Below are positions 1-64,000 of a DNA stretch of 64,000 nucleotides, one piece after another. Made by a program: the position numbers and the translations under genes. This DNA comes from Arthrobacter sp. PAMC 25486 (GTDB taxonomy: Bacteria; Actinomycetota; Actinomycetes; Actinomycetales; Micrococcaceae), in assembly GCF_000785535.1 (NCBI RefSeq), contig NZ_CP007595.1, forward strand, positions 3,122,439 through 3,186,438, read 5' to 3'. The notes beneath the pieces were generated by a model, which had not been told where the DNA came from, made no database searches, and saw only the letters and a program-made list of their open reading frames with translations. Each line of letters opens with the position of its first letter. The first letter of the stretch is position 1.

Positions 1-2
1 GG

Positions 3-347
3 TTGAACCCCGCGGTTGCCATTAGCGTGGCGGTGGTGGGAAACATTGTCTCCATGCTGATCTTCGTCCTCAGTGCGCACGGGGTTCGGGCCAAGGCCAC
101 CGCGGGCAAGGCGCCGAAGGAGTTGACCCCGCGCCGGGCCAAACTGCGCAACGCCTTCGACAAGTACGGTGTTGCGGGTGTCAGCCTGGCCGGCCAAGCC
201 ATTCTGCCCAGCCAGATTACCTCGGCCGCCATGGTCTCCTTTGGGGCGCCGAAGAATGCCGTCATCCTGTGGCAGGTCATTTCCATCATCATCTGGGGCA
301 CCGCATTTGGCATCCTCGCCAGTTTGGGTGTCGCGCTGATTGGCTAG
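3..347 (+). CDS. Small multidrug-efflux-type membrane protein, 5' truncated by window edge
   Basis: The reading frame is open at the left edge, and the TTG at base 3 is probably an internal codon rather than the start. About 114 residues remain, with hydrophobic segments near residues 5-27 and 85-112. Between them lies a basic cytoplasmic stretch containing ELTPRRAKLRNAFDKYG, then a conserved-looking GVSLAGQAILPSQITSA segment. This pattern recalls proteins named small multidrug efflux protein in Arthrobacter, but that name is from memory and transport has not been inferred from any catalytic motif. The family is expected to have another one or two N-terminal membrane segments, now outside the window. 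The stop is TAG at 345-347. Confidence 0.55.
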   Translation: MNPAVAISVAVVGNIVSMLIFVLSAHGVRAKATAGKAPKELTPRRAKLRNAFDKYGVAGVSLAGQAILPSQITSAAMVSFGAPKNAVILWQVISIIIWGTAFGILASLGVALIG

Positions 348-398
348 ACCTGTACGACGGCGGCGCCCGGGCGGGGACCTGCCTTCCGTCCCAGCCGC

Positions 399-1058
399 TC
401 AGGCGACCGTGATGCCCAGGTGCGCTGCCAAGATGGGTGCCAGCAGTCCCAGCTGGTAGTCGTCAATCACGACGCCGGACAGGGAGCCAATGCCGTTGAG
501 CGTGCGGAAGTCTGTGGTGCGGAGATCAACGTCCTTCAGAGTTGCCTGCTGCAGGTCGAGGGTGCCGATCCGGCAGTTCTGCAAGGCCAAGCGGGTGACG
601 TTGGCCCCGCCCAGGTCCAGTTCTCCGATGATGCAATCGCTGATTTGCAGGTCGATGATCTTGGAGGCGCGCAGGTTCAGGAAGTCGATCTTGCCGCCGT
701 CAATCCGCACCGATTGCCAGCTGCTGTCGTAGAGTTCGGCTGAACCCCATCGCGGGGACGTTATTTCCGTGTCCCGCCAGCTAGTCCGGGCGCCCTTCAT
801 GATCGGGGCGAAGCTGTCATTGATGACCGAGCCGCGGAAGCGTACGCCACGCAATTCAGCATCGTTGAGTGTTGGGCTGTTGAGCTCGCACTCCAGAAAG
901 TCCGTAGAGGTCAGGTTGGTTTCATCGAAGGCGGTCCGGTCAAACCGCTGGCCGTCATAGGTCTCGCCGGGGCCAAAGAACGCATCGTCGTTGTCCGCCA
1001 GGTCATGGAGGTCAAGTGGAGTGAGCCGGGGTGCGCGCGGTGCATTCTTCGAAGCCAT
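399..1058 (-). CDS. Pentapeptide-repeat-like protein
   Basis: This is a 219-residue soluble protein. From about residue 40 onward it shows pentapeptide-repeat spacing, with Leu/Phe/Ile at every fifth position (for example FDETNLTSTDFLECELNSP and later LDLGGANVTRLALQNCRIG). Such repeats form a right-handed quadrilateral beta helix, and the role is usually unknown. A longer start at 1112 would add 18 residues and overlap the upstream cold-shock-like ORF by eight bases. I prefer the ATG at 1058 because a TACCCT hexamer lies exactly six bases upstream (1065-1070), giving a leaderless arrangement, and because the extra residues look non-coding. Pentapeptide protection of gyrase (Qnr/MfpA) is possible but not supported by specific residues. 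Confidence 0.75.
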   Translation of the reverse strand: MASKNAPRAPRLTPLDLHDLADNDDAFFGPGETYDGQRFDRTAFDETNLTSTDFLECELNSPTLNDAELRGVRFRGSVINDSFAPIMKGARTSWRDTEITSPRWGSAELYDSSWQSVRIDGGKIDFLNLRASKIIDLQISDCIIGELDLGGANVTRLALQNCRIGTLDLQQATLKDVDLRTTDFRTLNGIGSLSGVVIDDYQLGLLAPILAAHLGITVA

Positions 1059-1064
1059 GTACCA

Positions 1065-1070
1065 AGGGTA
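1065..1070 (-). promoter_or_regulatory. -10 hexamer TACCCT for the pentapeptide gene
   Basis: TACCCT is followed by six bases and then the ATG at 1058, matching the TANNNT-N6/7-RTG layout of leaderless actinobacterial transcripts. No clear -35 is visible. Confidence 0.45.
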
Positions 1071-1104
1071 TCCGGCAGCGGATTTTGCGGGATTCTGATA
1101 ATCC

Positions 1105-1401
1105 TCAGTCATCGAAGCGGATGCTCAACCCGGATCTGTACGCATCACCGGCGTCTGCCGCGGGTGCCCCCGCTGCGGGATCGGCTCCGGCCGGCCATGC
1201 CCGGGTTGCCCGAAAGTTGTAACCGTCCTGTTCGGCGGCTTCCCACTCGAGCGCGACTTCCTGCCCGGGCGCCAACGTGCGAAACCCCTGCAGTGCCACG
1301 GCCGAAAAATGGGCCCAGCAGCCGCCCGGAGTCTGCTCCGAGTCGATGACGCCCCAGCCTTCGTCATCGTGCCAAATAACGGACGGTTCCTGAGGTCTCA
1401 G
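1105..1401 (-). CDS. Cold-shock-domain-like protein with no canonical start codon
   Basis: The frame encodes VIWHDDEGWGVIDS, then GGCWAHFSAV and ALEWEAAEQDGYNFRATRAWP. This is the layout of a CspA-type nucleic-acid-binding OB fold: an aromatic first strand, a GWGVI core in place of GFGFI, the HFS motif in place of VHFS, and the final RA.RAWP strand. No ATG, GTG or TTG exists in frame upstream of the conserved core. The first GTG, at 1299, falls in the middle of the domain. I place the start at CTG 1399-1401 because a TAAGCT hexamer lies seven bases before it (1409-1414), as in leaderless genes nearby. ATT at 1375-1377 is an alternative. The frame is continuous back to the stop codon of the upstream ASCH gene, so readthrough is formally possible. 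Confidence 0.5.
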   Translation of the reverse strand: MRPQEPSVIWHDDEGWGVIDSEQTPGGCWAHFSAVALQGFRTLAPGQEVALEWEAAEQDGYNFRATRAWPAGADPAAGAPAADAGDAYRSGLSIRFDD

Positions 1402-1408
1402 TGGCGCC

Positions 1409-1414
1409 AGCTTA
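1409..1414 (-). promoter_or_regulatory. Candidate -10 hexamer TAAGCT for the cold-shock-like ORF
   Basis: The hexamer fits TANNNT and ends seven bases before a CTG codon at 1401. It is the main reason for proposing a leaderless CTG start. Confidence 0.3.
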
Positions 1415-1434
1415 AGGGAAATGTGACGGACTGG

Positions 1435-1884
1435 CTATGGCAGCCGGGCGATGACCTTGAAGCGTTGGAGCACCAGCATCGTGGAGTCATCCACCGTGAA
1501 TTCCGGGTCCTTCATGGCCGCTCTCATGTCAGGGGAATGCCAAAAGTCTTCATGGCCGGCCCGCCACTGGGCCACGGTGGTGAAGCCTTCACCCTCGTCG
1601 ACGGCGTGCTGCAGATCGACGTCCGCCAGCCTGTCCATGCGAACCTCGGTCATTTCGATGACGGCTACGCCGTGGCCCGCGGAGTCCACCACCACTTCCC
1701 GTTCGCCCACGCGGGGCAGCTTTTCCTGTTCCACCTCAAATTCAATGAGTGTGGCCGTGGTGGAGATTTTTGACCCATCCAAAATCGCCGCAATGAGCTT
1801 CTCGCGCAGCGGACCCGGGAAAGCGAATTCGCAGATCGGAAGCCCGGCGAATTCCGGCGCGGTTCTGAGGTCTTTGCTGGTCAT
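1435..1884 (-). CDS. ASCH domain protein
   Basis: This is a 149-residue protein of the ASCH (activating signal cointegrator homology) superfamily, a PUA-like fold thought to bind RNA. Signature stretches are FAFPGPLREKLIAAILDGSKISTTA near the N-terminus, the VGEREVVVDSAGHGVAVIEM strand pair, and the DEGEGFTTVAQWRAGHEDFW segment that lines the putative ligand groove. The start at ATG 1884 is chosen over an in-frame TTG at 1890 because a TAGGCT hexamer sits six bases upstream at 1891-1896. The stop is TAG at 1435-1437, directly followed in the same frame by the cold-shock-like ORF. The molecular function is unknown. Confidence 0.85.
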   Translation of the reverse strand: MTSKDLRTAPEFAGLPICEFAFPGPLREKLIAAILDGSKISTTATLIEFEVEQEKLPRVGEREVVVDSAGHGVAVIEMTEVRMDRLADVDLQHAVDEGEGFTTVAQWRAGHEDFWHSPDMRAAMKDPEFTVDDSTMLVLQRFKVIARLP

Positions 1885-1890
1885 GCCCAA

Positions 1891-1896
1891 AGCCTA
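1891..1896 (-). promoter_or_regulatory. -10 hexamer TAGGCT, leaderless ASCH gene
   Basis: TAGGCT is separated by six bases from ATG 1884, and no Shine-Dalgarno is possible in that gap. The same hexamer recurs before several other genes in the window. Confidence 0.5.
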
Positions 1897-2144
1897 CTGC
1901 GCGACCCGACGCTCCTTATTTGGCGCAACTGTGCCATATGTCCGGGGGCTGGTTGCAAGAAGCGTGAAGACCGGCCCAGGGTCTACGCGGGTGAGAGGAA
2001 ACTGTCGTATTACTAACAGCATATTTCGGGTGGGCTGACGCGGTCACACTTCCGTCAGTAACCGTGTCCTCGTCCCACATGCAAGCGGACCACCTTCACC
2101 GCACGTGGACAGTCGGAACACGAATCGCCTAATGCCTGAGGCAG

Positions 2145-2552
2145 CTACAAGTAGTGTCCCGTATAGGGTTCGCGACGTTCATAGAAACGATGCGCATCTT
2201 CTCAAACTTTGTCGCTGGTCAACTGGACCAAGGCAACAATGCGGCGACGGCCCTCAGCGACAGTCCAGTTCATCATCTCTGAGCCAAGTTCGTTGCCACG
2301 CAGTCGCTCATGTACCCGGACTGCTTCCACGATCAGTCGTGTCGCGCCTGACCGTGCGAGACCGGGAATGACGGTCAACTGCATGGTTACGATATCGGTT
2401 TCGGTCTCATCGACCGCAACTAACAGTAGTTGTGCGGGGTCGGCATCGATTGCATGGAAGGCGGCCAGACACAGGGAGCGATGCTCAGGCGCCGCGGAAC
2501 TTTCGGCCCGTCGAATGGGGTCGTTGGCCCGAAGGTTGTTGGTGGCGAGTCG
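2145..2552 (-). pseudogene. Broken GNAT acetyltransferase remnant
   Basis: The minus frame below 2552 reads through FHAIDADPAQLLLVAVDETETD, then TMQLTVIPGLARSGATRLI, EAVRVHERLRGNELGSEM and ALVQLTSDKV. This is the body of a GNAT N-acetyltransferase, including the acetyl-CoA loop region (VRVHERLRGNELG). A TGA at 2202-2204 replaces what is probably an arginine codon. The frame then continues with EDAHRFYER, the normal family ending motif, before sequence similarity stops and TAG follows at 2145. The N-terminus is also missing: the frame opens from a TAA at 2553-2555 just past the TetR gene and has no suitable start. I read this as a decayed gene truncated at both ends, not as a functional short protein. 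Confidence 0.75.
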
Positions 2553-2555
2553 GAG

Positions 2556-3104
2556 TTAGGCGATCAGCAGTTGAGCTGCTGCACCTTTCGCCTGTGCGGC
2601 GGCATCTGCGTTACCCGATATCCCTGCGGTTACCATGCAGCCCTCAACCAGGAGGAATACCCCATCGGCCACTGATCGTGATGCTCCTGCCTCCGATACC
2701 ACCTCGTTCACATAGTTTCGAAGCCGTGTCTTGTGTCGACGTACTGCGTCAGCGACATCTGACGAGCTTGCGCCGAGCTCGCCGAAAGCGTTGATCCATG
2801 CGCAACCTCGGTGCCCTTCGCCTGCAAGCCAGCTAGCCAGCCAATCGAAGATCGCCAGCACCCGACTCTCCGACTGTGTTTCGCGGTCAACTCGCCGTGC
2901 GAGCGAGGCATGCCATCGATCGTCGCGTCGATCGAGCATAGCGACCGCGATCGCGTCCTTACCTTCGAACAGAGAGTAGATGCGCTTCAACGGCATGCCA
3001 GATGAGGAACGAAGGGCATCCATCCCAACGGTTTGGAATCCGCGTTCGTAGAACAGTTTCTCTGCTGCGTCCAACAGCTGATCGACTTCGGGGCGAGACG
3101 TCAT
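2556..3104 (-). CDS. TetR family transcriptional regulator
   Basis: This 182-residue protein has an N-terminal TetR DNA-binding domain (VDQLLDAAEKLFYERGFQTVGMDALR, then GMPLKRIYSLFEGKDAIAVAML with the recognition helix around residues 35-48). A C-terminal ligand and dimerisation domain carries AWINAFGELG, typical of the TetR_C group. It is transcribed divergently from the HPP-family gene at 3205, and the two 16-bp palindromes at 3134-3149 and 3168-3183 in the gap are its likely operators. It probably represses both genes. The inducer cannot be read from sequence. The start at ATG 3104 has AAGGA further upstream. Confidence 0.88.
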   Translation of the reverse strand: MTSRPEVDQLLDAAEKLFYERGFQTVGMDALRSSSGMPLKRIYSLFEGKDAIAVAMLDRRDDRWHASLARRVDRETQSESRVLAIFDWLASWLAGEGHRGCAWINAFGELGASSSDVADAVRRHKTRLRNYVNEVVSEAGASRSVADGVFLLVEGCMVTAGISGNADAAAQAKGAAAQLLIA

Positions 3105-3133
3105 GACTTGTCACTATCCTTCGAATTTGCTCT

Positions 3134-3149
3134 GAGAACGTTCGTTCTC
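3134..3149. promoter_or_regulatory. TetR-type operator 1
   Basis: The sequence gagaacgttcgttctc has 7-bp inverted arms (gagaacg/cgttctc) around two central bases. It shares both arms with operator 2 and lies in the tetR-HPP divergent region. Confidence 0.7.
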
Positions 3150-3167
3150 TATGCTATCAAATTACCG

Positions 3168-3183
3168 GAGAACGATCGTTCTC
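3168..3183. promoter_or_regulatory. TetR-type operator 2
   Basis: The sequence gagaacgatcgttctc is a perfect 16-bp palindrome, centred 34 bp (about three helical turns) from operator 1. It lies about 20 bases before the proposed HPP start. Confidence 0.7.
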
Positions 3184-3204
3184 ACATTCAGAAGGAGTGC
3201 AGCT

Positions 3205-3705
3205 GTGGCATCGGACGTAAAACAGATCCTGGCCAGCAAGGCCCCCGCGCGCCCGACCATGACCATACTGCTGGTCGCGACGCTCACGTCGACCGTAGCT
3301 CTCGTGACCCTTGTTGGACTAGGCATCCTGACTGGGCACCTTCTGCTCATCCCGCCCATGGCTGCCAGCATGGCACTCGTCGCCGGCGCGCCGTCTTTGC
3401 CATTGTCTCAGCCTCGAAATGTCATCGGCGGCCAGGTGATCTCGGCCATCGTGGGCGTCACGGTCGGACTGGCTAGCCACTCGCTCTGGGCGGCTGCTAT
3501 CGCTGGAGGTCTCGCGCTCGGGGCAATGCTGCTGACGCGCACGTCGCATTCTCCAGCCGCTGCAACTGCCGTCATCGGGGCAATGGCCGTGGATGGTCAG
3601 CTCTCCTTTGTCGCCTGCGCCGGATTCGCGGCTATCGTGCTCGTACTGTTCGGACTGTCCCGCTCCGCTTTCAGGCGTACGACGTATCCGCTGTACTGGT
3701 GGTAG
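3205..3705 (+). CDS. HPP family integral membrane protein
   Basis: The product has 166 residues with four or five hydrophobic helices (about residues 20-42, 48-66, 78-95, 96-112 and 130-150). It contains the HPP-family signature pattern GHLLLIPPMAASMALV with SQPRNVIGGQVISA, and later HSPAAATAVIGAM. Some HPP proteins transport nitrite in chloroplasts and cyanobacteria. The substrate here is unknown. I chose GTG 3205 because AGAAGGAG lies at a proper distance upstream. A longer frame from 3151 would run through the second operator. It is divergent from the TetR gene and probably its regulatory target. Confidence 0.8.
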   Translation: MASDVKQILASKAPARPTMTILLVATLTSTVALVTLVGLGILTGHLLLIPPMAASMALVAGAPSLPLSQPRNVIGGQVISAIVGVTVGLASHSLWAAAIAGGLALGAMLLTRTSHSPAAATAVIGAMAVDGQLSFVACAGFAAIVLVLFGLSRSAFRRTTYPLYWW

Positions 3706-3883
3706 ACGCTGCTGTCAAAAACACTATGGCCTCATAAAACCAACCATTCCCCTAAACGGTTCGGCAATCGGGCCGAACGACAGAGTTGCAGATTGCGACG
3801 TGGACACGCGTGGATGCAAAGTGAAACCGTGAAATAAGGAACTCCCTTTCAACTCTGTTGCGGGAACCTGACAGAGTTAGCGC

Positions 3884-4045
3884 ATGGATATCACCTGGCT
3901 CCTCGTCGTACTCATTCTCATTGTCTTGTTCGCGAGCATCAGCATCGTCGGTGCGCTGCGTCGGATTCGTGCTGCGAGCGAAAAAGCACTCGCGATACTT
4001 GAGGACCAGTCCGCTCGGCAGGCCACGGAGAACTCGTCCCAGTAG
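3884..4045 (+). CDS. 53-residue single-span membrane protein
   Basis: The short frame starts at ATG 3884 with MDITWLLVVLILIVLF and continues to residue 53. It has one N-terminal membrane helix (about residues 4-24), a basic stretch (LRRIRAASEKAL) and a charged, probably helical tail. Composition and hydropathy are coherent, but no strong ribosome-binding site is seen and I recognise no family. It lies in the accessory patch after the HPP gene. Confidence 0.5.
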   Translation: MDITWLLVVLILIVLFASISIVGALRRIRAASEKALAILEDQSARQATENSSQ

Positions 4046-4093
4046 CCGTTCCCCTTACGGGGCGCTCGACGTCAAATTATTGGCTCGCCCGAT

Positions 4094-4966
4094 TTAAGGG
4101 GTCAAGATAGCCGACAGCTCCCGGCTGAGGTTTTCCTGCGCCCGGGCGGCCCACAATTCCTTGCCCTTGGCTGTGTGGAACAGCGGCTGCAGCGCCAGTA
4201 ATTGACGCACGACGGCGGCCCTCCCCTTGGCAAAATCACCCTCCGACACGTGGGCATAGTCCCTCCGCACTCCGGAAACGTAGCGGGAGTAGGCTTGCGG
4301 CTCACCGCCGAGGATGGCCAGGTCGGCGTCGCACAGGAGATGTCCGGCGATGTCGCCGGTAGCGGGGGAGTGGGTGGCTGTCAGCCTGACCAGGCGGCCA
4401 ACCTCCGCCGTTTCGTCAACTGACAGCAGCTTGTTTAAGCGCGCTTGTGCCAAAACGGCGGAATCCTCCTCGTCGGCAGCCGTGCCGTTGTAGACGGCGT
4501 CGTGAAACCAGGCAGCCAGCGCAACGGGCCGGGGCGTCTGGTGCCCGGTCAAGGCGTCCAGCGCCTCCAAGACCGCCAGCAGATGTGTGGCGGAATGGTA
4601 GTGGCGGTGGGGTTCGCTCCATCGCCCCAGTAGTTCGGCACCCAGCCCCGGCTGCCTCGGCATGAGTGCGTTCCAGCGCAGCTCCAAAACTGTGGACACG
4701 GATTTGACTCGGTACTTGGCCTTGATGCGCAGGCCCGATGCCACCAGGATGCGTGCCAACTCCTTGCCGGAAATTGGTACGGCCCCCGCTGCCATAAGAT
4801 CCAGGTAGAGCCGCTCGGGCACGTCGTAGTGGTCAAGGTCAAAGGCGCGTTCCGCAACTCCGTTAGCCGCGGCGAAGGCGTGCAGTTCCGCGACCGAGGT
4901 GTCGGAGATCAGGTGCGAGAACACCGTCCCGTGTGCCGGCCAAAAGGGTGGATCGATGAAGATCAT
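4094..4966 (-). CDS. DUF4031-HD domain fusion protein
   Basis: The 290-residue protein has two parts. Residues 1 to about 85 match DUF4031, starting MIFIDPPFWPAHGTVFSHL and including FDLDHYDVPERLY. Residues about 95-290 form an HD-type metal-dependent phosphohydrolase-like domain with HRHYHSATHLLAVLEAL, then AAWFHDAVYNG (the HD pair), ATHSP and LCDADLAILG. The second half therefore keeps the metal-binding His and Asp residues expected for hydrolysis of a phosphate ester or nucleotide. No substrate can be named. A TAAACT hexamer six bases before ATG 4966 suggests a leaderless transcript. Confidence 0.82.
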   Translation of the reverse strand: MIFIDPPFWPAHGTVFSHLISDTSVAELHAFAAANGVAERAFDLDHYDVPERLYLDLMAAGAVPISGKELARILVASGLRIKAKYRVKSVSTVLELRWNALMPRQPGLGAELLGRWSEPHRHYHSATHLLAVLEALDALTGHQTPRPVALAAWFHDAVYNGTAADEEDSAVLAQARLNKLLSVDETAEVGRLVRLTATHSPATGDIAGHLLCDADLAILGGEPQAYSRYVSGVRRDYAHVSEGDFAKGRAAVVRQLLALQPLFHTAKGKELWAARAQENLSRELSAILTP

Positions 4967-4972
4967 GGCCTT

Positions 4973-4978
4973 AGTTTA
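4973..4978 (-). promoter_or_regulatory. -10 hexamer TAAACT, leaderless DUF4031-HD gene
   Basis: TAAACT is followed by six bases (AAGGCC) and ATG 4966. Confidence 0.5.
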
Positions 4979-5075
4979 GGCGCCCGGGTGGAACTGCCGG
5001 GGCGAACCGCGGCCGGGCCGAGGGGACAGGAGGCGCGGCGGCGGGGTGGATGCCGTGGTTTGCGGGGAACCCGGA

Positions 5076-5285
5076 CTAGGATCCGAGTTCGGCCTCGTCG
5101 TAGTCGAACAGTTCCTCGATGCTGGTGCTGAAGGTTCGGGCCAGTCGAAACGCCAGCGGGAGACTGGGGTTGTACTTGCCCCGCTCCAGGGCTATGACCG
5201 TCTGCCGGGAGACGCCAAGCGTTGACGCGAGCTGCTCCTGCGACCAGCCGGCAGCCTTTCTTGACTCTGAGATTTGGTTCTTCAA
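5076..5285 (-). CDS. Small XRE-family HTH regulator
   Basis: This 69-residue protein is essentially one helix-turn-helix domain: MKNQISESRKAAGWSQEQLA, then GVSRQTVIALERGKYNPSL and a short SIEELFDYD tail. It is the YozG/XRE type that commonly accompanies a small membrane protein. Its ATG (5283-5285) overlaps the stop of the upstream membrane gene by four bases (ATGA), so the pair is translationally coupled. It probably autoregulates the pair, perhaps through the inverted repeat at 5729-5763. Confidence 0.9.
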   Translation of the reverse strand: MKNQISESRKAAGWSQEQLASTLGVSRQTVIALERGKYNPSLPLAFRLARTFSTSIEELFDYDEAELGS

Positions 5286-5692
5286 GACCGGGCTTCCGCA
5301 AGGAGGTTGCGCTTGGCCCGGTGGTAGCGGAACCAGAATGCCGAGATGGCCAGGATGAGGGTGACCAGCATGGCCAGGGCGGCGAATGCTGAATCGGCAA
5401 AGATCGCCACCGCCGCAAGGGTGGCCACCAGGATCACGAGGGTGTCGATGTAGGCGGCAGACTGGGCCTGCGTGGCCACTTCCTTCTCAAAGCTGCCCTC
5501 GGCCTGCTCCAGTGTCCGCGCCTGGTGGCGCTTCTTCAGGAACATGACCGTCATGCCCGTCGCAAAGACCACGACGGATGAGAGAATGCGCGGCAGCACA
5601 TCATTGGGCGGTTCGGCGGCGACCGCCCAAGCCGTCAGGATGGCCAGCACTGCAAGTGCGATGGCGACGACACTGATGAATTGTTTCTTCAT
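5282..5692 (-). CDS. Small membrane protein paired with an HTH regulator
   Basis: The product has 136 residues and four predicted membrane segments (about residues 5-25, 33-50, 78-95 and 98-118). A charged loop lies between the second and third (KKRHQARTLEQAEGSFEKEVATQ). The start ATG 5692 is supported by GGAG at a good distance. A longer frame from 5746 would run into the inverted repeat upstream. Small membrane proteins of this kind in two-gene units with a YozG-type regulator are widespread in Gram-positives, but their role is unknown. Confidence 0.8.
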   Translation of the reverse strand: MKKQFISVVAIALAVLAILTAWAVAAEPPNDVLPRILSSVVVFATGMTVMFLKKRHQARTLEQAEGSFEKEVATQAQSAAYIDTLVILVATLAAVAIFADSAFAALAMLVTLILAISAFWFRYHRAKRNLLAEARS

Positions 5693-5728
5693 GCCCCAGC
5701 TCCGATACTTCGATGATATATGTAAAGC

Positions 5729-5763
5729 AACCTTGACATATTGCATGTAATGATGTCAAGGTT
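5729..5763. promoter_or_regulatory. 11-bp inverted repeat upstream of the membrane/HTH pair
   Basis: The arms aaccttgacat (5729-5739) and atgtcaaggtt (5753-5763) are perfectly complementary across 13 bases. The repeat lies between the MerR gene and the pair. The half-site CCTTGAC also occurs in the MerR promoter at 6592-6616, so either regulator could bind here. Confidence 0.55.
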
Positions 5764-5798
5764 ACTTTACTTTTCTTAGAAGGCGGGACCGTAGGGCT

Positions 5799-6578
5799 CT
5801 ATAGTTCCCGTTCCGCATAGACGCCCAGCGCATCGCTAACAAACTGAGCACCCGCCACGCCGCCGTAATTCGCGGCAAAGCGCTCGTCCGCAACATACAT
5901 TTCCGCAAGGCCCAAAACGTAGCCGCGTACGTCCCCGCCGGGTGCGGCGGCCGGAGTTCCTGGTATCGAAGAAAGCCAATCAACGTGGCGCCGCGCCAGC
6001 TCCTGCGCTTCGGGCGATGACGGCACGGTGCCGCCGGACGACAGGGCAAGCCAGTCGTTGTTCAGTGCCGCAACCTGGGCTTTCCATGTGGACTGACCGG
6101 AGGAATCCTTGCCGCGCCACCACGCGTCGCTCTGCGCATACGCCTCCGTGCCCCAGCGCTGTTCCACCTCTTCCTTGTGGTGAGTGTGGTCAAAACCGTC
6201 AAGCATGTCCTTTGCCATGATTCCCTCTCCCGCAGCCTCTGCTGCAATGGTCCTTTCAACTGACGCGATGAGCCGCGACAGTCGTTCCTGTTCGCCCCGC
6301 AGCAACGCAACATGGGTCCGCAGTGCCGAAGTTGCCGAGCTTTCTTGCGCCAAGACGGTAGAAATCGCGGGCAAGCCCAGTCCCAATTCGCGCAGCAGCA
6401 AAATACGTTGCAGCCGCGCCAGTGCGGTCTGGTTGTAGTGCCGGTACCCGTTGCCGGCAATGCGGCTCGGCACCAGCAGTCCGATGGAGTCGTAATGCCG
6501 CAGTGTTCGGCTGGTGGTTCCAGCCAGGGCTGCAATTTCCTGGATTGACCAGTCCGACGGGGCCTCTTCGATGCTCAT
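5799..6578 (-). CDS. TipA-type MerR family regulator
   Basis: The 259-residue protein begins with a MerR winged-helix domain (WSIQEIAALAGTTSRTLRHYDSIGLL, then GNGYRHYNQTALARLQRI). A coiled dimerisation helix follows (LRTHVALLRGEQERLSRLIASVE). The C-terminal TipAS-type domain from about residue 125 includes MLDGFDHTHHKEEVEQRWG and AYAQSDAWW. TipAS domains bind structurally varied antibiotics in Streptomyces TipAL. The start ATG 6578 is preferred over a longer frame because a complete MerR-type promoter lies just upstream, with its -10 seven bases before the ATG. The gene is therefore probably leaderless and autoregulated. Confidence 0.88.
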   Translation of the reverse strand: MSIEEAPSDWSIQEIAALAGTTSRTLRHYDSIGLLVPSRIAGNGYRHYNQTALARLQRILLLRELGLGLPAISTVLAQESSATSALRTHVALLRGEQERLSRLIASVERTIAAEAAGEGIMAKDMLDGFDHTHHKEEVEQRWGTEAYAQSDAWWRGKDSSGQSTWKAQVAALNNDWLALSSGGTVPSSPEAQELARRHVDWLSSIPGTPAAAPGGDVRGYVLGLAEMYVADERFAANYGGVAGAQFVSDALGVYAEREL

Positions 6579-6585
6579 GCAAGCA

Positions 6586-6616
6586 ACTCTAAAGGTTGAC
6601 GCAACGTCAAGGTCAA
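6586..6616 (-). promoter_or_regulatory. MerR-type promoter with 19-bp spacer and internal dyad
   Basis: On the minus strand a -35 TTGACC (6611-6616) and a -10 TAGAGT (6586-6591) are 19 bases apart, longer than the usual 17. The spacer contains the dyad TTGACG-TTG-CGTCAA. Overlong spacers with a central dyad are the hallmark of promoters twisted into activity by MerR proteins. The -10 lies seven bases before ATG 6578. Confidence 0.8.
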
Positions 6617-6824
6617 GGCCTGTTTTCGCCAAGAAAAATTGTGGCGCCGGCTGAGCGGCCGGTCCACGCAATGTGGCTCACGCCACGCGTGCCCTTCGTG
6701 CTGTTCCCTGCTTTCTGCGAGAGCATGGGATTGTCAGCTACTTCGGGGGACCCGGTGGTTCTGCACGGCACGAAGCAGTGCAGTTTGGCCGAGTCTTCAA
6801 TAATGAAAATCTTGAGGAGCAATC

Positions 6825-7886
6825 ATGAGGGCAGCACGTTACTACGACCGCAATGACATCCGTATCGAGGACATTGCCGAGCCGGAACTGAAGCCGGGAA
6901 CCGTGGCTATTGACGTTGCCTGGTGCGGTATCTGCGGCACCGACCTGCACGAATACCTGGAAGGGCCCATCTTCATTCCGCCCGCAGGCCACCCACATCC
7001 GATCTCCGGAGAGTCCGCTCCCGTGACATTGGGCCACGAGTTCTCCGGAACCATCACGGCGCTGGGTGAGGGGGTCACCGATCTGAGCGTCGGAGAAAAC
7101 GTGGTGGTGGAGCCGTACATCATCGGTGCGGATGTGGATACGAGCGAAGGTGCCCCGTATCAGTTGTCCAAGGACATGAACTTCATCGGATTGGGTGGTC
7201 GCGGTGGCGGACTTGCCGAGAAGATTGTCGTGGAACGGCGCTGGGTCCACCCGATTGGTGACATTCCCCTGGACCAGGCCGCGCTGATTGAACCCCTTTC
7301 CGTGGGGCATCATGCCTACGTGCGTTCCGATGCAAAAGCCGGCCAGGTTGCCATCGTGGGTGGGGCGGGGCCCATTGGTCTGCTGACCGCGGCTGTACTC
7401 AAGGCCAAGGGTCTGACCGTCTACATCTCCGAACTTTCCGAGGCACGCAAGGCGAAAGCCCTGGAAACCGGTGTTGCTGATGCCGTCTTCGATCCCCGTG
7501 AGGGTGACGTTGCCAGCCAGGTCCGCGAGTTGACCAATGGCCAGGGTGCGGATGTCGGATTTGAGTGCTCATCGGTGCCCGCCGTACTGGACATGCTCCT
7601 GGACGCCGTCCGCCCAGGTGCGGTCATTGTCAACGTCTCCATCTGGGGTCACAAACCTGCTGTGGACATGCCGAAGCTGGTGCTGAAGGAAGTGGATCTG
7701 CGCGGCACCATCGGGTACGCCAACGACCACCCGGACACCATCGCGCTGGTCCAAAGCGGCAAGTTGGACCTTTCTCGCTTCATCACCGGACGGATCGGAC
7801 TGGACGGGCTGGTCAGTGAAGGTTTTGACCAGTTGATCAACAACAATGAAGCGCACGTGAAAATCATCGTGAACCCGCGCGGCTGA
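6825..7886 (+). CDS. 2,3-butanediol dehydrogenase-like zinc alcohol dehydrogenase
   Basis: This is a 353-residue medium-chain dehydrogenase. The catalytic zinc site is C37 within GICGTD, H71-E72 in GHE, and the EPLSVGHHA segment. The Rossmann fold shows GGAGPIGLL near residue 180. Overall pattern (FIGLGGRGGGLAEK, IEPLSVGHHA) fits the (R,R)-butanediol/acetoin dehydrogenase group, which interconverts acetoin and 2,3-butanediol with NAD(H). The lobe that normally carries four structural-zinc cysteines instead reads VVVEPYIIGADVDTSEG, with no cysteines. GAGGAG sits before ATG 6825, and a strong hairpin terminator follows. Another polyol substrate is possible. Confidence 0.82.
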   Translation: MRAARYYDRNDIRIEDIAEPELKPGTVAIDVAWCGICGTDLHEYLEGPIFIPPAGHPHPISGESAPVTLGHEFSGTITALGEGVTDLSVGENVVVEPYIIGADVDTSEGAPYQLSKDMNFIGLGGRGGGLAEKIVVERRWVHPIGDIPLDQAALIEPLSVGHHAYVRSDAKAGQVAIVGGAGPIGLLTAAVLKAKGLTVYISELSEARKAKALETGVADAVFDPREGDVASQVRELTNGQGADVGFECSSVPAVLDMLLDAVRPGAVIVNVSIWGHKPAVDMPKLVLKEVDLRGTIGYANDHPDTIALVQSGKLDLSRFITGRIGLDGLVSEGFDQLINNNEAHVKIIVNPRG

Positions 7887-7911
7887 ACAGTGCGTCACCC
7901 TTGGTAGGTGC

Positions 7912-7955
7912 GAGGTGCCCGGAAACTGAGTATCAGTTTCCGGGCACCTCTTTGC
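7912..7955 (+). terminator. Rho-independent-type terminator after the dehydrogenase
   Basis: An 18-bp perfect stem (7912-7929 with 7933-7950) closes a three-base loop and is followed by a short T run. Confidence 0.85.
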
Positions 7956-8021
7956 ATTTCAGGCACCGAATGCGCCGGTTTGCGGCCACGGAAAAGCTTC
8001 GGAATAAGTTCCACACAAAGT

Positions 8022-8046
8022 AAGTTGAGCGTAGTAGACTCAACTT
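8022..8046 (+). promoter_or_regulatory. HAIR element (HspR operator) before clpB
   Basis: The arms aagttgag and ctcaactt flank nine bases. The core TTGAG-N9-CTCAA matches the HspR-associated inverted repeat (CTTGAGT-N7-ACTCAAG) known to control dnaK and clpB in Streptomyces and mycobacteria. It lies 38 bases before the clpB start, within the promoter region. Confidence 0.85.
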
Positions 8047-8083
8047 TACGACCAGTGAGTCACCACCCACGAAAGGATCTCTC

Positions 8084-10699
8084 TTGGACGCCAAATTCAC
8101 CACAAAGAGCCAGGAGGCTCTTTCCGCCGCCGCCATGAACGCCTCCACCGCCGGCAACCCCACCGTGGAGCCCGCCCACCTGCTCAAGGCACTGATGGAC
8201 CAGCGCCAGGGAGTGGCCGTGGCCCTCCTGAAGGCCGCCGGGGTCGACCCGGATGAGGTCAGCGTCGGTGCCAGCGCCGCCATTCGCAACCTCCCGTCGT
8301 CGTCCGGCACCTCAGTGGCCCAGGCCCAGCTCAGCCGCAACACCCTCCTCGTCGTGCAGGCCGCCCAGCAGGCCGCCGAGCGCATGGGCGACAGCTACGT
8401 CTCCACGGAGCACCTCCTTTTGGGCCTGGCGGACGACGCCGGAACAACAGGAAGTGCCTTGCGTCAAACGGGTGCCACCCGGGCCGCGCTCGATGCTGCG
8501 CTGCCTTCCGTGCGCGGCGACGGTAAGGTCTCCACACCCGATCCAGAGAACACCTTTGAAGCCCTGGAAAAGTTCGGCGTGGATATGACAGCCATTGCCC
8601 GCACCGGAAAGCTGGACCCCGTCATTGGACGTGACGCCGAGATCCGCCGCGTCATCCAGGTGCTGAGCCGGCGCACCAAGAACAACCCCGTGCTCATTGG
8701 CGAGCCCGGCGTGGGCAAAACTGCCGTCGTCGAGGGCCTGGCCCAGCGCATGGTGGCCGGCGACGTGCCCGAGTCCCTGCGCGGAAAGAGCCTCATCAGC
8801 CTTGACCTGTCCGCCATGGTGGCCGGCGCCAAATACCGCGGCGAATTTGAGGAGCGGCTCAAGGCCGTCCTGGAGGAAATCAAGGCCTCGGACGGGCAGA
8901 TCGTCACGTTCATCGATGAAATTCACACGGTGGTTGGCGCGGGTGCCTCCGAGGGTGCCATGGACGCCGGCAACATGCTCAAGCCCATGCTGGCCCGCGG
9001 CGAGCTGCGCCTGATCGGTGCAACCACGCTGGATGAGTACCGCGAAAACATTGAAAAGGACCCTGCCCTGGAACGCCGCTTCCAGCAGGTGTTCGTGGGC
9101 GAACCCAGTGTTGATGACACCATCGGCATCCTGCGCGGGCTGAAGGAACGCTACGAGGCGCACCACAAGGTCGCCATCGCTGACTCCGCACTCGTTGCCG
9201 CCGCGACGCTGTCCAGCCGCTACATCAGCGGCCGCCAGCTGCCGGACAAGGCCATCGACCTGATGGATGAGGCCGCGTCCCGCCTGCGCATGGAGATCGA
9301 TTCCGCGCCGGAGGAGATCGACCAGCTGCGCCGCGCCGTCGACCGTTTGACCATGGAGGAGCTGGCGCTGTCCGGCGAAACCGACCCGGCCTCGATTGAG
9401 CGGCTGGAGGCCCTGCGCGCCGACATGGCCGACAAGAAGGAGGAGCTCTCCGGGCTCAACGCCCGTTGGGAGGCAGAAAAAGCCGGGCTGAACCGGGTCG
9501 GTGACCTGAAGGCCAAGCTCGACGAGCTGCGATCCGTGGCCGACAAGGCCCAGCGCGACGGCGACCTCGAGCAGGCCTCCCGGATTCTCTACGGCGAAAT
9601 CCCGGCGCTGCAACATGAAATGGAGGCTGCCGCCGCGGAGGAGGAATCCACCGACAAGCCCGAGCTGATGGTGGCCGAAGAAGTCACCGCCGACGACATC
9701 GCAGAGGTCATTTCCGCCTGGACCGGCATTCCGGCCGGGCGCATGCTGCAGGGTGAAAGCCAGAAGCTACTGCAGATGGAGCAGGTCCTGGGGTCCCGGC
9801 TGATCGGCCAGTCCGCCGCGGTGACAGCCGTGTCCGACGCCGTGCGCCGCGCCCGCGCCGGCATCAGCGACCCCGACCGCCCCACCGGTTCGTTCCTCTT
9901 CCTCGGTCCCACCGGTGTTGGCAAGACCGAGCTGGCCAAGGCCCTGGCCGACTTCCTCTTCGACGACGAACGCGCCATGATCCGCATCGACATGAGCGAG
10001 TACTCCGAGAAGCACTCGGTGTCCCGCCTGGTCGGTGCCCCCCCCGGATACGTGGGCTACGACGAGGGCGGGCAGCTGACGGAAGCCGTGCGCCGTCGTC
10101 CGTATTCGGTGGTGCTGCTGGATGAGGTGGAGAAGGCGCACCCGGAAGTCTTTGACATCCTCTTGCAGGTGTTCGACGACGGCCGGCTCACCGACGGGCA
10201 GGGCCGCACCGTGGACTTCCGCAACGTCATCATCGTGCTGACCTCCAACCTGGGTTCGCAGTTTCTGGTGGATCCGTCACTGACTGACGATGAAAAGCAC
10301 AAGGCCGTCATGTCCATCGTGGAGGCCTCGTTCAAGCCGGAGTTCCTGAACCGGCTCGACGAGATCGTCATGTTTGACGCGCTGAGCGTGGAGCAGCTCT
10401 CGAAGATTGTGGACCTGCAGGTGCAGTCGCTCTCGGCCCGCCTGTACGAACGGCGCCTGAGTCTGGAAGTGACCGACGCTGCGAAGGCATGGCTGGCACT
10501 GACCGGCTACGACCCCGCCTACGGTGCCCGTCCGCTGCGCCGGCTGGTCCAGCGCCAGATCGGCGACAGGCTGGCCAAGGAGATCCTGGCCGGGACCATC
10601 ACCGACGGGGACACCGTCCTGGTGGACACGGCCGCCGACTTCGACGAGCTGGATATGGACTCTGCTGCCGGGGCAGGGCTGACGGTCAGCCGCAAGTAG
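8084..10699 (+). CDS. clpB: ATP-dependent disaggregase ClpB
   Basis: The 871-residue Hsp100 chaperone has all expected parts. These are two N-terminal Clp repeats (residues 1-145), NBD1 with Walker A GEPGVGKT near residue 206 and Walker B VTFIDEIH, and the long coiled middle domain (about 405-530). NBD2 follows with Walker [10 protein letters not shown] near 608 and [15 protein letters not shown], then the AYGARPLRR sensor region. ClpB works with DnaK to rescue aggregated proteins in the cytosol. The start is TTG 8084, supported by GAAAGGA upstream. Expression is expected to be HspR-controlled heat shock because of the HAIR element. Confidence 0.97.
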
Positions 10700-10718
10700 G
10701 GCAGACGCCCATAAAATG

Positions 10719-10782
10719 ACAGCGACCCGTGAGATATGGTGACTTAGATTTCCCTAAGTCGCCTTATCTCACGGGTCGCTGT
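10719..10782. terminator. Long bidirectional hairpin between clpB and the septum-type gene
   Basis: Arms 10719-10747 and 10754-10782 pair at 27 of 29 positions around a six-base loop. It lies between two convergent genes and could terminate both. The arm contains GACCCGTGAGA, a motif shared with other intergenic hairpins here. Confidence 0.75.
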
Positions 10783-10798
10783 GGTGCGTTCGTCAGGG

Positions 10799-12289
10799 TT
10801 ATTGCGTCAGCGAGAGTGTTAGCGGGTTGCCGGCGCGGGTGTCGTGGACCATGCAGTCGACACGGCGGTCGGCCTTGTCCTTCCACGTGCTTTCTGATGG
10901 GTAGGCGGTGGTCTGCTTCAAGGTCTTCAGCGCCGATGCTTCCGATGTGAATTGCACACCCTTGCATACCTGTGCAGCCTTGGCCTTGAGCTCAGGCACG
11001 CCCGGGAACGCTTCATCCAGGTCGTAGTAGAAGGTGCCCACCAATTGTGCGTTGTGGGGGGAGCTGCACAGCACAACATCTGCGACCGTTGAGGTGTCCT
11101 GGAAGTCGCGCAGGCAATCGCCTTCGAGCCAATTCAAGGGCGAAACCTCCGCGACAATAAGGTCGGAGTCTGCGCCCGACGTGGCGTTGCTCGAGACCAA
11201 GCTTTGCTGGGCCAGCGACGAATCGCTGCTGATGGGCGCGGCACCGTTCTTGCCGTCACCGCTAAACAAGCCGACCAGCAGCATAATGAACGCAACCAGC
11301 AGCGCCAGGCCCACGAGGGCAATGCCCGCGACGATCATGATCTTCTTCGGGTTGCCTTCCGTTTGCGTGCTGCCGGCTGATGTTTGCGGCGTGTCCGGCG
11401 CCTTGGCAGCGGAAGCGGCGGCCGGGGCCGTCCCTGCCGGTATCGCGGGTGTCACAGCGGCGGCCGGGATTGCGGGAAGTGTGGAACCTGCCACATCCCC
11501 GGTGCCGGCAGCCGCGGCTTCGGCCGCAGCATCTGCGGCATTGCGCGAGATCTGCGAGGGCGACTGCCAGGATTCCCCCTTGGGCTTCCACGGCGTGCTC
11601 GACTGCTCCCACTTGGTCTCTGGGCGGCGCCAGCCGTGCCCGTCGGCAATGCCTGGGCCAATGTGTCCCGGCTCCTTGGAGGCGGTGCCGCCTTCGAGCG
11701 CGTCCCCGCCGGCGGACTGCCCCTCCTCGGAAGGTTCGACGGCGGATTCCTCCCCGGGTGCCTCATCCCCGGGAACGGCTGTGTCGGGGGTCGGGGCGTC
11801 AGGTGCAGCGGATGAATCAGGAATGCCGGCAGTAGCCTTGTCGTCCGGGGCTTGAACCGTTTCTTCCGCAACGGCTCCCGCGGTTTCAATGTCAACTGTT
11901 GGGGCTTCAGGAACTTGGGTCGCTGCAACGTCGGACGCATCAGGAACCTCAGCCGCGGTTTCAGGTGCGGGCACCTCAGCCGCGGGCACCTCAACATCAG
12001 GCTGCCGAGCCTCAGGCGCCAAAGGCGAGGCGGCCGCGGAGGCGGCGGCAGCTCCGGCGTCGGGCGTCCCCAGGTCGGTGGAAACACCCAGGGCGGCCAG
12101 CTTCGCTTCATGTTCAACGGCAGCGGCCTCGGCCGCGGCGGCCTTGAGGTCAACGGTCTCGGCGACGTCCTCGCTGATCTGGGCGGCACCCAGCTCGGGC
12201 GCGGTGATCTCGGGCTCCACGGATTCCGGGGCGGCGTCGGCGGGCTGCTCCGGGGTGCCATGATCGTTGGCTTTGCTGCTCTCGTTCAT
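10799..12289 (-). CDS. Septum-formation-family membrane protein with long disordered N-terminus
   Basis: The 496-residue protein has about 300 residues of Ala/Pro/Glu-rich low-complexity sequence, then one membrane helix (IMIVAGIALVGLALLVAFIM, about residues 315-340). An extracytoplasmic domain of about 125 residues follows. It contains NWLEGDCLRDF, DVVLCSSPHNAQLVGTFYY, CKGVQF and DRRVDCMVHD, the four-cysteine pattern of the septum formation family (PF13845-like). Topology is cytoplasmic tail in, domain out. I start at ATG 12289 (GGAAGG upstream), not the longer frame to 12325. A direct role in division is not shown by the sequence. Confidence 0.78.
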   Translation of the reverse strand: MNESSKANDHGTPEQPADAAPESVEPEITAPELGAAQISEDVAETVDLKAAAAEAAAVEHEAKLAALGVSTDLGTPDAGAAAASAAASPLAPEARQPDVEVPAAEVPAPETAAEVPDASDVAATQVPEAPTVDIETAGAVAEETVQAPDDKATAGIPDSSAAPDAPTPDTAVPGDEAPGEESAVEPSEEGQSAGGDALEGGTASKEPGHIGPGIADGHGWRRPETKWEQSSTPWKPKGESWQSPSQISRNAADAAAEAAAAGTGDVAGSTLPAIPAAAVTPAIPAGTAPAAASAAKAPDTPQTSAGSTQTEGNPKKIMIVAGIALVGLALLVAFIMLLVGLFSGDGKNGAAPISSDSSLAQQSLVSSNATSGADSDLIVAEVSPLNWLEGDCLRDFQDTSTVADVVLCSSPHNAQLVGTFYYDLDEAFPGVPELKAKAAQVCKGVQFTSEASALKTLKQTTAYPSESTWKDKADRRVDCMVHDTRAGNPLTLSLTQ

Positions 12290-12612
12290 GGGGTTAACCT
12301 TCCGTGGTGCGCCGGGGAAGCGCAAGATTCAATGCTCGTGATGGCGATTATAGGTGTTTGATGACACTTGGTGGCAGCCAGTGGCGCGCCGCTCCGGTGG
12401 AACAAATGCTCCCCATATACGTGACTCTACCGAATAAAGCGCCCCCGGCGTCCCTTTCGGAGGTTTGGCTATGGGCAGAACGGCATGGTGAAGGACGCGA
12501 TGTGGGCAGAACTCATGTAATCTAGGACTACGACAAATTGACCGAATATTCCGGAGCCTCGCTCTTAGCCCGAGCGACCACCTCCGGTCCAAGTGTAAAA
12601 GGGGGTCTCGCC
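12290..12612. other. Divergent intergenic region, no gene seen
   Basis: This 323-base spacer separates the divergent septum-type and DUF3073 genes. It holds the TATAAT at 12347-12352 for the minus strand and a weak TAATCT at 12518-12523 for the plus strand. I see no convincing ORF or RNA gene. Confidence 0.5.
12347..12352 (-). promoter_or_regulatory. -10 hexamer TATAAT upstream of the septum-type gene
   Basis: A consensus -10 lies 58 bases before the start on the minus strand. A matching -35 is not clear. Confidence 0.45.
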
Positions 12613-12843
12613 ATGGGGCGCGGCCGTCAAAAGGCGAAGGCAACCAAGCAGGCTCGGGACATCAAGTACTACTCCCCGAACACTGACTATTCCGCTCTGC
12701 AAAAAGAGCTCGGTGCGACTACTCGGCGAGCCCCGAGCCATCACAGTGAGATCCCCGCAGAGCCGGACTACTCGGCATATGAAGACAAATATGCGGATCA
12801 GTTTGAGGACGACGACGAAGTGGAATCCCGCCGAATTGGCTAG
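12613..12843 (+). CDS. DUF3073 family protein
   Basis: This small 76-residue actinobacterial protein starts MGRGRQKAKATKQARDIKYYS and contains NTDYSALQKELG and an acidic tail ending YEDKYADQFEDDDEV. The basic N-terminus and acidic C-terminus are typical of DUF3073, whose function is unknown. ATG 12613 follows AGGGGG. A longer frame from 12538 adds residues unlike the family. In many actinobacteria it sits beside purM, as here, although the two are convergent. Confidence 0.9.
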   Translation: MGRGRQKAKATKQARDIKYYSPNTDYSALQKELGATTRRAPSHHSEIPAEPDYSAYEDKYADQFEDDDEVESRRIG

Positions 12844-13002
12844 GATCCGCTAACTGAAGCAAACGCAACAAACCCTGCACGACGCACAGCGAATTGGCTG
12901 AGGCGACGTGCGGGGATTTTGTTGTCCCCAAAACGGACCCACACCCTCCCTGTCTTGTGGCTACGCCCCACTCGTCTTGTGGGCACACCCCATGCGTGGA
13001 AA

Positions 13003-13070
13003 ATGACACCGATCCCGCTTTCTGACACCGGGATCCGGGATCCGGGCTCCGAAAGCGGGATCGGTGTCAT
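13003..13070. repeat. 20-bp perfect inverted repeat
   Basis: The arm atgacaccgatcccgctttc (13003-13022) is exactly complementary to 13051-13070. The 28-base loop contains two overlapping gggatccggg units. It may terminate DUF3073 transcription, but there is no T run. Confidence 0.75.
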
Positions 13071-13300
13071 ATTCCGCAACGGCGCCTTCCTCTTCGCTGA
13101 CATTGCGGCGAGGGCGTATTCTCACTCTGAACGTGGCGCACGGTTACACCTTAACCGTGCGCCACTCTTGGAGGGGGTGGCGCACCATTCTCTCTGCGTA
13201 TCCGTGCGCGGAAGTTGTGCGGGGAGGTGCTCATACGCGCCAGTAACAACGAGTGGTGCGTATGAGTTCGCGGTGGTGTCCATTGACCGGGCGAATGCAA

Positions 13301-13368
13301 AAAAGGACGGCGTTCGCGCAAAAAGCGGGTGGTATACCACCCGCCGATTACGCGAACACCGTCCTTTT
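13301..13368. terminator. Composite hairpin terminator downstream of purM
   Basis: Outer arms 13301-13318 and 13351-13368 (17 of 18 paired, ending in AAAA/TTTT) enclose a perfect 20-bp palindrome, gcgggtggtataccacccgc (13325-13344). The T run suits termination in either direction. Confidence 0.75.
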
Positions 13369-13412
13369 GCGCTGGCCGGGACCGACCGGCGTCGGATGTT
13401 GCTTGGGAAATA

Positions 13413-14561
13413 CTAGGAGGCGTAGTTGCCGACCAGGCGGACCGCACCGCCATCAACACCCTTGGCGCCCTGGGTGTAGTCGGAACCGGTCTTGTCCGAG
13501 TCCGAGGATTCGCGGGTGACGGTGCCCATGACCCAGGACGGCAGGCCGCGGGAGTTGAGGCGGGCCAAGGCGTCGTCGGCGGCGTCGGCCGAAACCACAG
13601 CCACCATGCCCACACCAAGGTTCAGGGTGCGTTCGAGGTCGGCCAGCGGCACGTTGCCCAGCTGGGACACCAGGTTGAAGATGGCCGGCAGGCTCCACGT
13701 GGAACGGTCAACCGTGCCGATCAGGCCCTGCGGCAGGACGCGTGCCAGGTTGGCAGCGAGGCCGCCGCCGGTGATGTGGCTGAAACCGTGAACGGCCTTT
13801 TCCTGCGTGACAGGAAGGTAGCGGGTCAAATCCAGGCAGTCGGCGGCGTACACGCGCGTCGGCTCCAGGAGTTCCTCGCCCAGGGTGCGGCCGAACTCGG
13901 AAACCTGGCGGTCCAAGGCCCAGCCGGCACGGTTGATGACGCTGCGGACAAGTGAGTAGCCGTTGGAGTGCAGGCCGGAGGAAGCCATGCCGATGATGAC
14001 ATCACCCTCGCGCACTCGTTCCGGACCCAGCAACAAATCAGCCTCGACGACACCCGTGCAAGCACCTGCGACGTCGTACTCATCAGGAGCCAACAGGCCG
14101 GGATGCTCGGCGGTTTCGCCGCCCACCAGCGCAGTTCCGGCGACCTTGCAGGCGCCGGCGATGCCGCGGACAATGTCGGCCACGCGCTGCGGGACAACCT
14201 TGCCGGTGGCGATGTAGTCGGTCATGAACAGCGGTTCGGCGCCAACCACAACGATGTCATCGACAACCATGCCGACGAGGTCGTAGCCAATGGTGTCGTG
14301 GATGTCCATGGCCTGCGCGATGGCAACCTTGGTGCCCACACCATCGGTGGAGGTGGCCAGCAGCGGCTTCTTGTAGGTCAGCAGCTTGGAGACGTCATAC
14401 AGGCCGGCGAACCCGCCGAACCCGCCCACAACGTTCGGGCCGTGGGTTGCCTTGACGGCTTCCTTCATCAATTCAACGGCGAGGTCGCCTGCTTCGGTGT
14501 CAACACCGGCGCTGGCGTAAGTGATTGCCTGGGCGGCTGAATCATGGGAGGCGTTGGTCAT
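13413..14561 (-). CDS. purM: Phosphoribosylformylglycinamidine cyclo-ligase
   Basis: The 382-residue AIR synthetase catalyses ATP-dependent ring closure of FGAM to AIR, step five of de novo purine synthesis. Family motifs are YASAGVDTEAGD, VVGGFGGFAGLYDVS, the phosphate-binding STDGVGTKVAIA, GGETAEHPG and ASSGLHSNGYSLVR. It starts 12 bases after the purF stop, so purF-purM form an operon. A short non-family tail (SDSDKTGSDYTQGAKGVDGG) extends the C-terminus. Confidence 0.97.
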   Translation of the reverse strand: MTNASHDSAAQAITYASAGVDTEAGDLAVELMKEAVKATHGPNVVGGFGGFAGLYDVSKLLTYKKPLLATSTDGVGTKVAIAQAMDIHDTIGYDLVGMVVDDIVVVGAEPLFMTDYIATGKVVPQRVADIVRGIAGACKVAGTALVGGETAEHPGLLAPDEYDVAGACTGVVEADLLLGPERVREGDVIIGMASSGLHSNGYSLVRSVINRAGWALDRQVSEFGRTLGEELLEPTRVYAADCLDLTRYLPVTQEKAVHGFSHITGGGLAANLARVLPQGLIGTVDRSTWSLPAIFNLVSQLGNVPLADLERTLNLGVGMVAVVSADAADDALARLNSRGLPSWVMGTVTRESSDSDKTGSDYTQGAKGVDGGAVRLVGNYAS

Positions 14562-14573
14562 GGCGTCTCTTTC

Positions 14574-16151
14574 TTACGGATTATTCGTAGAACCGTCGGG
14601 AGCGGTGCGGTCCTGGTCGGTCAGGATGGAATCCATCTCCGAATCGGGTCCCGGATCGCACCCCGTGGAGGGGGTGGCGTTGCCGGCGGCGGTGCGCTCG
14701 AGCAGGTTCTTGCCCAAACGGTCGCTGCTGGGAAGTTCAATGGGGTACGTGCCCGTGAAGCAGGCGGTGCACAGACGTTCGCGCGGCTGGTTGGTGGCGT
14801 TGATCATGCCGTCTTCGGAGATGTACTCCAGGGAATCGGCTCCGATGGACTTGGCGATCTCATCAATCGCTGCACCGTTGGCGATCAGTTCCGCCCGGGA
14901 GGCGAAATCGATGCCGTAGAAGCAGGGCCAGCGCACGGGCGGTGAGGAAATCTTGACGTGGACCTCGGCGGCGCCGGCTTCGCGCAGCATGCGGACCACG
15001 GCGCGCTGGGTGTTGCCGCGGACAATGGAATCATCCACCACCACGATGCGCTTGCCGCGGATCACGGAATCCAGGGCGTTCAGCTTCAGCTTGATGCCGA
15101 GCTTGCGCAGGGTGTCGCTGGGCTGGATGAAGGTGCGGCCAACATAGGCGTTTTTCACAAAGCCGTGGGCGAACGGGATGCCGGATTGTTCGGCATAGCC
15201 AATGGCCGCCGGGGTTCCGGATTCGGGAACGGGAATGACAAGGTCAGCATTGGCGTGGTTTTCGCGGGCCAACTGGCGGCCCATCTCAACACGGGATTCG
15301 TACACTGAACGGCCGGCAATTGTGGCGTCCGGGCGGGCCAGGTACACGTATTCAAACACGCAGCCGGCCGGGGTGGCCGGGGCGAAACGCTGGGAGCGCA
15401 CGCCTTCCTCATCGATGGCAATGAATTCGCCGGGCTCGATCTCGCGGATCAACGTGGCGCCAATGGTGTTCAGGGCGGCGCCTTCGGAGGCCACAACCCA
15501 GCCGCTTTCAAGACGACCAAGCACCAGCGGGCGGACTCCGTGCGGGTCGCGGGCGGCGTAGAGGGTGTGCTCATCCATGAACACGAAGCAGAACGCGCCG
15601 TGGACCTTGGGGAGCAGCTCCATGGCGGTTTCTTCGAGGGTATGGCCCTCCTTGCCCTGCAGCAAGGTGGTGACCAGCGCCGTGTCGGTGGTGTTGCCCT
15701 GCGCCATCTCTCCGGCGGTGGGTACGCCGTAGCGGGCAATGACCATCTCATGCAGTTCCGCAGAGTTCGTCAGGTTGCCGTTGTGCGCCAGGGCGACGGT
15801 GCCGCTGCCTGTTGCGCCCAGGGTGGGCTGGGCGTTGGCCCAGTTGGCTGAACCGGTGGTGGAATACCGGCAATGGCCCACAGCCATGTGCCCGGTCAGC
15901 GTGTTCAGTGTGGACTCGTCAAAGACCTGGGAAACGAGCCCCATATCCTTGTACACACTGATCCGCTTGCCATCGCTTGTTGCGATGCCCGCCGATTCTT
16001 GGCCACGGTGCTGCAGTGAATACAGCCCGTAATAGGTTAGTTTGGCGACCTCTTCGCCGGGGGCCCAGATGCCCAGGACGCCGCAAGCGTCCTGAGGTCC
16101 CTTTTCGCCGGGCAAAAGGTCATGTGATAGTTTTCCGTCTCCGCGTGCCAC
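14574..16151 (-). CDS. purF: Amidophosphoribosyltransferase
   Basis: The 525-residue enzyme makes phosphoribosylamine from PRPP and glutamine, the committed purine step. A 22-residue propeptide precedes Cys23 (DACGVLGIW), the glutaminase nucleophile after processing. YSLQHRGQESAGI and the PRPP loop VVVDDSIVRGNT are intact. Cysteines at GCVFEYVYLARPD, PCFYGIDF and LCTACFTGTYP match the four ligands of the Fe-S cluster in the Bacillus-type enzyme. The start is GTG 16151, with GATAAT six bases upstream and no Shine-Dalgarno, so the operon is probably leaderless. Confidence 0.97.
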   Translation of the reverse strand: MARGDGKLSHDLLPGEKGPQDACGVLGIWAPGEEVAKLTYYGLYSLQHRGQESAGIATSDGKRISVYKDMGLVSQVFDESTLNTLTGHMAVGHCRYSTTGSANWANAQPTLGATGSGTVALAHNGNLTNSAELHEMVIARYGVPTAGEMAQGNTTDTALVTTLLQGKEGHTLEETAMELLPKVHGAFCFVFMDEHTLYAARDPHGVRPLVLGRLESGWVVASEGAALNTIGATLIREIEPGEFIAIDEEGVRSQRFAPATPAGCVFEYVYLARPDATIAGRSVYESRVEMGRQLARENHANADLVIPVPESGTPAAIGYAEQSGIPFAHGFVKNAYVGRTFIQPSDTLRKLGIKLKLNALDSVIRGKRIVVVDDSIVRGNTQRAVVRMLREAGAAEVHVKISSPPVRWPCFYGIDFASRAELIANGAAIDEIAKSIGADSLEYISEDGMINATNQPRERLCTACFTGTYPIELPSSDRLGKNLLERTAAGNATPSTGCDPGPDSEMDSILTDQDRTAPDGSTNNP

Positions 16152-16157
16152 GAAAAA

Positions 16158-16163
16158 ATTATC
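16158..16163 (-). promoter_or_regulatory. -10 hexamer GATAAT for the purF-purM operon
   Basis: GATAAT is followed by six bases (TTTTTC) and GTG 16151. Transcription would start at or within a base of the start codon. Confidence 0.5.
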
Positions 16164-16237
16164 TCATGTAATGGCAACGTCCTCTAACCACCAACCACAA
16201 GTGCCCGGAGTTATGCGGGTCTTGGGAGGGTCCGCGA

Positions 16238-16576
16238 TTAGGCGGTTTCAGCCTCGGCGTTGCTGTTGTCATCAGGGAGGGATTCAACGAGGAGAGTTTT
16301 CGTCTTCCGCCGGCCCTGGTGGTCAAGGATGAGCGCCACAAGGGCGCCCAGGCCGACGCCGGGCAGCACCATGAGCACGGCAAACAAGCCAAAGACGCTT
16401 GTGGCGGCAAAATCGCCATCCGAGGGGAGCAGGAACGTGAAAAGAGCCGCTGTGGCCACGCCCGCCAGGCCGCCCGCAATCAGGAACGGAACATACTTCG
16501 GGGCGCGGCGCACCTGCAGTTTGCGGGGCTCGCCCGCAGTTATTTCCGGCGGGCTGGTGTCAGGCTGGGAAGTCAT
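16238..16576 (-). CDS. Small two-span membrane protein
   Basis: The product has 112 residues with membrane segments at about 28-50 and 60-86 (YVPFLIAGGLAGVATAALF and FGLFAVLMVLPGVGLGALVALI). The N-terminal region is Pro-rich and cytoplasmic, and the tail is basic then acidic. Proteins of this layout are conserved near purF in actinobacteria, but the function is unknown to me. TACCAT lies six bases before ATG 16576, again a leaderless pattern. Confidence 0.8.
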   Translation of the reverse strand: MTSQPDTSPPEITAGEPRKLQVRRAPKYVPFLIAGGLAGVATAALFTFLLPSDGDFAATSVFGLFAVLMVLPGVGLGALVALILDHQGRRKTKTLLVESLPDDNSNAEAETA

Positions 16577-16582
16577 GCATCA

Positions 16583-16588
16583 ATGGTA
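16583..16588 (-). promoter_or_regulatory. -10 hexamer TACCAT, leaderless membrane protein gene
   Basis: TACCAT-N6-ATG (16576) on the minus strand, with no room for a ribosome-binding site. Confidence 0.5.
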
Positions 16589-16630
16589 CCTGTCCAAGCT
16601 TGGACCCCCCTGCCAGCCCGCGAAATTTCG

Positions 16631-16984
16631 CTAAAACGGTAGTTCGCCCGAGAGGTCCGCGCGCAATCCCGAGGCCGCCACCAGGCCGCGTTCGACGGCG
16701 TCACCCCAGGCAGTCTGTCCGCTCACCAGCGCCAGCCAGGTTCCGGCGTCGCACTCCACCACATTGGGCGGCGTGCCGCGGGTGTGGCGGGGACCGGCGA
16801 TGCACTGGGTGACCCCGAACGGCGGCACGCGCACCTCCACCGAATTCCCGGGTGCGCGCGCGGCCAGCTCCTCCAGAGAGTAGCGCACAGCCATGGCGGT
16901 GACGGGGCGGGTCCGCTCCCCGGCACCCCAGGCAGCCAGGGCGGCACTGCCCTCCTCCGGATTGATGCGGCGGCGGGCGCTCAT
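16631..16984 (-). CDS. Sterol-carrier-family (SCP2-like) small protein
   Basis: This 117-residue protein resembles the small actinobacterial sterol carrier family, with [27 protein letters not shown] in the first half and [23 protein letters not shown] in the second. SCP2 folds bind lipids or act as dimer platforms. No ligand can be named. Its start overlaps the stop of the asparaginase gene by four bases, so the two are cotranscribed and translationally coupled. Confidence 0.8.
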
Positions 16985-17988
16985 GAGTCCAACAGGGCGC
17001 TCACGGCGCGGCCAAGGCGCAGGCTGCCCGCGCGGTGAGTGCCGCCCATGACCGGGGGCACGACCTTGCTGAGCACCTCGGCCACGGCGGGCACATCGAG
17101 TGCCCCGGCGGCGGCGAGCAGCGTCAGCCCCACCAGGGTTGCGGCGCGGCCGTTGCCGTCGAGGATCTTCACGGCAACGCTGGCACCGGTGGGGGTGGCC
17201 ATGACCAGCACGCCCTCGGCTCCCATCTTGGCCAGGACCCCGAGCTCGTCCATGACCACAGTGTTGGGCAAGCCGCGCCCCTCAACAGCCCACGGGTAGT
17301 CGAGCATGGAGGTGGCGATCGTGGCCGCGCGGGCATTGGCGTTCCTGTCCGACGGTGCCTTGGCCAAGGTGGTGAAGGCGCGGGCCAGCCCGGTCAGCGA
17401 GACCGCCATGACGGGCGCCCCGCAGCCATCAACGCCGGTGTGCGCCACGGATTCGCCCGTGTATTCCTCAACCACTGTCCGCACGGCACGCTGCATGGGG
17501 TGATTGGGCTCGAGGTAGCCGCTCTTGTCCCACCCGTTTTCAACGCACGCCCACAAGAAGGCCGCATGCTTGCCGGAGCAGTTCATGGCGAGCTTGGATT
17601 CGCCGCGTTCGGTGCGGACCAGCCAGGCCCGGGCGGTGGCGTCACGGGGCCAGGCTGCGGGGCAGCCAAGATGCTCCTCCGTGAGGCCCGCCGCCTTCAG
17701 CATTCCCTGCACGACATCCATGTGGTCGAGGGAGCCTGTGTGGCTGCCTGCCGCGACAGCCACCTGGGCTCCGCGCAACGGCACGCCGGATTGCATGGCG
17801 GCCAGGGCCTGAAACGGCTTCGTGGCCGAGCGGGGATAAATCGGGGCCGTAATGTCGCCGAGTGAGGTGACCACCGAGCCGTCGCCGGCCACCACCACGG
17901 CCGAACCAATGTGCACCGACTCAACAAATCCGCTGCGTTCCAGGACGGCGAGTTCAACGGCGTCATGCGCCCGGAAAGTATGGATCAT
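16981..17988 (-). CDS. L-asparaginase II family protein
   Basis: The 335-residue cytosolic enzyme belongs to the Rhizobium etli AnsA-type family (PF06089), distinct from classical E. coli asparaginases. Family landmarks are [14 protein letters not shown] near residue 55, [29 protein letters not shown] and [14 protein letters not shown]. Ser-Lys pairs in SATKPFQ and CSGKH probably form the active site that hydrolyses asparagine to aspartate and ammonia. TAGTAT six bases before ATG 17988 suggests a leaderless mRNA that also carries the SCP2-like gene. Confidence 0.88.
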
Positions 17989-17994
17989 GGTGTC

Positions 17995-18000
17995 ATACTA
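17995..18000 (-). promoter_or_regulatory. -10 hexamer TAGTAT, leaderless asparaginase operon
   Basis: TAGTAT is followed by GACACC and ATG 17988. Confidence 0.55.
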
Positions 18001-18069
18001 GCGACTTTAGGGCCCCGGCACTGGCGAACCGGTACGGGCGGTCATCCCAACGACCGGCTGTTCCGGCGG

Positions 18070-19029
18070 TCAGGCGTTAACCCCGGTGTTCAGGTCAGCC
18101 AGGGCTGTAATGGCACGCTCCGGATGTTCAGCGATTCGATTCAGGACGTAGAGCCACCACTCGGGTCCAAACACCACATATTCGCGGGTCGTGTAACCCT
18201 CGGCATGGAGCGAATCAAGCAGTTCCGTGCCCAGGCCCTGAAGCATTTCAAATTCGACAAGGCCGCCGTGCAGCTCCTCGCCCAGACGGGATTTGAGTGA
18301 GGCAAGCAGTCCCGCGTCATGGGTTGCCAAGTTCACCCGGTGCCCGGACTGCACCAGCCGTTCGGCCATGGACTGGTAGTTTTCCGATAGTTCCTTACTG
18401 TCCCGTGCGTGCGCCGTCGTGCTGCTCTCCAAGAAGGCACCCTTGACGAGCCGCACCGGGCCGGGGCGCAGCATGACGCGCTCAAGGTCCTGGGCAGAGC
18501 GGTGCAGTCTGGCCTGGACGGTGATCCCCGACTCCGGGAAGGCTTCGGAGATCTGTTCGTAGAGGTCCAAGACAAGATCGGTGCGCTCCGAGCCTTCGGC
18601 GGAGATCATGATGTAGCTGCCAGCCTCGCGTGCTGCGCCAGCGATCGCCAACGCGTTGGCCAGACCCAGCTCGGGCGAAACCACGGATCCCACGTGGGAG
18701 AGGTCAAAGGACACGGTGGATTGCTCGCCGCGTCGCTTAAGCTCCCCTGCCAGGGAAAGGAAAATACGTGCCTCAGAGTTGGCGACGTCGGCGGAACGGA
18801 CAGATTCACCTGCGCACTCGATGCTCGTCAAATGTCCGCGGCCCGCATTGGCGGCAATGAGAGCCAAAGCCTCCTCCGCGGTTTCTCCGGCCGTATACCG
18901 GCGTGCAATCCTGCCAGCTGCCTGGGCAAGGACTGGATCGGCCATGACGTGACGCTTGAGATCCTCATCCAAGGCCCAGGCACGGAGCGTGTCGGCGGCA
19001 AGTGGGGCAGCGTGCGGGGCAATAATCAT
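18070..19029 (-). CDS. Proline dehydrogenase family protein
   Basis: The 319-residue monofunctional PRODH has an FAD-binding TIM barrel, with the conserved strands VSFDLSHVGSVV, SYIMISAEGSERTDL, VQARLHRSAQDLE and GPVRLVKGAFLES. The C-terminal VFGPEWWLYVLNRIAEHP corresponds to the substrate-side YxxRR helix region. It oxidises proline to pyrroline-5-carboxylate. No P5C dehydrogenase gene is adjacent. I use ATG 19029, with TATTAT six bases upstream. A longer frame to 19143 would overlap the divergent purD promoter and adds non-family residues. Confidence 0.85.
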   Translation of the reverse strand: MIIAPHAAPLAADTLRAWALDEDLKRHVMADPVLAQAAGRIARRYTAGETAEEALALIAANAGRGHLTSIECAGESVRSADVANSEARIFLSLAGELKRRGEQSTVSFDLSHVGSVVSPELGLANALAIAGAAREAGSYIMISAEGSERTDLVLDLYEQISEAFPESGITVQARLHRSAQDLERVMLRPGPVRLVKGAFLESSTTAHARDSKELSENYQSMAERLVQSGHRVNLATHDAGLLASLKSRLGEELHGGLVEFEMLQGLGTELLDSLHAEGYTTREYVVFGPEWWLYVLNRIAEHPERAITALADLNTGVNA

Positions 19030-19035
19030 GTCCCA

Positions 19036-19041
19036 ATAATA
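19036..19041 (-). promoter_or_regulatory. -10 hexamer TATTAT, leaderless proline dehydrogenase gene
   Basis: TATTAT-TGGGAC-ATG on the minus strand, within the 152-base divergent region shared with purD. Confidence 0.5.
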
Positions 19042-19169
19042 ATCGGAACTTGTTGGCGCATCCTCGAGCTTTTGCAACCGCCGCCATGGTGCCTGCAGGA
19101 GCGTAGGACGACGGCACAACCCAAGAGAAAACGAAAACGTCACTTGGCAGCCCCGGCACTGAAGCCAAG

Positions 19170-19175
19170 TACCCT
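19170..19175 (+). promoter_or_regulatory. -10 hexamer TACCCT for purD
   Basis: TACCCT is followed by AGAGGG and GTG 19182. The AGAGGG abuts the start codon and is too close for a normal Shine-Dalgarno, so a leaderless start is the simpler reading. Confidence 0.45.
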
Positions 19176-19181
19176 AGAGGG

Positions 19182-20474
19182 GTGAAGGTTTTAGTCATTG
19201 GCCCCGGAGGCCGCGAACACGCCATTGTCCGCTCGTTGCTCAGCGACCCCAACGTCAGTGAAGTTCATGCTGCTCCCGGCAACGCCGGCATCGCCGCCAT
19301 TGTGCCGGTCCATGAGCTCAACGCCAGCGATCCCGCCGCCGTCGCGGCCTTGGCGCTGAAGTTGGAAAGCGACCTCGTGGTCGTGGGGCCCGAGGCCCCG
19401 CTGGCGGCCGGCGTCGCCGACGCCGTGCGCGAGGCCGGGATCCCCGTCTTCGGCCCCAGCAAGGAAGCCGCCCAGCTGGAAGCATCCAAGGCATTTGCCA
19501 AGACCGTCATGGCCGAGGCCCAGGTCCCCACCGCCATGGCCAAGGTTGCCGTCAACGCCGCCGAGGCGGCTGACGCACTCGACACCTTTGGCGCCCCCTA
19601 CGTCGTCAAGGACGACGGCCTGGCTGCCGGCAAGGGCGTTGTCGTCACGAACGACCGCGACGAAGCCCTGACCCACGCCCAGTCCTGCTTCGACGTTGGC
19701 GGCACCGTTGTCATCGAGGAATTCCTTGACGGCCCCGAGGTCTCCCTCTTCGTCCTGGCAGACGGGCGCACAGTTGTCCCGCTGGCCCCGGCACAGGACT
19801 TCAAACGCATTTTCGACGGCGACGAAGGCCCCAACACCGGCGGCATGGGCGCGTACTCACCGCTGGAATGGGCCCCTGCCGGCCTGGTCCAGGAAGTCAT
19901 TGACCGCGTGGCCCAGCCCACCATCGACGCCATGGCACACCGCGGCACCCCCTTCACCGGCGTCCTGTACTGCGGCCTGGCGCTGACCAGCCGCGGCACC
20001 CGCGTCATCGAATTCAACGCACGCTTCGGCGACCCCGAGACGCAGGCCGTGCTGGCCCGCCTGAAAACCCCCCTGGGCGGCGTGCTCATGGCCGCAGCCA
20101 AGGGGCAGCTGGACGACATCGACGAGCTGCGCTGGGCACCTGAGACGGCAGTCGCCGTCGTGCTTGCCAGCGAAAACTACCCTGACACGCCGCGCACGGG
20201 CGACCGGATCCGTGGGGTGAAGAAGGCCAACAGGCTCGACGGCGTGCACGTCCTGCATGCGGGCACCAGCGCCGACGCGGACGGCAACACCGTCAGCGCC
20301 GGCGGCCGGGTGCTCGCCGTGGTCGGCTTGGGTGCGGACTTGGAAGACGCCCGAGAGAAGGCCTATGCCGGCATTGAGCAGATCTCCCTGGAGGGCGGCC
20401 AGTACCGCACGGACATTGCGGCGAAGGCTGCACGCGGTGAAATTTCCGTGACAAACACCGCCGCACAGGACTAA
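19182..20474 (+). CDS. purD: Phosphoribosylamine--glycine ligase
   Basis: The 430-residue ATP-grasp enzyme converts phosphoribosylamine and glycine to GAR. The N-terminal GPGGREHAIVRSL, GPEAPLAAGVAD, the ATP-grasp DGLAAGKGVVV, NTGGMGAYSPLEW and the metal-binding EFNARFGDPETQ are all present. It is separated by 11 bases from purC, forming a purDC operon that complements purF-purM about 3 kb away on the other strand. Confidence 0.97.
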   Translation: MKVLVIGPGGREHAIVRSLLSDPNVSEVHAAPGNAGIAAIVPVHELNASDPAAVAALALKLESDLVVVGPEAPLAAGVADAVREAGIPVFGPSKEAAQLEASKAFAKTVMAEAQVPTAMAKVAVNAAEAADALDTFGAPYVVKDDGLAAGKGVVVTNDRDEALTHAQSCFDVGGTVVIEEFLDGPEVSLFVLADGRTVVPLAPAQDFKRIFDGDEGPNTGGMGAYSPLEWAPAGLVQEVIDRVAQPTIDAMAHRGTPFTGVLYCGLALTSRGTRVIEFNARFGDPETQAVLARLKTPLGGVLMAAAKGQLDDIDELRWAPETAVAVVLASENYPDTPRTGDRIRGVKKANRLDGVHVLHAGTSADADGNTVSAGGRVLAVVGLGADLEDAREKAYAGIEQISLEGGQYRTDIAAKAARGEISVTNTAAQD

Positions 20475-20485
20475 GGACCTTACTG

Positions 20486-21454
20486 ATGACTTCCGGAATT
20501 CCCGCTGCCCCCGTCCTGCCCGGCTGGACCCATGTCTACTCGGGCAAGGTGCGCGATCTGTACGTCCCCAGCCCCTCCCAGAGCTCGCAAGTCCCCGCCG
20601 CACTCGGGGCTGTAGGCCCGGACGTGAACGGCCCGTTTGCCGGCCGCGACGACGTGGTCTTGGTGGTTGCCAGCGACCGCATCAGCGCCTTTGACCACGT
20701 CCTGGCCACGGAGATCCCCGACAAGGGACGCATCCTGACCGGCCTGAGCCTGTGGTGGTTTGAGCAGTTGAACGTTCCCAACCACCTCGTGGCAACCACT
20801 GTCGAAGACGGGGTGCCTGCTGCCGTTGCCGGCCGCGCCATGGTCTGCAAAAAGCTTGAAATGTTCCCCATCGAGTGCATTTCCCGCGGCTACCTCACTG
20901 GCTCCGGCCTGCTGGAATACCGTGCCTCTCAAACTGTGTGCAGCCTGCCGCTGCCCGCCGGTTTGAAGGACGGTTCGCGGCTCGAGGAAGCCATCTTCAC
21001 GCCGTCGGCCAAGGCTGAGGTGGGCGAGCATGACGAAAACATCAGCTACGGGCAAATGGTGGACACGGTTGGTGCCGGCGCTGCCGCTGCACTGCGCACA
21101 CTGACCCTGGAGATCTACTCCCGCGCCGAGGAGATTGCCCGCGAACGCGGCATTATCCTGGCGGACACCAAGGTGGAATTCGGCACCGACCCGGCCAACG
21201 GCGTCATCACGCTCGGCGACGAGGTGCTGACCCCTGACTCCTCACGCTTCTGGGACGCAGCGCTGTGGGCGCCCGGCCAGGCACAGCCCAGCTTCGACAA
21301 GCAGTACGTGCGCGACTGGCTGGCCAGCCCCGCTTCCGGCTGGGATCGCGCCTCCGACACCCCGCCGCCGGCGCTGCCGGCCGACGTCGTGGAGCGCACC
21401 CGGGCCCGTTACGTCGAGGCCTACGAGCGCCTGACAGGCGCCACCTTCGTCTAA
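20486..21454 (+). CDS. purC: SAICAR synthetase
   Basis: The 322-residue phosphoribosylaminoimidazole-succinocarboxamide synthase condenses CAIR with aspartate. Recognised motifs are HVYSGKVRDLYV, ASDRISAFDHVL, IECISRGYLTGSGL and DTKVEFG, and the C-terminal PDSSRFWDAALW with QPSFDKQYVRDWL. Between residues 24 and 52 there is an insertion (SPSQSSQVPAALGAVG...) not usual in shorter family members. ATG 20486 follows AAGGAC. Transcription probably ends in the hairpin region after the gene. Confidence 0.97.
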   Translation: MTSGIPAAPVLPGWTHVYSGKVRDLYVPSPSQSSQVPAALGAVGPDVNGPFAGRDDVVLVVASDRISAFDHVLATEIPDKGRILTGLSLWWFEQLNVPNHLVATTVEDGVPAAVAGRAMVCKKLEMFPIECISRGYLTGSGLLEYRASQTVCSLPLPAGLKDGSRLEEAIFTPSAKAEVGEHDENISYGQMVDTVGAGAAAALRTLTLEIYSRAEEIARERGIILADTKVEFGTDPANGVITLGDEVLTPDSSRFWDAALWAPGQAQPSFDKQYVRDWLASPASGWDRASDTPPPALPADVVERTRARYVEAYERLTGATFV

Positions 21455-21486
21455 CCCCCGCGCCCTAAAATCTGACCCGTAGAAAT

Positions 21487-21575
21487 CCCCACCGGCTCAC
21501 TATGCTCGTCCCTCGATGGGGGCCCTCGCGGGCGTGGTTCCCTGGCCGAGGTACGAGGTTAAGGTGCCGGTGGGG
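21487..21575. terminator. Hairpin region between convergent purC and the HTH-TPR gene
   Basis: Arms ccccaccggc (21487-21496) and gccggtgggg (21566-21575) enclose a GC-rich interior that can pair further. Just upstream is ctgacccgtagaaa (21472-21485), resembling an arm of the 38246-38310 hairpin. Confidence 0.55.
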
Positions 21576-21620
21576 AGGGTTAGTTCTTAAACCCTGGAGA
21601 CCCTGGGGAGCGTTAGCTGT

Positions 21621-22847
21621 TTAAAGCGGGGCGAGGTGGTCTGCGGCCACGGCGGCACGGTCGAGGGCACCGGCCTGCGTGAACCTGTCATGGGCGCGCT
21701 GGTAGGCGGCTCGTGCCTCGGGCAACCGCCCGGAATCACGCAAGGTGTCGCCCAGGAGCAACGCAGTGTCGCCGGCGATGTGGGGTGCCAGCTGGTCCTG
21801 ATCCCGTTCAATCGCGGACAACAGCTCCAAAGCTTGTGTAAGTTCGCCGTTGAGGTAGTGCCAGCGTGCCCGCAGCATCGACACTTCCAGGACTTCCGCC
21901 GAGGTGGCTCCCACCACCGAGTGTGCAAGTTCGCTCCGTTCGATGGCCTGCAGCGTGGCAGGTTCCACCACGCCCGCGGCGAGCCGCACCCACGCCGTGG
22001 CCTTGTTGAACTGGGCCCACCGTGACAGGTCTGCCGTGGGGGAGAGCAGCCGGGCCGCCTTGGAGTGGTGTTCCAGGCCGGTGCGGGTGTCGTTCCGGAG
22101 GAACGCCACATTGCCCACGACCCAGTGAATCTCGCCCGCCACCTGGGATGGAGTGTCGGAGGTGATGGATTCGGCAAGGGTCAGGGTGTGGGCCCACGCC
22201 TCGTTCAGCCGCCCGGCCTCGGTCAGGGCACCAACCAGGGTTTGCAGCGCCATGAGGTAGGCGCTGAATTCTTCGGCACTGTCCCCGGAACCAATTTCCA
22301 CGGCCAGGGTTGCATGCGTAATTGACTCCGTCAGGGAGCCCTGGGCCAGCATGGCAGCCGCCATCACCTGATGCGCGCGCAGGGACAGCGCATCGCTGCC
22401 AGCGGTCAATGGATCGGCCAGCAGTGTCTTCAGGATCGTGACGGCACTTTCGTGTTCACCGTTGCGCAGGAGCGAGTTGGCGGCCAAGAATGTCATGTTC
22501 CACCAGCTCACGGAGTCCTTGCCGGCACTGGCAAGCTCCGCCGCGGACAGGGCGCTGGCCGCGGCGCCCGAATAGTCACGTGTATCCCAGCTCTGGCGTG
22601 CGCACAGCGAAAGCCGCAGGCCGTCACTGGTTTCGGGGGAGGCAGGTTCGGGCCGCCCGGCGATGGGCGGCGGTGCCAAATGCAATTGCAGGGCCAGTTG
22701 TCCGATGATCTCGGTGGTGGGTTCCCGGTGCGCGTTTTCCAGGAGCGAAATGTAGCTGGCCGAGTACAACTCACCGCCCAGTTCGCCCTGGCTCAGATTC
22801 CGTGACAAACGCTCTTGTTTGAGCCGTTCACCAAAACTGCTGCCCAC
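21621..22847 (-). CDS. XRE-type HTH regulator with TPR repeats
   Basis: The 408-residue protein has an N-terminal HTH_3 domain (residues 5-60: FGERLKQERLSRNLSQGELG, then SASYISLLENAHREPT). About 340 residues of helical repeats follow, with TPR character, for example AAMLAQGSLTESITHATLAVEIG and LLLGDTLRDSGRLPEARAAYQRAHDRF. This architecture resembles Rap/PlcR-type peptide-responsive regulators and many orphan actinobacterial proteins. No secreted peptide gene is evident next to it. GTG 22847 follows AAGGAG. Confidence 0.85.
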   Translation of the reverse strand: MGSSFGERLKQERLSRNLSQGELGGELYSASYISLLENAHREPTTEIIGQLALQLHLAPPPIAGRPEPASPETSDGLRLSLCARQSWDTRDYSGAAASALSAAELASAGKDSVSWWNMTFLAANSLLRNGEHESAVTILKTLLADPLTAGSDALSLRAHQVMAAAMLAQGSLTESITHATLAVEIGSGDSAEEFSAYLMALQTLVGALTEAGRLNEAWAHTLTLAESITSDTPSQVAGEIHWVVGNVAFLRNDTRTGLEHHSKAARLLSPTADLSRWAQFNKATAWVRLAAGVVEPATLQAIERSELAHSVVGATSAEVLEVSMLRARWHYLNGELTQALELLSAIERDQDQLAPHIAGDTALLLGDTLRDSGRLPEARAAYQRAHDRFTQAGALDRAAVAADHLAPL

Positions 22848-22964
22848 GTACCTGCTCCTTGTTTAGCGCCAGTTCCCATGAAGTTGCCGCCACGGTTGGG
22901 AGATTATTCCCTAGCTAAAACCTAACAGAAATAGACTCCGGGCATCATGTCTTTATCCTTAAAG

Positions 22965-24938
22965 TCATGAGGTGAGCGCCGATCCGTCGCACGTCGTGAG
23001 CTTGAACAGCCTGGCGTGGCCTTCACTCGCCACCAACGTAAAGGCGTCGGAGTCAGGCGCGAGGGTCACTCCGGGGTACAGCGAGCGTGGGTTATCGAAC
23101 GCCGGAATGTAGTTTGTGCCGAAGTCCAACAGGAACGTCACGCCCTGTCTTTTAGCCGCCGCGCAGACGTCCGCATCACTACCGACCCTGTTGAGCCAAA
23201 AGCGCAGCGTGTACAAATCCGGGCTCAGGTCCCCCTGCGAACTGTACGGAAACAGCATGGTCCGCCCCGCCAGCGCCATAGCCAGCGCCGACCCGTTGTA
23301 GGGATTGTTCGCGATCACATCGTGTTCGGTGGTGTAGTCCCCGAGCCGGTGGATCAGTGCCAGCTCCTGCGCGTCAACTTGCGCCAGCCCGTCGGGTTTG
23401 GCGGGCACGTTGTACATGATCCCCACCTGCCCCTTCATCTGCCACAGCCCCGGATTGCTCAGGACAAGTACGACGACGAGCCCCACCGCCGCGGCCGGCC
23501 TCCCCTGGCGCTGTGCCAGGGTGGGCAGGCGGTGGCTGAGCCAGTCAACGAAGCCCACCATCCCCAACGCCGCCAGCGGCACCGCGAGGAGGGGCATGAG
23601 GGCGGCAATGCGCTCCGGGTTGTCCCACCAGGGCGCCATCAGGATGTTGGCCGGACCAAAGTCCGTGCCGGCAGTCATGGGGTACGTGAATGCCAGCAGG
23701 AGCAGGGCGGCCGGGAGCCAGCGCAGCCCTGCGAGGCGCCGGCCGGCCAGCGCGCCCGCCACCCCCAGCAAGGTCAAGGCGACCGCCGGGAACCAGATGG
23801 GTGCCGGAGCGTGCGTGAAGTTGCGCAGCAGTGCCAAGGGGAACGGCATGAACGCCAGGCTGGCGTAGTTGAACAGGCTGCGGATCTGCGGCAGCGACAG
23901 CAGTGCCCCGGCAGTCGCCGCGAGCACCAGGGCCAGGAGGGCCAGCCGACTCCAGCCGTGACGCCGGCTGCGGAAAAACCCTGTCCGCAGCCACGCAAAC
24001 AGCAAGTACGCCAGCAGCGGTGTCAGCACCAGCAAGATGCTGAACACCCCGTTGGGTTGCGCCGTGATGGCCCCTGGCAGGAAGAGTGCCACCACGGCCA
24101 GCGCCTGGGCCGGCTCGAGTCCTGTGTGGACGGCTGGGCGCAGGATCAGCAGGACCAGGCCGATTCCAACCGGTACCAGCGCGTTGGACAGTGAGTTGGG
24201 ATAGGCGGACCCGTATTGCAGCAGGAGCCACGGGAATGCAGGGAAGGCGGCGGACAGGATTCCCGCACACACCAGCAGCAGTCGGCGCCCGCCAAACAGC
24301 ACCCGGGTCAGGAACATGATGCTCAGCGGCCAGACGATGCCGGCCACGGCCAGCCACATGATGTTGGTGGCCGCGGGAATGCTTACACCCGTGACAATGG
24401 CCAGCAGGCTGGCCAAGCCGTGCCAGGCGCCCGGATAAAACGCGGCCTTGCCGGAGGGCAGGATGAAGCCGGAGATGGCAAAGGAAGAACCGTTGGACGT
24501 TTCAACCGCATACTCCGTGGCGTTCAGGTGGAACACCGAATCGTAGCCCTGCGTGAATTGTTCGGGAGTTGCGGCAACCAAGGTGAGCAACGCCGTCGTA
24601 ATTGCCAAGGAGACCAGCGCACCAACGGCGACCGGACCAATGCCGGACCAGCCGGGGTTCTCGGGAACGGTCCTCAGTGCGGGGATGAAGCGCTGGGCCA
24701 GCCACGCCCCTGCGGCCGCGATGGCCGTGCCCAAAAGCAGCACGGGGAGGTGCCAGGGCAGGCCGATCAAGGGGGCGACGATGGCGCTGGCGGCGACGAC
24801 CGAGACGGAGACGGCTGGTGCCAGGAAAACGACCATCAGCCCGCGCACCCGCAGCGCCGTGAGCACTGCGGCGCCGGGCAGGGCCAGGATCAGCAGTGCC
24901 GCGGCAAATGCCGGCAGTGCCTCAAACCACGAGCTCAC
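22965..24938 (-). CDS. Large multispanning membrane protein (DUF6541-like)
   Basis: The 657-residue protein has about 14 predicted membrane helices in its first 490 residues. A C-terminal extracytoplasmic domain of roughly 150 residues contains HDVIANNPYNGSALAMALAGRTMLFPY. The early loop with QFTQGYDSVFHLNATEYAVETSNG and the later WWDNPERIAALMPLLAVPLA recall the DUF6541 group and GT-C-type glycosyltransferases, where such acidic or His-containing loops bind lipid-linked donors. That function is inference. The start is a GTG at 24938 without an obvious ribosome-binding site, 31 bases after the upstream PhnA-like gene. Confidence 0.75.
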   Translation of the reverse strand: MSSWFEALPAFAAALLILALPGAAVLTALRVRGLMVVFLAPAVSVSVVAASAIVAPLIGLPWHLPVLLLGTAIAAAGAWLAQRFIPALRTVPENPGWSGIGPVAVGALVSLAITTALLTLVAATPEQFTQGYDSVFHLNATEYAVETSNGSSFAISGFILPSGKAAFYPGAWHGLASLLAIVTGVSIPAATNIMWLAVAGIVWPLSIMFLTRVLFGGRRLLLVCAGILSAAFPAFPWLLLQYGSAYPNSLSNALVPVGIGLVLLILRPAVHTGLEPAQALAVVALFLPGAITAQPNGVFSILLVLTPLLAYLLFAWLRTGFFRSRRHGWSRLALLALVLAATAGALLSLPQIRSLFNYASLAFMPFPLALLRNFTHAPAPIWFPAVALTLLGVAGALAGRRLAGLRWLPAALLLLAFTYPMTAGTDFGPANILMAPWWDNPERIAALMPLLAVPLAALGMVGFVDWLSHRLPTLAQRQGRPAAAVGLVVVLVLSNPGLWQMKGQVGIMYNVPAKPDGLAQVDAQELALIHRLGDYTTEHDVIANNPYNGSALAMALAGRTMLFPYSSQGDLSPDLYTLRFWLNRVGSDADVCAAAKRQGVTFLLDFGTNYIPAFDNPRSLYPGVTLAPDSDAFTLVASEGHARLFKLTTCDGSALTS

Positions 24939-24969
24939 CCAATCAATCCCGTCCAGAATTTCCGGCCGA

Positions 24970-25323
24970 TCAGAGCTTCTTGACGATGCTGGACTTGAGC
25001 TTCATGGGGCCAAAGCCGTCAACCTTGGCCTCGATGTCGTGCCCGTTGACGGGGGTGATCAGGCGGATGTTGCGCACCTTCGTGCCGATTTTCAGGTCCT
25101 GCGGGCTGCCCTTGACCTTCATGGTCTTGACGATGCTCACTGAGTCGCCGTCGGCGAGGACGTTGCCAACGGCGTCCTTGACCGCGGTTTCCATTTCGGC
25201 TGACTCATCGGCGGCCTCGGACGGGGACCATTCGTGGGCGCATTCGGGGCACACGAGCAATTCACCCATCTCGTAGGTGTATTCGCAGGCGCAAACGGGG
25301 CACGGGGCAAGTGTGTCACTCAT
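24970..25323 (-). CDS. PhnA/YjdM-type zinc-ribbon protein
   Basis: The 117-residue protein has an N-terminal zinc ribbon ([18 protein letters not shown], then PEC). The C-terminal PhnA domain reads [18 protein letters not shown], then [16 protein letters not shown] strands and [17 protein letters not shown]. Despite the historic name, a role in phosphonate use is not established. I start at ATG 25323 because TAGGAT lies seven bases upstream. The alternative at 25332 would overlap that hexamer. Confidence 0.9.
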
Positions 25324-25330
25324 GCCCTCC

Positions 25331-25336
25331 ATCCTA
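25331..25336 (-). promoter_or_regulatory. -10 hexamer TAGGAT, leaderless PhnA-like gene
   Basis: TAGGAT-N7-ATG (25323). The intervening GGAGGGC is too close to the ATG to act as an ordinary Shine-Dalgarno. Confidence 0.45.
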
Positions 25337-25594
25337 GCCGCAGGCTCTGACGTACGACGGCCGGAGGCGGGCTCGGGCGGCGAAGGTCACTTCGACCCGG
25401 GCCATGTCGGTGCTTGCGCCGAAATCGTGCGCCGACAATGGGCCGGACCCGCTGTTCCTGCAGTCGCGTTCGGCGAAAATGGGCCGGACCCGTGAGAAGG
25501 GCGCAACTTTGACGGCGTTTGGCGAGTTGGGTTCATCTTCGGCGACAAGGGGCGGCGGGGGCTCGTCTCAACCTGCGCGCTGGCGGTTGGGGAA
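25337..25594. repeat. Intergenic stretch with a direct repeat
   Basis: No gene is seen. A near-identical 20-base unit occurs twice, at 25432-25451 and 25473-25492 (core aatgggccggacccg), each preceded by a gccga/ggcga-like lead. The second copy continues gacccgtgagaa, the motif seen in hairpin arms elsewhere in the window. Confidence 0.5.
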
Positions 25595-25640
25595 ACAAAA
25601 AACCGCCCCAACGCCGGATGCTTCCAGCGTTTGAGCGGTT
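25595..25640 (-). terminator. Terminator of the tRNA-Pro transcript
   Basis: On the minus strand a hairpin (AACCGC...GCGGTT) just after the tRNA is followed by a T run. Confidence 0.7.
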
Positions 25641-25646
25641 CTTGCT

Positions 25647-25723
25647 TGGTCGGGGTGACAGGATTTGAACCTGCGGCCTCGTCGTCCCGAACGACGCGCG
25701 CTACCAAGCTGCGCCACACCCCG
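25647..25723 (-). tRNA. tRNA-Pro (anticodon CGG)
   Basis: A complete cloverleaf reads on the minus strand. The acceptor CGGGGTG pairs with CACCCCG, and the D stem is GCGC/GCGC. The anticodon stem CGTCG/CGACG holds loop TTCGGGA, giving anticodon CGG, which reads CCG. The T arm is GCAGG-TTCAAAT-CCTGT, the discriminator is A, and CCA is encoded. The tRNA is followed by its own hairpin terminator. Confidence 0.95.
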
Positions 25724-25836
25724 ATCCGCCACTTTTTCCTTGACCAGTGAAGGTCCGAAAAAGCAACCTCTCAAGAATAGCGGACAGGTGCCGGGAACAC
25801 GAAATCGTGGCGTGAGGGCCGATTTGTGCCGTGGCT

Positions 25837-26454
25837 TTAGACAACAGGAATCTTGAAGGTCACGGTGCCGTGGTCATTGCCCAGGACCAGCGAGTCAGGA
25901 TTCAGGGTGTAGTTCAGCGGGGCGGAGAAGAACGTGGCGACCCATTTTTCGTAGTCGCTTTGCGGGCTCTGGCACGCCATCATGGTCATGGCCATATTAG
26001 GATCCACGACAAACTGGGTATCCGTGACCTGAACCGAGCTCATGAGCGTGTTGCAGGGTGTCTTGGAGGAGAACGCCACGTTGCCGTCACGAACCATTGT
26101 CACCAGGGTGAAGGGATCCGTGCCCAGCCACGTAATCTCGCCGGTGGCGTCAGTGCCGCTGACCGAGGTGAGATTCAGGCACTCAAAGTCCTGCACCGAG
26201 GCAGGGATGCCGGTCCCCGCGGGGACGCAATCATCGTCCGACGCCGGTGGGGGATCCTCCGACGGCGCAGCAGCCGGGGCTTCCTGTGGAGCCGACGGTT
26301 CCGGAGCGTTCTGGGTTGCAGAAGTGGGCTCCGTTGTCTGTGACGCAGAGGATGCCGGAGGGTTCTCGTCGGGGCTTCCGGACGGGGTGGTGCTGCAGGC
26401 ACTGGCCAGCAAGAGGGCCATCAGTGCACCCAATAGAACCAAAGATTTTTTCAC
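25837..26454 (-). CDS. Secreted lipoprotein with META domain
   Basis: The 205-residue precursor has a signal peptide (MKKSLVLLGALMALLLASAC) with a lipobox ending at Cys20. A Ser/Pro/Ala-rich linker runs to about residue 75. The C-terminal META/HslJ-like domain includes ITWLGTDPFTLVTMV, PCNTLMSSVQVTD, MTMMACQS and FFSAPLNYTLNPDSLVLG. META domains are found in heat-inducible and secreted proteins of uncertain role. The protein would be anchored to the outer face of the membrane. GTG 26454 follows GGGGAA. Confidence 0.85.
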   Translation of the reverse strand: MKKSLVLLGALMALLLASACSTTPSGSPDENPPASSASQTTEPTSATQNAPEPSAPQEAPAAAPSEDPPPASDDDCVPAGTGIPASVQDFECLNLTSVSGTDATGEITWLGTDPFTLVTMVRDGNVAFSSKTPCNTLMSSVQVTDTQFVVDPNMAMTMMACQSPQSDYEKWVATFFSAPLNYTLNPDSLVLGNDHGTVTFKIPVV

Positions 26455-26492
26455 GGCAAGTTCCCCTTTGCTCGATGACGAGTGCGTGGCGG

Positions 26493-27446
26493 CTACGGTT
26501 TAGCCGTCAACGTCAAGATAACAGCTTCCGGCCGGCAGGCGAAGCGGAAGGGGGCCGTGCGGGAGGTGCCGATGCCCGCGGAGACGTTGACCGGCGTCGT
26601 GCGTCCCTTGGCCTGCCAATCATTCAGGCCCTTGGCACGCCAGGTGGGCAGGTCGCAATTGCTGACAAGCGCACCGTAACCGGGCAGGCAGACCTGGCCG
26701 CCGTGGGTGTGGCCGGCCAGAATCAGGTCCGCACCGTCGGCGGTGAAGTGGTCCAAAACGCGCTGGTACGGGGCATGGGCCACGGCGATCTTCACGTGCG
26801 GGGCCGAGTCCTGCCCGACCGCACCGCGCGGCCAGCCGGCATAGCGCTCACGGTTCAGATGGGGATCGTCAACGCCGCTGAAGTCGAAACGGATGCCCTT
26901 GAGCGGGATGGACTGGGCACGGTTGGTCAGGTTGACCCAGCCGCCTGCGCCGAAGCCTGCGTGCAGGGCCTCGGTGTCCAGCTCGACGGGACGGCGCTTG
27001 ATGTCACCGGCTGGCACCTTGGATGGCCCGGTGAAGTAGGTGAAGGGGTTCTTGAACGTCGGGGCGAAGTAGTCGTTGGACCCGGGGACAAACACGCCGG
27101 GGAAGTCCATGAGCGGCCCCAGCGCATCAAGGAGCGGGGCTATGGCCTTGGGGTGGCTGAGGTTGTCGCCGGTGTTGACCACAAGATCCGGAGCCAGGGC
27201 GGCAAGTCCGCGCAGCCAGTCGGTCTTTTTGTGCTGTCCAAGGGAGAGGTGGATGTCCGAGAGGTGCAGCACCGTGAAGGGGGCCGAACCGGATGGCAGG
27301 ATCGCGAGGGACTCCTCCCGCAGGGCAAACCAGTGGCGTTCAATGAAGGCGCCGTAGGCCACCGCACCTGCTCCGGCGGCAACGGCGAGCCCCGCCGCCG
27401 CACCCAGTTGGGCGATGCGGGACGGGGCGGCGTGTTGTTGTTGCAT
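26493..27446 (-). CDS. Membrane-anchored metallophosphoesterase
   Basis: The 317-residue protein has an uncleaved hydrophobic N-terminus (residues 10-33) and a calcineurin-like phosphoesterase domain. Metal-binding motifs in order are HLSDIHLS (DxH), NTGDNL (GD), PGSNDYF in place of GNHD, VAHAPYQR and AGHTHGGQ. It resembles YkuE/YaeI-type phosphodiesterases and corresponds to the gene beside ponA2 in mycobacteria (Rv3683). It lies 11 bases after the PBP gene, in one transcription unit. Confidence 0.9.
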   Translation of the reverse strand: MQQQHAAPSRIAQLGAAAGLAVAAGAGAVAYGAFIERHWFALREESLAILPSGSAPFTVLHLSDIHLSLGQHKKTDWLRGLAALAPDLVVNTGDNLSHPKAIAPLLDALGPLMDFPGVFVPGSNDYFAPTFKNPFTYFTGPSKVPAGDIKRRPVELDTEALHAGFGAGGWVNLTNRAQSIPLKGIRFDFSGVDDPHLNRERYAGWPRGAVGQDSAPHVKIAVAHAPYQRVLDHFTADGADLILAGHTHGGQVCLPGYGALVSNCDLPTWRAKGLNDWQAKGRTTPVNVSAGIGTSRTAPFRFACRPEAVILTLTAKP

Positions 27447-27457
27447 GAGGGTGATGC

Positions 27458-29677
27458 CTAGTCCTTCTTCTCGGGCTCGGCAGGCTTGTCGTCCTTCTTG
27501 TCGCCCTTCTTGTCTTCCTTCGCCGGCTTCGGCGGGATCACCACAGGCGGGTTGATCATGTAGTCCGGCGGGCCGTCAAAGTAGCCCACGTCGAAGTAGC
27601 CGGCGATCTGGTTCATGTAACCCTGCCAGGCCTTGCCGGCGTAGGTGGCGCCGTCAACATAATCCAGGCGCTGGTTGGCGATCAGCTTGCCGTTGTTGGA
27701 TGCGTTCTTTTCCTCCGGGCTGCCCAACCAGGAAGCAGTTGCCAGGCCACGCGTGTAGCCAACGGTCCACGTGTGCTGGGAATCATTGGTGGTACCGGTC
27801 TTGGCAGCGGCCGGGTACTGCAGCGGCACCTGGTAGCCGGAGCCGCGCTGCAGCACGTCCTGCAGCACCGAGTTCACACCGGCAGCAACCTCAGGAGTCA
27901 CCGTCTGGTTGCAATTGGCGCCGGGGACCGGGAATTGGTCGCCCTTGGCATTGGTGATCGAGACCAGGGCGATGGGATCGCAGTGCATCCCGCCTGCCGC
28001 GAACGTGGCAAAAGCTGAGGCCATGATGAGCGGGGAAACTTCCCCGGAACCCAGCAGCGAACTGACATTATCCACGTTGTAGGGCTGGTTCGGGTCCCCG
28101 CCCAGGTGGATGCCGGTTGCGGACATCATCTTCTGGATGTTGCACATGTCCAGCTTGGCCGCCGAGGCGATGGTTGCGGTATTCAGGGAGTCGTACAGGC
28201 CCTGGCGCGCCGTAAAGTTGCCGTAGTTGATGTCGCCGGCGTTCTGGAGGTCCGTTGAGCCCGGGTAATTGTTGTCATAAATACCCGTGGTCACGCCGCA
28301 GCTGTTGTTCCACTGGAACCCGGCAGGATACTTGCGCACCGACGCGTTGACGACGTCATTGATCTTGTGCCCGGAGTTCAGCCATTCGGCAAAGGTGAAG
28401 GGCTTGATAGTCGAGCCCACGTCAAAGCCGCCGGCACCGCCGAGGGAGTTTCCGTTGGCATCGAAGCGGTCAACGTTGAAGTTGTAGTCCGTGGCGAACT
28501 GGCCCTCGGGGGCTTCCAACTTCGTGTTCTGGGCCATGGCAAGGATCTTGCCGGTGTGTGGCTCGACGGTGGAGATGGCCTGGCCAACCTTGTCGGGGTT
28601 GTTGTCCATGGGCGTGAAGTTGGCGAACTGTGCCTGGGCTGCATCCTGCAGGCCGGCGTCCAGTGTGGTGGTGATGGTCAGGCCGCCCTGCTCCAGCAAC
28701 TTGCGGCGTGCCTCAGGGGTGTCACCAAAGTTGGGGTCGTTTACGAACAGGTTTGTGACGTATTCGCAGAAGTACTCGGCGCGTGTGGCGGCCGTGCAGC
28801 CCAGCTTGTTGGGGTGGATGTTGAGTCCGATGTCGGCTGCGACGGCTTCCTTGTGCGCCGTGGCGTCGATCATGCCCTGATCGAGCATGTGGTCAAGGAC
28901 CAGGTTGCGGCGCGCCAGCGCATTTTCCGGGTTCGCCACCGGATCGTAGACGGTGGGGCTGTTGACAACGCCGGCCAGCAGGGCAGACTGCGGCAGGTTC
29001 AAGTCGTTTGCATGGGCGCCAAAGTAGAAGTTGGCGGCGGCTTCAATGCCGTAGTTGCCGTTGGCGTACAGCACCCAGTTCAGGTAGCCCTGCAGGATCT
29101 CGTCCTTGGAGTACTTCTTCTCCATGGCGATCGCGAGCTTGATCTCACGCACCTTTTCACCGACACCCTTGTCACTGCCGAGCTTGATCTTTTCCTGCTC
29201 TCCATTGGCAGCGTACGTCTGGATGATGACGTTGTTGACGTACTGCTGGGTCAACGTGGAGGCGCCCTGGCGCCCGCCGCCCTGGGCCATCGATGTCACC
29301 GCACGCATCAATCCGCGGGTGTCGATGCCGCCGTGCTCGTAGTAGCGGGAGTCCTCCACCGCAACAATGGCGTCCTGCATGAACTGGGAGATATTGTCCA
29401 GCGGCACTTCCGTGCGGTTCTGGTTATAGAACGTGGCAATGACGGAGCCGTCGGAGGCCAGGATCTTGGAGGACAGGGCGGGTGTGCCAACTGTCATCTC
29501 ATCCGGGAGGTCGTCAAAGAAGGTGAGGGACGACGTCGTCGTGCCTGCTGCGAGGGCCACGGCCGGAACCATCAGACCTGCCACAAGGACGCCGCAAATG
29601 GTGCTGATGCCGAGGAAGGCAACCAATTTGCCCAGAGTGGTGGCGGTATCGAAAATGGGGTGTTTTTTTGCTGCCAT
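27458..29677 (-). CDS. Class A penicillin-binding protein (bifunctional)
   Basis: The 739-residue protein has a cytoplasmic N-terminus, one membrane helix (about residues 12-42) and a GT51 glycosyltransferase domain. The latter shows VAVEDSRYYEHGGIDTRGLMRA and GASTLTQQYVNNVI. A transpeptidase domain follows with SxxK in GSTIKPFTF, SxN in DSLNTATI and KTG in AAKTGTTND. It polymerises and cross-links peptidoglycan. A Lys/Glu/Pro-rich tail follows, without a PASTA domain. TAAACT six bases before ATG 29677 suggests a leaderless mRNA. It is the likely counterpart of mycobacterial PonA2. Confidence 0.95.
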   Translation of the reverse strand: MAAKKHPIFDTATTLGKLVAFLGISTICGVLVAGLMVPAVALAAGTTTSSLTFFDDLPDEMTVGTPALSSKILASDGSVIATFYNQNRTEVPLDNISQFMQDAIVAVEDSRYYEHGGIDTRGLMRAVTSMAQGGGRQGASTLTQQYVNNVIIQTYAANGEQEKIKLGSDKGVGEKVREIKLAIAMEKKYSKDEILQGYLNWVLYANGNYGIEAAANFYFGAHANDLNLPQSALLAGVVNSPTVYDPVANPENALARRNLVLDHMLDQGMIDATAHKEAVAADIGLNIHPNKLGCTAATRAEYFCEYVTNLFVNDPNFGDTPEARRKLLEQGGLTITTTLDAGLQDAAQAQFANFTPMDNNPDKVGQAISTVEPHTGKILAMAQNTKLEAPEGQFATDYNFNVDRFDANGNSLGGAGGFDVGSTIKPFTFAEWLNSGHKINDVVNASVRKYPAGFQWNNSCGVTTGIYDNNYPGSTDLQNAGDINYGNFTARQGLYDSLNTATIASAAKLDMCNIQKMMSATGIHLGGDPNQPYNVDNVSSLLGSGEVSPLIMASAFATFAAGGMHCDPIALVSITNAKGDQFPVPGANCNQTVTPEVAAGVNSVLQDVLQRGSGYQVPLQYPAAAKTGTTNDSQHTWTVGYTRGLATASWLGSPEEKNASNNGKLIANQRLDYVDGATYAGKAWQGYMNQIAGYFDVGYFDGPPDYMINPPVVIPPKPAKEDKKGDKKDDKPAEPEKKD

Positions 29678-29683
29678 TTTTCC

Positions 29684-29689
29684 AGTTTA
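29684..29689 (-). promoter_or_regulatory. -10 hexamer TAAACT, leaderless PBP gene
   Basis: TAAACT-GGAAAA-ATG on the minus strand. It lies back to back with the TACGCT hexamer of the divergent DUF4177 gene, in a 36-base intergenic space. Confidence 0.5.
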
Positions 29690-29700
29690 CCGGTAGGGGC

Positions 29701-29706
29701 TACGCT
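29701..29706 (+). promoter_or_regulatory. -10 hexamer TACGCT, leaderless DUF4177 gene
   Basis: TACGCT is followed by seven bases and ATG 29714. Confidence 0.45.
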
Positions 29707-29713
29707 TTGACGT

Positions 29714-29869
29714 ATGACCAAATGGGAGTACTCTACAATTCCGCTGATTATCCACAACACGAAGGCGATCCTCGACAGCTGGGGCGATGAAGGTTGGGAA
29801 CTGGTTCAGGTTGTACCCGGACCTGACGGACGGGGCCTTGTTGCCTACCTGAAGCGGGAGAAGGCGTAA
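29714..29869 (+). CDS. DUF4177-like 51-residue protein
   Basis: This tiny protein reads MTKWEYSTIPLIIHNTKAIL, then SWGDEGWELVQVVPG and AYLKREKA. The WEY...GWELV pattern is characteristic of DUF4177. It matches the small Rv3678A-type gene that precedes the RidA homologue in mycobacteria. The stop is two bases before the RidA start, so the two are one operon. The function is unknown. Confidence 0.85.
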   Translation: MTKWEYSTIPLIIHNTKAILDSWGDEGWELVQVVPGPDGRGLVAYLKREKA

Positions 29870-29871
29870 GG

Positions 29872-30357
29872 ATGACTACCGCGCCAAATCAAGGAACTTC
29901 ACGCATCGAGGCCCGCCTCGCCGAGCTTGGCCTGAGCCTTCCGGCCGTGGCTGCGCCGGTGGCCGCCTACGTGCCGGCCGTCATCTCGGGCAACCATGTT
30001 TACACCTCCGGACAGCTGCCTTTTATTGACGGCAAACTCACAGCCACGGGCAAGGTTGGCGCCGAGGTTTCCGCTGAGGACGCAAAGTCCCTGGCCGCAA
30101 CCTCCGCAATCAACGCCATTGCCGCGCTGAAAAGCGTCATCGGCGACCTGGACCGCGTCACGCGGATCGTCAAGGTTGTGGGCTTCGTGGCCTCCGATCC
30201 CTCGTTCACCGGACAGCCGGGCGTCATCAACGGCGCATCCGAGCTCCTGGGTGAAGTATTTGGTGAGGCAGGCGTCCACGCCCGCTCCGCCGTCGGAGTT
30301 GCCGTTTTGCCGTTGGATTCACCCGTTGAGGTTGAGTTGGTTGCAGAATTCCAGTAG
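29872..30357 (+). CDS. RidA (YjgF/YER057c) family protein
   Basis: The 161-residue protein has the RidA chorismate-mutase-like fold, with VISGNHVYTSGQLPFIDGKL, TSAINAIAALKSVIGDLDRV and the C-terminal ARSAVGVAVLPLDSPVEVE. The conserved Arg of the imine-binding site appears as HARSAVG. RidA hydrolyses reactive enamine/imine intermediates from PLP enzymes. This longer subgroup (about 150 residues) is common in actinobacteria. It is preceded by DUF4177 and overlapped at its end by the Nudix gene. Confidence 0.92.
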   Translation: MTTAPNQGTSRIEARLAELGLSLPAVAAPVAAYVPAVISGNHVYTSGQLPFIDGKLTATGKVGAEVSAEDAKSLAATSAINAIAALKSVIGDLDRVTRIVKVVGFVASDPSFTGQPGVINGASELLGEVFGEAGVHARSAVGVAVLPLDSPVEVELVAEFQ

Positions 30358-31270
30358 CAGTCCCGCAGGGACGCGCCGTTTCCCGCTGAACGCTGATCAG
30401 CGGGAAGCAGCGCAGGCCTGGCTGGAGTTTGGCGAGCGAACGCCGAGCAAGCCGCGGCCGGCATCGTCGGTGGTGCTGTTGAAGGACAGCTCCTCCGGCC
30501 TGCAAACTTTTTTGACATACCGCCCGGGCGAGTCGCCGCTGGGCACCGTGGCGTTTCCCGGTGGCACCATTGAGGCAGCGGACGACGACGTCACCGACTG
30601 GGTGGGCCCCTCACCGACCCTCTGGGCCAAGAGCCTGGGCACTGCGGACATTGGCCTGGCCAAGCGGCATGTGGTGGCCGCCATCCGCGAATTGTTTGAA
30701 GAGACCGGCATCTTGTTGGCCGGCGCCGATGCGTCCTCCCTCGTTGAAAACATCACGGGGCCCGAATGGATGCGCGGGCGTGAGTCAATCGCCACGCAGG
30801 AGTCCACGTTTGCGCAGCTGCTGGAGCGATATGGGCTGGCCCTGCGCACCGATTTGCTCAAGCCGCTGAACCATTGGACCAGCCCCGACTTTGCGCACAG
30901 GCGCTTTGACACCCGGTATTTTGCTGCCGCCAGACCCGTGAACCAGGAAGCATCACTGCTTTCCAGCAAGGGTGTGTGGGGGCGTTGGGCCAGTGCCTTC
31001 GATATTTTGGCGCAGCGCAACACCCCCGCCCTGGGCGATGAGATCGGCCAGCCGGACACCTCCGGGCTGGCGCTGGGCGAACTGGTGGTGCCCGGGGTGG
31101 AGATCATCTTGGAGAAGATTGCGGCCGCCCGTGGTTGCATCGCGTACCTGAACCACAAGCGCCCCATCAACGAATACCAGCCGAAGCTGGTGGTGGGCGA
31201 CGACGGAGAATTTAACCTTGAGGTGCCCACCGCGCCATCCTCAGAAGGTGCGGCCTGCCGGGAGCGCTAA
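30341..31270 (+). CDS. Nudix hydrolase with a split Nudix box
   Basis: The 309-residue protein has VAFPGGTIE, then about 30 inserted residues, then AAIRELFEETGILLAG. Together these supply the G and REUxEExGU halves of the Nudix box. An interrupted box and the following TSPDFAHRRFDTRYFAA segment resemble the NUDT19/RP2-type CoA diphosphatases. A CoA or acyl-CoA substrate is therefore a reasonable guess, not shown. The start is uncertain. I use TTG 30341, which overlaps RidA by 17 bases and follows GAGGTTGAG. No better in-frame start lies downstream of the RidA stop. Confidence 0.82.
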   Translation: MQNSSSSPAGTRRFPLNADQREAAQAWLEFGERTPSKPRPASSVVLLKDSSSGLQTFLTYRPGESPLGTVAFPGGTIEAADDDVTDWVGPSPTLWAKSLGTADIGLAKRHVVAAIRELFEETGILLAGADASSLVENITGPEWMRGRESIATQESTFAQLLERYGLALRTDLLKPLNHWTSPDFAHRRFDTRYFAAARPVNQEASLLSSKGVWGRWASAFDILAQRNTPALGDEIGQPDTSGLALGELVVPGVEIILEKIAAARGCIAYLNHKRPINEYQPKLVVGDDGEFNLEVPTAPSSEGAACRER

Positions 31271-31320
31271 CCTCCCGCACGCAGACGCTCGCCTTTCGGG
31301 GCGTTTCGACCGACCCTCCG

Positions 31321-32550
31321 TCAGCGGACGCTTCTTGTCGCCAGTGCCTGACGGTACGTTTCCACGAGTTCCTCGGCGTGGGTACAGAAAGCAGCCCGGG
31401 CAGTGCCTGCCGCCACAGCCCGGCTCATGGCTTCGATCCGGTCCGAGTCCGTGGCGAGAGATTCCAGGACGGCTGCGATCCGGCCTGGCTGAGGGGAATC
31501 GGCCACGATGAAGCCGCCGTCAGGCAGCCCCTCGGCCAGATCCGGATCGCAGAGAACCACCGGAAGTCCAGAGGCCATGGCCTCAAGGATCACCATGGGC
31601 TGGTTGTCAAAGTCATGGGACGAGGAAACAAACACATGGTGCCGTCCCATGGCCTCGAGGACGTCGCGTTGCGGCACTCCGCCGTGCATCGTAATCCGGT
31701 GCTCCACACCCAGCCTGCGGATCAGGCGGCGCACCCGGGTGCCGGCCACGCCGTCGCCATAAATGCTGGCAACCACCGTCTCGCCGGCAGCGGCGACTGC
31801 ACGGACAAACACTTCCGGACGCTTTTCCGGCGACACCCGCCCGCACCACATGACCTGGAGGGGCTCGTCCGGAGACTTGCTGCGAAGTTGCGGGGCGCCC
31901 ACCAGCTCCAGAACGGAGTCTTCCAGGCCGTTGGACACCACATGCACCGGCGGCACGACACCCTGGTGGAGGAACTTCTTGGCAAGATGCTCGGAGGGCA
32001 CAATCACGGCGTCGGCGGCATTGGCCTGGTTGAGCATCAGGCGCCACATCCGCCGGGCCACCGCCGTGCGCATATAGGGGGATTCCGGATGCGCAGGGAG
32101 GCTGGTGTGCGGCAGGTGGTGCCGGTGGAGTGCAGCCAGCAACGCGGTGGTTAGTTGGGGCAGTGGGAGCACCTTGGCCGTGTACACATCAATCCGGCCG
32201 TGCATGCTTTGGACGAGCGGCAGGCCAAGCTCCTGCGCTGCCTTGATGCCGGCAAGGGCGGCGAAGACTTCGGAGTGCACATGCACCACGTCGACTTTTC
32301 GGGCTGCCAGCTCTTCCTTGAGCAAGGCAGTTGCGTCGCGGGGCGGCCAGGTGAAGGGGAATCCGTCGGGTCGGAACACCTTGGAAATGGGCAGTGCCAC
32401 GACGCCGGCAGCTTCGGAATCATGGCGGAGTGGGCAAAAGACGGTGACCTGGTGTCCCAGCTGTTCCAGGGACTCCTTTGCCGCCTTGATGGCTGTCTGC
32501 ACTCCGCCAAGGGTGGGCAGGTAGTAGTCGGTGACCATGGCAATATGCAT
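31321..32550 (-). CDS. Family 4 glycosyltransferase
   Basis: The 409-residue GT-B enzyme begins MHIAMVTDYYLPTLGGVQTAI and has VDVVHVHSEVFAALAG and SMHGRIDVY in the acceptor half. The donor half has CGRVSPEKRPEVFV, YGDGVAG and the retaining E-x7-E motif region FDNQPMVILEAMASGLPVV. Such enzymes transfer sugars from UDP or GDP donors to lipids or polysaccharides, like PimB/MshA types. It is divergent from the SDR-MBL-KASIII operon, with only 76 bases between starts, which suggests a shared pathway. TATAGT lies six bases before ATG 32550. Confidence 0.9.
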   Translation of the reverse strand: MHIAMVTDYYLPTLGGVQTAIKAAKESLEQLGHQVTVFCPLRHDSEAAGVVALPISKVFRPDGFPFTWPPRDATALLKEELAARKVDVVHVHSEVFAALAGIKAAQELGLPLVQSMHGRIDVYTAKVLPLPQLTTALLAALHRHHLPHTSLPAHPESPYMRTAVARRMWRLMLNQANAADAVIVPSEHLAKKFLHQGVVPPVHVVSNGLEDSVLELVGAPQLRSKSPDEPLQVMWCGRVSPEKRPEVFVRAVAAAGETVVASIYGDGVAGTRVRRLIRRLGVEHRITMHGGVPQRDVLEAMGRHHVFVSSSHDFDNQPMVILEAMASGLPVVLCDPDLAEGLPDGGFIVADSPQPGRIAAVLESLATDSDRIEAMSRAVAAGTARAAFCTHAEELVETYRQALATRSVR

Positions 32551-32556
32551 ATTTTA

Positions 32557-32562
32557 ACTATA
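32557..32562 (-). promoter_or_regulatory. -10 hexamer TATAGT, leaderless glycosyltransferase gene
   Basis: TATAGT-TAAAAT-ATG (32550) on the minus strand. Confidence 0.6.
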
Positions 32563-32614
32563 GGGAAGTCCCCGGCAGCGGTGCTGCGCTTACTGTGGTG
32601 CCCGCCGGAAGTCC

Positions 32615-32620
32615 TACCAT
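32615..32620 (+). promoter_or_regulatory. -10 hexamer TACCAT, leaderless SDR operon
   Basis: TACCAT-GGGGAC-ATG (32627), heading the SDR-MBL-KASIII operon. Confidence 0.5.
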
Positions 32621-32626
32621 GGGGAC

Positions 32627-33640
32627 ATGACGACTGACTCCCCGGCGCCCCCACCGTCCGTTCTGATCACGGGGGCCACCGGTTTTCTTGGCGGGTATGC
32701 AGTCAGTGAATTCCTGGCCCAGGGGTACAAGGTGGTGGCCCACGGCCGCAACCCTGCCGCCTTGGAGCGGCTGAGGGGGATGGGCGCCACCACCGTCGCC
32801 GGAGACCTTGCACAGCTGGCCCACATGAAACAGCCTGTGGACGTGGTGGTGCACGCTGCCGCCTTGTCCAGCCCCTGGGGGAAATGGGGGGACTTCAAGG
32901 ACAGCAATGTTGCAGGAACCCGCCACGTGGTCAGTTTCATGGAACGCAATGCGGTGCCCCGTCTCGTCTTTGTTTCCTCTCCCAGCATCTATGCCGGCAG
33001 GGGAGACAAGCTGGCCATCAGGGAAACCCGTCCCATCAGGAGCAAACCGTTGAGCTCCTACATTCGCTCCAAGATCGCTGCCGAGGCATTTCTACAGGAG
33101 GCGCACAGTTCCGGCCGGTTGCCTGAACTGTTGACCATCAGGCCGCGGGGAATCATCGGCGCCGGGGATCCCAGCGTCGCCCCACGGCTGCTGCAGGCCT
33201 ACCGCAAGATTGGTGTCCCCCTTTTCAGGGGCGGGGAGAACCTGGTGGACCTGACGGCAGTGGAGAATGTGGCCCTCGCCCTGCGGCTGGCCGCCGCAGC
33301 GCCCAGCGCCAACGGCCAGGTGTACAACATCACGAACGGGCAGCCGCGCCCGTTTAAGGAACTGTTGGAAATCCTGTTCAAGAAGTTGGACCTGCCGCCG
33401 CGGTACCTGAAGGCCAATGCCACCGTCTTCTACGGTTTGGGGGCGCTGCTGGAAGGAATCTGCCATGTCGTGCCAGGGCGCCCGGAGCCGCCGCTGAGCA
33501 GGTACATGGTCTCCACCATTGCGTATTCACAGACCTTGGACATTACGAGGGCACGCGCCGAGCTGGGTTATGAGCCCCGCGTAGATATTGAACAGGCGCT
33601 CGCAGCCTTTGCCACGGAGTACTCTAAAGACCATGCCTAG
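32627..33640 (+). CDS. OleD-like NAD(P)-dependent epimerase/dehydrogenase
   Basis: The 337-residue extended SDR has a cofactor loop TGATGFLGG (residues 15-23), DVVVHAAALSSPWGKWGDF, NVAGTRHVV and the catalytic Y145-x3-K149 (SSYIRSKIAAE). RPRGIIGAGDPS and the later NITNGQPRPFKELLEILFKKL are typical of the 3-beta-HSD/OleD group, which reduces 2-alkyl-3-ketoacids in olefin biosynthesis. The next two genes are an MBL hydrolase and a KASIII-type synthase, supporting reduction of a fatty ketone intermediate. The stop overlaps the MBL start by eight bases. Confidence 0.85.
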   Translation: MTTDSPAPPPSVLITGATGFLGGYAVSEFLAQGYKVVAHGRNPAALERLRGMGATTVAGDLAQLAHMKQPVDVVVHAAALSSPWGKWGDFKDSNVAGTRHVVSFMERNAVPRLVFVSSPSIYAGRGDKLAIRETRPIRSKPLSSYIRSKIAAEAFLQEAHSSGRLPELLTIRPRGIIGAGDPSVAPRLLQAYRKIGVPLFRGGENLVDLTAVENVALALRLAAAAPSANGQVYNITNGQPRPFKELLEILFKKLDLPPRYLKANATVFYGLGALLEGICHVVPGRPEPPLSRYMVSTIAYSQTLDITRARAELGYEPRVDIEQALAAFATEYSKDHA

Positions 33641-34397
33641 CGGAGAACTGCGCTATTACGCCTGCGGATACACCACCCACCAGATGAAGCAACTGATGCA
33701 CGGGCGCCCACGCGAGCGCCGGGTGTTTCCTGCCGGGGTGTTCCTGTATTGCCATCCAGATGGTCGCACGGTGCTGTTCGACACCGGATATGGGCCTGCG
33801 ACGTGGCGCGCGGGGGTGGCCGGCTTTCTCTACACCCTGCTGCTGCCGCCCCGGATCCGTCCCGGGCAAAGCATCGCCGCCCAGCTGCTCGCCGACGGAA
33901 TCCCTGTCGAGTCCATCGATTTTGTGGTGCTGTCCCACCTGCACCCGGACCATCTTGGCGGGGTGCGATACTTTCCACAAGCCACCTTTGTGCTCAGCGA
34001 AGCCATGCTGGAAACACTGGCCAACGCGAAATTGACGGAAGGGTTCCTGCCGCAGTTGCTGCCGCACTGGTTTCCGGCGGCAGCGAAGCTGGTGGTGGAC
34101 CCCGGCCAGGGCGAGGTGGACCTTTTGGGCGACGGCAGCTACCGGCTGGTGGACCTGCCCGGCCATGCCAAGGGGCACATGGGAGCCCTGGTGGAAGAAC
34201 AGGCGCTGCTGGCCGGCGACGCCTCCTGGGGCGAAGACCTGATGGGCTCGGTCCAACAGATTAAGGCCCTGCCCCGCGCCATCAACCACCGGTGGAACGA
34301 CTACGAACAAACCATCCGGCGGCTGCAGCAGTGGAAAGCGAATGGCGTGAAACTGTACTTCAGCCACGACCACCAGGACCACAAAAAATTGCTGTAA
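33633..34397 (+). CDS. MBL-fold metallohydrolase of the lipid module
   Basis: The 254-residue metallo-beta-lactamase-fold hydrolase has H102-L-H104-P-D106-H107 (the metal site), DTGYGPATW, LVDLPGHAKGHMGALV, the aspartate in LLAGDASWGEDL and a final HDHQDH. The pattern resembles the lactonase/esterase branch (AHL lactonase-like), so a lactone or thioester substrate is plausible. It starts inside the SDR gene (ATG 33633) and is followed after 93 bases by the KASIII gene. It is a poor match in context for the HTH-containing MBL gene (Rv3677c) found in mycobacteria. Confidence 0.85.
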   Translation: MPSGELRYYACGYTTHQMKQLMHGRPRERRVFPAGVFLYCHPDGRTVLFDTGYGPATWRAGVAGFLYTLLLPPRIRPGQSIAAQLLADGIPVESIDFVVLSHLHPDHLGGVRYFPQATFVLSEAMLETLANAKLTEGFLPQLLPHWFPAAAKLVVDPGQGEVDLLGDGSYRLVDLPGHAKGHMGALVEEQALLAGDASWGEDLMGSVQQIKALPRAINHRWNDYEQTIRRLQQWKANGVKLYFSHDHQDHKKLL

Positions 34398-34490
34398 TCG
34401 CTGAAGAATCTCCCAATAGGCCGCGGAGCGCCTTGGTCGAAGCCCGCCACCCGTGGATACTTGAAAAAGCCCATCGAAAGGGAACCGCTG

Positions 34491-35432
34491 ATGCCTCAAA
34501 TCCGCAACTGTCGAATTGCCGGATATGGCACCTATCTTCCTGAGCACGTTGTGAAGTTTGGTGCGCAAACCCGCTACAGGGTCTCGGAAGACGAAAGCCA
34601 GCTTGGCATGCTCACGGCCGCAGCCAGGGACGCGCTGGACCGGGCGGGCATCAAGGCCGAGGACGTGCAATGCATCATCGGCGCCAGCGCTGCCGGCATC
34701 CAGCCGATCCCGTGCACGGCCGCCCTCGTGTTGGAACAGCTTGCGCCATTTGGCGTGGCAGCAGCCTTTGATGTGAACTCCACCTGCACCTCCATGATCA
34801 CGGCCCTGGACATTGCCTCACGCTACATCGCCGACGGCACCTATGAATCGGTGCTCATCACGGCGGGCGACGTTGGGTCCCGCTTCCTCAACCCGGAGCA
34901 GGCGGAAAGCTTCTCGCTCTTTTCCGACGCCGCCGTGGCATTTGTCCTGACGGCCACCGACGATCCGGCCCAGGGTGTGGTGGCAAGCACCCAGCGCACG
35001 TGGGCTGCATACGCCCACGACACAGAGATCCGCGGCGGCCTGAGCCGCTCGCCGGCGCAAATGTATGCGGACTCCGACCCCGCCGATTACCTCTTTGACA
35101 TGAACGGCCGGTCGGCGCTGCGGAACATGCTGACGGTGCTGCCGGAATTCCTGGCAAAATTCCTTGCCACGTCGGGCCTGTCACTGGAAGACATGTCACT
35201 GGTGATTCCGCACCAGGCCAGCCCCGCCATCACCATCGCCCTGCGCCGCATCGGCATCCCGCAGGAACAATACATTGACTGGGTTGCTGACATTGGCAAC
35301 ATGGTCTCAGCCTCGGTGGGATACGTGCTGGCCAAGGTCCTGGAACAGGAACGGGTGCGCCGAGGTGACACCGTGATGTTGTTTGGCACCGCGGCCGGGC
35401 TGACCGCAAACGCCCTGGTCCTGCGGCTTTAG
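34491..35432 (+). CDS. Ketoacyl synthase III / OleA-like thiolase-fold enzyme
   Basis: The 313-residue FabH-type condensing enzyme retains the C-H-N triad: C99 in NSTCTSM, H241 in PHQASP and N270 in IGNMVSAS. AGYGTYLPEHVV at the N-terminus and FGTAAGLTANALVL at the C-terminus are family-typical. FabH proper is normally clustered with fabD, fabF and acpP, absent here. With an SDR and an MBL hydrolase upstream, an OleA-like Claisen condensation or a specialised acyl transfer is more likely. The start ATG 34491 follows AAAGGGA. A terminator follows. Confidence 0.85.
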   Translation: MPQIRNCRIAGYGTYLPEHVVKFGAQTRYRVSEDESQLGMLTAAARDALDRAGIKAEDVQCIIGASAAGIQPIPCTAALVLEQLAPFGVAAAFDVNSTCTSMITALDIASRYIADGTYESVLITAGDVGSRFLNPEQAESFSLFSDAAVAFVLTATDDPAQGVVASTQRTWAAYAHDTEIRGGLSRSPAQMYADSDPADYLFDMNGRSALRNMLTVLPEFLAKFLATSGLSLEDMSLVIPHQASPAITIALRRIGIPQEQYIDWVADIGNMVSASVGYVLAKVLEQERVRRGDTVMLFGTAAGLTANALVLRL

Positions 35433-35469
35433 CTTTCCCAGGCCGGGGATCGCTTAAAGTACGACGGCG

Positions 35470-35502
35470 GGGGGTCACCTTTGCTGTGAAAGGTGACCTC
35501 CC
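35470..35502 (+). terminator. Hairpin terminator after the KASIII gene
   Basis: A ggtcaccttt/aaaggtgacc stem (35473-35482 with 35489-35498) extends by flanking G-C pairs around a six-base loop, without a T run. It lies between the convergent KASIII and crp genes. Confidence 0.65.
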
Positions 35503-35599
35503 GCCCGTTCGCTGCCTCCCACGGCAGCTCTCTTACCCGCGAGAGGGAACCGCTGATCCCGCGAGTGGTGGGCCCACAGCTCCGAGCAATCGGGTTCTT

Positions 35600-35623
35600 T
35601 GGGCCCCCGCGCCCGAGGGACCC
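35600..35623 (-). repeat. Dispersed 24-base repeat, copy 1
   Basis: The complement of this stretch matches 56603-56626 at 23 of 24 positions (core gggtccctcgggcgcg then gggccca). It lies in the convergent spacer before crp, in a locally palindromic region from about 35540 to 35650. Confidence 0.6.
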
Positions 35624-35657
35624 GCTGCGAGGAACGAGCGGTGGGAGGGCGTGGGGA

Positions 35658-36335
35658 CTAGCGGGAGCGCTGGCGCAGGCGGTTCACGTCCAGGATCACC
35701 ACGGCGCGGGCTTCCAGGCGGAGCCAGCCGCGCTGGACGAACTCGGCCAGGGCCTTGTTGACGGTTTCACGTGAAGCACCGACCAGCTGGGCCAGTTCCT
35801 CTTGCGTGAGCTCGTGGGCCACCAGGATGCCGTCGGTGGCGGGGCGGCCAAAGCGGTCGGCGAGGTCCAAGATGGCCTTGGCAACGCGGCCGGGGACATC
35901 CGAGAACACCAGGTCGGACAGGTTGTCGTTGGTGCGGCGCAGGCGGCGGGCCAGGGCCTGCAGCAGCTGCATGGACACCTCGGGGCGGTTGCGCAGCAGT
36001 GCGTTGAGGGATTCGTTCTTCAAACCGGCCAGGCGGGTTTCGGAAACGGCGGTGGCAGTGGTGCTGCGCGGTGCCGGATCAAAAAGTGCCATTTCGCCGA
36101 AGAGCTCGCCCGGGCCCAGGATGGCAACGAGTGATTCGCGGCCGTCCGAGGAGGTGCGGCCCAGCTTGACCTTGCCGGAGACGATGAAATAGAGCTGGTC
36201 GCCCTGGTCGCCTTCACGGAAGACCGAAGCTCCGCGGGAAAGATCCACCTCCGCCAGTTCGTCCGTCAATAGGCGGAATGCCTCATCGTCGAGCGTGGCG
36301 AATAGTGGTGCCCGTCGTAGTACCTCGATGTCCAT
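35658..36335 (-). CDS. crp: Crp/Fnr family cAMP-binding regulator (GlxR-like)
   Basis: The 225-residue protein has an N-terminal cyclic-nucleotide-binding domain with GELFGEMALFDPAPRSTTA. This matches the phosphate-binding cassette of true cAMP receptors: Glu, then Arg-Ser/Thr. The C-terminal winged helix shows LTQEELAQLVGASRETVNKALAEF. It corresponds to Crp (Rv3676) of M. tuberculosis and GlxR of Corynebacterium, global regulators of carbon metabolism. AAGGAG precedes ATG 36335. A candidate site lies upstream of acs in this same window. Confidence 0.95.
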   Translation of the reverse strand: MDIEVLRRAPLFATLDDEAFRLLTDELAEVDLSRGASVFREGDQGDQLYFIVSGKVKLGRTSSDGRESLVAILGPGELFGEMALFDPAPRSTTATAVSETRLAGLKNESLNALLRNRPEVSMQLLQALARRLRRTNDNLSDLVFSDVPGRVAKAILDLADRFGRPATDGILVAHELTQEELAQLVGASRETVNKALAEFVQRGWLRLEARAVVILDVNRLRQRSR

Positions 36336-36574
36336 GAAAACTCCTTACAGTATGTAGCTATTCAGTAATGACCTAATACTGATTGTTTCAGACCTTTTCC
36401 GTTTTTGTGACCAATTTGGCATTACGGGCGTTCGTTGTCAGCATATTGGCAGCTTCAGCGGCCTAAAAGCCCGGTTGTTACTCGGGTTTCCCCGGTAGCA
36501 TGTGCATTTGGGGCACTGTCCGTGTCCAGCGGATGTTCGTGAGCGGCTTGGGCCGGAGAGGGGCTGGCGCCGCG

Positions 36575-37759
36575 GTGTTTGGTTTTTCCTGGCTCGATGT
36601 GGTGCTGATCCTGTGGCTGCTGTGGCAACTGATTTACGGGCTTAACGTGGGGCTCGTGGTCGCCTTGGGTGGCATTGCAGGCTTCATTGCCGGGGCCGTC
36701 GGGGCGTTCTTTGCGGCCCCGTTCGTCAGCCAGTTCGCACCCAGTCCCGGCTGGCGCACCACCATGGTCATTGCCGCCACGATTCTGCTGATAGCTATTG
36801 GCCACGCCATCGGCATGCGACTGGGCAGGCTGATTGGGCGCGGTGTCAGGTCCGATTCCATCAAGGCCGTCAATCGGATCATGGGCGGCGCACTCAATGT
36901 GGTGGTGAGCGCCCTTGTGATCAGCATGTTGGCCTTCGGTGTCTCCAACCTGGGCATACCGCTGGTGTCCAAACAACTCAGCGACTCTCAAGTGCTGTCC
37001 AAGATTGATGCGTGGACCCCGGACCCCGTCAAGGCGGGCGTTGCCCAGATCCGTTCCCTCGTACTGGAAGAGGGCATCCCGGCACTGCTGGACCCGCAGG
37101 GGCCCAACGTTGACGTTGCCGCACCGGATGCCGACACCGACACCGATGCATGGAACACCGCGGCGCGGTCGGTCATGAAAATTTCAGGCACCGCGTTCCA
37201 ATGCGGCCAGAACCAGACCGGCACTGGTTTCGTCATTTCGCCCGGGCGTGTTCTGACCAACGCCCATGTGGTGGCGGGGGTGCCCAACCCGGTGGTGCAA
37301 ACCCAAGCCCAAGGTGCGTTGCCGGCCCGGGTGGTGTTCTTTGACCCCGTCAAGGACCTGGCCATTCTTGCCGTCGATTCCCTGGCTGCCGCCCCGCTGC
37401 CCACCGCCCCCACCGTCGGGGCCGGCACGCCTACAGCCTTCGCCGGCTATCCGCTGGGCGGGCCGCTGCAGCTGCGACCGGCCACGGTGCGCACGTCCGG
37501 GCCCATGATGGTGCCGGAGATTTCCGGTGGCCCCTCGTCCCTGCTCGACGTGTACCAGCTGGCCGGGACTGTGCAGTCGGGCAACTCCGGTGGTCCGCTG
37601 CTGGATACGGCCGGCAACGTGGTGGGCGTAATTTTCGCCAAGGCCACCACCGCCGAGAATGTGGGCTTTGCCCTGACCATGGAGGAAGCAGGCCCCGTTA
37701 TTTCGGCGGCGCCGCACCTGAACACGGAAGTGCCGTCCGGCGCCTGCAAGGTTGGCTGA
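36575..37759 (+). CDS. MarP-like membrane serine protease (CvpA-trypsin fusion)
   Basis: The 394-residue protein has four N-terminal membrane helices of the CvpA/colicin V family (WLDVVLILWLLWQLIYGLNVG onward). A periplasmic-side chymotrypsin-like domain follows with catalytic H231 (TNAHVVAG), D261 (VKDLAILAVD) and S338 (SGNSGGPL). M. tuberculosis MarP (Rv3671c) of the same design protects against acid by processing a peptidoglycan hydrolase. The start is uncertain: GTG 36575 has GGAGAGGGG upstream, while ATG 36533 and 36500 remain possible. Confidence 0.88.
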   Translation: MFGFSWLDVVLILWLLWQLIYGLNVGLVVALGGIAGFIAGAVGAFFAAPFVSQFAPSPGWRTTMVIAATILLIAIGHAIGMRLGRLIGRGVRSDSIKAVNRIMGGALNVVVSALVISMLAFGVSNLGIPLVSKQLSDSQVLSKIDAWTPDPVKAGVAQIRSLVLEEGIPALLDPQGPNVDVAAPDADTDTDAWNTAARSVMKISGTAFQCGQNQTGTGFVISPGRVLTNAHVVAGVPNPVVQTQAQGALPARVVFFDPVKDLAILAVDSLAAAPLPTAPTVGAGTPTAFAGYPLGGPLQLRPATVRTSGPMMVPEISGGPSSLLDVYQLAGTVQSGNSGGPLLDTAGNVVGVIFAKATTAENVGFALTMEEAGPVISAAPHLNTEVPSGACKVG

Positions 37760-37760
37760 A

Positions 37761-38219
37761 TTACGCCAGACTGTTGTCCAGCGCGCTGACCGCCAGCGCG
37801 TAGCCGTGCACCCCTGCGCCAACAATGACGGTGCTGCACACGGCCGACAGGAATGAATGGTGGCGGAATTCCTCGCGCTGGTGGACGTTGGAGATGTGCA
37901 CCTCCACCGTGGGAAGTTCGACGGCGGAAATTGCGTCCCGCAGTGCCACCGACGTGTGCGTGTAGGCGCCTGCGTTGATGATGATGCCCACGGAGTTGCC
38001 GCGCGCCGCATGGATGGCGTCCACCAGGGCGCCCTCATGGTTGGACTGCAGGCAGGTGGTGCTGAAGCCCGCCGCCTCGGCAGCCACAGTGGTGAGTTGT
38101 TCGACGTCGGCCAGGGTAGTTGAGCCGTAGATCCCCGGTTCGCGGGTGCCCAGCAGGTTCAGGTTGGGGCCGTTGAGGATCAGCAGGTTGCCGCGGTGCG
38201 GTGCAGTCGAAGAGGTCAT
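37761..38219 (-). CDS. aroQ: 3-dehydroquinate dehydratase, type II
   Basis: The 152-residue dodecameric shikimate-pathway enzyme shows [20 protein letters not shown] with the catalytic Tyr in [16 protein letters not shown] and [33 protein letters not shown] supplies the catalytic His and Arg. It converts 3-dehydroquinate to 3-dehydroshikimate. The gene stands alone here, convergent with the MarP-like gene and separated from acs by a long hairpin. CATTAT lies six bases before ATG 38219, a possible leaderless promoter. Confidence 0.96.
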
Positions 38220-38245
38220 GGCTTAATAATGCCCCACCAAAACAA

Positions 38246-38310
38246 CTGACCCGCAGAAAAAGGCGAAAATTCACGGGTTTGACGTGTTTTCGCCGTTTTC
38301 TGCGGGTCAG
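38246..38310. terminator. Long hairpin downstream of acs
   Basis: Arms 38246-38269 and 38287-38310 pair at 23 of 24 positions around a 17-base loop. On the minus strand it follows the acs stop. The arm begins ctgacccgcagaaa, similar to motifs at 10724, 21474 and 25487. Confidence 0.75.
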
Positions 38311-38320
38311 ATGCAATGAA

Positions 38321-40297
<1,977 letters not shown>

Positions 40298-40428
40298 CTA
40301 AAATCCCTTCGTTCCTTCGTTGCAGTTGCCCTGTGAATCTCGCCTGCCCAGCACAACAAACCACAGCATTGGATTGTTTGTGGTGCCGCCGCAAATCGTT
40401 GCTAGGGACAACGTTTGTTCCATCTTTA

Positions 40429-40434
40429 ACTGTA
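40429..40434 (-). promoter_or_regulatory. Candidate acs -10 TACAGT
   Basis: TACAGT on the minus strand would place the transcript start near 40422. The -35 is poor, as expected for an activator-dependent promoter. Confidence 0.4.
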
Positions 40435-40453
40435 GCGCTTTCCGCAGCCGAAC

Positions 40454-40469
40454 GTGTTCGCCGTCACAG
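40454..40469. promoter_or_regulatory. Candidate Crp/GlxR binding site upstream of acs
   Basis: CGTGTTCGCCGTCACA matches TGTGA-N6-TCACA at eight of ten defined positions. Its centre is about 40 bases upstream of the start predicted from the TACAGT hexamer, near the -41.5 position of class II Crp activation. Confidence 0.4.
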
Positions 40470-40617
40470 GCGCATGGGGCCAGTGGGGTCGTATCTGCGC
40501 CCAAGTGCACGGTGGCGCCCCGTCGCGAGCTGTGCGTCGCCTGACCGGCGGCTGTGAATCGGGGCTCTATTATTCTGATTAAGCTGTGGCTTGCTAGTGT
40601 TGCCGCCCTGCGGTAAC

Positions 40618-40623
40618 TAGGCT
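40618..40623 (+). promoter_or_regulatory. -10 hexamer TAGGCT with a 5' leader
   Basis: TAGGCT lies 31 bases before ATG 40655, and GAGGAG provides a ribosome-binding site. Here the same hexamer drives a leadered transcript. Confidence 0.4.
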
Positions 40624-40654
40624 GGGAAACATCGTGACTATGAGGAGTAAGACC

Positions 40655-42115
40655 ATGACGGAGCAACACACGCCAGTAACTCAAGGCACCGCAGACGCTG
40701 GGACCCCGGCCGGTGGCACCGCCGTCGTTGGGCCGCTGACCATTCGGGACCTGGCGGTGCTGGGTTCAGTTCTGATCATTTTCATCGCGTCCCTGATCCC
40801 GTTGGTGGTGACCCCGGTCGGCAGTTTTAATTTGTGGAACACCACGAACCTGTTCTACGTCGGCATTGGCATGGTCCTGCCACTGGCCACGGGCGCGCTC
40901 TTTTTGATCCGCCGGTTCAGCCCGGGCACCAAGCTGCGCCTTGGTTCGCTCTCCCTTGATCAATTTGCCTCCGTTGTGGCCGTGTTTGCCGTCTTCTTCT
41001 TCTTTGCCGGCACCGCCACCGACTTCCGTGTCGCCTACCTCGTGGGCTTGATCGGTGCCGTGCTGTTCATGGCTGCCACCACCTGCGCCTCCTGGATTCC
41101 GGTGCTCGCCGCCGATTTTGCCGGCCGTGCTGAAACGCCGTCCCACGTTATAGCGCGCGACGCCGTTGCTCCCGGCAAGCGCCCGGCGTCACCCAAGCCC
41201 GTGGCCGTCAAACCGATTGTGCCGGGCGCTGCCGCCGGCCAGTTCGGCCAGAAGGCCACGAATGCTGCGGATGCTGCGGGTGATTCGGCTGTCGGTCAGC
41301 CGGTCGGCGCTGCCGCCTGGGCAGGCTCCCGGCCCGCCGTTGCCGGCCACACCTCAGCAGGACAGATTTTCACCCCCGCCAAGGACGGGCGTCCGTCCGA
41401 TGGTGCTGGAACTGACGCTGCAGCTACCTCACCCGCGACGGGTGCTGCTGCCGGAACAGCTGCTGGTGCGTCTGCTGGTACCGCCGGTACTGTCGGTGCT
41501 GCCGGAACAGCCGCCGGTGCCGGAGTCACCGGAGCCACCCCGGCAACGTCTTCGGCGACTCCGTCTTCGGCCACCCCAGCTGCCGAAACTTCTGCTGCAG
41601 GCGCAGGCTCTGCCGCCAACACCGCCAACAAGGCCGCCAGTGCCACCAATACGGCCGAAGGCACCGCGAACACCGGTGGCATCAGCGCGTCCGGTGCTGC
41701 TCACAGGGATCCGGCCGCGAACTCGCAGGGGGTTTCCGCGCAGGAGCCGGCAACCACGATCAATCCCCAGCTGGCCCAGGCACCGCAGGAGGCCGAAGCG
41801 GTCCAGCCAGCCGCCGCGCAAGCGCCAGCAGCCGTCGCGGAAGCAGCGGCCCCGGCCAAGGAAAGCATTGCGGCGACCGTCGACCCCAAGGCTGCGGCGC
41901 CTGCCGTGATCGCAGAACCGTTCTGGTTCGCCGTCGACCGTCCGCAAAACGTTATCGACGAGAACACCCGCCAGTTCATTTACAAGCTGACGCCGGGCTC
42001 GTGGATTTTGGCCCTGGAAGACCGCGGAAACAGTTTCCTTGTCCAGGACGGCCACGGCAAGACGGGTGTTTTGCTCGACCTCGTCGGGATTGAGCGCGCC
42101 TCAGACAGCCAATAG
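40655..42115 (+). CDS. Membrane protein with Ala-rich linker and C-terminal SH3-like domain
   Basis: The 486-residue protein has four membrane helices in residues 35-155 (LAVLGSVLIIFIASLIPLVV, LFYVGIGMVLPLATGALFLI, FASVVAVFAVFFFFAG and VAYLVGLIGAVLFMAATTCAS). A 230-residue Ala/Thr/Gly/Pro linker follows, then a folded C-terminus with PFWFAVDRPQNVID, GSWILALEDRGNSFLV and GKTGVLLDLVGIE, which looks SH3-like. The N-terminal part faces the membrane and the tail is probably cytoplasmic. I do not recognise a function. It overlaps no gene but ends three bases before nth, suggesting cotranscription. Confidence 0.75.
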   Translation: MTEQHTPVTQGTADAGTPAGGTAVVGPLTIRDLAVLGSVLIIFIASLIPLVVTPVGSFNLWNTTNLFYVGIGMVLPLATGALFLIRRFSPGTKLRLGSLSLDQFASVVAVFAVFFFFAGTATDFRVAYLVGLIGAVLFMAATTCASWIPVLAADFAGRAETPSHVIARDAVAPGKRPASPKPVAVKPIVPGAAAGQFGQKATNAADAAGDSAVGQPVGAAAWAGSRPAVAGHTSAGQIFTPAKDGRPSDGAGTDAAATSPATGAAAGTAAGASAGTAGTVGAAGTAAGAGVTGATPATSSATPSSATPAAETSAAGAGSAANTANKAASATNTAEGTANTGGISASGAAHRDPAANSQGVSAQEPATTINPQLAQAPQEAEAVQPAAAQAPAAVAEAAAPAKESIAATVDPKAAAPAVIAEPFWFAVDRPQNVIDENTRQFIYKLTPGSWILALEDRGNSFLVQDGHGKTGVLLDLVGIERASDSQ

Positions 42116-42118
42116 CAG

Positions 42119-42946
42119 GTGAGCGTGGCGGGGCAGGAAACGGCGCTGGGACTCAAGCGCCGGGCCCGGAAAATCAATCGCGAGCTGGCGCAGCTGTACC
42201 CCTATGCCCATGCCGAGCTCGATTTCCGCAACCCCTTTGAGCTGTTGGTGGCCACGGTCCTCTCCGCACAGACCACCGACATCCGCGTCAACGCCGTCAC
42301 TCCGGCACTCTTTGCCCGCTTCCCCACACCGCTGGCGATGGCCCAGGCTCACAGCCTTGAGGTGGAAGAGCTGATCAGGTCAACCGGATTTTTTCGGGCC
42401 AAGGCTGCGAACCTGCTGGCCCTGGCCAACCGCCTGGTGGATGAGTACGACGGCGTGGTCCCCGGATCCCTTGATGATCTCGTCACGCTCCCGGGAGTCG
42501 GGCGAAAAACCGCCAACGTGGTGCTCGGGAATGCCTTTGGCGTTCCGGGCATCACGGTTGACACCCACTTCATCCGGTTGGCGCGGCGCTTTGGCTGGAC
42601 CGAGTCCACAGATCCGGTCCGGATCGAGGCCGACGTGGCGGCGTTGTTTGAAGCCAAGGACTGGACCATGGTGTCGCACCGGGTGGTGTTTCACGGCCGA
42701 CGCATTTGCCACGCACGGAACCCAGCATGCGGGGCCTGCCCCATCGCCCACCTGTGTCCCGCCTATGGTGATGGTGAAGTTGACCCGGTCAAGGCGGCAA
42801 AGCTGCTGAAATACGAGCTTGCGCCCGGACAAGAAGAACTTTTGGCCAAGATGCTCGCCGATGTGGACAATGCCGCGGCGTACCGCCAGGAATCCCAATT
42901 GGCGGCACGGAACGCGGACGCGCCATCCGGGGAACCCCGCCGGTGA
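42119..42946 (+). CDS. nth: Endonuclease III
   Basis: The 275-residue base-excision glycosylase/AP lyase has the helix-hairpin-helix LPGVGRKTANVVLG with catalytic K130, and D148 in VDTHFIRL. A [4Fe-4S] loop reads CHARNPACGACPIAHLC. It removes oxidised pyrimidines and cleaves the strand. A tail of about 40 residues past the cluster (LAKMLADVDNAAAYRQESQ) is longer than in E. coli. The GTG start lies three bases after the upstream stop, and the end overlaps the Nudix gene by four bases. Confidence 0.96.
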   Translation: MSVAGQETALGLKRRARKINRELAQLYPYAHAELDFRNPFELLVATVLSAQTTDIRVNAVTPALFARFPTPLAMAQAHSLEVEELIRSTGFFRAKAANLLALANRLVDEYDGVVPGSLDDLVTLPGVGRKTANVVLGNAFGVPGITVDTHFIRLARRFGWTESTDPVRIEADVAALFEAKDWTMVSHRVVFHGRRICHARNPACGACPIAHLCPAYGDGEVDPVKAAKLLKYELAPGQEELLAKMLADVDNAAAYRQESQLAARNADAPSGEPRR

Positions 42947-43638
42947 GTGCGTATTCAGACCTGGCAGCCTTGGCCGGAAAGGCTGCGGACACCGCTGCGC
43001 TTCCCGAGTCCATGCGGCTGGGACGGGCCTCGTTGTGGCAGCTGCCCATGGACGGCGCAACAGCCCGCAAGGCTGCCGTATTGCTGTTGTTCGGAGCCCT
43101 GGACGACGTCCCGGCCGCCTCCGCCAAGCCGCTGGCTTCGGCCGATCTGGACATCCTGTTGATCGAACGGGCTGCAACCTTGAACGACCACCCGGGCCAG
43201 GTGGCCTTCCCTGGCGGTGGCGTGGATCCTGGGGATTCCTCGATAGAGGCTGCTGCCTTGCGCGAGGCCGAGGAAGAGACAGGACTGGATCCCCACGGCG
43301 TCGAGGTCCTGGGGGTGCTGCCTGAGGTTCCCCTGCCCGTGAGCAACTTCATGGTCACTCCCGTGGTTGGCTGGTGGACGCGGCAAACGCCAGTCGACGT
43401 GGTTGACTATGGCGAATCAGCCCAGGTTTTCAGGGTGCCCGTGCGTGATCTGCTGGACCCGGAAAACCGCTATACGGCCGTCTTGGCCCGTGACGGGCAC
43501 AGCTATCGCGGCCCGGCGTTCGTTGTCAACGACGTGGTGGTTTGGGGGTTCACGGCGGGAATCCTGCACTACGTGTTCCAGGAGCTCGGCTGGGCCGTGC
43601 CCTGGGACGAGCAACGGGAAATCCCCGCCCCGATCTAG
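42943..43638 (+). CDS. Nudix hydrolase, CoA pyrophosphatase type
   Basis: The 231-residue enzyme has NDHPGQVAFPGGGVDPGD followed by AALREAEEETGL, a canonical Nudix box with the upstream HPGQVAFPGG signature of CoA diphosphatases (NudL/Rv3672c). It probably hydrolyses CoA or its oxidised forms to phosphopantetheine and 3',5'-ADP. The EVPLPVSNFMVTPVVGW segment is also typical. It starts within the nth stop (ATGA-type overlap), so base-excision repair and CoA turnover genes share a transcript, as in mycobacteria. Confidence 0.92.
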   Translation: MSAYSDLAALAGKAADTAALPESMRLGRASLWQLPMDGATARKAAVLLLFGALDDVPAASAKPLASADLDILLIERAATLNDHPGQVAFPGGGVDPGDSSIEAAALREAEEETGLDPHGVEVLGVLPEVPLPVSNFMVTPVVGWWTRQTPVDVVDYGESAQVFRVPVRDLLDPENRYTAVLARDGHSYRGPAFVVNDVVVWGFTAGILHYVFQELGWAVPWDEQREIPAPI

Positions 43639-43680
43639 CCTCATTTTTCTGCCGCCGCATGGTTTGTGACGGCTGGTTTC

Positions 43681-45372
43681 CTAATTGGAGCAGCGGAAGA
43701 TCGCGACACCTTCCTTGATGGTTTCCAAAACTTTGATGTCTTGGAGATGCGCCGCACCTACCGTGAGGGGATCGGCGTCGAGCATGACAAGGTCAGCCAA
43801 CATGCCAACCTTGAGCGCCCCCTTCCGGTTCTCCTCGAAGATTTGGTATGCGGGGCCAGTGGTGAGCGCCGCCAACGCCTGGTAGGCGTTGACGCGTTCC
43901 GCCGGGCCGAGGGTGTGTCCAGTGCGGCTGTTGCGGGTCATTGCCGTGACCATCATAAAAAGGGGGTCGACGGCTGTCACCGGGAAGTCGCTGTGGTTTG
44001 AAACGATCAGGCCACTGTCCATGGCGGATTTGAGGGGGCTGATGAAGGATGCCTTGGCCTCACCAACATTGGCCCGGTGCACGTCTCCCCAAAAGAAGGT
44101 GTGATTGGTGAAATAGCTGGGCGTAATTCCCAGTCGAAGATAGTCTGGCAGATGATCCGGGCGTTGAAATTGTGAGTGGATGGCCACGGTCCGTGCGTCA
44201 TCGGCGGCGGTGGTGCCAGCAAGCTCGAGAGCCTGGATGAGCTGGTCGATGGCGGCATCACCATTGACATGGGCATGCACCTGAACACCGTGGTTGAGGC
44301 AATTTTGGATGATGGCGGCGAACGTTTGAAAGGGCATCATGGGTTCCCCGCACCAGTCCGGACGGCCATCCAGGCCGCCTGTTAGATAGGGCTGGCTCAT
44401 GAATGCTGTGCGGCCTTGCGGGGAACCATCTTGAAGAATCTTCAGCCCGGCAATCTTGAAGCCATTGTGGTAGCTGCCCGTGGGGAAGTCAGGATTTTCC
44501 AGCCATTGTCCGGCCTCGGCGAAGGACCCCAGCGCGGCGATGTCGAGGTACAGAAGTCCTGCCGCTCCCGCATCTTGGTACAGCTGGAGATCCGCGACGG
44601 AGGCAAAACCATCCTGGGCGTGGGTATATCCGCGCGAGGCGTAAGCCTGTTGGGCGGCATCCATCAGCGCCAACTTTTCCTGCGCTGCCGGGGTCGGCAG
44701 CTTCGAGGCAACCAGCTCCATGTACGCCGTCTCCATCAGAAGCCCGGCAGGTTCCTGTGAACCTGGCACCCGCGCGATGACGCCCCCTGCCGGGGTTGGT
44801 GTGGTTGCGTCGATGCCGGCCCACGCCAGGGCAGCCGAATTCAGGACAACCCCGTGGCTTGAAACATGGACGAGCATGACCAATTGGTCCGGGAAATGGG
44901 CGTCAAGGTCCGCTGCTGTGATGTGTCTTTTTTCGGTCAGTGCTTCCTGGTCGTAGCCGTAGCCGACCAGCCACTCGCCAGCGTCGATGCCGCGGCGCCT
45001 GCGGTGCTGGTCCAGGGCCGCCACCACCGCTTCGATGTTGGCACAGCCGCCCATCGGTGGAGGCCCAACATTGGCCTTGCCCGCAAGATCAAACGTGGCT
45101 TGAAAATGGCTGTGTGCATCGATGAAACCCGGCAGGAGTGCCGCCCCGGCCAAATCCCTGCCTTTGGCAGCAGGGAAGCGTTTAGTGGCTTGTTCAGTGG
45201 CGCCGGCAAAGACGATTCGGCCGCCTCTGATCACCAACGATTCGACGTATTCTGGCGCCGGTCCGTCCATCGTGAGAATACGGCCGTTGCTGAAATGGAT
45301 GTCAGGGTGCTCGCCCCTGTTGCCGTGGGCAAGTGCAAGCGGGTTCGTGGGACTTTTGGTGCTGGTGTCCAT
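43681..45372 (-). CDS. Amidohydrolase of the YtcJ-like family
   Basis: The 563-residue metal-dependent hydrolase has NGRILTMDGPAPEYVESLVI at the start and LLPGFIDAHSHFQ (HxH metal site). HAHVNGDAAIDQL and AIHSQFQRPDHLP hold later His ligands, and SNHSDFPVTAVDPLF holds the catalytic Asp. YtcJ-type proteins act on N-substituted formamides and similar amides, but the specific substrate is unknown. AAAGG precedes ATG 45372. It is convergent with the Nudix gene and follows the DNA polymerase gene by 21 bases. Confidence 0.9.
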   Translation of the reverse strand: MDTSTKSPTNPLALAHGNRGEHPDIHFSNGRILTMDGPAPEYVESLVIRGGRIVFAGATEQATKRFPAAKGRDLAGAALLPGFIDAHSHFQATFDLAGKANVGPPPMGGCANIEAVVAALDQHRRRRGIDAGEWLVGYGYDQEALTEKRHITAADLDAHFPDQLVMLVHVSSHGVVLNSAALAWAGIDATTPTPAGGVIARVPGSQEPAGLLMETAYMELVASKLPTPAAQEKLALMDAAQQAYASRGYTHAQDGFASVADLQLYQDAGAAGLLYLDIAALGSFAEAGQWLENPDFPTGSYHNGFKIAGLKILQDGSPQGRTAFMSQPYLTGGLDGRPDWCGEPMMPFQTFAAIIQNCLNHGVQVHAHVNGDAAIDQLIQALELAGTTAADDARTVAIHSQFQRPDHLPDYLRLGITPSYFTNHTFFWGDVHRANVGEAKASFISPLKSAMDSGLIVSNHSDFPVTAVDPLFMMVTAMTRNSRTGHTLGPAERVNAYQALAALTTGPAYQIFEENRKGALKVGMLADLVMLDADPLTVGAAHLQDIKVLETIKEGVAIFRCSN

Positions 45373-45393
45373 CTTATTTGCCTTTCATGTTGT

Positions 45394-47118
45394 CTATTTT
45401 GCGTCGGCGTAGCACTGCTCAACAACGACATTGACAGGAAATTCCAGCGGAATCTTCCCAAAAATCAGCTCAGTTGCGGCTTGGGAAGACGCATGGAGAA
45501 GTTGGCTAACTTCCTCCACCAGGTTGAGCGGGCAATGCACCACCACCTCGTCGTGCAGGAACGCCACCAATTCCGGTGTGCTGTGCGCGGGCGTTCCCAC
45601 GGTGGCGGGGGAGGCGGCCGCCAAAGCCCGCAGCCGCCGTCGTAATTCAGCCAGCCAGCAGCACGCCCATTCGGCAGCTGTTCCCTGCACCACAAAATTG
45701 CGGGTGAACCGGCCGCGGGACCGGGCAGCCGACTCGGCACGGCGCTGTTCCTCGGCCGTGGAGCTGCGCTGGCTTGCCAGCCACTCCTGGGAAACAGGCG
45801 GAGTGCTGCGGCCCAAATGGGTGCTGACGCGTTCGCCGCGTTCACCTGCACGGGCGGCCTCTTCCACAAAGTCCAGGGCGCGCGGGTACATGCGGGCCAG
45901 CTGTGGGACAAGCCGGCCGGACTCTCCCGTGGTGGCACCGTAAATGGCGCCAAGCAGGGCAATTTTTGCCATGCCGCGATCACCGCCGAAGCCTTGGGCT
46001 GCGATGCCGGCATAGAGGTCCTTGTTGTGGCCGGCAGCGTCCTGCCCGGCCGCGGCCATGGCCGAGTCCTGGGCGAGTGCCGCCAGGACCCGTGGTTCCA
46101 GTTGGGCGGCGTCGGCAACAACGAACGTGTAGCCGGGATCTGCCACGGCTGCACTCCTGATTTGTGCGGGGATCTGCATGGCCCCGCCGCCCCGGGAAGC
46201 CCAGCGTCCTGAAACGACCCCGCCCACCTCATACTCGGAATGGAAGCGGTCATTGTGGACCCACTGTTCGAGCCAGTTCCAGCCGTTCGTGGTGAACAGT
46301 CGACTGAGTTTTCGATACCTGAGCAGCGGTTCAATGGCAGGGTGCTTGAATTCCATGAGCTCCCAGCTGCGGGTGGACTTCGCGTCAATGCCGGCCCGGT
46401 GCAGGGCCTTGATGAGGTCCTGCGGGGAGTCGGGATTCAGCGAAGGGGCGTTGAGGGCGGTGCGCAGCTGCCCGGCCAGAGCCTCCAGTTTTTCAGGGCG
46501 TGCATGGTTGGTGGGTTCAGGACCGAGCAGATCATCGAGCAACCTCCTGTGTAGGTGTTCCCGCCATGGGATACCTACATACTGCATCTCCGCAGCGACC
46601 AATGCACCAGCAGATTCTGCAATGAGCAAAAGTGTGAGCCTGGCTGGGTGTGTGGAGGAATGAATGGCCGTTTTTTGGGCTGCCAGTTCCCGGAAAACCG
46701 TGTCCAGATCCCACGCCGCAGCGACATGGCTGGCGGCGGGGGCGTCAAACAAGCTGTCCTGGCCGCTGGGAACGCTCATTGAGGGAGGGGCAGACGCGAT
46801 GTTTTCCGGCGGCAGTTCATTGGCCTGCCCGGCATAATCGGTGGCTGCCGCAAATTCAGAGAACAGCAAAATGCGTTGGCACAGCGCCAGGTCGTGGCAT
46901 TTTTCAACCCGGACCTGTGCGGCGAGAAGTTGCGGGTACCAATTGGCGGCACGGTCCCACACCCAGCGTGGCTGGTGGGCCTTTTCCAGTTCCTGGACGG
47001 TGTCTGCAAGCTGCTCCCGCGGCACCGTTCGGGCGGCGGTGGCGGGGGCACCGTCGTCGTGCCTGAGCTGAACCACGGCAGTGGAATTGTCAGGGCCGGC
47101 GGCTAGCAGTGCGTACAT
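45394..47118 (-). CDS. Actinobacterial family A DNA polymerase (3'-5' exonuclease/polymerase type)
   Basis: The 574-residue protein resembles DNA polymerase I but is much shorter. The N-terminal 200 residues replace the exonuclease domains with a divergent sequence lacking a clear DEDD set. The polymerase half has motif A VVADAAQLEPRVLAALAQD, motif B RGMAKIALLGAIYGAT and motif C LHDEVVVHCP, with catalytic Asp residues in A and C. Such second PolA-like enzymes are annotated as bifunctional exonuclease/polymerase in actinobacteria, but their role is unclear. I start at MYALLAAG (47118). The longer frame adds non-family residues. Confidence 0.85.
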   Translation of the reverse strand: MYALLAAGPDNSTAVVQLRHDDGAPATAARTVPREQLADTVQELEKAHQPRWVWDRAANWYPQLLAAQVRVEKCHDLALCQRILLFSEFAAATDYAGQANELPPENIASAPPSMSVPSGQDSLFDAPAASHVAAAWDLDTVFRELAAQKTAIHSSTHPARLTLLLIAESAGALVAAEMQYVGIPWREHLHRRLLDDLLGPEPTNHARPEKLEALAGQLRTALNAPSLNPDSPQDLIKALHRAGIDAKSTRSWELMEFKHPAIEPLLRYRKLSRLFTTNGWNWLEQWVHNDRFHSEYEVGGVVSGRWASRGGGAMQIPAQIRSAAVADPGYTFVVADAAQLEPRVLAALAQDSAMAAAGQDAAGHNKDLYAGIAAQGFGGDRGMAKIALLGAIYGATTGESGRLVPQLARMYPRALDFVEEAARAGERGERVSTHLGRSTPPVSQEWLASQRSSTAEEQRRAESAARSRGRFTRNFVVQGTAAEWACCWLAELRRRLRALAAASPATVGTPAHSTPELVAFLHDEVVVHCPLNLVEEVSQLLHASSQAATELIFGKIPLEFPVNVVVEQCYADAK

Positions 47119-47237
47119 AAATTCTATTCTCCACTGGCTGGGGAAGAATTCCTCCACAGCCGCGCCTGCCGTCCGAGATCTCCACATTTTCACCCAGGCG
47201 TGTGGCATCTGCTGCGACGGGAGTCCACTGTGGCTAT

Positions 47238-48377
47238 ATGAGAACTCGCCTCAAGCCTCCCCGCGGCGCGGCGACGCAAGCATGGTTGCCGCGCCGCGAC
47301 ACCACCGTGTTGCTGTTGTCTGCCGCCACCGAGCTCCAAGGCGCCGTGGGTCGGGTGTGTGCGGCAGCCGCCGTCGAACTTATCATTGCCGAGACCCTGG
47401 ATCTCGTGGCCGGGCGGTGGGATGACGTGGCAGCGGTGTTGTTGGATGCCAGCATCGCCGCCCCGGAAGTGGGGCTCACGGGGTGGAACGGGCCCACCGT
47501 GATCGTTGGATTTGCCCAGGACGGCGCGCGGGTGTGGCAGCGGGCTGAACAGCAACGAGCCGACAGGGTGGCCATTCTCCCGGAATCGGCGCCGTGGCTG
47601 GCCAACTATTTGGGCCGCCTGCGAAACCCCGCCCCCGGGGCAGCAATGGTGGGGGTCATCGGTGCCAGCGGCGGCGTCGGGGCATCCACCTTGGCCATTT
47701 TGTTGGCAGCGGAGGCGGCGGCGCGCGGCACCCGGACATTGCTGGTGGACGGGGATGAATGGGGCGGCGGGCTCAGTACCGCGTTATCGGCGCAGCACGT
47801 TCCGGGACTGCGCTGGCCGGACTTATTGCGCACCTCCGGAACCATCAACCCCGAACAGTTGGCCGCGTCCTTGCCCCAACTGGGCGCCGTGGCCATGCTG
47901 TCGTGGCCCAGCTCGGTCCAAGCTGATGCGCCGCCTCAAACACCTGCTGCTGTGGGAGAGGTTGTGAGGGCGGCCAAGGCGGCCTACGGGCTGGTGGTTG
48001 TTGACGTTGCGCGCAACCCGGCGTCGCTTGCGTCCTTGGCACCGCACTGCCACGGCCTAGCCATCGTGGTGCCCGCCCAGGTTCGCGCGGCAGCGGCAAC
48101 CCTGGCCCTGATGCCACATCTGCCACCCATGCCGTTGGCTGCGGTGGTGCGTGGACCGCTCGGTGAAGGACTTGATGCGGCCATGGTGGCCGGCACTGTC
48201 GGCCTGCCTCTGGCGGGCCAACTTCCGCACGTGCCCAGGGTGGCGGAGGCACTCGCATCCCAGCATGTGGGTGAGCTATTACGACGCCGGACGGTGCGGA
48301 CATTGCTATCCAACCTTCTGTCGTGGCTGGCAGGGGACTCCTCCGGGACTGGACAGGGCGGGAGGCGCCAGCCATGA
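47238..48377 (+). CDS. Ssd/CpaE-like septum-site ATPase of the tad cluster
   Basis: The 379-residue protein has an N-terminal receiver-like half (TVLLLSAATELQGAVGRV... WNGPTVIVGF) and a C-terminal MinD/ParA-type half. The deviant Walker A reads GASGGVGASTLA, so the lysine expected just before the final Ser/Thr (GKT/GKS) is replaced by alanine. RTLLVDGDEWGGG and LVVVDVARNPASL mark the remaining ATPase motifs. It corresponds to Rv3660c (Ssd), whose excess blocks septation in mycobacteria, and to CpaE/TadZ, which localises pili. It heads the tad operon. Confidence 0.88.
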   Translation: MRTRLKPPRGAATQAWLPRRDTTVLLLSAATELQGAVGRVCAAAAVELIIAETLDLVAGRWDDVAAVLLDASIAAPEVGLTGWNGPTVIVGFAQDGARVWQRAEQQRADRVAILPESAPWLANYLGRLRNPAPGAAMVGVIGASGGVGASTLAILLAAEAAARGTRTLLVDGDEWGGGLSTALSAQHVPGLRWPDLLRTSGTINPEQLAASLPQLGAVAMLSWPSSVQADAPPQTPAAVGEVVRAAKAAYGLVVVDVARNPASLASLAPHCHGLAIVVPAQVRAAAATLALMPHLPPMPLAAVVRGPLGEGLDAAMVAGTVGLPLAGQLPHVPRVAEALASQHVGELLRRRTVRTLLSNLLSWLAGDSSGTGQGGRRQP

Positions 48378-49657
48378 GTGCCCAGGCCCGGCCCGAGCAT
48401 GGAAGAGCGGACGGCTGGGGTGCGGTGGATCCCCAGCTGCTTGAAGAGGTGCGGCGCAGTGTCTTGGCACAGAGCGGGCCCGTCACGGATCTGCAGGTGG
48501 CCGCGGCGGTGCGGGAAAGTGGGCGGTTGCTGGGCACGGCCGGGTCGCTGGTGGCGATGGAGAGGATTTCAGCTGAACTCAACGGCTTGGGTCCGCTGCA
48601 GGGCCTGGTCAAGGACCCCGCCGTCACCGATATATTTGTCAACGCCCCGAATTCGGTGTGGCTGGATCGCGGTGCCGGCCCGGAACGCGTGGCGGTGACG
48701 TTTCTCAACGAGGCCGAGTTGCGGGCGCTCGCCGTGCGGCTCGTTGCCAGCGGGGGGCGCAGGCTCGACGAAAGCAGCCCCTGCGTCGATGTGAAAATCC
48801 ATGGCGGCTATCGGGTCCATGCGGTGCTGCCGCCCATCTCCGCTGCGGGAACGCTGCTCTCGATCCGCATCAAGCGTAAAACGTCCCTGACATTGGCGGA
48901 CATGGTGGACCAGGGGAGCGTGGATCCGCGGCTGGCCAACGTCCTGCGCGCAGTCATTGCGCGGCGGCTGAATTTCCTCATCAGCGGGGCCACAGGGGCG
49001 GGAAAAACCACCCTGCTCTCAACACTTTTGGCGTTGTGTCCGGCGCAGGAACGGCTTGTCCTGATAGAGGATGCGGCCGAACTGGAGCCAGCACATCCGC
49101 ACGTCCTCACCTTGGAAGCCCGCCACGAAAATGCCGAGGGTGCCGGCACAGTGGACCTGGCCGAGCTGGTCCGCCAGGCACTCCGGATGAATCCGGGCAG
49201 GCTCATCGTTGGCGAATGCCGGGGCAGTGAAGTGCGCGAGCTGCTGATGGCCATGAACACCGGCCACAGTGGCGGCGGCGGCACCATTCATGCAAACAGT
49301 GCCCGTGATCTCCCAGCCAGGCTGGCGGCGCTGGGTGCACTGGCCATGATGAGTCCGGAGGCGGTCTTCCTGCAGGGTGCCAGTGCACTGGATGCGGTGA
49401 TCCATGTGGCACGGGTCAACGGCCAACGGGTGGTTGCCGAGATCGCCGTGGTGGACCTGCGCAACGGCAGACTCGAAGTGGTGCCGGCATTGACGTTGGC
49501 CACCGGGGAGGCAACGGGGGCGGCTGCGCCGGGGGCTGCTGGGGAGGCTGGGCTGAGCGAAGGTCCTGGCTGGCCCCCGCTGGCAGCGAGACTGGGACTT
49601 GGCCCGGAAGCCGAACATGTAGGCGAGCTTTCACGCCAACCCTGGGGTCGGCCATGA
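48374..49657 (+). CDS. tadA: TadA-family pilus assembly ATPase
   Basis: The 427-residue VirB11/PulE-type secretion ATPase has Walker A SGATGAGKTTLL, LVLIEDAAELEPAHPHVL, the His-box region GEVREL-like GSEVRELLMAMNTGHSGGGGTIHANS and a hexamerisation N-domain from about residue 20. It powers assembly of Flp-type pili from the cytoplasmic face. Its ATG overlaps the ssd stop by four bases, and its own stop overlaps tadB, so the block is tightly coupled. In mycobacteria the equivalent is Rv3659c. Confidence 0.94.
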   Translation: MSAQARPEHGRADGWGAVDPQLLEEVRRSVLAQSGPVTDLQVAAAVRESGRLLGTAGSLVAMERISAELNGLGPLQGLVKDPAVTDIFVNAPNSVWLDRGAGPERVAVTFLNEAELRALAVRLVASGGRRLDESSPCVDVKIHGGYRVHAVLPPISAAGTLLSIRIKRKTSLTLADMVDQGSVDPRLANVLRAVIARRLNFLISGATGAGKTTLLSTLLALCPAQERLVLIEDAAELEPAHPHVLTLEARHENAEGAGTVDLAELVRQALRMNPGRLIVGECRGSEVRELLMAMNTGHSGGGGTIHANSARDLPARLAALGALAMMSPEAVFLQGASALDAVIHVARVNGQRVVAEIAVVDLRNGRLEVVPALTLATGEATGAAAPGAAGEAGLSEGPGWPPLAARLGLGPEAEHVGELSRQPWGRP

Positions 49658-50538
49658 CTGCGCTGCTGATTTTTGCGCTCGCCGCAACGGCCTGCGCCCT
49701 GTTCGGCTTCCATGGACGGCAATGGTGGGCAGCTGCCCATGACGGCGGCCCCGACCCGCCCGGCAGGAGGGCACGCCACCAGGCTCACCCCGTGGAGGCG
49801 CTGCCACGGCTGGTGCGACAGCTGGCGGCCCTGTTGGCCGCCGGCCGCACGGGGCCAACCCTTTGGCAGTCCATGGCCCATGTCCTGGCCATGCAACACG
49901 AGCGGGTGCAGGACAGCGTGCACAAAAAACCGCGCGGCTCCCCAGCAGCGCCGCGCCCACAACGCTCCAACACTGAATCCCCAGGCTCGCGCAGCATGCC
50001 CGGACCCGGAACCAGCAGGGATACTGACGCCACACTCCTGCTGGTCATCTCCGTGCAGCGGGCCAGCGAACTGGGATTGCCCACGGCAACGGCCATACGA
50101 GCCTCCTGCCACACGGTGCCCACCACGATCCGCAGGGTTGGTGGCGCAGCAGGCCAAGGGGCACTTACCCCGGAGCAACGGCGCCTGTGGCTGGACATTG
50201 CCGCCTGTTTTGAGGTGTGCGAGGCCAGCGGAGCACCCGTGGCCGCCGTGTTGGAACGGCTGGCCGGAACCCTGGAAGCCGACCACGATGCTGCCGCGCA
50301 GCGGGAAACTGCGCTCGCAGGACCCCGCGCCACAGTCCGACTTCTGGGCTGGCTGCCCCTGGTAGGGCTGGGATTGGGCATGCTCATGGGAGTTGACCCG
50401 CTGGGTGCCCTCCTGGGCAGCCCCATCGGCTGGTCGGTGCTTGCCGCCGGCGCCGGATTCGCAGCGGTGGGCAGGTTCTGGTCGGCGAGGATGATCAGGC
50501 ATGCTGCGGGCCCCGCCCCAACTTCATCCCGGAGGTAA
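49654..50538 (+). CDS. tadB: TadB-like pilus assembly membrane protein
   Basis: The 294-residue protein has an N-terminal membrane helix (TALLIFALAATACALFGF), a long cytoplasmic T2SSF-type domain (VEALPRLVRQLAALLAAGRTG, RASELGLPTATAIRAS, CFEVCEASGAPVAAVLERLA) and a pair of C-terminal helices (LLGWLPLVGLGLGMLMGVDPLG). It forms the inner-membrane platform with TadC. A poorly conserved loop at about residues 85-125 is rich in Pro and Arg. Confidence 0.88.
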   Translation: MTALLIFALAATACALFGFHGRQWWAAAHDGGPDPPGRRARHQAHPVEALPRLVRQLAALLAAGRTGPTLWQSMAHVLAMQHERVQDSVHKKPRGSPAAPRPQRSNTESPGSRSMPGPGTSRDTDATLLLVISVQRASELGLPTATAIRASCHTVPTTIRRVGGAAGQGALTPEQRRLWLDIAACFEVCEASGAPVAAVLERLAGTLEADHDAAAQRETALAGPRATVRLLGWLPLVGLGLGMLMGVDPLGALLGSPIGWSVLAAGAGFAAVGRFWSARMIRHAAGPAPTSSRR

Positions 50539-50540
50539 CC

Positions 50541-51092
50541 ATGGGCGCACTGATGGTATTTATCATCGCCGCAACAGCCGTCATGGTGTTGTGGGGGCGA
50601 AGTCCCATTGCGCGGAGGGGGTCCGGGGCACCTAAGGGAGGCCCCACGTCGACCATGTCCAGTGAGGTGGTATCGGTGCCGCTGCTGCTTGAACTGTTGG
50701 GGACGGCGCTGGACTCCGGGCTCACCATTCAGGGCGCCCTGCAAGTGGTGGCCGAGGTAGCGGAGGAAACGATGCGCAAGAGTCTGCTGCGGGTGGTGGC
50801 AGGGCTCCAGATTGGTGCCTCATGGCAAGACTCATGGGCGGGCAATCTTGTTGATCGGGACATCGCGCAAATCCATGATGCCCTGAGCTTTGGTGCACTG
50901 ACGGGCGCCTCGGCGGCCCCGCTGCTCTACGCCCAAGCCCAGCACTACCGAACGGCGGCCGCGCGAAATGCGCAGAAACGGGCTGCGGCATTGGGTGTGA
51001 AGCTCGTGTTGCCGCTGGGACTGTGCTCGTTGCCGGCGTTCATCGCGGTGGGTGTTGTGCCGGTGGTGATGGCCATGATTCCGGCGCTGTAG
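50541..51092 (+). CDS. tadC: TadC-like pilus assembly membrane protein
   Basis: The 183-residue T2SSF-domain protein has an N-terminal membrane helix (MVFIIAATAVMVLWG), SVPLLLELLGTALDSGLTIQGAL, FGALTGASAAPLLYAQAQ and a C-terminal double helix LGVKLVLPLGLCSLPAFIAVGVVPVVMAMI. It is the second platform protein and follows tadB by two bases. Confidence 0.88.
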   Translation: MGALMVFIIAATAVMVLWGRSPIARRGSGAPKGGPTSTMSSEVVSVPLLLELLGTALDSGLTIQGALQVVAEVAEETMRKSLLRVVAGLQIGASWQDSWAGNLVDRDIAQIHDALSFGALTGASAAPLLYAQAQHYRTAAARNAQKRAAALGVKLVLPLGLCSLPAFIAVGVVPVVMAMIPAL

Positions 51093-51246
51093 CCCTATTC
51101 ATTCATCCACAGGCCACGCTGCCCCGGGAGTAGTCCACTAAACCGCAAAAGGGGCTTTTGCGGCGCTCGAGGCAGGCGGAGAGTGGATTGACCCAAGCTT
51201 GGCGGTTGCGGCCGCCAAACACCAGCAATCGAATCAAGGAGTTGAC

Positions 51247-51567
51247 ATGAACAGCTTTGAAACGGCCAGCGGAAGCGCACCTGACGCCGAGCGTGCCCTC
51301 GAGACGCAGAACGTCACCGAGATCTTCCCCGGGGCAAGCCAAAAGGCGCACGTGGTGAACCGCGCGGCCCGCCCGCGTGCAGCAAACGGCTTGCGGAAGG
51401 AGGCGAAGTGGGCCAAGAACGGGATGGAAGCCGGGATGGCAACGGCAGAATACGCCATCGCCACGCTGGCGGCCGTTGGATTCGCCGGCCTGCTGGTCGT
51501 CATCCTTAAAAGTGATGAGGTGCGTGGCTTTCTGCTGAACATCATCCGCACCGCGTTGAGCTTTTAG
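51247..51567 (+). CDS. DUF4244 Flp-pilin-like protein
   Basis: The 106-residue protein has a long charged leader (residues 1-72) and then GMEAGMATAEYAIATLAAVG, followed by a hydrophobic stretch FAGLLVVILKSDEVRGFL. The G-M-A-T-A-E-Y core, with Glu at position five after the probable cleavage site, is the class III/Flp pilin signature, matching DUF4244. It is the likely major pilin. The leader is far longer than in Flp pilins of Gram-negatives. AAGGAG precedes ATG 51247. Confidence 0.85.
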   Translation: MNSFETASGSAPDAERALETQNVTEIFPGASQKAHVVNRAARPRAANGLRKEAKWAKNGMEAGMATAEYAIATLAAVGFAGLLVVILKSDEVRGFLLNIIRTALSF

Positions 51568-51601
51568 ACGCCCGTAAGGGCCCACAGTCAGGAGGTGCAC
51601 G

Positions 51602-52072
51602 GTGAACCCCACTCGTGAGAAGGACCGCATGCGCGGCTCGGCGACCGCAGAGTTGGCCGTGGTGCTTCCTGCCATCACGGTGCTGTTGGCCGTGCTCCTA
51701 CTCAGTGTTTCGGGGGGCCTGCTGCAGCTGCGGCTGGAGGAAGGAGCCAGGGCCGGGGCGAGGGCCTTGGCCAGGGGAGACTCCTCGGAGCAGGTCTTGG
51801 CCATCGTTTCGCGGGTGTCGGGGGCGAACACCACGGCCTCGATCGGCGCCTCCGCAGGCTTTGCCACCGTCACGGTCGAAGGCCGGGTGGGCGGGGTGTT
51901 GTCCGGCCTGGTGCCATGGACGCAAGCCGCCCAGGCAAGCACCCGGCTTGAAAACGCCTCGGCCCTGGCGGCTGCCACTTTTTCAGCCGTGGCGTCAGCA
52001 AGGGGCTACGCTCTGGTTGTTCCCGGGTGCCCCGCCGCAGCCACCGTGGCAGGGGATCATGGTCAAGGATGA
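51602..52072 (+). CDS. TadE family pseudopilin
   Basis: The 156-residue protein has the TadE motif RGSATAELAVVLPAITVLLAVLL near the N-terminus, then GGLLQLRLEEGARAGARALARG, typical of minor pilins exported through one helix. The rest is exposed outside and Ala-rich. GTG 51602 follows AGGAGG. Its end overlaps the next gene by 14 bases. Confidence 0.88.
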   Translation: MNPTREKDRMRGSATAELAVVLPAITVLLAVLLLSVSGGLLQLRLEEGARAGARALARGDSSEQVLAIVSRVSGANTTASIGASAGFATVTVEGRVGGVLSGLVPWTQAAQASTRLENASALAAATFSAVASARGYALVVPGCPAAATVAGDHGQG

Positions 52073-52424
52073 GCGGGGTACAGGGACGGTGCTGGGCGTC
52101 GGCCTGGCGCTGGCCATCTTGCTGCTCATGGCCCTTGTTTTGGGGCTGGGACAGGCTGCTGTTGCTGCTGCAAAGGCAGCAACAGCGGCGGATCTCTCAG
52201 CTCTTGCGGCCGCTGACGCGTACAGGGGACTGAGCGAGGGAGATGCCTGCCAGAGAGCAGCAGAAGTATCACTTCAGAACGGGGCCCAGCTGCTGGAATG
52301 CACATTGCATCCCGACATGTCAGTCCGGGTGGCAGTGGCCGTCAGGACCACCCTGCCATGGGCGGCGCATGGCCAAGCACGGGCAGGATCGCCAGCGGAT
52401 GACGTCCGGCCGGGTCAGCCCTGA
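52059..52424 (+). CDS. Rv3654c-type TadE-like protein (helicase/secretion neighbourhood)
   Basis: The 121-residue protein begins MVKDERGTGTVLGVGLALAILL, then AAVAAAKAATAADLSALAAADAYRG and CQRAAEVSLQNGAQLLECTL. This is the pattern of the small TadE-like protein encoded at the end of actinobacterial tad clusters beside a helicase (Rv3654c). It has one N-terminal membrane helix. ATG 52059 lies inside the TadE coding end, a tight overlap that suggests coupled translation. Confidence 0.85.
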   Translation: MVKDERGTGTVLGVGLALAILLLMALVLGLGQAAVAAAKAATAADLSALAAADAYRGLSEGDACQRAAEVSLQNGAQLLECTLHPDMSVRVAVAVRTTLPWAAHGQARAGSPADDVRPGQP

Positions 52425-52458
52425 TCACATCCATCAGTGGAGTGGTTGTCGGGCGTAG

Positions 52459-54792
52459 CTAGTGGTTGCGGGCGTGCTTGAGCAGAATCTGCAACAGCAA
52501 CACGGCACCTGCCTTGTCCAAGGGGTTGTTCTTGTTGCCGCACTTGGGGGACTGCACGCAGGAAGGGCAGCCGCTGCGGCATTCACAGGATGCAATGGCG
52601 TCCATGGTGGCCTTGAGCCACACCCGGGCCATGTCGAATCCGCGCTCGGCAAACCCAGCACCGCCGGGATGGCCGTCGTACACAAAAATGGTGGGCTGTC
52701 CGGTATCGGTGTGAATCGCGGTGGACACCCCGCCCACATCCCACCTGTCGCTGGACGCCACTAGCGGCAGCAGCCCGATCGCTGCGTGCTCGGCGGCGTG
52801 CAGGGCGCCGGGAAACTGCGGTTCAACCAGCCCGCCGGCCAACAACGTGGCATTGTCCATGGTGAACCAGACGGCCTTCGTGAACAGGTCGCGGGCCTCC
52901 AACTCGAGCGGTTCCTCACCGAGCACCTCGTTGGAAATAATCGCCTTGCGTTGAAAGGAGACCACCTGGGTGCGCACCTGAACAGCACCAAAATGCATCT
53001 CTACCGGCCCCCACCGCTCATGCTTGAGTGATTCCAGCACCTCGATCTGGGTGACATCCCGGGCCGTGGTGTAGAAGTCCGGCGTGCCACGGCGCACCAG
53101 GGCGCAATGCTCGGCCTCGTTCAGTTCAAGCACCACGTAGCTTGTCCCTTGGTGCACATAGACGGCTCCGGTGTGAGCCTGGTAATGGGATTGCGGGGAG
53201 CCCATGGTCCCCAGCAGTGCGCCGGTATCGGCCTCAATGATGTTGATGGGGCCGCCGCCGTCCTCCCGCAGGTTCACCATGGCGGCAGCACTTTGCGGAT
53301 GGGTCCAGAACCAGCCGGCAGGCCGTTTGCGCAGGTAGCCCTGGGCCACCAGCTGATCAAGCAGGGCAGGGGTGCTCTCATCAAAGATCGCCAGATCCTG
53401 ATGCGTGATGGGGAGTTCGGCGGCAGCGGCGCAGAGGTGCGGGCCCAGCACGTAGGGGTTGGACGGGTCAAACACGGTGGCTTCCACGGCACGGTCAAAA
53501 ATGGCTTCGGGGTGGTGCACCAGAAAGGTGTCCAAGGGATCGTCGCTGGCGACAAAGGCTGCAAGGGCATTTTGCCCGGCCCTGCCGGCCCGCCCGATCT
53601 GCTGGAAAAAGGATGCCCTGGTGCCGGGCCAGCCGGCAACCAGCACCGCATCCAAACCGGAAATGTCGATCCCCAATTCGAGGGCGGAGGTGCTTGAAAC
53701 TCCCAGCAACTGCCCCGAGCGCAGCGCCTTCTCCAACTCCCGTCGCTCCTCCGGCAGGTAACCGGAGCGGTAGGCGGCCACTCTCGGCGGAAGGCTGGGA
53801 TCGACGTCGTCCAACAGGCGTTTGGTCACGCTCGAAATGGTCTCGGCGCCCCGCCGGGACTTGATAAAAGCAATGGTGCGGACATGTGAGGAGACCAGAT
53901 TGGCCATCAAATCGGAGGTCTCAGCAATGGCCGTCCGCCGGGATTTAGCACCGTTCTCACCCTTGAAGTCGGTCAGCTCCGGCTCCCACAATGCCACCGT
54001 GGTGGCTCCATGGGGGGAGAAGTCCTCGGTGATGGTGGTGACAGGGGCGCCAATCAGCCGGGCAAAGGAGCTGCCTGGATCTGAAGAGGTGGCTGAGGCG
54101 CCGATAAAGACAGGGCTGGCGCCGTAATGCGCGCAAATGCGCCGCAGCCGTCGCAGGAGCACCGCCACATGGGAGCCGAAAACCCCGCGATAGCTGTGCG
54201 CCTCGTCGATGATCACGTACCGCAGCCGTCGGAAGAAACGGGCCCACCAGGTGTGGTTGGGCAGCACACCAAAATGCAGCATGTCAGGGTTGCACAGGAT
54301 GAAATTGCTGTGGTCGCGGATCCAGCGCCTATCACCTGGGGCGGTGTCGCCGTCGTACGTGGCAGCGCGCAGGGTGGGCAAATGCAATGACACGAGTGCG
54401 GCAAGCTGGTCCGCGGCCAGGGCCTTGGTCGGAGCAAGATACAGGGCCACGGCACCGTCATCCTCCAACCGTCCCGGGTTGGCAGCCAGTTCCAGGGCAG
54501 CCCGGTGCACGGCGTCGAGCGCCGGCAACTGGTACGCCAGCGACTTTCCGGAAGCCGTTCCGGTGGCGATGATCGTGTGCTCGTTGTGGTGGGCGGCGTT
54601 GGCGCCGGACACCTGGTGCCGCCAGGGCTCGGCAATGCCCAAATTGGCGTAGGCGTTGAGGAGGTCGGGGTGAACCCATTCAGGCCATGGTTCCGTCACC
54701 GCCTGCCGGGCTGGGATCCTGTGGACATGCTGCAACTGTGGCGGGTTTTCTCCTCCACCCAGCAGTGAGATCAGCGAATCATTGGTAGGCAC
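52459..54792 (-). CDS. DEAD/DEAH helicase with DUF1998 (Hrq1/MrfA-like)
   Basis: The 777-residue superfamily 2 helicase has Walker A TGTASGKSLAYQLP, DEAH (VIIDEAHSYRG), IGASATS and the second RecA domain with SSTSALELGIDISGLDAV and QQIGRAGRAGQNALAA. The C-terminal DUF1998 zinc cluster reads CECRSGCPSCVQSPKCG. Bacterial MrfA and eukaryotic Hrq1 of this design repair mitomycin-type crosslinks. It is convergent with the tad operon, matching Rv3649 near the mycobacterial tad cluster. The start is GTG 54792; CACAAT lies six bases upstream. Confidence 0.93.
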   Translation of the reverse strand: MPTNDSLISLLGGGENPPQLQHVHRIPARQAVTEPWPEWVHPDLLNAYANLGIAEPWRHQVSGANAAHHNEHTIIATGTASGKSLAYQLPALDAVHRAALELAANPGRLEDDGAVALYLAPTKALAADQLAALVSLHLPTLRAATYDGDTAPGDRRWIRDHSNFILCNPDMLHFGVLPNHTWWARFFRRLRYVIIDEAHSYRGVFGSHVAVLLRRLRRICAHYGASPVFIGASATSSDPGSSFARLIGAPVTTITEDFSPHGATTVALWEPELTDFKGENGAKSRRTAIAETSDLMANLVSSHVRTIAFIKSRRGAETISSVTKRLLDDVDPSLPPRVAAYRSGYLPEERRELEKALRSGQLLGVSSTSALELGIDISGLDAVLVAGWPGTRASFFQQIGRAGRAGQNALAAFVASDDPLDTFLVHHPEAIFDRAVEATVFDPSNPYVLGPHLCAAAAELPITHQDLAIFDESTPALLDQLVAQGYLRKRPAGWFWTHPQSAAAMVNLREDGGGPINIIEADTGALLGTMGSPQSHYQAHTGAVYVHQGTSYVVLELNEAEHCALVRRGTPDFYTTARDVTQIEVLESLKHERWGPVEMHFGAVQVRTQVVSFQRKAIISNEVLGEEPLELEARDLFTKAVWFTMDNATLLAGGLVEPQFPGALHAAEHAAIGLLPLVASSDRWDVGGVSTAIHTDTGQPTIFVYDGHPGGAGFAERGFDMARVWLKATMDAIASCECRSGCPSCVQSPKCGNKNNPLDKAGAVLLLQILLKHARNH

Positions 54793-54827
54793 CCCATCAT
54801 TGTGCCACCGCCGCGGCCAGGAACTGC

Positions 54828-55541
54828 CTACAGCTTGGCCAGCTCCGCAAGCCGCTCCCTGGGGACCAGAACTGTCACCGGGCTCAGGCTGCGCCACCCC
54901 AGCTTGTAATACAGTCTTTGGCCGCCCGTGCTGGCCAGCAGCAAACCGGTGGTGACGGGGTGGTCGAGTGCCCGTGCGGTCAGTGATTTCATCATCATCA
55001 TGCCAAGCCCGCGGCGCCGATGTGCGGGATCGGTTTCCAGGCCGTCGATAATGGCATAGTCGCCGTAAATGCCCACACTGCCGCTGGCCAGAACGGCTTC
55101 CCCGCGCATGATGGCAGCAGTGAACCGGGCCTGGCACGGTGATGCGCTGCGCCGGCCGCCAATCTTTTTCACCACAAGTCGCAGCTCCGGATCACCTAAA
55201 AAGGGGTCCTGGTTGTCCTGTGTTTCCAAGGCACACACCATGAGATGTTCCGAGGTTGAGACCATGCCCATGCCGGCGGCGTGCGCCCACTTCACATACT
55301 CGTGGACGCGGGGGCCAATGATGCACAGCGCCCGTTGGGTCGAAGCTGTCACTTCTGCTGCCAATTCTGCAAAGGCCGCATGGGTGGGATCGGCGCTGAA
55401 GTATTCCCAGTCGCCGCTAAGGTCTAGACGCAAGGCTGCCCAATAACCCTGACCCGTGCGGCTTTGATAGCCCCGCACTGCACTCCAGCCGGTAAACCAT
55501 GCGGCGGCGTGCTCCTCAAGCTCCTTGGAACCAACCTTCAT
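54828..55541 (-). CDS. GNAT family N-acetyltransferase
   Basis: The 237-residue protein has a non-catalytic N-terminal half (AAAWFTGWSAVRGYQSRTG...) and a GNAT domain with AAIMRGEAVLASGSVGIYGDYAIIDGLETDPAHRRRGLGMMMMKSL, where the RRRGLG loop binds acetyl-CoA. ASTGGQRLYYKLGWRSLSP completes the fold. The acceptor is unknown. TAGGCT six bases before ATG 55541 indicates a leaderless transcript, divergent from trhO. Confidence 0.9.
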   Translation of the reverse strand: MKVGSKELEEHAAAWFTGWSAVRGYQSRTGQGYWAALRLDLSGDWEYFSADPTHAAFAELAAEVTASTQRALCIIGPRVHEYVKWAHAAGMGMVSTSEHLMVCALETQDNQDPFLGDPELRLVVKKIGGRRSASPCQARFTAAIMRGEAVLASGSVGIYGDYAIIDGLETDPAHRRRGLGMMMMKSLTARALDHPVTTGLLLASTGGQRLYYKLGWRSLSPVTVLVPRERLAELAKL

Positions 55542-55547
55542 ATGTAT

Positions 55548-55553
55548 AGCCTA
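55548..55553 (-). promoter_or_regulatory. -10 hexamer TAGGCT, leaderless GNAT gene
   Basis: TAGGCT-ATACAT-ATG (55541) on the minus strand. Confidence 0.55.
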
Positions 55554-55604
55554 TGCGTGTAAATGGCTGAAGGCGGGGATCAGGCACAATTTGGTGGTGC
55601 ACCG

Positions 55605-55610
55605 TAGGCT
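55605..55610 (+). promoter_or_regulatory. -10 hexamer TAGGCT, leaderless trhO
   Basis: TAGGCT is followed by seven bases and GTG 55618. The divergent GNAT gene uses the identical hexamer 52 bases away. Confidence 0.55.
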
Positions 55611-55617
55611 TTAATAC

Positions 55618-56511
55618 GTGGCTTTGAACAAAATTGTGCTCTTTTACGGCTTTACCCCCCTCCTCGATCCGGAAGCGATCAAGCTTTGGCAGCGTGCCTT
55701 GTGCGAGAAGTTGAGCCTGAAGGGGCGCATTATCATCTCCAAGGACGGCATCAACGCCACGGTGGGCGGTGACATCAATGACCTCAAACAGTATTTGAAG
55801 ACCACGCGCGAGTACCCGGGTTTCAAAAACATGGACATCAAATGGTCCGACGGCAGCGGTGACGACTTCCCCCGCCTGAGTGTGAAGGCCCGCGAGGAAA
55901 TCGTCAGCTTCGGCGCCCCCGGAGAACTGCAGGTCGATGAAAATGGCGTTGTCGGTGGAGGTACCCACCTTAAGCCTGAGGAGCTCCACGAACTCGTCGC
56001 GGAGAGGGAATCCATGGGCGAGGAGGTCGTCTTCTTCGACGGCCGCAACGCCTTCGAAGCGCAGATCGGCAAGTTCAAGAACGCCATCGTGCCCGACGTC
56101 GACACCACCCACGACTTCATCAAGGAACTGGATTCCGGCAAGTATGACGACCTCAAGGACAAGCCGGTCGTCACCTACTGCACCGGCGGCATTCGCTGCG
56201 AAGTCCTCAGCTCCCTCATGGTCAGCCGAGGCTTCAAAGAGGTCTACCAAATGGACGGCGGGATCGTCCGCTACGGCGAAACGTTCAAGGACAAAGGCCT
56301 CTGGGAAGGCTCGCTGTACGTGTTCGACAAGCGCATGCACATGGAATTCAGCGACGAGGCCAAGGAAGTCGGCCACTGCATCCGCTGCAACAACCCGAGC
56401 AACAAATTTGAAAACTGCTCCAACCCCAGCTGCCGCAACCTGAACCTGTACTGTGCAAACTGCGCCAGCGCCCCGGAGACGCTGCAGTGCCCGCAGGGCT
56501 GCACCGACTGA
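55618..56511 (+). CDS. trhO: tRNA uridine(34) hydroxylase TrhO (rhodanese-like)
   Basis: The 297-residue protein has the UPF0176 N-terminal domain ([26 protein letters not shown]), a central rhodanese domain with active C188 in [10 protein letters not shown], and a cysteine-rich C-terminus ([24 protein letters not shown]) that probably binds zinc. TrhO oxygenates U34 of certain tRNAs to 5-hydroxyuridine, as shown for E. coli YceA and relatives. A GTG start with TAGGCT upstream indicates a leaderless mRNA. Confidence 0.93.
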
Positions 56512-56602
56512 CGCACACACCCTCCCCGAGCTCGTGCCTCGCCAGCCGCTCCCGCACCCCGCAAGCTCGCTGCGGGTCCCTCGCGGCAGGGGGCCCAACT
56601 CC

Positions 56603-56626
56603 GGGTCCCTCGGGCGCGTGGGCCCA
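56603..56626 (+). repeat. Dispersed 24-base repeat, copy 2
   Basis: This stretch is gggtccctcgggcgcg then a mismatched base and gggccca. It matches the complement of 35600-35623 at 23 of 24 positions. Another gggtccctcg lies 27 bases upstream, at 56576-56585, so the spacer is locally repetitive. Confidence 0.6.
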
Positions 56627-56640
56627 CGCCCGGGACTCGC

Positions 56641-56646
56641 TAGGCT
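56641..56646 (+). promoter_or_regulatory. -10 hexamer TAGGCT, leaderless methyltransferase gene
   Basis: TAGGCT-TGTCCC-ATG (56653), adjoining the dispersed repeat. Confidence 0.55.
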
Positions 56647-56652
56647 TGTCCC

Positions 56653-58281
56653 ATGACTGATTTCGCCACCGTGCCGCACGCCCCACGCAGTGACAACCTG
56701 GCCGCGCTGCAAACCCTTGCCGCGGACCTGACCGCCATCAACTACACGGTCGACGGCGTGGCGGAGCTCCTTGACGACGACGCCAACCAGGCCCTGGCCC
56801 GGGACCAAACCGTGCCGGCCGCACTGTTGCTGCGTGGCAACACCGATCCCCTCCCCACCCTCGTGAAGCTGTGGCTGCTGGCCCAGGACGTTCCTGCAAA
56901 AGAACTCACCAAGGCGCTGCCGTCGACCAGCATCGAGACACTCAAGAATCTGGGGCTCATCGAATGGGTGCAGCAGCCGGCTACGGTGCGCGCAGCCGTC
57001 GACCTTCGCCCCTATGGCTGGCCCGCCGCCGAAGAAGGCGGGACGGACACGAACCTGTGGGTGGCCAGCGACCTCGGCGCCCACCAGCGGCCAGGCGTGC
57101 TGGCTAAGGACCATGTTTTGGGCATTGGCCAGGCCTCGCTCACCCTGGCACAGGGCACCATGCGCCGGCCTGTCCACAAGGCGCTGGATTTGGGCACCGG
57201 CTGCGGCATCCAGCTTTTCCACCTTCTGCACCACGCCGAAATGGTCGTCGCCACCGACATTTCAGAGCGCGCGCTGGCGTTCACCCGTTTCAACCTGGTC
57301 CTCAACGCGCCCGCGCTGAACCTGCAGGACAGCGATTTTGACCCAGGAAACAAGGATTCCCGCGTGTCCCTGCGCCTGGGCAGCCTGCTCGAACCGGTCG
57401 CGGGGGAGCACTTCGACCTGGTGGTCTCCAACCCTCCCTTCGTCATCACGCCCCGCCACCGCGGCGAACTCAGCAGCGAGCAGTTCACCTACCGCGACGG
57501 CGGCCTAGCCGGGGACGCCATCGTCGAGTCACTGGTCCGCGAACTGCCCAGCGTCCTGAACCCGGGTGGGACGGCGCAAATGCTCGGAAACTGGGAAATC
57601 TCCCACCAGGAAGTAGACGGCTGCGGCACCCAGCTCGAGTGGCACACCCGCCCTTCTCAGTGGCTGGCACCGGGCACCGAAGCGTGGTTCATCCAGCGCG
57701 AACAGGTGTCCCCGGGAGGGTACGCCGAGACGTGGCTCCAGGATGCCTCGCAGGGCAGGGACTCGGCGGCCTATGCCAACGCCTATGAGGAATACCAACA
57801 CGATTTTGCCTCCCGCAACGTGGCCGGAATCGGTTTTGGCTACATCCTGCTGCGCCGCCCCGCAGAAGGTGAAACGGCCGACGCGCCGCGCTTTGAGGAG
57901 ATCCTGTATCCCATTGAACAGCCTGTGGGTCCGCACTTGGCCGCCGGCCTGGATCGTGCCCAGTGGCTCAAACAGCACCCGGATCTCACCTTTGAATACC
58001 TGCTGGTCGCATCGGATGTCACCGAGGAACGCCACCAGAAACCCGGCGCGGAACACCCGGGAGTGATCCTGCTGCGGCAGGGCGCAGGACTACGCCGCAC
58101 CAATTTGATGAGTACCGAACTGGCTGGTTTTGTTTCCGCGTGCGACGGCGACCTCACCGCCGGGCAGATCATCGGCGCTCTGGCGGCACTGCTGGAAAGG
58201 GACGACGCCGAATTTGCCGCCGGCCTCGCCGCGGACGTCCGCAACCTGGTGCGCGACGGGTTCCTGCTCCCCGCTGAGTGA
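56653..58281 (+). CDS. Class I SAM-dependent methyltransferase with N-terminal DUF7059
   Basis: The 542-residue protein has a winged-helix-like N-terminus (residues 20-130) and a PrmC/HemK-type methyltransferase core. LDLGTGCGIQLFHLLHHAE is the SAM site, DISERALAFTRFNLVLN motif II and LVVSNPPFVITPRH the NPPF motif of amino-methylating enzymes. It lacks PrmC's release-factor-binding N-domain, so the target may be another protein or nucleic acid. A long C-terminal extension of about 200 residues (PAEGETADAPRFEEILYPIE onward) is family-specific. ATG 56653 is preceded by TAGGCT. Confidence 0.85.
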   Translation: MTDFATVPHAPRSDNLAALQTLAADLTAINYTVDGVAELLDDDANQALARDQTVPAALLLRGNTDPLPTLVKLWLLAQDVPAKELTKALPSTSIETLKNLGLIEWVQQPATVRAAVDLRPYGWPAAEEGGTDTNLWVASDLGAHQRPGVLAKDHVLGIGQASLTLAQGTMRRPVHKALDLGTGCGIQLFHLLHHAEMVVATDISERALAFTRFNLVLNAPALNLQDSDFDPGNKDSRVSLRLGSLLEPVAGEHFDLVVSNPPFVITPRHRGELSSEQFTYRDGGLAGDAIVESLVRELPSVLNPGGTAQMLGNWEISHQEVDGCGTQLEWHTRPSQWLAPGTEAWFIQREQVSPGGYAETWLQDASQGRDSAAYANAYEEYQHDFASRNVAGIGFGYILLRRPAEGETADAPRFEEILYPIEQPVGPHLAAGLDRAQWLKQHPDLTFEYLLVASDVTEERHQKPGAEHPGVILLRQGAGLRRTNLMSTELAGFVSACDGDLTAGQIIGALAALLERDDAEFAAGLAADVRNLVRDGFLLPAE

Positions 58282-58569
58282 TACCGCGTTCCTGAGCCTG
58301 CCATCACTGCAAACGCTCGCTCACTTGCGGGGCACTTTCCAGCGACGCTCGCTCACATATGGGCGGATTTGGGCAAACGCTCCTGCGATGGTTCCGGTCA
58401 AGCACCCACCGCACACAAGGAAGCGCAGGAGCGTCGGTGAAAACACCCCCGTATGTGAGCGAGCGTCCGGAAAAACACCCCGTATGTGAGCGAGCGTTTA
58501 TGGGGGAGGGGTAAGTTGGGGTCAACGGGCTGCGGCAGCCGGCGGAAGTTGCTAGCGCAAGGAGGCGCC
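58282..58569. repeat. Three nested inverted repeats between the methyltransferase and mgtC genes
   Basis: No gene is seen in these 288 bases. Three nested stems can form. They are acgctcgctcac (58313-58324) with gtgagcgagcgt (58486-58497), the 19-base 58345-58363 with 58448-58466 (one mismatch), and acgctcctgcg (58378-58388) with cgcaggagcgt (58424-58434). The two outer stems are themselves copies of one unit. Confidence 0.7.
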
Positions 58570-59319
58570 ATGGTACTTAGTCCCCACGCACCCTGGTGGG
58601 CGTTGCTGCTGTGCCTGCTGGCCGCCGTCGTGCTTCCCACATTGATTGGGCTGGAACGGCAGGTCAGCAACAAGTCGGCTGGCATGCGCACTCATGCCCT
58701 GGTGGGGCTGGGTGCGGCGCTGTTTGTGGTGGTCAGCAAATATGGCTTTTCCGATGTGGTGGAGACAGACCTGGTCCGGCTGGACCCCTCGCGGGTGGCG
58801 GCGCAGATTGTTTCCGGCATCGGCTTCATTGGTGCCGGGCTGGTGTTTGTGCGCCGGAACAAGGTGCGCGGGCTGACCACGGCGTCGTCCATCTGGCTGA
58901 CGGCGGCGGTGGGGGCTGCGGCCGGTGCGGGCCTGATCCTGCCGGCGGCATTCGCCACGGGTGCTTATTTTCTGGTGGTTGTTGTGTATGCGAAGGTGAT
59001 TGACCGGCTGCGGCTGTCGGGGCGGCGCTTCCATGTGTTGCACGTGACATATGAGGACGGCACCGGGTCGCTGCGGGAGATTTTGCAAAGCTGCACGGCG
59101 CTGGGATTTCAGATTTTGGGCTTCACCACAGGGGCCGCGGAGCGTGGAAACGGTGGCGTCATGGCCCGGGTCCTCAACGACGAAGCTGTTGCTGGCGACC
59201 CGAAACACGTGGAAGTTGAGCTGGAAATTGAGGGGCTCGGATCGCGCCACACGCTCATGGCTGCGTTGTCGGCACTGCCCAGCATCAAGGCTGTTTCCTT
59301 TGACGACGAAAACGAATAA
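58570..59319 (+). CDS. MgtC/SapB family protein
   Basis: The 249-residue protein has five membrane helices (residues 5-135) with the MgtC signature [35 protein letters not shown] and [28 protein letters not shown] follows, then a C-terminal ACT-like domain ([20 protein letters not shown]). MgtC proteins affect Mg homeostasis, F-ATPase and survival inside macrophages. No Mg-sensing leader is visible. AAGGAGG precedes ATG 58570. Confidence 0.92.
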
Positions 59320-59442
59320 TCACCCCCGCCAGGGCCCCTCCGTGCCAGGCCAGTTTCGCCGGCAGTACGTGTTTTCGGTAAAAATATGGTGAACTAGCTG
59401 GGGGACGCCGTCCGTCCACCATTCATTCCCTGTAGGAGTACC

Positions 59443-62235
59443 GTGCCCAGCAAGGCAGCAGCCAGCAAGCCCAAGACCGGCAAAAAGCTCGTGATTGTCG
59501 AGTCCCCTGCCAAGAGCAAAACCATCGCCAAATACTTGGGCGAGGGTTTCGTTGTGGAAGCCTCAATCGGGCACATCCGTGACCTGCCGCAGCCCTCCGA
59601 GCTGCCCGCAGAGCTGAAGAAGTCCTCGATCGGCAAGTTCGCCGTCGACCTTGAGAACAACTTCAAGCCGTACTACGTCATCTCCTCCGACAAGAAGAAG
59701 AAAGTGGCAGAGCTCAAGGCGCAGCTCAAGGACGCCGACGAACTCTACCTCGCAACGGATGGGGATCGCGAGGGCGAGGCCATCGCGTGGCACCTGCTTG
59801 AGGTGCTCAAGCCCAAGGTGCCCGTGCACCGCATGACGTTTGCGGAAATCACCAAGGAGTCGCTGCAGCGTGCCCTGGGCAACCTGCGCGAGCTGGACAC
59901 CGACCTGGTGGACGCCCAGGAAACCCGCCGCGTCGTTGACCGCCTGTTCGGTTACGAACTGTCCCCCGTGCTGTGGCGCAAGGTGGCCCCGAAGCTCTCG
60001 GCCGGCCGTGTGCAGTCCGTCGTGACGCGCATGGTGGTTGAGCGTGAACGTGAGCGCATGGCGTTCCGCTCGGCCAACTACTGGGACCTGGCCGGCACCT
60101 TCACCCCCGAAACCGGGGAAACGTTCAGCGCCAAGCTGGCCGCCGTCGATGGCAAGCGCGTTGCCTCCGGCCGCGACTTCAGCGACCAGGGCGTGCTGAC
60201 GGGCAAGAACGTGGCCCACCTGGACGAGGTGGCCGCTAAGGCGCTTGCCACCGCCCTGCAGGACGTGCCGTTTGCCGTCCGCTCGGTTGAGCACAAGCCC
60301 TACACCCGCCGGCCCGCGCCGCCGTTTACGACGTCGACCCTCCAGCAGGAGGCCGGGCGGAAGCTGCGCTTCACCTCCAAATCGACCATGTCGACCGCCC
60401 AGCGCCTGTACGAAAACGGTTACATCACGTACATGCGTACCGACTCCTCATCCCTGAGCGATGAGGCCGTCAACGCCGCCCGCCGCCAGGCCTCCGAGCT
60501 GTACGGCCCCGAATATGTGCCCGCCTCCAAGCGCGTCTACGCCAACAAGAGCTCCAACGCGCAGGAAGCCCACGAGGCCATCCGCCCGTCCGGCGATTCC
60601 TTCCGCACCCCGGCCCAGGTGGCCAGCGCCCTGCGCGGCGACGAATTTAAGCTGTATGAGCTGATCTGGAAGCGCACCGTCGCCTCCCAGATGGCTGATG
60701 CCAAGGGCTCGACGGCGACCATCAAGTTGGGTGCCACGGCGTCCGGTGGCGCTGCCGATGGCCAGGACGCCGAGTTCTCAGCCTCCGGAACCGTCATCAC
60801 CTTCCGCGGCTTCATGGCCGCCTACGAGGAAGGCCGGGACGAGTCCCGCAACGCCTCCGACGATTCGGACCGCCGCCTGCCCAACGTCAAGGAAAACGAT
60901 CCGCTGACAGCGGCCGAGGTGAAGGCCAACGGCCACGACACCTCCCCGCCGCCGCGCTTCACCGAGGCGTCGCTGACGAAGGAAATGGAAGAGCGCGACA
61001 TTGGCCGCCCTTCCACCTACGCCTCAACCCTGTCCACCATCATGGACCGCGGTTACGTCCGCAAGCAGGGTTCCGCCCTGGTTCCCAGCTGGATCGCGTT
61101 CTCCGTGGTGCGCCTGCTGGAACTGCACTTCACCGACTACGTGGACTACGAGTTCACGGCCGGCATGGAAACCGGGTTGGACAGGATTGCCAACGGCCAG
61201 GAGCAGGGCTCGGACTGGCTTAAGCACTTCTACTTCGGCGACGACGGCAACCGCGGACTGCAGGACATCGTGAACAACCTGGGTGAGATCGATGCGCGGG
61301 AGATTAACTCCATGCCCATCACCGATACCCTGGTGCTGCGCGTGGGCAAGTTCGGCCCCTACCTGGAATCGACCGTCCCCACCGTGGACGCCAAGACCGG
61401 GGAGATCATTGAGGCCGCCCGCGCCAATGTGCCCGAGGACCTGGCACCTGACGAGCTCACGCCCGAAAAGGCGCAGGAACTCATGGACACGGCCGCCCCC
61501 GAAGAGCGCGTGCTGGGTGTTGACCCTGTTTCCGGGCACACCGTTGTGGCCAAGAACGGCCGCTACGGCCCGTACGTCACCGAGGTCATTCCGGAGATGA
61601 CCGAGGAAGAAATCGCCAACCAGCCCATCGAGTACTACAAGAACGGCAAGCCGAAGCCGCCGAAGAAGCCCGTCAAGGCTAAACCGCGCACAGGCTCCAT
61701 CTTCAAGTCCATGACCGTGGACACGGTCACTCTGGACGAGGCCCTGGCCATCATGAGCCTGCCCCGCGTTTTGGGTACAGATGCCGAAGGTGAAGAGATC
61801 ACAGTCCAGAACGGCCGCTTCGGGCCGTACCTGAAGAAGGGTTCGGACTCCCGTTCCATCGGAACGGAAGAAGAGATCTTCACGATCACCCTCGATGCTG
61901 CGTTGGCGATCTACTCCCAGCCCAAGCAGCGAGGCGCCCGCGCCGCGGTGGCACCGCTGGCCGAGTTTGGCGATGACCCGGTCTCCGAGAAGAAGATCGT
62001 GGTGAAGGAAGGCCGCTTCGGTCCGTACATCACCGACGGCATCACCAACATCACGGTTCCCCGTGGTACCGAAATTGAAGAGCTGACGCGGGAGATGGCC
62101 ATCGAGCTGCTGGCCGACAAGCGTGAACGCGGCCCGGTCAAGCGGATCGCCAAGGCGCCCGCAAAGAAGGCGCCGGCCAAAAAGCCTGCCGCCAAGAAGG
62201 CGCCCGCGAAGAAGGCTGCTGCACCGAAGAAGTAA
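59443..62235 (+). CDS. topA: DNA topoisomerase I
   Basis: The 930-residue type IA enzyme has the Toprim domain VIVESPAKSKTIAKYLG with DGDREGEAIAWHL, the catalytic Y330 in YITYMRTDSSSLS, and RLFGYELSPVLWRKV. It has no zinc fingers. The C-terminus carries repeated GRFGPYV/L units (from about residue 640) and a Lys/Ala tail (KKAPAKKPAAKKAPAKK), as in mycobacterial TopA where these tails bind DNA. The GTG start follows TAGGAG. A hairpin terminator follows. Confidence 0.97.
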   Translation: MPSKAAASKPKTGKKLVIVESPAKSKTIAKYLGEGFVVEASIGHIRDLPQPSELPAELKKSSIGKFAVDLENNFKPYYVISSDKKKKVAELKAQLKDADELYLATDGDREGEAIAWHLLEVLKPKVPVHRMTFAEITKESLQRALGNLRELDTDLVDAQETRRVVDRLFGYELSPVLWRKVAPKLSAGRVQSVVTRMVVERERERMAFRSANYWDLAGTFTPETGETFSAKLAAVDGKRVASGRDFSDQGVLTGKNVAHLDEVAAKALATALQDVPFAVRSVEHKPYTRRPAPPFTTSTLQQEAGRKLRFTSKSTMSTAQRLYENGYITYMRTDSSSLSDEAVNAARRQASELYGPEYVPASKRVYANKSSNAQEAHEAIRPSGDSFRTPAQVASALRGDEFKLYELIWKRTVASQMADAKGSTATIKLGATASGGAADGQDAEFSASGTVITFRGFMAAYEEGRDESRNASDDSDRRLPNVKENDPLTAAEVKANGHDTSPPPRFTEASLTKEMEERDIGRPSTYASTLSTIMDRGYVRKQGSALVPSWIAFSVVRLLELHFTDYVDYEFTAGMETGLDRIANGQEQGSDWLKHFYFGDDGNRGLQDIVNNLGEIDAREINSMPITDTLVLRVGKFGPYLESTVPTVDAKTGEIIEAARANVPEDLAPDELTPEKAQELMDTAAPEERVLGVDPVSGHTVVAKNGRYGPYVTEVIPEMTEEEIANQPIEYYKNGKPKPPKKPVKAKPRTGSIFKSMTVDTVTLDEALAIMSLPRVLGTDAEGEEITVQNGRFGPYLKKGSDSRSIGTEEEIFTITLDAALAIYSQPKQRGARAAVAPLAEFGDDPVSEKKIVVKEGRFGPYITDGITNITVPRGTEIEELTREMAIELLADKRERGPVKRIAKAPAKKAPAKKPAAKKAPAKKAAAPKK

Positions 62236-62238
62236 CTA

Positions 62239-62279
62239 CTGCTTCCCTGGCTGCTGCGTTGCGACAGCCAGGGAAGCAG
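62239..62279 (+). terminator. Hairpin terminator after topA
   Basis: A perfect 15-bp stem (62239-62253 with 62265-62279) around an 11-base loop. No T run follows. Confidence 0.75.
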
Positions 62280-62396
62280 CCGTCCGGCAGTCGTTGCGAG
62301 CCTTGAGGGCCGTCCGGTGTGCGAAACAACGAAACTGTTGGATCGCCGTCGGGCGGCCTTTCGCGTCTAACGGGCCGGAGGGACAATAATGGGCCT

Positions 62397-63383
62397 ATGA
62401 GATTAGGCGTGCTCGACATCGGGTCCAATACAGTCCACCTGCTGCTTGTTGACGCGCGCCCGGGGGCCAACCCGGTGCCTTACGCCTCGCACAAGCGGGC
62501 GCTGAGCCTGGTGAAATACCTTGACGCGGACGGCAACATCACCGATGAGGGCCAGCACGAGCTGATCGAATTCATCCTCGAGGCGTGGGAATTTGCGGCC
62601 AAGCACAAGGCTGTGGACCTTCTCGCGTTTTGCACCTCCGCGATCAGGGAGTCCACCAACGGAGCGCAAGTGCTGGCCCGGGTGCAGCATGAGACCACCA
62701 TTCGCCTGACGGAGCTCACCGGCGAAGAAGAATCAGCCATGACGTTTTTTGCCGTGCGCCGCTGGCATGGCTGGGGTGCGGGCACCATCTTGAACCTCGA
62801 TATTGGCGGCGGCTCCTTTGAAATCTCCCAGGGCACCAATGAGCTGCCCGAGCTGGCGCACTCGGTGCCGCTGGGTGCCGGCCGGCTGACCCGGGAATGG
62901 CTGGCCGAGGACCCGCCCACCGCCAAGAGCATCAAGGCCCTGCGCAAGCACATCAAAGCCACCCTGAAGCCGCCCATCGCCGCAACGAAGGCACTTGGCA
63001 CCCCGCACATCGTCACCGGCTCCTCCAAAACCTTCCGGGCGCTGGCACGCATCACGGGAGCTGCGCCGTCGTCCATGGGACCCTATGTGCGCAGGGAACT
63101 GCACCTGAGCGACTTGGGGCTGTGGAGCCAACGGCTCTCGGCGATGTCGTCGGCTGACAGGCTGCACCTGCCGGGCGTCTCGGCGGCGAGGGCCCAACAG
63201 GTGCTGGCCGGTGCGCTTGTGGCGCAGAGTGCGTTGGAACTTTTCAACGTCACGAGCATGCAAATCAGCCCGTGGGCGCTGCGGGAGGGGCTCATTCTGC
63301 GCCGCTTGGACCAGCTGGTTTTTGACGGGCCGCTGGATCCGCCCGCCCATGTTGCTAAGCTGAAGAATTCGGAGACAGAGTAG
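62397..63383 (+). CDS. ppx: Exopolyphosphatase / Ppx-GppA family phosphatase
   Basis: The 328-residue ASKHA-fold protein has GVLDIGSNTVHLLLVD, the EEESAMTFF stretch following TELTGE, NLDIGGGSFEIS and VTGSSKTFRALARI. Such short Ppx2-type enzymes of actinobacteria hydrolyse polyphosphate or ppGpp-type nucleotides. The downstream isomerase gene begins six bases after the stop, so they are an operon. AATAAT lies six bases before ATG 62397, a leaderless-like spacing. Confidence 0.93.
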   Translation: MRLGVLDIGSNTVHLLLVDARPGANPVPYASHKRALSLVKYLDADGNITDEGQHELIEFILEAWEFAAKHKAVDLLAFCTSAIRESTNGAQVLARVQHETTIRLTELTGEEESAMTFFAVRRWHGWGAGTILNLDIGGGSFEISQGTNELPELAHSVPLGAGRLTREWLAEDPPTAKSIKALRKHIKATLKPPIAATKALGTPHIVTGSSKTFRALARITGAAPSSMGPYVRRELHLSDLGLWSQRLSAMSSADRLHLPGVSAARAQQVLAGALVAQSALELFNVTSMQISPWALREGLILRRLDQLVFDGPLDPPAHVAKLKNSETE

Positions 63384-63389
63384 GCGGAC

Positions 63390-64000
63390 ATGACGGATCA
63401 CACCACGCACATTCAAGGCCGAGACGCTGAGGCCACCCCTGGCCCCGCACGCCATATTCCCGTGGCCCTGTCCACAGCCTCCGTATATCCGCTGTCGGTG
63501 CACGACGGTTTTGCCGTGGCTGCAGACCTGGGCTACGACGGTGTTGAAGTGTTGGTCACCCACAACGGCGACAGTCAGGATGCATCGGCGCTGAACCGCC
63601 TGGCGGAGCGTTACGAGCAGCCCATTGTGGCCATCCATGCGCCCACATTGCTGCTGACGCAGCAGGTGTGGGGCAGTGCCTGGAACAAGATCCAGCGTTC
63701 GGCCCAGATGGCTGTTGATGTGGGTGCCGACGTCGTGGTGGTGCACCCGCCATTCCGCTGGCAGAACGACTATGCCGAGACTTTCGCCCAGGGTGTGCGC
63801 GATATTTCCGATGCGTTTGGTGTCCGCATTGCCGTTGAAAACATGTATCCATGGCGGGTCCGCGGACGTGAGGCCCTGGCCTACCTGCCGCATTGGGATC
63901 CGGTGCCGCAGGACTACGCCGATGTCACCTGGGACTTTTCCCATGCTGCGACGGCGGATGCCTCAAGTTTGAAGGCAGTGCTTGCGTTGGGGGAGCGGCT
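63390..64000 (+). CDS. Sugar phosphate isomerase/epimerase family protein, 3' truncated by window edge
   Basis: At least 203 residues are in frame to the window end. The TIM-barrel family is indicated by PVALSTASVYPLSVHDGFAV, AADLGYDGVEVLV, GADVVVVHPPFRWQNDYAE, RIAVENMYPW and DVTWDFSHAATA. EVLVTH and ENMYPW-type strands carry metal-binding Glu and His residues of xylose isomerase-like enzymes. It belongs to the ppx operon. A comparable gene follows ppx in mycobacteria. Confidence 0.85.
   Translation, partial: MTDHTTHIQGRDAEATPGPARHIPVALSTASVYPLSVHDGFAVAADLGYDGVEVLVTHNGDSQDASALNRLAERYEQPIVAIHAPTLLLTQQVWGSAWNKIQRSAQMAVDVGADVVVVHPPFRWQNDYAETFAQGVRDISDAFGVRIAVENMYPWRVRGREALAYLPHWDPVPQDYADVTWDFSHAATADASSLKAVLALGER

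Follow-up and report, generated by a model that had tools for sequence, protein, structure and literature searches.

A conserved four-gene ketosynthase cassette, separate from OleA and FabH, between Nudix-type and crp-type genes of Arthrobacter sp. PAMC 25486

What could a KASIII-type ketosynthase make when it is encoded together with a reductase, an MBL-fold hydrolase and a glycosyltransferase? The question is raised by a locus of Arthrobacter sp. PAMC 25486 within the 64,000-nucleotide stretch analysed here (the window). An initial annotation had read it as a specialised lipid operon with OleA- and OleD-like enzymes, inserted into otherwise conserved synteny. The SDR, MBL and KASIII genes follow one another in this order, and the GT4 gene is divergent from them (Table 1). 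The annotated genes, their catalytic residues and an 8-base overlap of the SDR and MBL genes (33633-33640) were all borne out. Of the claimed terminator, the hairpin itself stood and a terminator role is plausible, but a T-run is absent and the hairpin is not in the list from the terminator scan. A promoter scan of 31200-35700 gave no sigma-70 consensus.

Table 1. Features of the cassette and its flanks (window positions) and of the separate ole cluster of the same genome (positions in locus L095)
Feature	Position	Strand	Basis or remark
Left flank Nudix-type gene, start uncertain	30176-31270	+	PF00293 21.2 bits vs cut-off 21.1; adjoins crp at empty sites of genus-mates
GT4 glycosyltransferase	31321-32550	-	Divergent from operon; PF13439 91.9 bits, PF13692 68.7 bits
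Divergent intergenic region, 76 bases, presumed shared control region	32551-32626		Sequence
Extended SDR, OleD-like by best match	32627-33640	+	PF01370 Epimerase; Y145xxxK149
MBL-fold hydrolase, AHL-lactonase fold, 254 aa	33633-34397	+	PF00753 Lactamase_B; HLHPDH from residue 102
Probable ribosome-binding site of KASIII, AAAGGGA	34477-34483	+	Sequence
KASIII-type ketosynthase, 313 aa, ATG start	34491-35432	+	PF08545/PF08541 ACP_syn_III; C99-H241-N270; Ile73 at OleA-glutamate position
Strong hairpin 3' of operon, no T-run	about 35463-35509	+	-37 kcal/mol, z = -6.7
Right flank crp-type regulator	35658-36335	-	99-100% identity in 12/12 genus genomes; synteny
oleA	L095:3521-4546		ole cluster of window genome
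Alpha/beta-hydrolase and AMP-binding fusion (oleBC), start uncertain	ORF 4411-7218 (L095)
oleD-like SDR	7173-8240 (L095)		ole cluster of window genome

Placement of the ketosynthase

By its Cys-His-Asn triad and the domains PF08545 and PF08541, both above cut-off, the KASIII belongs to the KASIII/thiolase superfamily. Its claimed identity as OleA did not hold. One study of OleA (PMC7064751) describes a catalytic Glu117 followed by Pro as an OleA feature, with two exceptions among the OleA proteins it covers. The aligned residue of the window KASIII is Ile, and among 78 rows the glutamate occurred only in the genome's own OleA. The published OleA search motif EPxx[AS]x(14,18)DxxNACL (PMC7158056) was present in 9/9 OleA rows and in none of the 70 cassette KAS or the 13 FabH rows. 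The OleA model PRK09258 gave the window KASIII 83.8 bits and the genome's own OleA 463.7 bits (cut-off 285), and the KASIII lay outside the OleA clade of the tree. The missing glutamate, the missing motif, the low model score and the tree position together exclude OleA. Neither the four genes nor the genes next to them encode an alpha/beta-hydrolase or OleC. The genome nevertheless has its own oleA-oleBC-oleD cluster apart from the cassette, which overturns the notion of an organism without OleB and OleC.

FabH was excluded as well, by scores below both FabH models (TIGR00747, 144.7 bits vs 292.1; PRK09352, 172.8 vs 249) and by the tree that the initial annotation had called for, in which the KASIII falls outside the FabH group (group support 100/98) and thus outside both clades. 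That the gene encodes an extra FabH-type enzyme for fatty-acid housekeeping, with unrelated neighbours, was already disfavoured and seems to us hardly credible. The triad and the KASIII domains are indeed common to KAS and FabH, and a tree published in PMC4578411 places MxnB and CorB, the best PDB kin of the KASIII, in the FabH clade. However, the tree position and the missed cut-offs speak against housekeeping, as do the location of the genome's own FabH elsewhere, the patchy distribution and the conservation of the unit described below. MxnB and CorB were left out of our KAS tree. There, a single origin of the cassette KAS received modest support (75/60), which became 97/90 once a long-branched row joined. 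The cassette KAS of Ketogulonicigenium narrowly passes the FabH-subfamily model PRK09352 (250.2 vs 249).

Among 19 models, the best for the window KASIII was PRK07204 (NF005541), a beta-ketoacyl-ACP synthase III model that names no pathway; with 245 bits against a cut-off of 402, the enzyme is its kin and not a member. The same model was the best NCBIfam match for all five cassette KAS scanned, and the cut-off was passed only by that of Pontibacillus (445 bits; Fusobacterium 303, E. coli 333, Ketogulonicigenium 352).

The best PDB matches were MxnB (4v2p, 4e-36) and CorB (4yuc, 1e-31), of the myxopyronin and corallopyronin systems, with FabH 2ebd (1e-30) third and PqsD and PqsC further down (8e-19 to 6e-16). 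If the KASIII acted in the manner of MxnB/CorB on two beta-ketoacyl units, the product would be an alpha-pyrone or a similar lactone, which the MBL enzyme would open or edit. Besides the ranking, this reading is favoured by the hydrophobic residue in the glutamate's place, where the account in PMC4578411 gives V94 for MxnB/CorB. It is still very unlikely in our view: the cassette has a reductase, and removal of the keto group does not suit pyrone formation; it has no PKS or carrier protein; and FabH follows CorB closely. The likeness to MxnB and CorB is one of sequence kinship only.

Conservation and distribution of the unit

Starting from the KAS alone, we found the GT4, SDR, MBL and KASIII genes (each at E 1e-8) in the same order and orientation in 50 of 55 loci; four of the remaining five are cut by contig ends and one has a deletion. 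The association is therefore more than chance, and the four genes form a genuine unit. The set thus does recur in other genomes, as the initial annotation had suggested checking, and the GT4 gene is a true partner. At E 1e-5 the number of loci with all four genes is 51. We used the 50 for the unit and the 51 for the split described next; the locus lost at E 1e-8 (L067) retains only the last part of the SDR, beside a cut GT4.

In 28 of these 51 loci an adenylate-forming gene of the family TIGR02304, here called X, lies between the MBL and KASIII genes. The other 23 are without X and all keep the MBL gene, so the MBL enzyme cannot serve solely to process the product of X. Family membership is clear from the scores of two actinobacterial X (444.4 and 390.6 bits) and of those from E. 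coli (755.5) and Fusobacterium (715.1), against a cut-off of 251.9. The PDB relatives of X are PaaK-type CoA ligases, and X resembles PaaK/F390 synthetase. At E 0.001, TIGR02304 found nothing anywhere in the window genome; an X encoded outside the cassette was thereby rejected, as it also was for G128, the second genus genome with the cassette. The window thus holds a reduced form of the KAS-SDR-MBL-TIGR02304 cassette, in which the first three are present and TIGR02304 is absent. Across 296 genomes of the host's phylum, TIGR02304 gave no match at E 1e-40. In Microbacteriaceae, X is also encoded beside an SDR and an OleA-type KS with no MBL (L150; best PDB match OleA 3fk5, 4.5e-34), and the next genes there encode a P450 and a zinc alcohol dehydrogenase.

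The KAS-SDR-MBL-TIGR02304 set was also found in Fusobacteriota, Bacillota and Pseudomonadota (11 of 12 loci opened), which together with Actinomycetota makes four phyla with the cassette core; 672 of 5,426 complete E. coli genomes carry it (about 1 in 8). The tailoring genes of these loci differ between lineages; for the annotated GNAT and ATP-grasp proteins, one of each scanned, there was no Pfam match. Two of eight distant actinobacterial loci (L084 and L085) have the KAS alone, and a Streptomyces plasmid match was rejected as a cassette because its KAS sits in a mevalonate cluster.

Within the genus, the Nudix-crp junction was compared in 12 genomes. The two genes adjoin in eight and have the cassette between them in two (the window and G128); the last two are cut by contig ends and unreadable at this point. 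Insertion into conserved synteny is thus supported. The cassette does not differ from the window in GC content (63-65% vs 63.8%), so the case for transfer rests on the distribution and the empty site. The best reading is a horizontally acquired or spread biosynthetic pathway, and the view of the locus as a specialised operon of lipid-type enzymes is likewise supported.

Possible chemistry of the cassette

The partner enzymes could be placed by family. The best named match of the SDR is indeed OleD (NF042422), but identity with OleD does not follow at 173 bits against a cut-off of 580; at 280 bits, the SDR of the genome's own ole cluster likewise misses this cut-off. The MBL enzyme has HxHxDH and further metal ligands, and its model shows the lactonase fold. 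It shares 18-24% identity with AHL-lactonase-fold enzymes (AiiA, AiiB, GcL, AhlX) and 4-pyridoxolactonase, and is set in a biosynthetic operon. It missed the AttM and AiiA equivalog cut-offs (70.1 and 35.1 bits vs 390 and 375) and could be a true lactonase, with a lactone intermediate, instead of a thioesterase. The best NCBIfam matches of the GT4 are lipid and EPS GT4s, all far below cut-off; its specificity can only be inferred, the acceptor not being readable from sequence.

We tentatively propose, with slightly less than even confidence, that the cassette here makes a glycosylated beta-hydroxy lipid. The KASIII would, with no OleA-type base, condense an acyl thioester with another acyl unit, either by decarboxylative malonyl extension or by using a beta-ketoacyl partner activated beforehand, as MxnB/CorB do. 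The SDR would convert the beta-keto group into a hydroxyl, the MBL enzyme would hydrolyse a thioester or lactone to release the carboxylate, and the GT4 would glycosylate the product. In fuller cassettes X would activate an acid, either the starter or the hydroxy acid produced; the window genome, probably after loss of X, would have to do without it or borrow a CoA ligase. The same order of steps is known from the rhamnolipid enzymes RhlA and RhlB, which make a beta-hydroxyacyl unit and then transfer a sugar; the enzyme families are different, and no homology is claimed. Because X resembles PaaK-type ligases, the KAS substrates could be aryl rather than fatty acyl groups.

In the PQS pathway, PqsA activates an acid and PqsD adds malonate. 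By analogy, X would activate an aryl or acyl acid, the KASIII would add malonate, the MBL enzyme would hydrolyse the beta-ketoacyl thioester in the role of PqsE, and the SDR would then reduce the acid, giving a small signal-like glycoside and not a membrane lipid. The PDB relatives of the KAS (PqsD, PqsC) and of X are consistent with this, and PMC9241726 offers a precedent in describing PqsE as an MBL-fold thioesterase acting on 2-aminobenzoylacetyl-CoA. We nevertheless consider the route unlikely. In the structural comparison the MBL model groups with lactonases, and PqsE is absent from the 50 matches listed, a selection that does not exclude it; MxnB, CorB and several FabH outrank PqsD; no aryl-supply gene was found in the cassettes opened; and the window is without X.

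The Ole pathway of Micrococcales is a second point of comparison, with a thiolase-fold condensing enzyme and an extended SDR reductase as here, and an adenylate-forming enzyme and a hydrolase as in the fuller cassettes. The cassette could run parallel to it, mostly with non-orthologous enzymes: KAS would stand for OleA, SDR for OleD, X for OleC (adenylation to a beta-lactone) and MBL for OleB (processing of the lactone). The window form, without X, would stop at the hydroxy acid. The SDR match, the adenylate-forming family of X, the lactonase fold and the L150 arrangement point this way. The probability seems to us similarly low, since Glu117 and the OleA motif are missing from the KAS, X is nearer PaaK/F390 synthetase than OleC, and the 23 X-less cassettes keep an MBL though they would have no beta-lactone to process. 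The hydrolase is an MBL and not the alpha/beta-hydrolase OleB, X stands in place of OleC, and the attached glycosyltransferase and the sulfotransferase partners point to a polar product that is retained, and not to an olefin. The initial idea that the MBL enzyme replaces OleB and OleC was amended accordingly: an OleC-like role could be filled by the relatives' TIGR02304 enzyme, which is absent here.

Beyond the glycosylated beta-hydroxy lipid proposed for the window, a wider conjecture is possible, if doubtful: KAS-SDR-MBL-TIGR02304 may be an undescribed pan-phylum scaffold pathway, which parallels ole but uses other enzymes. Its product, a hydroxy-acyl compound or a lactone, would receive a different cap in each lineage: a sugar, sulfate, acyl or amino-acyl group. 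TIGR02304 enzymes would then form a new class, acyl- or beta-lactone-activating, and the Arthrobacter and Curtobacterium forms would be reduced and sugar-only. None of the openly licensed PMC papers listed by the searches described the cassette, a product of it or TIGR02304, and we know of no product, substrate or activity for any cassette member. The window offers a small example of this widespread cassette; with four genes and no carrier protein, the set is compact enough for its chemistry to be tested by expression in a laboratory host. Working it out would assign the TIGR02304 family, whose name comes from its resemblance to coenzyme F390 synthetase.

The four-gene unit and its insertion site

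The four genes described in the initial annotation were recovered on the sequence with their coordinates, folds and catalytic residues, and the genes for SDR and MBL overlap by eight bases as claimed. A terminator had also been proposed 3' of the ketosynthase gene (KAS). A hairpin does occur there (-37 kcal/mol, z = -6.7), but it has no T-run and is not among the calls of the terminator scan.

Coordinates of the cassette genes and of related gene sets
Feature	Position	Strand	Remarks
GT4	window 31321-32550	-	coordinates confirmed
SDR	window 32627-33640	+	Y145xxxK149
MBL	window 33633-34397	+	HLHPDH starting at residue 102
KASIII	window 34491-35432	+	C99-H241-N270
oleA, oleBC fusion, oleD-like gene	L095:3521-8240 = G000:C1 near 1193520-1198240		ole cluster of the genome holding the window
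X, SDR, OleA-type ketosynthase, then P450 and zinc alcohol dehydrogenase	L150:3296-8902		Microbacteriaceae; without MBL
KAS-SDR-MBL-TIGR02304-PAP2-fatty-acid hydroxylase-desaturase operon	L108:5067-11948		E. coli NRG 857C chromosome

A scan with KAS patterns, which reaches fairly close kin only and is not a census, returned 55 loci. The order GT4(-) SDR(+) MBL(+) KAS(+) was found in 50 of them, bearing out the expectation that the set recurs elsewhere. Four are broken by contig ends (L043, L049, L074 and L076), while in L067, from a Demequina MAG, the GT4 and SDR ends are joined by a deletion, or by an assembly fault, with truncated remnants of both genes abutting near 5241-5886. Excluding L023, the locus of Arthrobacter sp. 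H35-MC1, mean identity to the window was 54% for GT4, 53% for SDR, 48% for MBL and 63% for KAS. The genera include Microbacterium, Curtobacterium, Frigoribacterium, Frondihabitans, Ruania, Occultella and Propioniciclava. We consider the four genes a real conserved biosynthetic unit, and hold this far more firmly than any reading of its product. One variant, L153, has a GT2 gene (PF00535; 9093-9920) beside SDR and MBL, with KAS on the opposite strand and no match to X (the TIGR02304 adenylate-forming gene of fuller cassettes) or GT4.

The proposed insertion into conserved synteny stood as well. Among 12 genomes of the genus, in which crp is 99-100% conserved, the Nudix gene adjoins crp in eight, the cassette is present in two, and two are cut by contig ends. 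Two of the 149 Micrococcaceae genomes have KAS, the family being that of L023, which carries the same locus as the window; for the order the figure is 16 of 297, eight of these at ≤39% identity. The GC content of the cassette equals that of the window, so the transfer was either old or from a donor of similar GC.

The ketosynthase relative to OleA and FabH

The 62 rows of our tree comprise 37 sequences picked to represent 70 cassette KAS, together with 9 OleA, 13 FabH and 3 others. The OleA and FabH rows were gathered with the OleA and FabH of the window's own genome as queries, plus E. coli FabH, and MxnB, CorB and PpyS are not among the rows. OleA formed one group (100/100), FabH another (100/98), and the cassette KAS a third (75/60, or 97/90 once the long-branched L084 was included). 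The identification of the window ketosynthase as OleA was thus not upheld. It falls outside the OleA group and scores 83.8 bits against PRK09258 (cut-off 285), versus 463.7 for the genome's own OleA. In an alignment of 78 rows (own FabH being present twice), only the own OleA has E at the Glu117 position of OleA; the other 77 have I, L, M, Q or T there. A search motif given in an excerpt of PMC7158056 matched 9 of 9 OleA rows and none of the 70 cassette KAS. FabH identity was likewise rejected, the cassette KAS lying outside the FabH group. However, the Ketogulonicigenium KAS barely passes the FabH-subfamily model PRK09352 (250.2 versus a cut-off of 249), which counts against a clean split. 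In a published tree, as excerpted from PMC4578411, MxnB and CorB fall in the FabH clade, making a FabH-side ancestry of the cassette KAS likely.

The same genome has a separate ole cluster with oleA, an alpha/beta-hydrolase and AMP-binding fusion, and an oleD-like SDR, which at 280 bits is itself below the OleD cut-off. According to the excerpt of PMC7158056, ole clusters occur in almost all Micrococcaceae species having complete genomes. Elsewhere in this genome, L098:7826-9031 encodes a type III PKS with chalcone/stilbene synthase domains, and a FAD monooxygenase-like ORF lies beside it.

Gene X and the proposed chemistry

Counting loci at E 1e-5, X lies between MBL and KAS in 28 of 51. Two copies scanned against TIGR02304 ('F390 synthetase-related protein', cut-off 251.9) scored 444 and 391 bits, and the PDB kin are PaaK-type ligases. 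The other 23 loci, where MBL and KAS are 12-156 bases apart, gave no match to two further X queries; TIGR02304 likewise found none in the window's genome or in a second genome, G128. Because a Fusobacterium relative carries X and a quick tree requires at least three changes of state, repeated loss of X is the likeliest history. MBL is retained where X is missing, and must therefore act without the product of X.

X also has a second setting. Among 249 Microbacteriaceae genomes, KAS occurs in 10 and TIGR02304 (E 1e-40) in nine, with both in three. In the remaining six X genomes SDR adjoins X in five, a weak ketosynthase match occurs in five, and MBL in none. The ketosynthase of one such locus, L150, is OleA-type (PDB OleA 3fk5 at 4.5e-34), scoring 163.5 against PRK09258, below the cut-off of 285. 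X-SDR-ketosynthase sets are also present in L148, L149 and L152. The pairing of X with two ketosynthase lineages fits a role of X on the ketosynthase/SDR product, and supports a rival beta-lactone route parallel to Ole.

In the reading we favor, an acquired cassette for a glycosylated beta-hydroxy lipid, KAS would carry out the condensation, SDR would reduce the product to a beta-hydroxyl, MBL would release the carboxylate and GT4 would glycosylate. Taken whole, this scheme is tentative, at slightly less than an even chance. A PQS-like route is another rival, in line with PqsE being an MBL thioesterase (excerpt of PMC9241726), and a pyrone-type reaction is a third. Searches limited to openly licensed PMC papers yielded no description of the cassette or of TIGR02304.

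Relatives across phyla

A tblastn search of 'plasmids' with KAS returned 40 records, and 12 among the matches listed were examined. KAS, SDR, MBL and X stand together in 11; in the Streptomyces record this core is not together. In Fusobacterium vincentii, whose 2.1 Mb record is filed as a plasmid, genes for a GT21-type enzyme and a small protein precede SDR-MBL-X-KAS, an order shared with the X-bearing kin of the window. For the other records, neighbors were taken from the record annotation. Pontibacillus and Paenibacillus have an extra ATP-grasp protein, joined in Paenibacillus by a GNAT; divergent genes for a TetR regulator and sulfotransferase accompany the core in Ketogulonicigenium and Paracoccus; Shinella, Roseateles and Paraburkholderia have an extra GNAT and/or ATP-grasp, with a Rieske protein in two of the three. 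One GNAT and one ATP-grasp protein were scanned and had no Pfam match. Each of the four queries matched the unannotated Burkholderia and Novosphingobium records, although in Novosphingobium the SDR is divided between two frames. In E. coli the extras are PAP2, a fatty-acid hydroxylase and a desaturase, and the site lies between narGHJI and tRNA-Tyr/purU. Among 5,426 complete E. coli genomes, 672 have this cassette, at 671 chromosomal and 2 plasmid sites, and we found no described function for the operon. Overall, the tailoring genes belong to different families, but many are of group-transferring kinds whose acceptors are hydroxyls, amines or carboxyls, consistent with a scaffold that offers one of these groups.

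In six of the eight distant actinobacterial loci L078-L085, KAS-MBL(-X) lies opposite a set made up of SDR, a GT21-type gene, a gene for a small protein and a GT1-like gene; X was found in four of the six. L084 and L085 have KAS only. The small protein (210-215 aa), which adjoins the GT21-type gene, is conserved between the Fusobacterium and distant actinobacterial cassettes (L099:2943-3590 and L079:12861-13493) and has no Pfam match. An MBL homologue, P0144, is 50% identical and comes from a MAG that bears the name Candidatus Microsaccharimonas, which may mean that the cassette extends to Saccharibacteria or that the contig is misbinned.
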